Source of the DNA: a candidate division TA06 bacterium DG_78
GTDB taxonomy: Bacteria > Hydrothermota > Tepidihabitantia > SM23-42
NCBI GenBank assembly: GCA_001303225.1
Contig: LJNI01000001.1
Coordinates: 1-22,454 of the forward strand
Length of the DNA: 22,454 nt
Direction of reading: 5' to 3'
How positions within the stretch are numbered: the first letter of the stretch is position 1; each line of letters starts with the position of its first letter. This document shows positions 1 to 22,454 of this stretch, in pieces. The notes under the pieces are model-generated. The model made no database searches, was not told the DNA's origin, and saw only the letters and a program-made list of their open reading frames with translations. The position numbers and the translations under genes were made by a program.

Positions 1-99
1 CAATTCTATGATATATGCACCATTGGGTAAGAGGTTATTATTCTCAAGACTTTTTTAAAGCTCTTACAGTTACGGAAGATACATAAAAAATAGAAACGT

Positions 100-2289
100 C
101 TACGACTGCTTGGATTCTTTCCTTTTAAGAATATCTTGCGCAGTCGCGGCAACGAAATGATCTCTATGTCCAGCAGCATCGTGGAGTGCCTGGAGAGCCT
201 TGGGACTTCCAATTTTTGTTAAAGCATTAAGAACTGCTGCCTTCGTTGGTTTCAGCAGGTCTCCTTTGAAAAATGCGCCTTCGTTCAGCACCTCAACCAA
301 GGAATCAACTACAGTATCATCTCCCACCTGTCCGAGGACCTCAATAATTTCACACCTCATTTGTTCCTCTTTTTTATCAGGAATACCCTTACGAGATTTC
401 AACCACTTTGGTATTTCGCCAATTTTATGTTTTACATCATCACGTTCCAAAAACTTCATTGCCTCGATAACGACTGCATGATGCTTACTGTCGAGAGCCT
501 TTTTGATGTACTCATTCACACCTGGACCACCAATCTTATGAAGAGCATCTACTGCCTCTAACTGTACCCGCTCCTCACGATCATCGAGCAAACGACCGAT
601 ATCATCGATAGCACTATGTGCTTTCATCTCACCTAATATAAAAGCGCCATTCCGTCGAATATACCACTCACGACTCGAGAGTAGTTTCTTTATTTCGGCA
701 ACTGCTGGTTCACCAACTTTCACGAGAACATCGAGCATCTTCATGCGTACCGAACGATCCTCTGTTTCTTTGAGTGTTTCAATCAAGAGAGACAGCGAAG
801 AATCAGAAAGAGAAATGAGCGCATCCCTCGCGGCGACAAACGTTCCTGGATCCCAGAGCAAGGATATCAACTCAGCAACGTAGTTTATATCTCTGAGTTC
901 ATTAATTGTTCTGATGATGAGATTCTTCTTTTCCAAAAAGGCTGCTTCTTTACGCATTAAATGTTTACCAAATTTTCTAGAAATGAATTGTACGACATCA
1001 TCTCTATGAAGTTTATGTGACGTCAAATATAGATGTTTAATCGCTTCAGTAATTTTTTTAAATGTCGACATTTCTGTCTCTTTATCAGCCATGGTATCAA
1101 AACGATCAGCCAGTAATCGAATTAAATCGTAATTCTCCCGTTCGAAAAGGTGCTCGGCAAACTCCATGAGACTATCAATAGCTTTATTCCTTTCTTCGTG
1201 CGAAGGATCACGTAGTTTGGGAAAAAACTTCCTCATCTCTGCTTCCAAACTTTTGATCGAAATTTTATCTAAATCTTTTGGTGATGCCGTTGCCTTCAAT
1301 TCGCTCATCAATCGCGTCGCTATTTTTTCAAAATCTATTTGCGGAACGTTTACCCTCAGTGAGGATAAAATTGCCGGGAGCCGTGCGCCCGTTACATTTT
1401 TTAAAATATCAATGACCTCTTCATCATCCATCGGCGCTTTCTCTTTAGCCTTTGTCGCTATGATGTCGATAATATCTTGATCAGACATCGTTGGCACGAG
1501 CGTCCTAAAGAGGGTAGCAAGTTTCTTATTCTCTGCTCGATATTTTATGATGTTCTTTTTAATGTTTGGAGATAAAACAGCGAGCATACGAGAAAATACT
1601 AGTGAATACTCGTCCCACCTGTCTTCCCCATACTGATCGGCAACCATAAATGCGAGTTGCTCCATCCCACTGACGATCTTCTCTGTCTGTTCCTCAGCTG
1701 CTTCGCTTCCAGCAACACCGATACCAGCGAGAAACTTACCTAATTCCTTTTTTCTCTCTTCATCAGTCATAGTGGTTTGCGATGCCACGAGCGACTCAAG
1801 AAAGTATTCCCAGTTGATACTACCTCCACCAAGGCCCTCACCATCCTTAGAAACAACACCAACTTCATACTTATTAATTGCAATGCCGGTAATACCTTTC
1901 GATCTCATCAAGGTTTCAATATCACCATAGTCAGTAAGATCCGCTGCGGTTGCTGCCATTGCTGAGAAAAATTCTTTAATATCGTTCTCCGATGCATCGA
2001 CGCTAAATGTTATACTCTTTATTCCAAGTCGTGTAAACCTGTCTACTACACTCCGTACAATAGGTAATCGTTTGGGAGGATAGCGTATCTCCTCGATCAT
2101 GATGTTTTTTTCTATAAGAATTAATGAAATCGATTCTTTCTCGATTGGTATTTCTTTAAGCAAAACATTGAGCCGTTGTACAACCGGCATCAATGAAGGA
2201 TGCCCCTTTGGGTAAGTGCGAGCAATATTCATACCCAATCCAACTTGTTTAATTAAATCAATGTGGAACTCAGATAATTGTTCAGCCAT
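100..2289 (-). CDS. HEAT-repeat protein, last gene of cyclase operon
   Basis: A 729-residue protein with no signal peptide or membrane segment, so probably cytosolic. The first ~130 residues form a compact domain beginning with a helix that contains the YPKGHPS segment near residue 26, a pattern I associate with N-terminal domains of signalling and HEAT proteins; its function is unknown. The middle (about 150-460) is helical and charged. From about 470 to the end there are repeated HEAT-like helix pairs with recurring patterns such as VGEPAV, IGGPGV and IGSPKA between hydrophobic helices, which fits a protein-binding solenoid. The ATG overlaps the stop codon of the small cyclase gene by one base (TAATG), so translation is probably coupled. 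It may be a scaffold or output partner of the two cyclase-domain proteins; that role is inferred from position only. Confidence 0.8.
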   Translation of the reverse strand: MAEQLSEFHIDLIKQVGLGMNIARTYPKGHPSLMPVVQRLNVLLKEIPIEKESISLILIEKNIMIEEIRYPPKRLPIVRSVVDRFTRLGIKSITFSVDASENDIKEFFSAMAATAADLTDYGDIETLMRSKGITGIAINKYEVGVVSKDGEGLGGGSINWEYFLESLVASQTTMTDEERKKELGKFLAGIGVAGSEAAEEQTEKIVSGMEQLAFMVADQYGEDRWDEYSLVFSRMLAVLSPNIKKNIIKYRAENKKLATLFRTLVPTMSDQDIIDIIATKAKEKAPMDDEEVIDILKNVTGARLPAILSSLRVNVPQIDFEKIATRLMSELKATASPKDLDKISIKSLEAEMRKFFPKLRDPSHEERNKAIDSLMEFAEHLFERENYDLIRLLADRFDTMADKETEMSTFKKITEAIKHLYLTSHKLHRDDVVQFISRKFGKHLMRKEAAFLEKKNLIIRTINELRDINYVAELISLLWDPGTFVAARDALISLSDSSLSLLIETLKETEDRSVRMKMLDVLVKVGEPAVAEIKKLLSSREWYIRRNGAFILGEMKAHSAIDDIGRLLDDREERVQLEAVDALHKIGGPGVNEYIKKALDSKHHAVVIEAMKFLERDDVKHKIGEIPKWLKSRKGIPDKKEEQMRCEIIEVLGQVGDDTVVDSLVEVLNEGAFFKGDLLKPTKAAVLNALTKIGSPKALQALHDAAGHRDHFVAATAQDILKRKESKQS

Positions 2290-2936
2290 TATGCCCTCAA
2301 TTTAAGTTTGTACTCATAGGCTTTTACTGTCAAATTATCTTTGACAAATTCGCCTACTTCTCGATAACTGAAAAATGCCTTGGTCTCCCGATATAAATTT
2401 TCACCAACGAGAAGCGTATTCGTCTCTGCGTTTTTTTGTAAAACCTGGCTTTTGCTAAAACCATCGGTAATGATTAACGCATTACGTATATCATCTTTTA
2501 TATTAAACACTGAAGCAGGCTCGATTTCGATCCCGACTTTTAACCCTATGGGATTTTTGAGATACTCTTTTTTATTGCATTCGAATAACGTATTAAACAT
2601 CTCTTCAGCTGCAAGGACTGCCATATGAGGTGCAAATCCCGACTCTTTACGCAGCCCAAAGATACTCACCACCTCGTCACCGATGATCTGGTAAAGAGTT
2701 CCCTTATACGACTCTATTATCTTTGAAAAAATACCAAAAACCTCATTAAGAAATGTCATGACATCCTCAGCAATCATTTCCTCACTCATTGTTGTAAAGC
2801 CTGATAGATCAGCTCTTAAGAATGTCATCCGCACATCTTTAAACGGCAATGTTTCATAATTACCTTGAACAATACCACACCAGGGACAAAAATTTATGGA
2901 TTGTTCAATTTCTTTACCACAATTTGAACATTTCAT
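2289..2936 (-). CDS. Small zinc-ribbon + class III nucleotidyl cyclase-domain protein
   Basis: 215 residues. An N-terminal zinc ribbon (C3, C6, C17, C20) is followed by a class III adenylate/guanylate cyclase homology domain from about residue 35. Both metal-binding aspartates are visible: D43 in RADLSGFT and D87 in IIGDEVVSIFG. The transition-state Asn and Arg normally found in the GDxxNxxxRL segment are replaced by S161 and V165, and the purine-contacting Lys position holds Q83. A homodimer therefore should not have a complete active site. The large cyclase protein encoded two bases upstream has the opposite pattern, so this chain may act like the C1 half of a heterodimer. It could also be a regulatory pseudo-cyclase. 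The gap to the upstream gene is 2 nt and the overlap with the downstream gene is 1 nt, so the three genes are almost certainly co-transcribed. Confidence 0.85.
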   Translation of the reverse strand: MKCSNCGKEIEQSINFCPWCGIVQGNYETLPFKDVRMTFLRADLSGFTTMSEEMIAEDVMTFLNEVFGIFSKIIESYKGTLYQIIGDEVVSIFGLRKESGFAPHMAVLAAEEMFNTLFECNKKEYLKNPIGLKVGIEIEPASVFNIKDDIRNALIITDGFSKSQVLQKNAETNTLLVGENLYRETKAFFSYREVGEFVKDNLTVKAYEYKLKLRA

Positions 2937-2938
2937 AA

Positions 2939-5900
2939 TTACATCTCCAATAGTCTAACATACTCTGGCCTCAGGGCAAAACATTGACGATGTTCTGCAT
3001 TCAACTTATTCTTCATATCATTGTATATCAATAGTGCCTTTTGTCCATAATACCGTGCTTTTTCAGTATCACCAGCCTCATTGTAGAGCTGAGAAAGTCT
3101 AAACAACACGATAGCAAATAACGGCGGTAATTTGAGCATCTCCGCAATCTTGAACGCCTTGAGCGCGTGTTTCAAAGGAGCATCCTCATCTACCAATGAC
3201 AAAAGATTAAAGCAGTGACATTCTATTTCTCTTTGTGTAAATTTCTGGGCAATCTTAAGTGCATTAGCAATATAATCTCTTGTCTTACCGAATTCTTTCC
3301 GGAAATAGTACACTATTGCTTTTTTGAGATTTATCTCAGCCAGAAGATTTTCCCGTATAAAGAATGAGATTTTCTTGTCTACAAGCTTTAAATACTTTTC
3401 TGCATTTTTGAAATTACCGTTACTGGTATATATGAGTGCAAGACCAAGCGCAGATTTGATATATGTTTCAGTGCTACCAATAGCCTCAGAAACAGTTGAA
3501 GATTCTACCAACATCGCCTCAGCCTTTCTCAAATCCCATATTTGATAATTAACATCGGCAATCAACTGTTTGAATTGAACGACCCCTCGCATATCATCAG
3601 GTGGCACAATATCTTCTAAACCATAATTCAGGTACTCTAAGGCTTGCTCATAATTACCTAAATCCCTGTGGAGGTGTGAGAGATTAAGCAGACACAGTAT
3701 CTCGCCCTCTTTTATATCATTGGCTCGAGCCGTATTCCAACTCAAATTATAATAGAGAATACTCTTCTCGTACTCGTACTTCTGTGCATAGAGAATTCCG
3801 AGATCAGCATAGAGGAGCGTCAAAATATCTGGCAATTCACCATCGCATTTATTTACCCCAGTGAGCAATGATTCCTCTGCCTCACTTAATTTATTAAGTA
3901 AGATCTGCGCATAGCCGTTACGTTCTGTGAAACTTACTTCACGCTCGAGATCCTTATCCTTCTGTGCGTCTACTAATCCTTCTGTAGCAGTTTTCACCAT
4001 CTTTTGAATATTACCCGTGATTTCATAAAGGTCGGCTAAATGTAAAAACACCTCTCTCGTTAAATCTGCTGGTACCTCATCGCCTCGTTCTTTTTTTATT
4101 TTAAGGAAAGTGTCGTAAAAAGAGAATGCCTGTTCCGTAGCGTAGAGATTTTTCGCCCGATCACCAGCGAGTTTAAAGTATGTTGCAGCCTTTTTGAAAT
4201 GATCGCATGATAAATAGTGGTGTCCCACATTTTCATAAAAATTTGATAGTTGATCTGCATAAAGTGTTTCGAAAAGTTGTGCAACATGTTGGTGAATTTC
4301 TTTTCTCTTCCTCAATGGTAAAACAGTATATGCAGCGTCTTTTAAGAGGTTATGTCGAAAAATATATACTGGGTCGTGTTCGTTTTTCGACAAGATTATA
4401 TAACCTTCGTTTATAAGATAACTGAGTTGTTCTTTTAATTGTGGTTTATCAATTAATCCCTGTAAAATTCGTAACCCAAAACTATATCCTATCACTGATG
4501 CATAGTCTATAATGAGTCGATAATCTGAAGAGAGTGAATCAATCGTTGACATAACAACACCGTATAAGTCATCAAGAAATGGCAGCCGTTTTTCTTTTTC
4601 GAGATACCAACGTCCAGACACCTCTTTTATCACTTTAGCGCGTTTAACATGTCTCAAAGCCTCTATGGCGAAGAGAGGATTACCTCCAGTCGTTCGGTAG
4701 ACAAAATCAATCAGCTTATCATCAACATCGTTGAGTGTAAACTTAACCAAATCACCAATGGCTTTTACTGATAGGGGCATAATATTCAGTTCTTCAAGTC
4801 TCGGAATAACTTCCGAGAGCGTAGCCATAGATTCCTTCGAGATATTAACCATAAGAAACATCAATGGTTCATTTTCGAGCTCGGCAAACAAGTGAGAAAC
4901 AAAATCCAGCGACATTACATCAATTCTATTGAATTCTTCAAAAACGAGAACGAGCGGTTGATTTCGGCATTCATGCCTAATCAGATTTTTGAGAGATGTG
5001 TATATTTCTTCATTAATAGAACGTATTTCATCCCCTCTGAGTCTCCTCAAATCAGTTAAAAAAAGATGTTTAATACCCTTAACATCAATCGGTGTTAACC
5101 CTTTTATATTGATAATGTCATCGATTTTCTTAGCTATTAGTTCTTTGCTGTCGAATTCGTTTAACTTAAAATAGTTTCTCAACAGAAATTTAAATGGATA
5201 ATACGGTGACTGAACTTCTGTAGAACAGTGTGTTTCAATAAAATTAATAGACTTATTTTCAATGAGATAGTTCTCTAACTCCTCCTTCAGTCTTGTCTTT
5301 CCAATACCCATCTGACCTCGAATAATACAGAACGTCGATTTATTCTCTTTTATGCCTTCTGTAATGGTAATCAGTTTCTTAATCTCTTCTTCGCGGCCGA
5401 ACAGTGGCATCTTTTGAGATGAAGATATTTCCATTTTCTTTTTAACGTCTTTGACTAGATAGACATCAACTTTAGCAATTCGTCCCTTAACACTACGTTC
5501 ACCGAGATGCTCGACATCAACGTATTCGCGCACTTTGTCGTACGTATTTTGACTCATAATAATTTCATGTGGCGGACATATTTCAGCGAGACGGCACGCT
5601 GTATTAATTGTATCACCGATGACGGTGAGATAAGGGAGTTCTTTCAATACGTAACCGAAAAACGCACGACCAGTATGTAGCCCCATCGTGATGTCAACGT
5701 CATCTAATAAATCTTCAGACGATTTCTTTTTGAGCCACCAATTTTTTATACGATGAGCGCAGCGAATCGCTCGTATCGGATCATCATAGTGTGCCCTCGG
5801 TGCTCCAAAAATACCCAATATTCGATCGTCTGGGAAAATTTCGTTTAACGTACCATCGAAACTCCGTATCATATCCTCAATTTCTCTCAGACATTCACGG

Positions 5901-6124
5901 ATGTAAATCGTAGTTTTGTTATACACATCTCTATCTGTAAACTTTTCAAAACCAATAATATTTACAAAAAAAACAGAGAGTAATCTCAATTCACCACCCC
6001 AAAATTTTAAGCGGTCAGATGTTACTGTTTGTTTTGGTTCAGATATGAGTTGCGTACCACAATGGGTGCAAAAAACAGCATCTTTGAGGTTATACTGATG
6101 ATTACAGAAAGGGCATACACTCAT
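2939..6124 (-). CDS. Zinc-ribbon / class III cyclase / AAA ATPase / TPR signalling protein
   Basis: 1061 residues in a known fusion layout: zinc ribbon (C4, C7, C19, C22), class III cyclase homology domain (about 45-225), AAA-type ATPase (Walker A GQMGIGKT at 270-277, Walker B LVLVFEE at 391-397 with Glu in place of the usual Asp), then TPR-like helical repeats from about 640 to the end. In the cyclase domain the first metal Asp is replaced by N55 (VNIIGFE), while D99, T167, N174 and R178 (VIGDTINTACRL) are kept. The Lys position holds E95. The domain thus resembles the C2 half of a heterodimeric cyclase. The ATPase/TPR part probably senses a ligand or a partner protein. First gene of a three-gene operon; a consensus-like promoter and a GGTGG ribosome-binding site precede the ATG. 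Cytosolic by absence of membrane segments. Confidence 0.88.
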   Translation of the reverse strand: MSVCPFCNHQYNLKDAVFCTHCGTQLISEPKQTVTSDRLKFWGGELRLLSVFFVNIIGFEKFTDRDVYNKTTIYIRECLREIEDMIRSFDGTLNEIFPDDRILGIFGAPRAHYDDPIRAIRCAHRIKNWWLKKKSSEDLLDDVDITMGLHTGRAFFGYVLKELPYLTVIGDTINTACRLAEICPPHEIIMSQNTYDKVREYVDVEHLGERSVKGRIAKVDVYLVKDVKKKMEISSSQKMPLFGREEEIKKLITITEGIKENKSTFCIIRGQMGIGKTRLKEELENYLIENKSINFIETHCSTEVQSPYYPFKFLLRNYFKLNEFDSKELIAKKIDDIINIKGLTPIDVKGIKHLFLTDLRRLRGDEIRSINEEIYTSLKNLIRHECRNQPLVLVFEEFNRIDVMSLDFVSHLFAELENEPLMFLMVNISKESMATLSEVIPRLEELNIMPLSVKAIGDLVKFTLNDVDDKLIDFVYRTTGGNPLFAIEALRHVKRAKVIKEVSGRWYLEKEKRLPFLDDLYGVVMSTIDSLSSDYRLIIDYASVIGYSFGLRILQGLIDKPQLKEQLSYLINEGYIILSKNEHDPVYIFRHNLLKDAAYTVLPLRKRKEIHQHVAQLFETLYADQLSNFYENVGHHYLSCDHFKKAATYFKLAGDRAKNLYATEQAFSFYDTFLKIKKERGDEVPADLTREVFLHLADLYEITGNIQKMVKTATEGLVDAQKDKDLEREVSFTERNGYAQILLNKLSEAEESLLTGVNKCDGELPDILTLLYADLGILYAQKYEYEKSILYYNLSWNTARANDIKEGEILCLLNLSHLHRDLGNYEQALEYLNYGLEDIVPPDDMRGVVQFKQLIADVNYQIWDLRKAEAMLVESSTVSEAIGSTETYIKSALGLALIYTSNGNFKNAEKYLKLVDKKISFFIRENLLAEINLKKAIVYYFRKEFGKTRDYIANALKIAQKFTQREIECHCFNLLSLVDEDAPLKHALKAFKIAEMLKLPPLFAIVLFRLSQLYNEAGDTEKARYYGQKALLIYNDMKNKLNAEHRQCFALRPEYVRLLEM

Positions 6125-6155
6125 TTTACCACCACATCTTCACATTCGTAAATAA

Positions 6156-6183
6156 ATTATACTTACATTTAAGTATATGTCAA
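6156..6183 (-). promoter_or_regulatory. Sigma70-type promoter of the cyclase operon
   Basis: On the minus strand TTGACA (6183-6178) and TATAAT (6161-6156) are separated by 16 bp. The predicted start of transcription is near 6149, giving a leader of about 25 nt that contains GTGGTGG just before the ATG at 6124. This gene therefore has a leader, unlike the divergent rlmN gene. Confidence 0.7.
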
Positions 6184-6248
6184 GATTCAAAATGAAAAAT
6201 CGATTAAATTTCATAGACTCGGGTCGTTTCACACGTGATTGACTCATC

Positions 6249-6277
6249 TTGATTTTTGGTACAGGTTTTTATATAAT
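6249..6277 (+). promoter_or_regulatory. Sigma70-type promoter of rlmN-acyP, probably leaderless
   Basis: TTGATT (6249-6254) and TATAAT (6272-6277) with a 17-bp spacer. The ATG of rlmN begins at 6287, only nine bases after the -10 box, so the transcript should start 0-4 nt before the start codon. No Shine-Dalgarno sequence can fit. Confidence 0.72.
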
Positions 6278-6286
6278 ATACCACGC

Positions 6287-7309
6287 ATGAAAAAAAATAT
6301 ACGAAGCTACTCTTTGATAAAAATGAATACGGTCATCGCTGATCTTGGTATTGAGCCGTATCGTAGTCAACAGATTTTTCAATGGATTTGGCAGAAAAAT
6401 GCCGCAGATTTTTCTGTTATGACTAATATATCAAAGGAATTAAGAAAATCTCTTTCCGAAAAATTTACTATTTCTGGTCTAAAAATAGAAAAGAAATTAT
6501 CTGCTAAGGATGGTTCAGAGAAGTTTCTATTTAGATTAGAAGACAACAATTTTGTTGAAGCAGTATTTATACCTGAAGGTAAAAGAAAAACTATCTGTGT
6601 ATCGACACAGGTTGGTTGTCCGTTAGCTTGTAAATTCTGTGCAACTGCATTAATGGGTTTCGCAAGAAACATGAAGGCATACGAAATCGCCGATGAAATT
6701 CGCATCATACAAAGGGAAAAAAAAGTAAAGATAACTAATCTAGTCTTCATGGGCATGGGTGAACCTTTATTAAATTTAAAAGAGGTTGCCGAAGCGATGG
6801 ACATCATATCATCATCGGTAGGGCTTAGTATCAGTCAGAAACGCACAACTATCTCAACGGCTGGATTGGTCGATGGTCTTGATTATCTATTAACATCGCC
6901 GTTGAAAGTTAAATTAGCAATTTCATTGAATTTCCCAAATGAAAAGGTGAGAAAAAAAATGATGCCAGTAGCTAAACAAAATCCAATTAAAGAGATACTG
7001 AAACTTGCCAGAGAATATTCTCACACAAAAAATATGGTCACATTTGAATATGTATTGATTGATAATTTAAATGACCGTTTAAAAGATGCACAAAACCTTT
7101 TAAAATTATTAAAAGGAATACCTTCTAAAATTAATCTAATACCTTATAATCCACATCCAACATTACCATATAAAAGTCCTTCACAAGAAAAAATTAAGAA
7201 ATTTCATCAATATCTTTTATTATCAAAACACACAATAACATTAAGAAAATCACGCGGTCGAGAGATTCTCGCAGGCTGTGGGCAGTTGGCAGGAGGAGTA
7301 ATAAAATGA
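6287..7309 (+). CDS. rlmN: Dual-specificity 23S rRNA (A2503)/tRNA (A37) C2-methyltransferase RlmN
   Basis: A radical-SAM enzyme that methylates C2 of adenosine in 23S rRNA and, in some bacteria, in tRNA. 340 residues from the chosen ATG, close to the family's usual length. The radical-SAM cluster motif is C111-x3-C115-x2-C118. The catalytic pair is C104 (seven residues before the cluster, as in the E. coli enzyme) and C331 in the C-terminal GREILAGCGQL. The glycine-rich FMGMGEPL motif for SAM binding is present near residue 155. A TTG at 6239 would extend the frame by 16 codons, but it lies upstream of the promoter -35 box, so ATG 6287 is preferred. The stop overlaps the start of the acylphosphatase gene (ATGA), implying translational coupling. 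The gene looks more AT-rich than the signalling genes to its left. Confidence 0.96.
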   Translation: MKKNIRSYSLIKMNTVIADLGIEPYRSQQIFQWIWQKNAADFSVMTNISKELRKSLSEKFTISGLKIEKKLSAKDGSEKFLFRLEDNNFVEAVFIPEGKRKTICVSTQVGCPLACKFCATALMGFARNMKAYEIADEIRIIQREKKVKITNLVFMGMGEPLLNLKEVAEAMDIISSSVGLSISQKRTTISTAGLVDGLDYLLTSPLKVKLAISLNFPNEKVRKKMMPVAKQNPIKEILKLAREYSHTKNMVTFEYVLIDNLNDRLKDAQNLLKLLKGIPSKINLIPYNPHPTLPYKSPSQEKIKKFHQYLLLSKHTITLRKSRGREILAGCGQLAGGVIK

Positions 7310-7593
7310 AAGAAAATGTTCGGGTACATCTCCATATTTCAGGGATTGTACAGGGTGTATTTTTCAGATCAAATACTCGAGAGGTCGCAACTAACTTACA
7401 TGTTACTGGTTGGGTAAGAAATCTTTACGACGGCAGAGTCGAGGTTGTTGCCGAAGGTCCAAAAGATAGCATAGATCAATTTATCCAGTGGTGTCACAGA
7501 GGACCATCTGGTGCTTCAGTTGATACTGTGGAAATCGACTGGCAAGATGCTACTGGAGAATTTAATAATTTTGAAATACGTTATCGTTATTAG
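7306..7593 (+). CDS. acyP: Acylphosphatase
   Basis: 95 residues, the usual size for the family. It hydrolyses the carboxyl-phosphate bond of acyl phosphates such as acetyl phosphate or 1,3-bisphosphoglycerate in the cytosol. The catalytic arginine is R21 in the GIVQGVFFR phosphate-binding loop and the catalytic asparagine is N39 in TGWVRN, both at expected spacing. The segment DGRVEVVAEGP and the closing FEIRY strand are also typical. A strong AGGAGG ribosome-binding site lies at the end of rlmN and the ATG overlaps the rlmN stop, so the two are co-expressed. The gene ends 20 bp from the convergent glycosyltransferase gene, with no clear hairpin between them. Confidence 0.95.
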   Translation: MKENVRVHLHISGIVQGVFFRSNTREVATNLHVTGWVRNLYDGRVEVVAEGPKDSIDQFIQWCHRGPSGASVDTVEIDWQDATGEFNNFEIRYRY

Positions 7594-7613
7594 AGTAACA
7601 ATTTTCATGAATA

Positions 7614-8888
7614 TTACATATCCATGAATTTCTTATAGAAAGCGATATGTTTTTCAGCAATCACTTCCCAGCTGAAATGTTTATGAATTGTCTTACGACC
7701 CTCTTGTCCGAGGCGTGCAGCCATTTTTTTGTCTTTTAAGATCGTAATCATTGTCCTGGCAAATTCTTCACTATTCTTTGGATCTACTAATAGACCGTTC
7801 TTTCCCGATTGAATGACATTTCTAATCCCACCATATTTTGAGGCAATAACTGGTACGTTGCATGCCATGGCCTCTAACGCGGTCATGCCAAATGGTTCAA
7901 AAATTGACGGCAATGCAAATAACATGGCGTTTTGGTATGAGGCAACGAGTTTCTCATCTGGTATATATCCTACAAGATGTACTTTGTCTCGCATTCTTCT
8001 CTCATCAATAATTTTTCGCATTGTAGCAAATACTTCTAACTCAGTCTGCTGTGGCTTTGGTGAACCTCCACCAATGACAAGATTGATATCCGGAATTTCC
8101 TTTCTCACAATATCAAATGCCTTGAGCAATAAATTATGTCCCTTATTAGCATCAATTCGACTCAGGCAAAAAATATAGTGTTCAGACAACCCAGTATTTG
8201 TCTTTTCTTCACCAGATTGTAGTGGTTGGAAAGTGTGAATGTTAACACCCGGCGAGATGACTACGATATTATTTGATGCAAATTCATATAACTGTTTAAT
8301 TTTTTCTTTTTGAAGTTCAGTAGTTACAGTCAGCGCCGTCACTGTTTTGAAAATTCGAAGTTCCTCCAATATCCTATGTTTAAACTTGTATTTTTCCTCC
8401 ATCTCATCAGGATCGCCGCCCATCTTTTCGCGTTTCCAGGCACCTATGGAATGAGTGGTAAAAAAGGCTGGCTTATCAAATGCTTTTGCCACATCAATCG
8501 TAACAATACCTGCATCAACATAGTGGCCATGGAAAAGGTCGTAGTCAAAATTCTTTTCGTTGATAAACGTTATCATATTTTTTGCTAACTCTGGTAGGAC
8601 ATCGTAAATTTCTTCTTTAGGGATGAATTCTTCAGGTCCTGCTGGTATACGTATAACCCGCACATCAGGGCAGTCTACGACAAGGTCAATTTGTTTCTTT
8701 GTAAAATCAAACCAACGCGTGTAGATATCAACTGTAATACCCAGTTTGGTAAAAGCCTTTGCTAATTGAAGTACATAAACAACTTGCCCACCCGTATCTG
8801 TCCTTCCTAATTGTGGAACTGGATCGAAATATCCATGTGTGCTTAACATACAGATAGTTTTTATTTTTTCAGTTACCTTTCTGCTCAT
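7614..8888 (-). CDS. GT4 glycosyltransferase, sucrose-/mannosylfructose-phosphate synthase type
   Basis: 424 residues with the GT-B fold of family GT4. The N-terminus (STHGYFDPVPQLGRTDTGG) with GGQ at 33-35 is characteristic of sucrose-phosphate synthase, sucrose synthase and mannosylfructose-phosphate synthase relatives. The donor-binding residues R244 and K249 (SRIDANKG) and the retaining E-x7-E motif (E331 and E339 in EPFGMTALE) are intact, so it is probably active with an NDP-sugar donor. The acceptor and product cannot be read from sequence; a disaccharide phosphate or compatible solute is plausible. It follows the P-loop kinase gene by 50 bp and is probably in the same transcript. AAAAAGGA directly abuts the ATG, which is closer than usual for a ribosome-binding site; no better start is visible. 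No sugar-phosphate phosphatase is seen nearby. Confidence 0.88.
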   Translation of the reverse strand: MSRKVTEKIKTICMLSTHGYFDPVPQLGRTDTGGQVVYVLQLAKAFTKLGITVDIYTRWFDFTKKQIDLVVDCPDVRVIRIPAGPEEFIPKEEIYDVLPELAKNMITFINEKNFDYDLFHGHYVDAGIVTIDVAKAFDKPAFFTTHSIGAWKREKMGGDPDEMEEKYKFKHRILEELRIFKTVTALTVTTELQKEKIKQLYEFASNNIVVISPGVNIHTFQPLQSGEEKTNTGLSEHYIFCLSRIDANKGHNLLLKAFDIVRKEIPDINLVIGGGSPKPQQTELEVFATMRKIIDERRMRDKVHLVGYIPDEKLVASYQNAMLFALPSIFEPFGMTALEAMACNVPVIASKYGGIRNVIQSGKNGLLVDPKNSEEFARTMITILKDKKMAARLGQEGRKTIHKHFSWEVIAEKHIAFYKKFMDM

Positions 8889-8938
8889 TCCTTTTTGCCC
8901 CGTTGGAATGCCAAATCTCTTAAAAAATGCATCACCAT

Positions 8939-9595
8939 TTACAGCGGATTTCCTACGGAATTTACCTCATAATTTTTAGTTACAATTATATCAGCCTGCG
9001 GTTTATGTAATGATATAATTCTATGTTCGATTTCAAGTATTGTCTCAAGATATTGATCTTGCTCTTCTCGTGCCCTCTGATTGCGTGATTCTCGTGTCTC
9101 CATATATGTCCGGTCAATGAAAATATGTTGATGAACATTATGGAGCAATGTCGTATATGTTCCCTCAACGATTACTACGCGGGTTCCTTCAAGATGAAGT
9201 AATTCTTCAGTGATTTTATCTTCGTCAAAAATCACTAGCGGCTTCTTAATCTCAGAATGACCTTTCAGGATATCGGATAGATTCTGCTCAAGGAGAACGA
9301 GCCGCACCTCCGAAAGCCCAACATGCCCAATATTTTTTCTGCGCATCTCAGCATTTGTCTTTGGTGGATAAACAAAATAATCATCCTGTTGAATAATAAT
9401 ACTTTTCATATTTTCTTGTTCGCGTAACAGTCTCGCAAGAACCGCAGCAATCTCTGATTTGCCACTCCCAGATTCTCCTGCAATTGAAACAATGAAAGTA
9501 TCTTTGCTCTGTAAAATTTTCGGAATGAGTAACGGTACTATAGATTGAGCAGCTTTAACATGATGTTCCTGGATGACGAGTTTATCTCCTCGCAT
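8939..9595 (-). CDS. Uridine kinase / phosphoribulokinase-like P-loop kinase
   Basis: 218 residues. Walker A is GESGSGKS at 40-47. QQDDYFVYPP near residue 69 matches the substrate-side Asp motif of uridine kinases. VVIVEGTYTTL near 140 is the Walker-B-like strand, and the arginine-rich RESRNQRAREEQ near 168 is a lid. These place it in the uridine kinase/phosphoribulokinase superfamily, but the length and divergent middle do not prove that uridine is the substrate. Neighbour context with a sugar-phosphate glycosyltransferase suggests a small-molecule or sugar kinase supplying that pathway (inference). The ATG at 9595 lies six bases after a TATAAT box, so the mRNA is probably leaderless. The GAGGAG inside codons 2-4 is downstream of the ATG and has no suitable in-frame start after it. 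Confidence 0.8.
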   Translation of the reverse strand: MRGDKLVIQEHHVKAAQSIVPLLIPKILQSKDTFIVSIAGESGSGKSEIAAVLARLLREQENMKSIIIQQDDYFVYPPKTNAEMRRKNIGHVGLSEVRLVLLEQNLSDILKGHSEIKKPLVIFDEDKITEELLHLEGTRVVIVEGTYTTLLHNVHQHIFIDRTYMETRESRNQRAREEQDQYLETILEIEHRIISLHKPQADIIVTKNYEVNSVGNPL

Positions 9596-9601
9596 GAAAA
9601 G

Positions 9602-9629
9602 ATTATAATAATTTACTATTACTTGTCAA
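9602..9629 (-). promoter_or_regulatory. Sigma70-type promoter of kinase-glycosyltransferase operon, leaderless
   Basis: On the minus strand TTGACA (9629-9624) and TATAAT (9607-9602) are separated by 16 bp. Seven bases on is 9595, the A of the kinase ATG. This leaves no room for a leader or ribosome-binding site. Confidence 0.75.
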
Positions 9630-9638
9630 CGTATACTC

Positions 9639-9667
9639 TTGACACACAATCCAATTTAGTATACTAT
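9639..9667 (+). promoter_or_regulatory. Sigma70-type promoter of MalT/BTAD regulator, leaderless
   Basis: TTGACA (9639-9644) and TACTAT (9662-9667) with a 17-bp spacer; an alternative -10, TATACT at 9660-9665, gives a 15-bp spacer. The GTG start at 9675 falls eight bases past the first -10 choice. The -35 box is nine bases from the -35 box of the divergent kinase promoter, so the two promoters probably cannot be occupied together. Confidence 0.65.
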
Positions 9668-9674
9668 TGCCATA

Positions 9675-12600
9675 GTGAATTCTATTAAAAAGACAATCAT
9701 AGTAACGAAACTCCAACACCCACAAATTAAAAAAAATACACTTCGGCGTAGCCGTCTTTTAAAATCGTTAAAGGAAAAGTTAGACAGAAAGTTAATTTTA
9801 ATCAACGCTGGCGCAGGATATGGTAAAACGACGCTCCTGTCACAATTTTTATCTGAAATCAAAATTCCCTATGTATTTTACCACCTTGAAAAAACTGATG
9901 GAGAGATGAATGTATTCTTCTCTTATCTCACTGCAGGTATTAAAAGGCGCTACGCTCAATTCGGCAAACGAACAGAAAACATTCTTCAAAAACTCAAATA
10001 TCCCAATAAGTACCTCGATATAGTAGCAGGAACATTTATTAACGAAATTGTCGAATGGATTCCCAATGATTTACTCATCATACTCGATGATTACCATAAT
10101 ATCGATCCATCAACATATATTGACCAGACATTGAATTATCTTTTCAAACATGCACCACCATCGCTTCACTTCATTATATCGACACGACAGACTCCTCTCT
10201 TTTATTTATCGAAAATGAAGGCGCGACAAGAATTTTTTAAACTTTCATCCAATGATTTAAGATTTACGAACGCTGAAATAAAAAAATTACTTGAAGATAT
10301 ATATTCAATTCCACTCAACGAGCATGAACTAAAAATATTACAAAAATATTGCGAAGGATGGATAACGTCGCTGCAACTAATGCTGCAGTCATCTGCAGAT
10401 AATATTAAAGATACCTTCGATAAGCACTATACTCTCGCGGATATGAAAACCCGTCATGAGCTGCAGTCAGACTACTTCAACTACTTTGCCCAAGAGATAT
10501 ATAACCGAGAGGCAAAAGATGTACAGCAATTCATAGTTGACTGTTCTATTTTAGAGTGGCTCGATCCAGATATTTGTTACGCAGTAACTGGCCGCCGTGA
10601 TTCAAAAAATATTCTCTATGATCTTGAAGCACAGAATGCTTTCTTAAACAGAGTGTCTGATAACAGTTATCGTTTCCACAATTTATATAGGGATTTTTTG
10701 TTTTCAAAATTACCTGTATCGCGAAGAAAACAAATGTATCTAATGGTAGCACGATATCTTTTTAAGAGTGGGCAAACAGAATTTGCTGCAAATTACTATC
10801 TCCTCGCTGGGCAATATAATCAGGTGGTAGCAATTATGAGCAAAATAGGCTATAACCTTACTGATAGAGGCAAGAGTGATACAGTATGTTCCTATATTGA
10901 AAAACTTCCACAATCAATTGTTAATCATAATCCAGATGTGCTCATGATTTACGGCTATGCGCTTATGCTCAGTGGCTATCCTCATGAGGCAACAGATAAT
11001 TTGATGAATGCAATAAAATTATTTCAGAAAAAATCAAAATCATCAACTAAGCTTGCACGGGCATTTTATGAATTGGCGTCGGTTAATTTTATTGGGGGCA
11101 ATGATCAATTAGCAATGAAATGGCTCAGGAAGGCATTACAGGCATGCCCAAAGAAGAAGGATATTACCTATGCCTACATTCTTAATTCATTAGGTATTCT
11201 CTATTCGAGGCTGGGGATAAAAAAGTACGCCGATGCTGTAGAATCATTTAAACAGGCATTACACATAGTTAAAAATTATATAAAAGATGAAAGTACTGAG
11301 GCGGTTATTTATAACAATTGGGCAATGATCGAACGGAAGATGGGGAATTTACGTACTGCCTATGAAAAATCTTCAGATGCTATCTGTCTTCTCAAAAAAG
11401 AGGGCAATTTTTGTGCACAATCTGGAACAGCATTCTGTAGCGCAGCATGGTTCAGTCTCCAATTAGGGTACTTACAACAAGCCTATTCAGTACTCACTGT
11501 CGGTCTTGATATCAGTAAGAAGTATAATGATATATACTCTCAAGCAACACTCTGGCGAGGATTCTCATGGTACTTTATAGAGAGCGAAGATTTTCAGAAA
11601 GCAAAAGAGTATTTACAAAAATCTATAGAGTTCTTCCATGCAAAACAGTTTAGAACATCGTTACAGACAGCAAATCGTGATCTCTGTTTAATAAATATCG
11701 AACTCGGTCTCTTAGCAGAAGCAGAACAAAATCTATCTGCATCATGGGATATCAAGAAAACACGTGATGACGCTGATGCAATAGAGCTATTATCAGTAGA
11801 AGCAGAACTCAGAAGAGCACAGGGGAAACTGGATAGTGCCAAAAAGACATTGTGCTACGCATTACGATTAGCAAAAAAATATGGTCAAATGTTTGAAACA
11901 TTCACCATTCTACTCAGACTTGCAGATGTGTTACACGAAAGCGGGAAAATTGTTCAAGCAGAAGAATTTTTACAGCAGGCTGTAACATTGGCTTGTGAAA
12001 GGGATTATGGTTATCGGTTTGCACAGGTATTAAGAAAGAAAAGATGGATGATCGAGTGCGTTATGAAATCTGAAAAAAAATATGTACTATCAATTCTCAG
12101 TCGAGCCCGGATACCCTATCACATTGTCGAAATTTCGCTCTTCGGCAATCCTACAATTCACGTCGATGGTAAAGAAATCCGGCCGGAATCATGGAAGACT
12201 GCAAAGGCAATGAAATTATTCTGTTACCTCTGCACCAAGAGGAGAAAACCAGTCTCCAGAGATGAACTCATCGACACCCTATGGCCTAATGCCTCACTCA
12301 GGAGTGGTTCGATTAATCTAAGAAAAGCAATGCAGCATATTCGACAGGCATTTAACGAGACAATCCGTAGTGACGACAATCCACTACAATATAGAGGGAA
12401 ATTCTACACTATCTCTCCATATTTTTCAGTATTGCAAGATACTGAAGAATTTATGCACACCATCGATACAATAACACAATCAAAGCAATTCACCGAGAAA
12501 CAGCGAGATGATGTTATAAAAGCAGTAGCATTGTACGAAATTGAATTGGCAAAAGGGTGGTATGATGATTGGGTCGAAGAAATGCGTTCGTATTATAACA

Positions 12601-12869
12601 AATTGTATGAAAAATGTCTCCTCATATTGGTTGATCATTACCTCGAAAAAAATAATTGCCGAGAAAGTATTGTCTGGCTCAATAAGCTCATTACAAAGAA
12701 TTACTACGAAGAAGAGTACCATAAAAAATTGTGGACAATCTATGCACGGTTAAAAAAATTCAATGCCATAAAACAAGATTTCGTAGCATTAGAAAAAGCC
12801 TTTAAAAAAGAGATGAAGGCTCAACTCCACCCAGAAACCATTGCATTGTATAAATCTTTTATAAAATAA
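9675..12869 (+). CDS. MalT-type ATPase/TPR transcriptional activator with C-terminal winged helix and BTAD domain
   Basis: 1064 residues, starting at GTG. The first 60 residues match the MalT/LuxR-large pattern, TKLxxP followed by Walker A AGAGYGKT (45-52); Walker B is LLIILDDY (133-140). From about 360 to 800 there are TPR-like helical repeats. The C-terminus differs from MalT: instead of a LuxR helix-turn-helix there is an OmpR/SARP-like winged helix (about 810-910, including SRDELIDTLWP and SGSINLRKAMQHIRQ) followed by a bacterial transcriptional activator domain (BTAD, about 915-1060). Such proteins bind an effector with the TPR/ATPase part and activate neighbouring genes. The two secreted-protein genes lie immediately downstream on the same strand, and SARP-style direct repeats are found before them. 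No membrane segments. The effector is unknown. Confidence 0.9.
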   Translation: MNSIKKTIIVTKLQHPQIKKNTLRRSRLLKSLKEKLDRKLILINAGAGYGKTTLLSQFLSEIKIPYVFYHLEKTDGEMNVFFSYLTAGIKRRYAQFGKRTENILQKLKYPNKYLDIVAGTFINEIVEWIPNDLLIILDDYHNIDPSTYIDQTLNYLFKHAPPSLHFIISTRQTPLFYLSKMKARQEFFKLSSNDLRFTNAEIKKLLEDIYSIPLNEHELKILQKYCEGWITSLQLMLQSSADNIKDTFDKHYTLADMKTRHELQSDYFNYFAQEIYNREAKDVQQFIVDCSILEWLDPDICYAVTGRRDSKNILYDLEAQNAFLNRVSDNSYRFHNLYRDFLFSKLPVSRRKQMYLMVARYLFKSGQTEFAANYYLLAGQYNQVVAIMSKIGYNLTDRGKSDTVCSYIEKLPQSIVNHNPDVLMIYGYALMLSGYPHEATDNLMNAIKLFQKKSKSSTKLARAFYELASVNFIGGNDQLAMKWLRKALQACPKKKDITYAYILNSLGILYSRLGIKKYADAVESFKQALHIVKNYIKDESTEAVIYNNWAMIERKMGNLRTAYEKSSDAICLLKKEGNFCAQSGTAFCSAAWFSLQLGYLQQAYSVLTVGLDISKKYNDIYSQATLWRGFSWYFIESEDFQKAKEYLQKSIEFFHAKQFRTSLQTANRDLCLINIELGLLAEAEQNLSASWDIKKTRDDADAIELLSVEAELRRAQGKLDSAKKTLCYALRLAKKYGQMFETFTILLRLADVLHESGKIVQAEEFLQQAVTLACERDYGYRFAQVLRKKRWMIECVMKSEKKYVLSILSRARIPYHIVEISLFGNPTIHVDGKEIRPESWKTAKAMKLFCYLCTKRRKPVSRDELIDTLWPNASLRSGSINLRKAMQHIRQAFNETIRSDDNPLQYRGKFYTISPYFSVLQDTEEFMHTIDTITQSKQFTEKQRDDVIKAVALYEIELAKGWYDDWVEEMRSYYNKLYEKCLLILVDHYLEKNNCRESIVWLNKLITKNYYEEEYHKKLWTIYARLKKFNAIKQDFVALEKAFKKEMKAQLHPETIALYKSFIK

Positions 12870-12895
12870 AAAACTCAATACAACTAAAAGAAGGC

Positions 12896-12936
12896 GTGTG
12901 AATTGTAGTGTATAAATTTCACACTACAATTCACAC
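12896..12936 (+). promoter_or_regulatory. Perfect 16-bp inverted repeat (operator or terminator hairpin)
   Basis: The arms at 12896-12911 and 12921-12936 are perfectly complementary, with a 9-base loop. It lies 26 bp after the stop codon of the BTAD regulator. No T-run follows the right arm (TAATTTCAC), so it is a poor standard terminator. The right arm overlaps where the -35 box of the next promoter should be, which makes an operator equally plausible. Confidence 0.6.
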
Positions 12937-12961
12937 TAATTTCACATGCAATTACTATAAT
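12917..12961 (+). promoter_or_regulatory. Candidate activator-dependent promoter with three TTCACA direct repeats
   Basis: TTCACA occurs at 12918-12923, 12930-12935 and 12941-12946, that is at steps of 12 and 11 bp on one face of the helix. TATAAT follows at 12956-12961, nine bases after the last repeat. There is no good -35 box at the normal distance. SARP/BTAD activators are known to bind direct repeats at 11-bp steps ending about 8 bp upstream of the -10 box, and such a regulator is encoded directly upstream. The expected transcript start is near 12968. Confidence 0.5.
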
Positions 12962-12991
12962 GGCACAGAGAATAAAAAGGAGGAAAAAATG

Positions 12992-14608
12992 ATGAAACTT
13001 GTTCTCATCCTAACTATATGCGGTCTCTGCATGGTCTATGCAGAGAATTATCGCAATTCTGAGTGCTCTGTAAAAATAACACCAGAATCTCCCTCAACAA
13101 GAGGGATAATTGCCGAGGTCGGAGGTGTCAACTCAATACTTGGCTCAGCAGGAAAGAATATATGTGTCGATGCAAATGGTGCAGATATTGCAGTCATGTA
13201 TGGATCTCCATCTGAACCATATGATGCATATCATCCTTTTGGGGGCGTCTTTGCTGCCTATTCAACAAATCAAGGGGAAACATGGAATCATTACGGTCCG
13301 TTCAGTACAACATCAGCTCTTCTGCGTTTCATCTGTCCTGGTATTGATGGCGCGACAAATTTCTCGCAAAACAGAGAGGAACTCTATTCTGTATGGCAGG
13401 AGGATATTAATGGTACATATGTGATGAACTGGGGTACTCACATCTTAACACAACTTAGCGAAGATTGCTCGATGCCCTGCATTGGTGTAAATCCGGACGA
13501 TCCGCTGCATGTCATGGTTACTGCATCCAATGGTGCGAATTACACCTGGATATCTACTGACGGTGGATATACGTGGAGTGACACAATTATGGTTACTAAT
13601 TCTGGACATGCTGGTCATTTTCGCTGGGGTAGTGGTGATTATGCATTTTTTACCTATCACGATGATTACAATGGTGATGAATACCCATACTATGTTGAAT
13701 CGACAGATGGTGGCTATACCTGGACTTCACCAGCTCTACTACCAGCAATCGGCTCGAATTTTTTATACTGGTCAGAATTTGACTGTGAGGTTATCGATGA
13801 TCACCCGTTCGCAGTCTATGATGATCCAGAAGGTGTGATGCAGTTATTCTATCCTGATCCTGATAATCCTGGTAGCCCAGGAGCATGGAACTGGATAGCA
13901 CTCGATGTCGACTCAATTGGCACCGGAGTATTTAGCTATCAGGATACGACGTGGATGACAATGGTTTTTCATTATCCGAGCATTGCGTACGACTCTGATC
14001 ATGAAATTATTCTCATAACCTACGAGGGGTTCTATGAAGTAACACCGCCTCCTGTTGGATGGATTGATGGCTGTTATCTTGGTGGTATTGTCTCGATTGA
14101 CCACGGAAGAACCTGGTGTCCAACACGACCCTTATCTGAACCTGTTGGTGGTCCAAATGAAAATCCAAGTGAGACTGCTCACCGTCTCGTTACAATTAAT
14201 GATACAACGTACTGTTACTCGACCTGGACCGATGCTGGCTCTAGTTCAATTGGTAACCAATACTTTGAGCTCGGTGTTGTCTTACCAATAGATCTCGATG
14301 GGTGGAATCCAGGTGTCGCAGAAAATGATAGAGGAATACGTAGTGCTCCTAATACTAATCTCACTGTTTTCCCATCAGTCGTGAATCACAGTTGCTGTGT
14401 TTCATTCAATATCTCACAACCAGGAATTGGTAATATCAACTTCTTTGATGCTTCTGGTAGATTAGCAAAAGTAGTGTACAGCGGCTACTTAAAGAGCGGT
14501 TATCACAACTACGACATTACCACATCCGACCTCCCAAACGGCATCTACATGGTAGTATTAAAATCAGACAGTGCTCAGGATGCAGCAAAATTGATTAAAA
14601 TGCGTTAA
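12992..14608 (+). CDS. Secreted Asp-box (BNR) repeat protein with C-terminal sorting-like tail, copy 1
   Basis: 538 residues. A typical signal peptide (MKLVLILTICGLCMVYA) is followed by a likely signal peptidase I site before ENYRN; no lipobox. Four Asp-box motifs are visible: STNQGETW near 91, two copies of STDGGYTW near 187 and 236, and SIDHGRTW near 367. These are typical of sialidase-like beta-propellers. The last ~80 residues resemble Por-secretion/FlgD-like tails (VFPSVV, FFDASGRL, LPNGIYMVVLKSD, ending in KLIKMR), so the protein is probably exported and surface-anchored or released. A Cys pair (SCCVSF) sits in the first tail strand. I cannot identify a sialidase catalytic set, so enzymatic activity is unsupported. 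AGGAGG at 12978-12983 gives an 8-nt spacing to this ATG; the ATG at 12989 is an alternative. The downstream gene is a paralogue. Confidence 0.87.
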   Translation: MKLVLILTICGLCMVYAENYRNSECSVKITPESPSTRGIIAEVGGVNSILGSAGKNICVDANGADIAVMYGSPSEPYDAYHPFGGVFAAYSTNQGETWNHYGPFSTTSALLRFICPGIDGATNFSQNREELYSVWQEDINGTYVMNWGTHILTQLSEDCSMPCIGVNPDDPLHVMVTASNGANYTWISTDGGYTWSDTIMVTNSGHAGHFRWGSGDYAFFTYHDDYNGDEYPYYVESTDGGYTWTSPALLPAIGSNFLYWSEFDCEVIDDHPFAVYDDPEGVMQLFYPDPDNPGSPGAWNWIALDVDSIGTGVFSYQDTTWMTMVFHYPSIAYDSDHEIILITYEGFYEVTPPPVGWIDGCYLGGIVSIDHGRTWCPTRPLSEPVGGPNENPSETAHRLVTINDTTYCYSTWTDAGSSSIGNQYFELGVVLPIDLDGWNPGVAENDRGIRSAPNTNLTVFPSVVNHSCCVSFNISQPGIGNINFFDASGRLAKVVYSGYLKSGYHNYDITTSDLPNGIYMVVLKSDSAQDAAKLIKMR

Positions 14609-14619
14609 ATCAATAAGTG

Positions 14620-14645
14620 AGGGAGGAACAATACTGTTCCTCCCT
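14620..14645 (+). terminator. Hairpin terminator after secreted protein copy 1
   Basis: An 11-bp perfect stem (arms 14620-14630 and 14635-14645, loop ATAC) is followed by TTATA. It starts 11 bp after the stop codon and shares GGGAGGAACA with the terminator after the second paralogue. The T-run is short, so read-through into copy 2 is likely. Confidence 0.7.
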
Positions 14646-14670
14646 TTATAAAAATGAAAGGATGAATAAA

Positions 14671-16395
14671 ATGAAGAAAGTCAGTATAATTTTTATATTG
14701 TTTAGTCTCTGCATGGCAAATGCAGATGTTTCACCGCAAATTTTGCTTATGGAGGATAGTTTTACGCAATCTAAACGTTCAGTTCAGAGACTGCCTGAAT
14801 ATTTTCCGAGTAGAACATCGATTGCTGAAGTTGGCGATGTCAGGTCAATACTAGGCACAGCAGGTAAGAACATTTGGGTGGGATCAAATGGTAATACCAT
14901 TGCTGTAATGTATGGACCACCTTCTGCACCTTATGATCCTAACCAGCCATTTGATGGTGTTTGGATTTGCTGTTCAACTGATAGGGGCGCGTACTGGAAT
15001 AATTATGGCGCAGTTAGTACCCTTTTACCGCTGAGAAGAATATATCCTGGTGTTGATGGTTATGAAGATACCCACGGCTACCTCTGTTATTTTACCTGGC
15101 AAGAGAATCCACTTGGTTATATACTAAATCTTGGGTGTGTGATTGTTGATTATGTACCGATACCGCCACATTTTCCAATTCCACCCACCATATTGCCAAA
15201 TGATGTCTGTCCATGGATGCTCTGCCCAGCAGTAAACCCAGATGATAATATGCATGCTATGATAACCGCCTGGAGTTATTTGCTTGATGGTAATCGTGCC
15301 AATTATTGCTGGCATACAACTAATGGTGGTAATACCTGGAGCGATCCAATCCAGGTAACTCCACCGGTCGATCAAACTCTTGGCGGTGCCGGACATTTTA
15401 GATGGGGCACTGGGGGTTATGGTTTTTTTACTTACCATGATTCATTAGGTGGTGTTGAGTATCCATATTATGTAGAGTCAACTGATTATGGATATACCTG
15501 GAGTGTACCAGCGACTCTGCCAGCAATCACTTCCACTCAATTCTGGTGGCATGAATTTGACTGTGAGGTCATTAATGATAAACCTTTTGCAGTACATAAT
15601 GATTTAGATGCATCTGGTGTCATGCAGTTATTCTATCCTGATCCTGATGACCCCGGAAGCCCAGGAGCATGGAATTGGACAGCACTCGATATAGACTCAG
15701 TAGGTTCAGAAACATTTGCCTATCAGGGTACAACATGGACGACCACGGTTATTCAGTATCCGAGTGTAGCATTTAACCCGGACTTTGATGCCATTCTTGT
15801 GAGTTACAAGGCAAGTTATGAAATAACTCCACCACCCCCTGGCTGGACCGATGGTAATTATCTGGCCGGCATTGTATCAATCGACAGTGGAAGGACCTGG
15901 TACCCAACCAGACCTCTGTCTGGCCCACTGCTCCAGACTGTTGGTGGCCCAATTGAAACTGCACACCGCCTCGTCACAACCAATGATACTACTTACTGCT
16001 ATTCTACCTGGACTGATGCTGATTATGGTTTCATTGGCAATCAATATTTTGAACTGGGTATTGTTCAGACAATCGATGCATCGATTTTCGGTCCAGGCTA
16101 TGGGATTGAAGAGTATAACAATGATCCTGTTTCTATTCCGCTCAACTTGCACGTCTTCCCAACGGTTGTGTGTAATGCCTGCTGTGTTTCATTTAACATG
16201 CCGAAACAGGGTGAGGGCAGTCTCAAATTATTCGATGCCACAGGAAGATTAGTAAAAACAATATATACAGGATACTTGAAAAGTGGATTCCACAATCTTG
16301 ACGTCACCACATCAGAACTTCCCAATGGTGTATATATGATAGTACTCGATTCAGAAACTTCGCAGGAAACAGCAAAGATTATTAAGATGCATTAA
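14671..16395 (+). CDS. Secreted Asp-box (BNR) repeat protein with C-terminal sorting-like tail, copy 2
   Basis: 574 residues and clearly a tandem paralogue of the preceding gene, with long conserved blocks (IAEVG, FDCEVI, MQLFYPDPD, PGSPGAWNW, ETAHRLVT). The signal peptide MKKVSIIFILFSLCMANA is followed by DVSPQ. Asp-box-type motifs are at about 102 (STDRGAYW), 216 (TTNGGNTW), 270 (STDYGYTW) and 403 (SIDSGRTW). The C-terminal tail (VFPTVV, ACCVSF, LFDATGRL, LPNGVYMIVLDSE, KIIKMH) matches copy 1, including the Cys pair. The copy is longer, mainly through a proline-rich insertion near 165-185 (IPPHFPIPPTILP) and a longer N-terminus. AAAGGA eight bases upstream supports the ATG at 14671; a start inside the preceding hairpin is unlikely. 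The gene may be transcribed by read-through from copy 1, since no strong promoter is visible in the 62-bp gap. Confidence 0.87.
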   Translation: MKKVSIIFILFSLCMANADVSPQILLMEDSFTQSKRSVQRLPEYFPSRTSIAEVGDVRSILGTAGKNIWVGSNGNTIAVMYGPPSAPYDPNQPFDGVWICCSTDRGAYWNNYGAVSTLLPLRRIYPGVDGYEDTHGYLCYFTWQENPLGYILNLGCVIVDYVPIPPHFPIPPTILPNDVCPWMLCPAVNPDDNMHAMITAWSYLLDGNRANYCWHTTNGGNTWSDPIQVTPPVDQTLGGAGHFRWGTGGYGFFTYHDSLGGVEYPYYVESTDYGYTWSVPATLPAITSTQFWWHEFDCEVINDKPFAVHNDLDASGVMQLFYPDPDDPGSPGAWNWTALDIDSVGSETFAYQGTTWTTTVIQYPSVAFNPDFDAILVSYKASYEITPPPPGWTDGNYLAGIVSIDSGRTWYPTRPLSGPLLQTVGGPIETAHRLVTTNDTTYCYSTWTDADYGFIGNQYFELGIVQTIDASIFGPGYGIEEYNNDPVSIPLNLHVFPTVVCNACCVSFNMPKQGEGSLKLFDATGRLVKTIYTGYLKSGFHNLDVTTSELPNGVYMIVLDSETSQETAKIIKMH

Positions 16396-16400
16396 TAAAG

Positions 16401-16436
16401 AACAAAGGGAGGAACAAAATTATTCCTCCCTTTGTT
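16401..16436. terminator. Bidirectional hairpin terminator between convergent genes
   Basis: A perfect 14-bp stem (arms 16401-16414 and 16423-16436) with an 8-base loop. It lies between the second secreted-protein gene and nfnL. The stem contains AAAGGGAGGAA, the same core as the terminator at 14620, and A-rich and T-rich flanks could serve both strands. Confidence 0.75.
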
Positions 16437-16462
16437 AATAAACTATCTGGTCAGGTTCATTA

Positions 16463-17860
16463 CTACCACACCCCAGTCTTCAAGTATTCATCAATCGATC
16501 GGGCGGCAATCCTGGCATCACCCATTGCTAGTATAACTGTTGCACCACCACGCACTACGTCACCACCAGCCCAGCATCCTTTTTTTGAAGTCTTGCCAGT
16601 CTTTGGATCGACCTCGATATTCCCCCATTTACCAATCTTTAATTCTGGCGTCGTTTGAGGTATTAATGGATTCGGACTCTGCCCAATTGCACAAACCACC
16701 GTGTCCACTGGAGTAATAAAGTTCGAACCTTCAATTGGAACCGGTCTCCTTCGACCCGAGGCATCAGGTTCGCCCAATCTCATCTTGATACACTCCATCT
16801 CTTTTACCCAAGCATTTTCGTCACCGACGTATTTGAGGGGAAGAGTTAAGATATCAAAAATAATGCCTTCTTCTTCGGCATGGTGGATCTCTTCTTCTCG
16901 TGCTGGCATCTCTTTTCGTGACCTTCGATATACATTGTGGACTTCTTCAGCACCGAGTCTGAGCGCAGTCCGCGCACAATCCATCGCTACATTACCTCCG
17001 CCAATAACTGCAACCCGCTTACCTCGCACAATTGGCGTATCATATTCTGGAAAGAGATATGCCTTCATCAGATTGGCACGGGTTAAGTATTCATTGGCTG
17101 AGTAAACACCATTAAGATTTTCCCCTGGGATATTCATGAACCACGGTAGACCAGCACCAGTACCGATATACACTGCATCAAAATCTTCGAAGAGCTGATC
17201 GATTGTCGCGGTTTTGCCAACAACAAAATCGAGATATAACTTCACACCACATTTTATAAGATAATCTACTTCCCGATACACTATCGATTTTGGTAATCGG
17301 AACTCTGGAATGCCATAAACCAAAACACCACCAGGTTTATGCAATGCCTCAAATATTGTTACTGCATGTCCTAGCATAATCAAATCACCAGCCACAGTCA
17401 AACCACCTGGTCCAGCACCAATGATCGCAACTTTCTTGCCAGTCGAGGCTGGTATTTCTGGTATCGAAACCTCGTCTTGTTGAGCTTCCCAGTCAGCAGC
17501 AAAACGTTCTAATCGACCGATCGCCACCGGCTCAAATTTTTTGGCAAGCACACATAACTTTTCACACTGGTCTTCCTGAGGACAAACTCGACCGCACACA
17601 GCAGGAAGCACGTTTTTTTCTTTCAATCTTTTGATTGCATTCTCAAAATCACCTTGGGCAATAAAGTTAATGAACCCAGGTATATCGATCTCTACTGGAC
17701 AACCCTGGATACAGGTCGGCTTCTTACACTGCAAACAACGCTTGGCTTCATACATTGCCTCTTGTTCATTGTATCCAAAAGGAACTTCATTAAAATTCTT
17801 TATGCGTTCTTTTGCAGGGTGCTCCCGCATCGCGGTCTTTTTAGGTACAATCTTAGCCAT
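16463..17860 (-). CDS. nfnB: NADP+ oxidoreductase NfnL (GltD-like flavoprotein)
   Basis: 465 residues of the GltD/NfnL family. Cysteine groups C42-x2-C45-x4-C50-x3-C54 and C89-x3-C93-x5-C99-x3-C103 supply two [4Fe-4S] clusters. FAD-binding GAGPGG is at 148-153. The second Rossmann motif GGGNVA (287-292) and the arginine-rich YRRSRKEMPAR (311-321) fit NADPH binding. Alone it would be annotated as glutamate synthase small subunit, but the partner immediately upstream is NfnS, overlapping by 8 bp, and no GltB is present. Together they should form NADH-dependent reduced ferredoxin:NADP+ oxidoreductase, where the NfnL flavin bifurcates electrons from NADPH to ferredoxin and NAD+ or runs in reverse. 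Cytosolic. Last gene of the redox operon. Confidence 0.88.
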   Translation of the reverse strand: MAKIVPKKTAMREHPAKERIKNFNEVPFGYNEQEAMYEAKRCLQCKKPTCIQGCPVEIDIPGFINFIAQGDFENAIKRLKEKNVLPAVCGRVCPQEDQCEKLCVLAKKFEPVAIGRLERFAADWEAQQDEVSIPEIPASTGKKVAIIGAGPGGLTVAGDLIMLGHAVTIFEALHKPGGVLVYGIPEFRLPKSIVYREVDYLIKCGVKLYLDFVVGKTATIDQLFEDFDAVYIGTGAGLPWFMNIPGENLNGVYSANEYLTRANLMKAYLFPEYDTPIVRGKRVAVIGGGNVAMDCARTALRLGAEEVHNVYRRSRKEMPAREEEIHHAEEEGIIFDILTLPLKYVGDENAWVKEMECIKMRLGEPDASGRRRPVPIEGSNFITPVDTVVCAIGQSPNPLIPQTTPELKIGKWGNIEVDPKTGKTSKKGCWAGGDVVRGGATVILAMGDARIAARSIDEYLKTGVW

Positions 17861-18677
17861 ATGTCTCGCACTCGTAAAAACTTAAAGAATATCTTTCTTC
17901 ACCAAGATAAATTCTACGCCGCGCAAGCAGAGTATTCCAGTCGACCTGATGACCATCAAACTCTGGGCCATCAACACAGCCAAATTTAGTTTCGCCATTA
18001 ATAATCACTCGACAGACACCACACATGCCTGTAGCATCGACCATAATAGGATTGAGACCCACAATCGTCTTTACACCAAAAGGTTTGGTTGTTTCACTAC
18101 TCAAATACGTAAGATAAGTACATCCCTGAACATAGACCAAATCTACTTTATTTTTCTTTATATGGTTAACTAAAACGTCGTTTATGTGTCCTCGAAACCC
18201 TTTAGTACCATCACGAGTTACTTCATGCAACTCGTCACTATATTGTTTTAACTTATCCTGCCAGTATAAGAGAAAGGAACTGCGTGCCTCAATTAGTGTT
18301 GTTACATAATTATTATTCTCTTTAAAAGCTCGAATCACCGGATAGAGTGCGCCAATACCATAGCAACCACCAATACATACAATACGCTGGTTCTTGACCA
18401 TCTCGGTTGGTTTACCTAATGGTCCGGCAAGAGTTGCTATTTCATCACCCGAATTCAATGTAGCAAGCTTTCTTGTTGATGTGCCCACTTCCATGAATAA
18501 CATGGTAACACTTTTTTCATCCCAATCCACGAGGTTTAAAGGAATCCGCTCTCCTTGTTCATCAGCACGTACTACTACGAATTCACCGGCCTGAGCATTC
18601 TTATAAATAAATTCTGATTCGATAACGAGTAAATGAATATTAGGTACTATCTGTTCTCTTTTTAAAACTTTGTACAC
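17853..18677 (-). CDS. nfnA: NAD+-binding subunit NfnS (sulfide/dihydroorotate dehydrogenase-like)
   Basis: 274 residues of the ferredoxin-NADP reductase-like family. An N-terminal FAD-binding barrel (ERIPLNL near 43) is followed by an NAD-binding Rossmann part starting VCIGGCYGIGALYPV near 100. The C-terminal cluster region has D214, C219, C222 and C234, the Asp plus three Cys pattern described for the [2Fe-2S] centre of NfnA. The closing CVDGPEFDGHQVDW is typical. The start is GTG with an AAGGAG site eight bases upstream, overlapping the end of the NuoG-like gene. The pairing with nfnL makes transhydrogenase more likely than a dihydroorotate dehydrogenase electron-transfer subunit; no pyrimidine genes are nearby. 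Confidence 0.88.
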   Translation of the reverse strand: MYKVLKREQIVPNIHLLVIESEFIYKNAQAGEFVVVRADEQGERIPLNLVDWDEKSVTMLFMEVGTSTRKLATLNSGDEIATLAGPLGKPTEMVKNQRIVCIGGCYGIGALYPVIRAFKENNNYVTTLIEARSSFLLYWQDKLKQYSDELHEVTRDGTKGFRGHINDVLVNHIKKNKVDLVYVQGCTYLTYLSSETTKPFGVKTIVGLNPIMVDATGMCGVCRVIINGETKFGCVDGPEFDGHQVDWNTLLARRRIYLGEERYSLSFYECETYG

Positions 18678-18682
18678 TTATT

Positions 18683-20878
18683 CTACTCCTTTTTTCTGCC
18701 TTCTTCTGCCCTCTCTAGCCTCACTGGTTGACTCGTATTAATTCCCATGGATAGATGAGAATATGCAAATACACAATTCTCAGGTACTGTATCAGAAATA
18801 TAAGCTGGCATCGTAATATCTATATTTTGACCTTGTATCTTTAACTCCATACCATTTTTAATGTTTAATTTCTTTGCAACATCGGGTGCTATCCATATAT
18901 AATTATCATACTTCAGTCTTTTAAATCCTTTCATTACTAAAGATAGAATTAATCCACGATACGAATAACAATTCTCTCTTACTATTAAAAAATGTGGGTA
19001 TTTTCTGGTCAGACTTCTTTTCTTTAAGGCTCCTCGCCTCACAATCTTTCTATATTTTTGTTTAGATGGATTCATCCCAAATTTCAAAATCTTACTCATT
19101 TCAGCAATGATCCAATCATCGGGTTTTGATTTTCCCGGAGGATCGATTGCTTTTTGTAGTATCTTCTTCTTGCCTTCAATGTTTATGTACGTTCCTTTTG
19201 TCTCAGTAAATGTGGCTGTGGGTAAAAATACATCAAATTCAAAAAGAGGAGGAAAATTATCTTGCACAATAATAGTCTTATAATCTCTACTCAATTTTGG
19301 AGCACTTCCAATGAGATATAAACAGTCAATCTTATTATTATTCAACAAATCTGCAAGAGAACAACCCACCCCTGCATTAAGAATTTTCAATGCATTAATC
19401 TGGCTATACAATGGTATTAATCGAACTCTTTTGGGTACATGTATGTTATCTATATTATTAGGGTTACAGAATAAATATGTTTTTTTGCCAGATAATAACC
19501 TCGTAGTCAATTTTATAGTATTGTAAGAGACACCTGTAGTATTGCTCATTTTTTTTCTGGCAAAGAGTAACTTCAGAACGTCTATCTCTTTTCCGGGTTT
19601 TGGTCTAAGCCAGAAATCAGCGACTTCTGAAAATCTATTTTTTAATGAATCAATCACGACAAGGTTAACATTTCTTTTTGATTTTAGTTTTAAAAATAGT
19701 GGAGAATAATTTTCTATCATATTAGTATTTATAAATATAAATACTGAATCGCCTTTAATTTTTTTACAATCATACGGTTTGAAATTGTTTTTCATTTCGA
19801 GAGATGCTGTAATATTGTTGCATTTCAAATTGTTTGCAAAATTGTACGTAGAATCAATAGCTTCAGTTGTAAGTTGATTAGAAAATAGAATACCGATTTT
19901 GCCTCTGTGTTCGTTAAATTTCGAGACCGCACAGTTGAGGGCCTCTTCCCAACTGACTTGAACCATGCGTCCGTTTCTCTTAATCATTGGAGCGGTTATC
20001 CGTTTTGGATGGTGAATCAGAGGTGCAATGCCAAAACGACCACGTACACAGATTTGATTATTATTGGGTGTCGAACTCACAACCTTATTATTGCAGACAT
20101 TAAGCTTTATCGAACATCCAATGCTACATAATATACATGTCGATGTAACAGATTTTTGAACCTCACCTTCCCATTTACCATATCTCTGATGTAAAGCGCC
20201 AGTTGGACAGACATCTACACAAGCACCACAAAATTGGCATCCGGTTTCGAGATGTGGCAAATCAAATGAAGTTCCGACGAGCGTATCAGGACCTCGATGG
20301 TGAAAATCTAACACGTGAGCGCCTCTTATCTCTCCGCACACACGAACACATCGACCACAGAGAATACAGATGTTATAGTCACGGTCAAAAAATGGATCAA
20401 ATCTTTCAATACCTAAATGGCGATAATTAAAGATAAACGGTATTTCTCTCACACCAAAGTAGCTGACCAATTTTTGTAGTTCACAATTATTGTTTTGTGA
20501 ACAGAACTTGCATCCGAATGTTATTGCTGACTTCTGAATACATTCTTGATACTGAGCACACTCTTCCTCTTTTTCACAAATAAGACAGCTATGAGGATGT
20601 TCTGAAAGAATCAATTGCAGACTAAACTTACGCAGTTTTTTAAGCTTCGGCGTATTCGTCTTAATCACCATACCATCCTCGACTGGTAATGTACATGACG
20701 CAGCAGGCATTGACCAGCCCTTTACCTCAACAATACAAAGTCGACAACCACCATAGGGTGTCAGATTTTTTTGATAACACAAGGTAGGTATGTAAATACC
20801 TTCCCGCTGACAGACTTCTAAGACCGTCTCACCTCGTCGCGCGGTAATTTCTTTTCCATCGATTTTTAACTTAGACAT
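18683..20878 (-). CDS. NuoG / formate-dehydrogenase-alpha-like iron-sulfur protein without visible molybdenum ligand
   Basis: 731 residues from ATG 20878; a TTG 15 bases earlier is less likely. In order: [2Fe-2S] domain (C34-x10-C45-x2-C48-x13-C62); His/Cys cluster region beginning HPHSCLICEKEEEC, with an added CKFCSQNNNC block; two [4Fe-4S] motifs (CILCGRCVRVC and CQFCGACVDVC); a fourth cluster motif of the molybdopterin-oxidoreductase type (CILCSIGC followed by CVRG); then a molybdopterin-oxidoreductase-fold region and a C-terminal dinucleotide-binding-like domain. The Cys or Sec that coordinates molybdenum in formate dehydrogenases is not recognisable, so the protein probably transfers electrons, as NuoG does. 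It is likely the partner of the NuoF-like subunit upstream. Formate dehydrogenase activity is not supported. Confidence 0.8.
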   Translation of the reverse strand: MSKLKIDGKEITARRGETVLEVCQREGIYIPTLCYQKNLTPYGGCRLCIVEVKGWSMPAASCTLPVEDGMVIKTNTPKLKKLRKFSLQLILSEHPHSCLICEKEEECAQYQECIQKSAITFGCKFCSQNNNCELQKLVSYFGVREIPFIFNYRHLGIERFDPFFDRDYNICILCGRCVRVCGEIRGAHVLDFHHRGPDTLVGTSFDLPHLETGCQFCGACVDVCPTGALHQRYGKWEGEVQKSVTSTCILCSIGCSIKLNVCNNKVVSSTPNNNQICVRGRFGIAPLIHHPKRITAPMIKRNGRMVQVSWEEALNCAVSKFNEHRGKIGILFSNQLTTEAIDSTYNFANNLKCNNITASLEMKNNFKPYDCKKIKGDSVFIFINTNMIENYSPLFLKLKSKRNVNLVVIDSLKNRFSEVADFWLRPKPGKEIDVLKLLFARKKMSNTTGVSYNTIKLTTRLLSGKKTYLFCNPNNIDNIHVPKRVRLIPLYSQINALKILNAGVGCSLADLLNNNKIDCLYLIGSAPKLSRDYKTIIVQDNFPPLFEFDVFLPTATFTETKGTYINIEGKKKILQKAIDPPGKSKPDDWIIAEMSKILKFGMNPSKQKYRKIVRRGALKKRSLTRKYPHFLIVRENCYSYRGLILSLVMKGFKRLKYDNYIWIAPDVAKKLNIKNGMELKIQGQNIDITMPAYISDTVPENCVFAYSHLSMGINTSQPVRLERAEEGRKKE

Positions 20879-20883
20879 TGCAG

Positions 20884-21094
20884 ATACTTTCAAAATCCTA
20901 AATTCGAAGCACTAAATTCCGCCTCGTGTCTCTCTCGATGTTGAGTCTCGAGACGAAACGGAACACTCGCCGTGAGACATAAACAAGCACCAATTTTTAA
21001 AACACAAAATTCAAAATTAGATAGTTTGGTTTTTGGATATTTGGGACTTCGAATTTGTTTAGGGTTTAGAATTTCGGATTTCGTATTTAGCTTG
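20884..21094. repeat. Intergenic AATTC/AATTT-rich repeat element with imperfect terminal inverted repeats
   Basis: About 210 bp fill the gap between nuoF and the nuoG-like gene. The right part (about 21000-21090) is made of short degenerate units such as AAATTC, GAATTT and GGATTT. The left end (CTAAATTCGAAGCACTAAAT) resembles the inverted right end (CTAAATACGAAATCCGAAAT). The centre holds a GC-richer block with the palindrome GTCTCGAGAC (20945-20954), framed by GTCTC and GAGAC. Its base pattern differs sharply from both flanking genes. I recall similar intergenic repeats in genomes of uncultivated bacterial phyla. A 69-codon frame through it is not gene-like. Confidence 0.65.
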
Positions 21095-21095
21095 T

Positions 21096-22454
21096 TCATT
21101 TTATCACCGGTGAAACTTTTTTTACTGCTTTAAATTTTGGTGGACAGACAGCGAAACAAATGCCACACTTTATGCATTTATTTTGTTCTATTGTATGAAC
21201 CTTTTTTGACTCGCCAGTTATGGCTTCACTCGGACATTGCTTTGCACAGACTGTACAACCTCTACACAAATCAGCATCAATCACATAAGAAATGAGCGAT
21301 TTACATACAAGTGCAGGACAGCGTTTCTCCTTAATGTGTGCAATATACTCATCCTTAAAATATCTGAGTGTAGTGAGCACTGGGTTTGGAGCAGTCTGAC
21401 CCAATCCGCATAACGAGGTAAGTTTCACATTATTACCGATTTCTTCTAAAAATTCAATGTCGCCTTCATTGCCACTACCTTCAGTAATCCTATTGAGGAC
21501 GTGAACCATCTGCTTTGTGCCCAGTCTACAGGATGGACACTTACCACATGATTCTTCCTGGGTGAAGTTCAGAAAATAACGGGCCACATCAACCATACAC
21601 GTGTCTTCATCCATTACAATCATACCACCTGAACCCATCATTGAACCAACCTTTGTCAGACTTTCATAGTCAATCGGTAAATCTAAAAGGTCTTTAGGTA
21701 CACAACCGCCAGACGGACCTCCCGTTTGTACTGCTTTAAATTCCTTACCATTGGGAATCCCACCTCCGATATCATAAATAATTTTTCTCAAGGTTATCCC
21801 CATCGGAACCTCAACAAGCCCTGTATTATTGATCTTACCAACAAGGGAAAATATCTTTGTTCCCTTACTTTTCTTGGTGCCTATTGAAGAGAACCACTTA
21901 GCGCCCTTAGAAATAATTACTGGAACATTTGCCCAGGTCTCAACATTATTGATATTAGTAGGTTTACCCCACAAACCACTCTCGACAGGATAAGGAGGCC
22001 TCGGTCTCGGCCGACCAACACGTCCTTCGATTGATGCAAGCAGTGCAGTCTCTTCACCACAGACAAATGCACCAGCTCCTCGTACAATCCTTATGTCAAA
22101 ATTGAATCCACTATTTAAGATATTATTACCCAAAAATCTTTTTTTATATGCATGTTTTAGAGCGGTATTGATGTTCTCAACTGCAAGTGGGTATTCATTG
22201 CGCACATAGACAATTCCTTCTCTTGCCCCAATTGCATAAGCTCCGATGATTATTCCTTCGATCACACTATGTGGATTGGCTTCTAAAAGACTTCTATCCA
22301 TATAAGCTCCAGGGTCACCCTCGTCAGCATTACAGATAACATACTTGATCTCAGATTTCGTCTTTCGACATAATTCCCATTTTTTACCAGTCGGAAACCC
22401 CGCACCACCACGTCCACGTAGTCCTGATTTTTTAATTATATTGATGATATCAAT
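21096..22454 (-). CDS. NuoF/HydB-like NADH-binding flavoprotein subunit, 5' end missing
   Basis: 452 residues are present; the frame stays open to the right edge of the window, so the N-terminus is missing. An internal ATG at 22301 is not the start, because the family motif [18 protein letters not shown] (NAD/FMN site) lies upstream of it. [10 protein letters not shown], the [4Fe-4S] motif [12 protein letters not shown] and the [13 protein letters not shown] loop are all intact. The C-terminus carries a two-cluster ferredoxin domain ([11 protein letters not shown] and [11 protein letters not shown]), typical of HydB/HndC subunits of soluble and bifurcating hydrogenases and formate dehydrogenases rather than of complex I NuoF. 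It should take NADH electrons into the NuoG-like protein. NuoE may lie upstream, outside the window. The stop overlaps the edge of the intergenic repeat. Confidence 0.92.

Follow-up and report, generated by a model that had tools for sequence, protein, structure and literature searches.

Adjacent class III cyclase-domain proteins with complementary active-site residues in candidate division WOR-3: a predicted heterodimeric nucleotide cyclase

Class III nucleotide cyclase domains each contribute a half-site at a dimer interface, and a locus in which two neighbouring genes encode such domains, each lacking a different part of the catalytic set, raises the question of whether the two proteins together make up a single enzyme. 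The question has some weight for bacteria: a 2016 paper, in the portion of its text available to us, describes bacterial class III adenylyl cyclases as monomers that need homodimerization, a fundamental difference from their eukaryotic counterparts (PMC4821796). The locus lies in the window analysed here, a stretch of 22,454 nucleotides of contig LJNI01000001.1 from TA06 bacterium DG_78. We refer to the shorter protein as C1 and the longer as C2; together with a third, HEAT-repeat protein, their genes form a trio.

Two half-sites in one locus

The features of the locus, all on the reverse strand, are as follows.

2939..6124, reverse strand: C2 subunit, 1061 aa, zinc ribbon, class III cyclase domain, AAA ATPase and TPR; trio gene 1 (ORF, Pfam, homologues)
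2289..2936, reverse strand: C1 subunit, 215 aa, zinc ribbon and class III cyclase domain (ORF, Pfam)
100..2289, reverse strand: HEAT-repeat protein, 729 aa, N-terminal region conserved; trio gene 3
6047..6124, reverse strand: C2 zinc ribbon, residues 1-26 (C4, C7, C19, C22), the four Cys invariant in 16/16 rows
5444..5992, reverse strand: C2 cyclase domain, residues 45-227 (N55, E95, D99, T167, N174, R178, K213)
5960..5962, reverse strand: N55 codon, first metal-Asp position lost in C2 (residue alignment)
5591..5605, reverse strand: N174 to R178 codons, transition-state Asn and Arg retained in C2 (residue alignment)
4856..5407, reverse strand: AAA_16 ATPase domain of C2, residues 240-423 (Pfam)
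3005..4207, reverse strand: TPR region of C2, approximate limits, with Pfam TPR stretches within residues 767-1031
2808..2810, reverse strand: D43 codon, first metal Asp retained in C1 (residue alignment)
2676..2678, reverse strand: D87 codon, second metal Asp retained in C1 (residue alignment)
2442..2456, reverse strand: S161 to V165 codons, Asn and Arg positions lost in C1 (residue alignment)

By their open reading frames, the C1 and C2 genes are separated by 2 nt and the HEAT and C1 genes share one base. Each of C1 and C2 has a zinc ribbon with four Cys and matches Pfam Guanylate_cyc above the cut-off, which places the pair in the class III cyclase fold, and structure models predict a full class III fold for each domain. 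The gene spacing, the paired zinc ribbons and the AAA/TPR module of the longer protein had already been proposed in a sequence-only reading of this DNA, and the frames and Pfam bear them out. The residues named there are likewise as described: C1 keeps D43 and D87 and has S161 and V165 in place of Asn and Arg, while C2 has N55 in place of the first metal Asp and keeps N174 and R178. Neither chain by itself carries two Asp, Asn and Arg, and the full set is present once C1 and C2 are taken together. Features beyond that reading are D99, Glu95 and Thr167 of C2, and the HEAT gene as the constant third member of the locus. Assignment of C2 to the TOMM kinase/cyclase fusion family (TIGR03903) was rejected, its score being 157.2 bits against a curated cut-off of 705.75 bits.

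In our judgement it is likely that the two proteins pair, obligately or at least preferentially, as a heterodimeric class III nucleotide cyclase. C1 would supply both metal aspartates, D43 and D87, and C2 the base-facing Thr167, Asn174 and Arg178 along with the VKG lysine, K213; one complete site would arise from the C1-C2 pair only, leaving the second, degenerate interface free for a structural or regulatory role. The AAA/STAND-type ATPase and TPR of C2 most likely respond to some ligand or partner and govern the docking of C1, and the HEAT protein, a fixed partner, would probably serve as scaffold or regulator. Of the two candidate products cAMP is more likely than cGMP. The base-specifying position of C2, variable and Glu in the window, does not fix the substrate.

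Conservation of the complementary pattern

Across the window's C1 and 120 aligned homologues the metal aspartates are invariant (D43 in 119/119, D87 in 121/121) and Arg never occupies the Arg position (0/121). The C2 alignment joins the window's protein to 114 homologues, one row of which (P0121) is the window's own protein; Thr167, Asn174 and Arg178 are each present in 112/112, and the K213 position holds Lys or Arg in 113/113. The Thr at C2's second base position is a feature that we take to be class IIIb-like.

Within the window's family the trio is present in 20 of 22 relatives, the exceptions being G013 (53 percent complete) and G022, and in the second family of the order it is present in all four. 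The stretch from G022 has 300 N letters upstream of the HEAT gene and is without a C1 or C2 match. Both C1 aspartates are retained in 25/25 loci of the family and order (the window and 24 others) and both C2 Asn and Arg in all 22 readable cases. Judged from these sequences, C1, C2 and HEAT make up a system of three genes that belongs to candidate division WOR-3.

Using the HEAT gene as an anchor, we found eight further loci in five other families (L101, L105, L169, L170, L172, L182, L183 and L184). In L184 the C1 gene would fall off the contig, so C1 is counted over seven loci and C2 over eight. C1 keeps both aspartates in 7/7, and C2 keeps Thr and Asn in 8/8 and Arg in 7/8; the one departure is L105, where Lys replaces Arg in C2 and an Arg sits at the Arg position of C1. 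The lost positions are filled by assorted residues that vary between loci, the C1 of L183 having Asn at the Asn position and Asp at the Arg position, and those of L169 and L170 having Lys at the latter. At the first metal position the C2s of L105 and L172 are ambiguous, an aligner gap giving Asp and the ungapped reading Gly and Ile, respectively. The Pfam Guanylate_cyc match falls under the cut-off in the C1s of L172 and L182 and is not listed for that of L105; these three were assigned by a home-made HMM, the motif and their position in the locus.

Among 23 C1 rows, 16 belonging to the window's order, no variation is seen at C3, C6, C17, C20, G21, D43, F47, T48, G86, D87, E88 and G94. Among 23 C2 rows the same is true of F106, G107, G152, T167, G170, N174 and the linker residue R244, and R178 is kept in all but one. 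A hairpin longer by one residue after the Lys position was counted by eye in 23/23 readable C2s, 0/23 C1s and 0/25 other cyclases, the last chosen non-randomly from homologue matches. The complementary pattern thus spans phylum-scale divergence, the lost positions drifting and the kept ones nearly invariant, and it is a conserved trait rather than a quirk of one genome. Since it recurs in 121 C1 rows and some 112 C2 rows, in 24 related loci of the same family and order and in the eight distant loci, we regard it as beyond chance. The expectation that relatives would show the same pair and pattern is borne out, and the conservation argues for the heterodimer that had been proposed from the window.

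Readings of the retained residues

One feature that the heterodimer alone does not explain is the second metal Asp of C2, D99, which is retained in the window and in 110 of 111 aligned C2s of the window's family. The first metal position in these 111 is Asn in 79, Ser in 11, Gly in five, Gln in five, His in one, Arg in one and Asp in nine. Because these nine, and the C2 of locus L055 (first Asp present with Asn, Arg and D99), keep the full metal and Asn/Arg set, a C2 homodimer could be residue-complete in some species, and it might then be C2 alone that is active, with C1 a capping regulator or inhibitor. Most C2s lack the first Asp, however, and the second is absent from those of L101, L170, L172, L182, L183 and L184; moreover, a mere cap would need no invariance of both C1 aspartates. 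We consider this explanation very unlikely. The earlier claim that each homodimer should be dead may accordingly hold for the majority of C2s, which lack the first Asp, but by its residues a homodimer of the nine that keep it need not be dead, D99 being usual.

The base-specifying Lys position is less well kept. It is Gln in 112/121 C1s, and in 111 C2s it is Arg in 49, Gln in 28, Lys in just 19 and Glu in three, two of the three Glu rows being the window's protein, with its Glu95, counted twice. Such figures would suit a pseudo-cyclase heterodimer, the interface of which binds nucleotide or metal as a switch or sensor for the ATPase/TPR part and makes no cyclic nucleotide. Set against this are the residues of the chemistry itself (two Asp, Asn, Arg and the VKG Lys), which hold across divergence on the scale of a phylum even as other positions of the active site change, and the Lys found at the base-specifying position in the same six distant C2s that lack the second Asp. 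A pseudo-cyclase therefore seems to us improbable, if less so than an active C2 homodimer.

The DG_78 genome encodes six class III domains, C1, C2 and four more, and complete canonical domains could supply Asn and Arg to C1, which would allow C1 to partner mainly with other cellular cyclases and not with C2. Two such frames, L001 and L003 (1211 and 1201 aa), start with a cyclase domain as C2 does but, unlike C2, hold a complete set, DKDTNR, in one chain; an AAA-TPR layout was read in the related P0235 and P0240. Against such a partnership, wherever the contig of a trio locus includes both C1 and C2, the two genes are adjacent or have only HEAT between them, in two gene orders. In a tree built without the six catalytic columns, all C1s group as a single clade (94/98) and all C2s as another (97/90), and the branching of the two subtrees broadly matches. 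Of the readings considered we hold this one to be the least credible.

Relation to known cyclases and occurrence elsewhere

The predicted C1-C2 enzyme most resembles two animal systems, in which a two-subunit half-site layout is already known. Mammalian soluble adenylyl cyclase (sAC, ADCY10) has its cyclase domains followed by an ATPase and a repeat region. Like the window pair it has two unlike class III domains: its C2, like the window's, carries Asn in place of the first metal Asp and keeps T, N and R (NKCTNR), and its C1 has lost T, N and R (-KDLDL), its first metal Asp lying outside the compared fragment. It differs in carrying both domains on one chain, whereas in the window C1 stands alone, 215 aa long and with a zinc ribbon to itself, and a HEAT protein is present in addition. 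In soluble guanylyl cyclase (sGC), according to part of one paper, alpha supplies the metal Asp and beta supplies Arg552 and Lys593, neither subunit being active as a homodimer (PMC3591389); alpha and beta are two separate subunits, as are C1 and C2. Unlike sGC, the pair is bacterial, has no Pfam match to H-NOX or PAS in C1 or C2 (E 0.001) and has Thr at the second base position of C2.

Profile comparisons point the same way in part. The C1 profile finds its best stretch in sAC at residues 40-197 (C1) and in the C1 half of AC5, AC8 and AC9, and lists sGC alpha and no human sGC beta-1. The C2 profile finds residues 275-418 of sAC (C2) and scores sGC beta-1 far above alpha; in membrane cyclases it is unspecific, with VC1 (1.7e-6) ahead of IIC2 (3.5e-5) and the C1 half as the best stretch in AC5 and AC8. 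When sAC and PDB rows are added to the tree, the C1s remain one clade (97/97) and the C2s, no longer an exclusive clade, fall as four branches into a polytomy with canonical cyclases; both trees have long branches. Common ancestry with sAC gave AU p values of 0.54 (C1 with sAC C1) and 0.33 (C2 with sAC C2), which neither support nor reject it, the sAC and PDB rows being fragments. A bolder proposal, that this is a WOR-3-old three-protein complex whose site forms only when free C1 docks on the ATPase/TPR subunit under HEAT control, a two-gene bacterial sAC architecture perhaps kin to the ancestor of the fused C1-C2 sAC, is in our view unlikely to hold as a whole.

In bacteria, the mycobacterial Rv1359 is described as a degenerate class III domain that lacks the critical Arg and, of the metal aspartates, the first, and the accessible part of that paper describes no complementary partner (PMC3961136). 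The words heterodimer, Rv1358, Rv1359 and Rv0891c occur in a 2004 survey, which may contain an earlier mycobacterial heterodimer proposal (PMC2447327, seen in part), and another listed paper concerns uncharacterised cyclase-like proteins of bacteria (PMC4886424). As a precedent, the D300A and R376A mutants of Rv1625c, carried in CqsS/LqsS chimeras, are reported in the same partial text of PMC4821796 to restore activity jointly. Titles and abstract openings of the literature matches listed hold no report of this C1/C2 pair; papers joining WOR-3 with cyclase have other subjects by title, and a search for adenylate cyclase with WOR-3 found no paper. If the heterodimer is real, the heterodimeric solution exists in bacteria also, as a two-gene pair kept over deep divergence, and would offer a compact, soluble enzyme that could be switched by the docking of its subunits. 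It would bear, too, on the origin of sAC- and sGC-like enzymes through duplication and complementary loss of halves.

Among the 22 HEAT-matching stretches examined, eight hold a clear cyclase partner; the other 14 (L175-L181 and L185-L191) are without one within the fetched stretch. In L178, L180 and L187, from f12 genomes, the AAA-TPR protein opens with a GGDEF-like domain and has no cyclase domain, and these were not counted. Six lone cyclases (L103, L104, L107, L171, L173 and L174) were rejected as trios, the fetched sequence around them matching neither a C2-type AAA nor HEAT. A scan of genome contigs gave 24 loci, 19 from WOR-3/Stahlbacteria, four from Bdellovibrionaceae and one from Nitrospirae; the last two groups were dropped because there the C1 match covered one section of a longer cyclase frame and HEAT was not matched. 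No C1-C2 fusion was seen among the frames listed, each having one cyclase match, many of the stretches being short. A search of limited reach with a profile from five divergent C1s matched 23 proteins, and its three short named matches come from WOR-3 (P0242, P0243) and Hydrothermales (P0253); some weaker matches carry GAF, PAS or receiver domains too.

The predicted cyclase would have as the targets of its product proteins that carry a cNMP-binding domain. Such a domain is present in 30 of 31 genomes, with three in DG_78, and in 10 of 14 controls, which lends weak support to the cyclase reading.

Active-site residues of the gene trio

The host genome is a bin of 2.09 Mb split over 173 contigs; its named relatives belong to candidate division WOR-3 or to Candidatus Stahlbacteria. 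On the minus strand of the window lie three genes in the order C2, C1, HEAT, with a gap of 2 nt between C2 and C1 and an overlap of one base between C1 and HEAT.

Features of the window
100-2289, minus strand: HEAT, a 729-aa HEAT-repeat protein
2289-2936, minus strand: C1, 215 aa, zinc ribbon and class III cyclase domain
2939-6124, minus strand: C2, 1061 aa, zinc ribbon, class III cyclase domain, AAA_16 ATPase and TPR
5828-5830: codon of C2 D99, the second metal Asp
9675-12869, plus strand: 1064-aa TPR protein, weak C-terminal transcriptional-regulator match
12908-14608 and 14617-16395, after the 1064-aa TPR protein gene: two proteins with T9SS-type sorting tails

The sequence-only reading had proposed that these adjacent cyclase genes have lost complementary residues, and this is borne out: C1 has D43 and D87, with S161 and V165 at the Asn and Arg positions, and C2 has N55 at the first metal position, with D99, T167, N174 and R178 present. 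The 2-nt spacing, the zinc ribbon in both proteins and the AAA/TPR part of the 1061-aa protein are likewise confirmed. The roles given to the metal Asp, Arg and Lys are the ones described for soluble guanylyl cyclase (sGC) and adenylyl cyclase, in which one subunit supplies the two metal Asp and the other Arg and Lys (PMC3591389). The other active-site positions carry their customary names. Since a class III site is assembled from two domains, C1 and C2 of the window together contain a single full set of metal residues plus Asn and Arg, which either homodimer would lack; judged by residues, this part of the proposal holds. That such a pair can work is shown by an experiment on Rv1625c, two complementary dead mutants of which are active together (PMC4821796); 'heterodimeric' class III cyclases are described elsewhere as pairing a single active site with a degenerate one that is regulatory (PMC2987819).

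The ATPase/TPR part of C2 would gate docking or closure, and HEAT is probably a scaffold or regulator. Three cNMP-binding-domain proteins are encoded in the host genome; the domain is common, being present in 10 of 14 control genomes too.

Conservation in close and distant relatives

The C1 alignment comprised the window protein and the 120 homologues listed among 138 matched, and that of C2 the window protein and 114 homologues (from 120 listed among 147 matched; P0235-P0240 were omitted as remote, and one of the 114 rows, P0121, is the window's own C2). Among these C1 rows, D43 is Asp in all 119 with a letter and D87 in 121/121. The Arg position is occupied by Ile (91), Leu (20) or Val (10), the Asn position by Asn in only six of the 121 rows and by Lys or Arg in 73, and the Thr position by aliphatic or aromatic residues (118) or Ser (3). 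The first metal position of C2 reads Asn 79, Ser 11, Asp 9, Gly 5, Gln 5, His 1 and Arg 1, and T167, N174 and R178 are each invariant in 112 aligned rows of the window's family; K213, the VKG lysine, is Lys in 104 and Arg in nine. D99 persists in 110 of 111 C2s of this family, though the first metal Asp is mostly lost, a retention that a pure heterodimer would leave unexplained. One idea is that D99 might pair, through a salt bridge, with the Lys or Arg found at the Asn position of most C1s. In species with Asp at the first metal position, C2 homodimers could be active.

The surroundings of C1 were taken from 24 genomes: 20 belong to the family of the window and four to a second family in the same order. 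C1 adjoins HEAT in all 24 loci and C2 in 23, the contig ending upstream of C1 in the other. Two loci have C2 cut by a contig start and one has a broken C2 frame; HEAT is truncated in at least one. That related genomes keep the pair with its complementary pattern, as the earlier reading had anticipated, is seen in C1 (both Asp in 25/25 loci, window included) and in C2 (Asn and Arg in the 22/22 where both are readable); the C2 of L055 is the single case in this set with Asp at the first metal position. At L041/L063 the C2 frame is interrupted, residues 404-1061 alone being found in frame, and C1 and HEAT are intact. Upstream, rlmN lies on the opposite strand in the window (6239-7309) and in 14 of the 24 loci.

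A search for HEAT in 147 genomes of the phylum matched 54 at E 1e-10, and the surroundings of selected matches were read; L101 and L105 were seen while inspecting other cyclase matches. The trio's distribution is that in the genomes and sequence clusters covered here.

Distant loci (gene order; C1 Asn/Arg positions; C2 first/second metal positions)
L101: C1/C2 pair, HEAT downstream; E/L; K/N
L105: C1/C2 pair, HEAT downstream; L/R; Gly, or Asp by gapped alignment/D
L169: C2-C1-HEAT; F/K; not readable
L170: C2-C1-HEAT; F/K; E/L
L172: C1-HEAT-C2; E/Q; Ile, or Asp by gapped alignment/L
L182: C1-HEAT-C2; D/D; S/F
L183: C1-HEAT-C2; N/D; S/F
L184: HEAT-C2, contig start just upstream of HEAT; C1 would lie beyond the contig; R/L

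These eight loci belong to families f17, f3, f26, f28 and f23 and to six genera. The complementary pattern recurs in them: the metal Asp pair is present in all seven C1s, and C2 has Thr and Asn in 8/8 and Arg in 7/8, L105 having Lys. Of 25 further cyclases from the phylum, chosen for comparison, 22 carry D, D, N and either R or K; L002, L103 and L004 are each short of one. The residues make ATP the likelier substrate for the Lys/Thr pairs (L101, L170, L172, L182-L184); for the window's Glu/Thr pair GTP may also serve. In L101 and L105, which belong to families that are not close, the gene just upstream of C2 is purH-like by its sequence.

Descent and likeness to animal cyclases

A tree of 71 rows (23 C1, 23 C2 and 25 others; close relatives represented by the window and 15 of the 24 loci) was built with the six catalytic columns removed. 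In it the C1s make up a single branch (94/98) and the C2s a second one (97/90). L105 joins the window's group in both the C1 half (99/92) and the C2 half (98/85), as L172 joins L182/L183 (95/77 and 99/79); L170 is placed differently in the two halves, and some branches are long, among them those at the junction of L172 and L182. Read by eye, the alignment shows the hairpin that follows the Lys position to be one residue longer in all 23 readable C2s, but in 0/23 C1s and 0/25 comparison cyclases. When mammalian soluble adenylyl cyclase (sAC) and PDB fragments were added, the C1s were still a clade (97/97) and the C2s fell into four branches that share an open fork with canonical cyclases; sAC itself received no placement in that tree. 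Most likely a single old duplication and split took place inside the phylum and inheritance was vertical thereafter; that C2 arose once is less secure than that C1 did.

The predicted structures (mean pLDDT 86.7 for C1 and 79.9 for C2 residues 1-240) both align with class III cyclases over the full domain, and in these matches the folds do not separate C1-type from C2-type. Profile searches do so in part: the C1 profile picks up residues 40-197 of sAC, sGC alpha and, in membrane cyclases, the C1 half, whereas that of C2 picks up residues 275-418 of sAC and scores sGC beta-1 far higher than alpha, although in membrane cyclases it scored VC1 above IIC2. The first metal position of sAC C2 is Asn (FVN), as in the window's C2.

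Other cyclase genes

Contig C56 of the host genome carries two long cyclase genes next to each other on the same strand, L002 (978-1493; frame of 1223 aa) and L001 (4666-5181; 1211 aa). Since L002 departs from a full residue set by the Asn at its first metal position alone (NKDTNR), and L001 is complete, they may form a second heterodimer. L107 (host genome, contig C71, 5960-6538), a cyclase standing alone and about 200 aa long, reads DKDTNA, with Ala replacing the transition-state Arg; it lies downstream of an SPFH-like gene, and lone cyclases in L171 and L173 lie beside a similar gene. Three f12 genomes (L178, 350-3529; L180; L187) encode an AAA-TPR protein with a GGDEF-like domain, named by motif, in place of any class III cyclase domain, possibly the same sensor with another second messenger; a HEAT relative lies some genes away.
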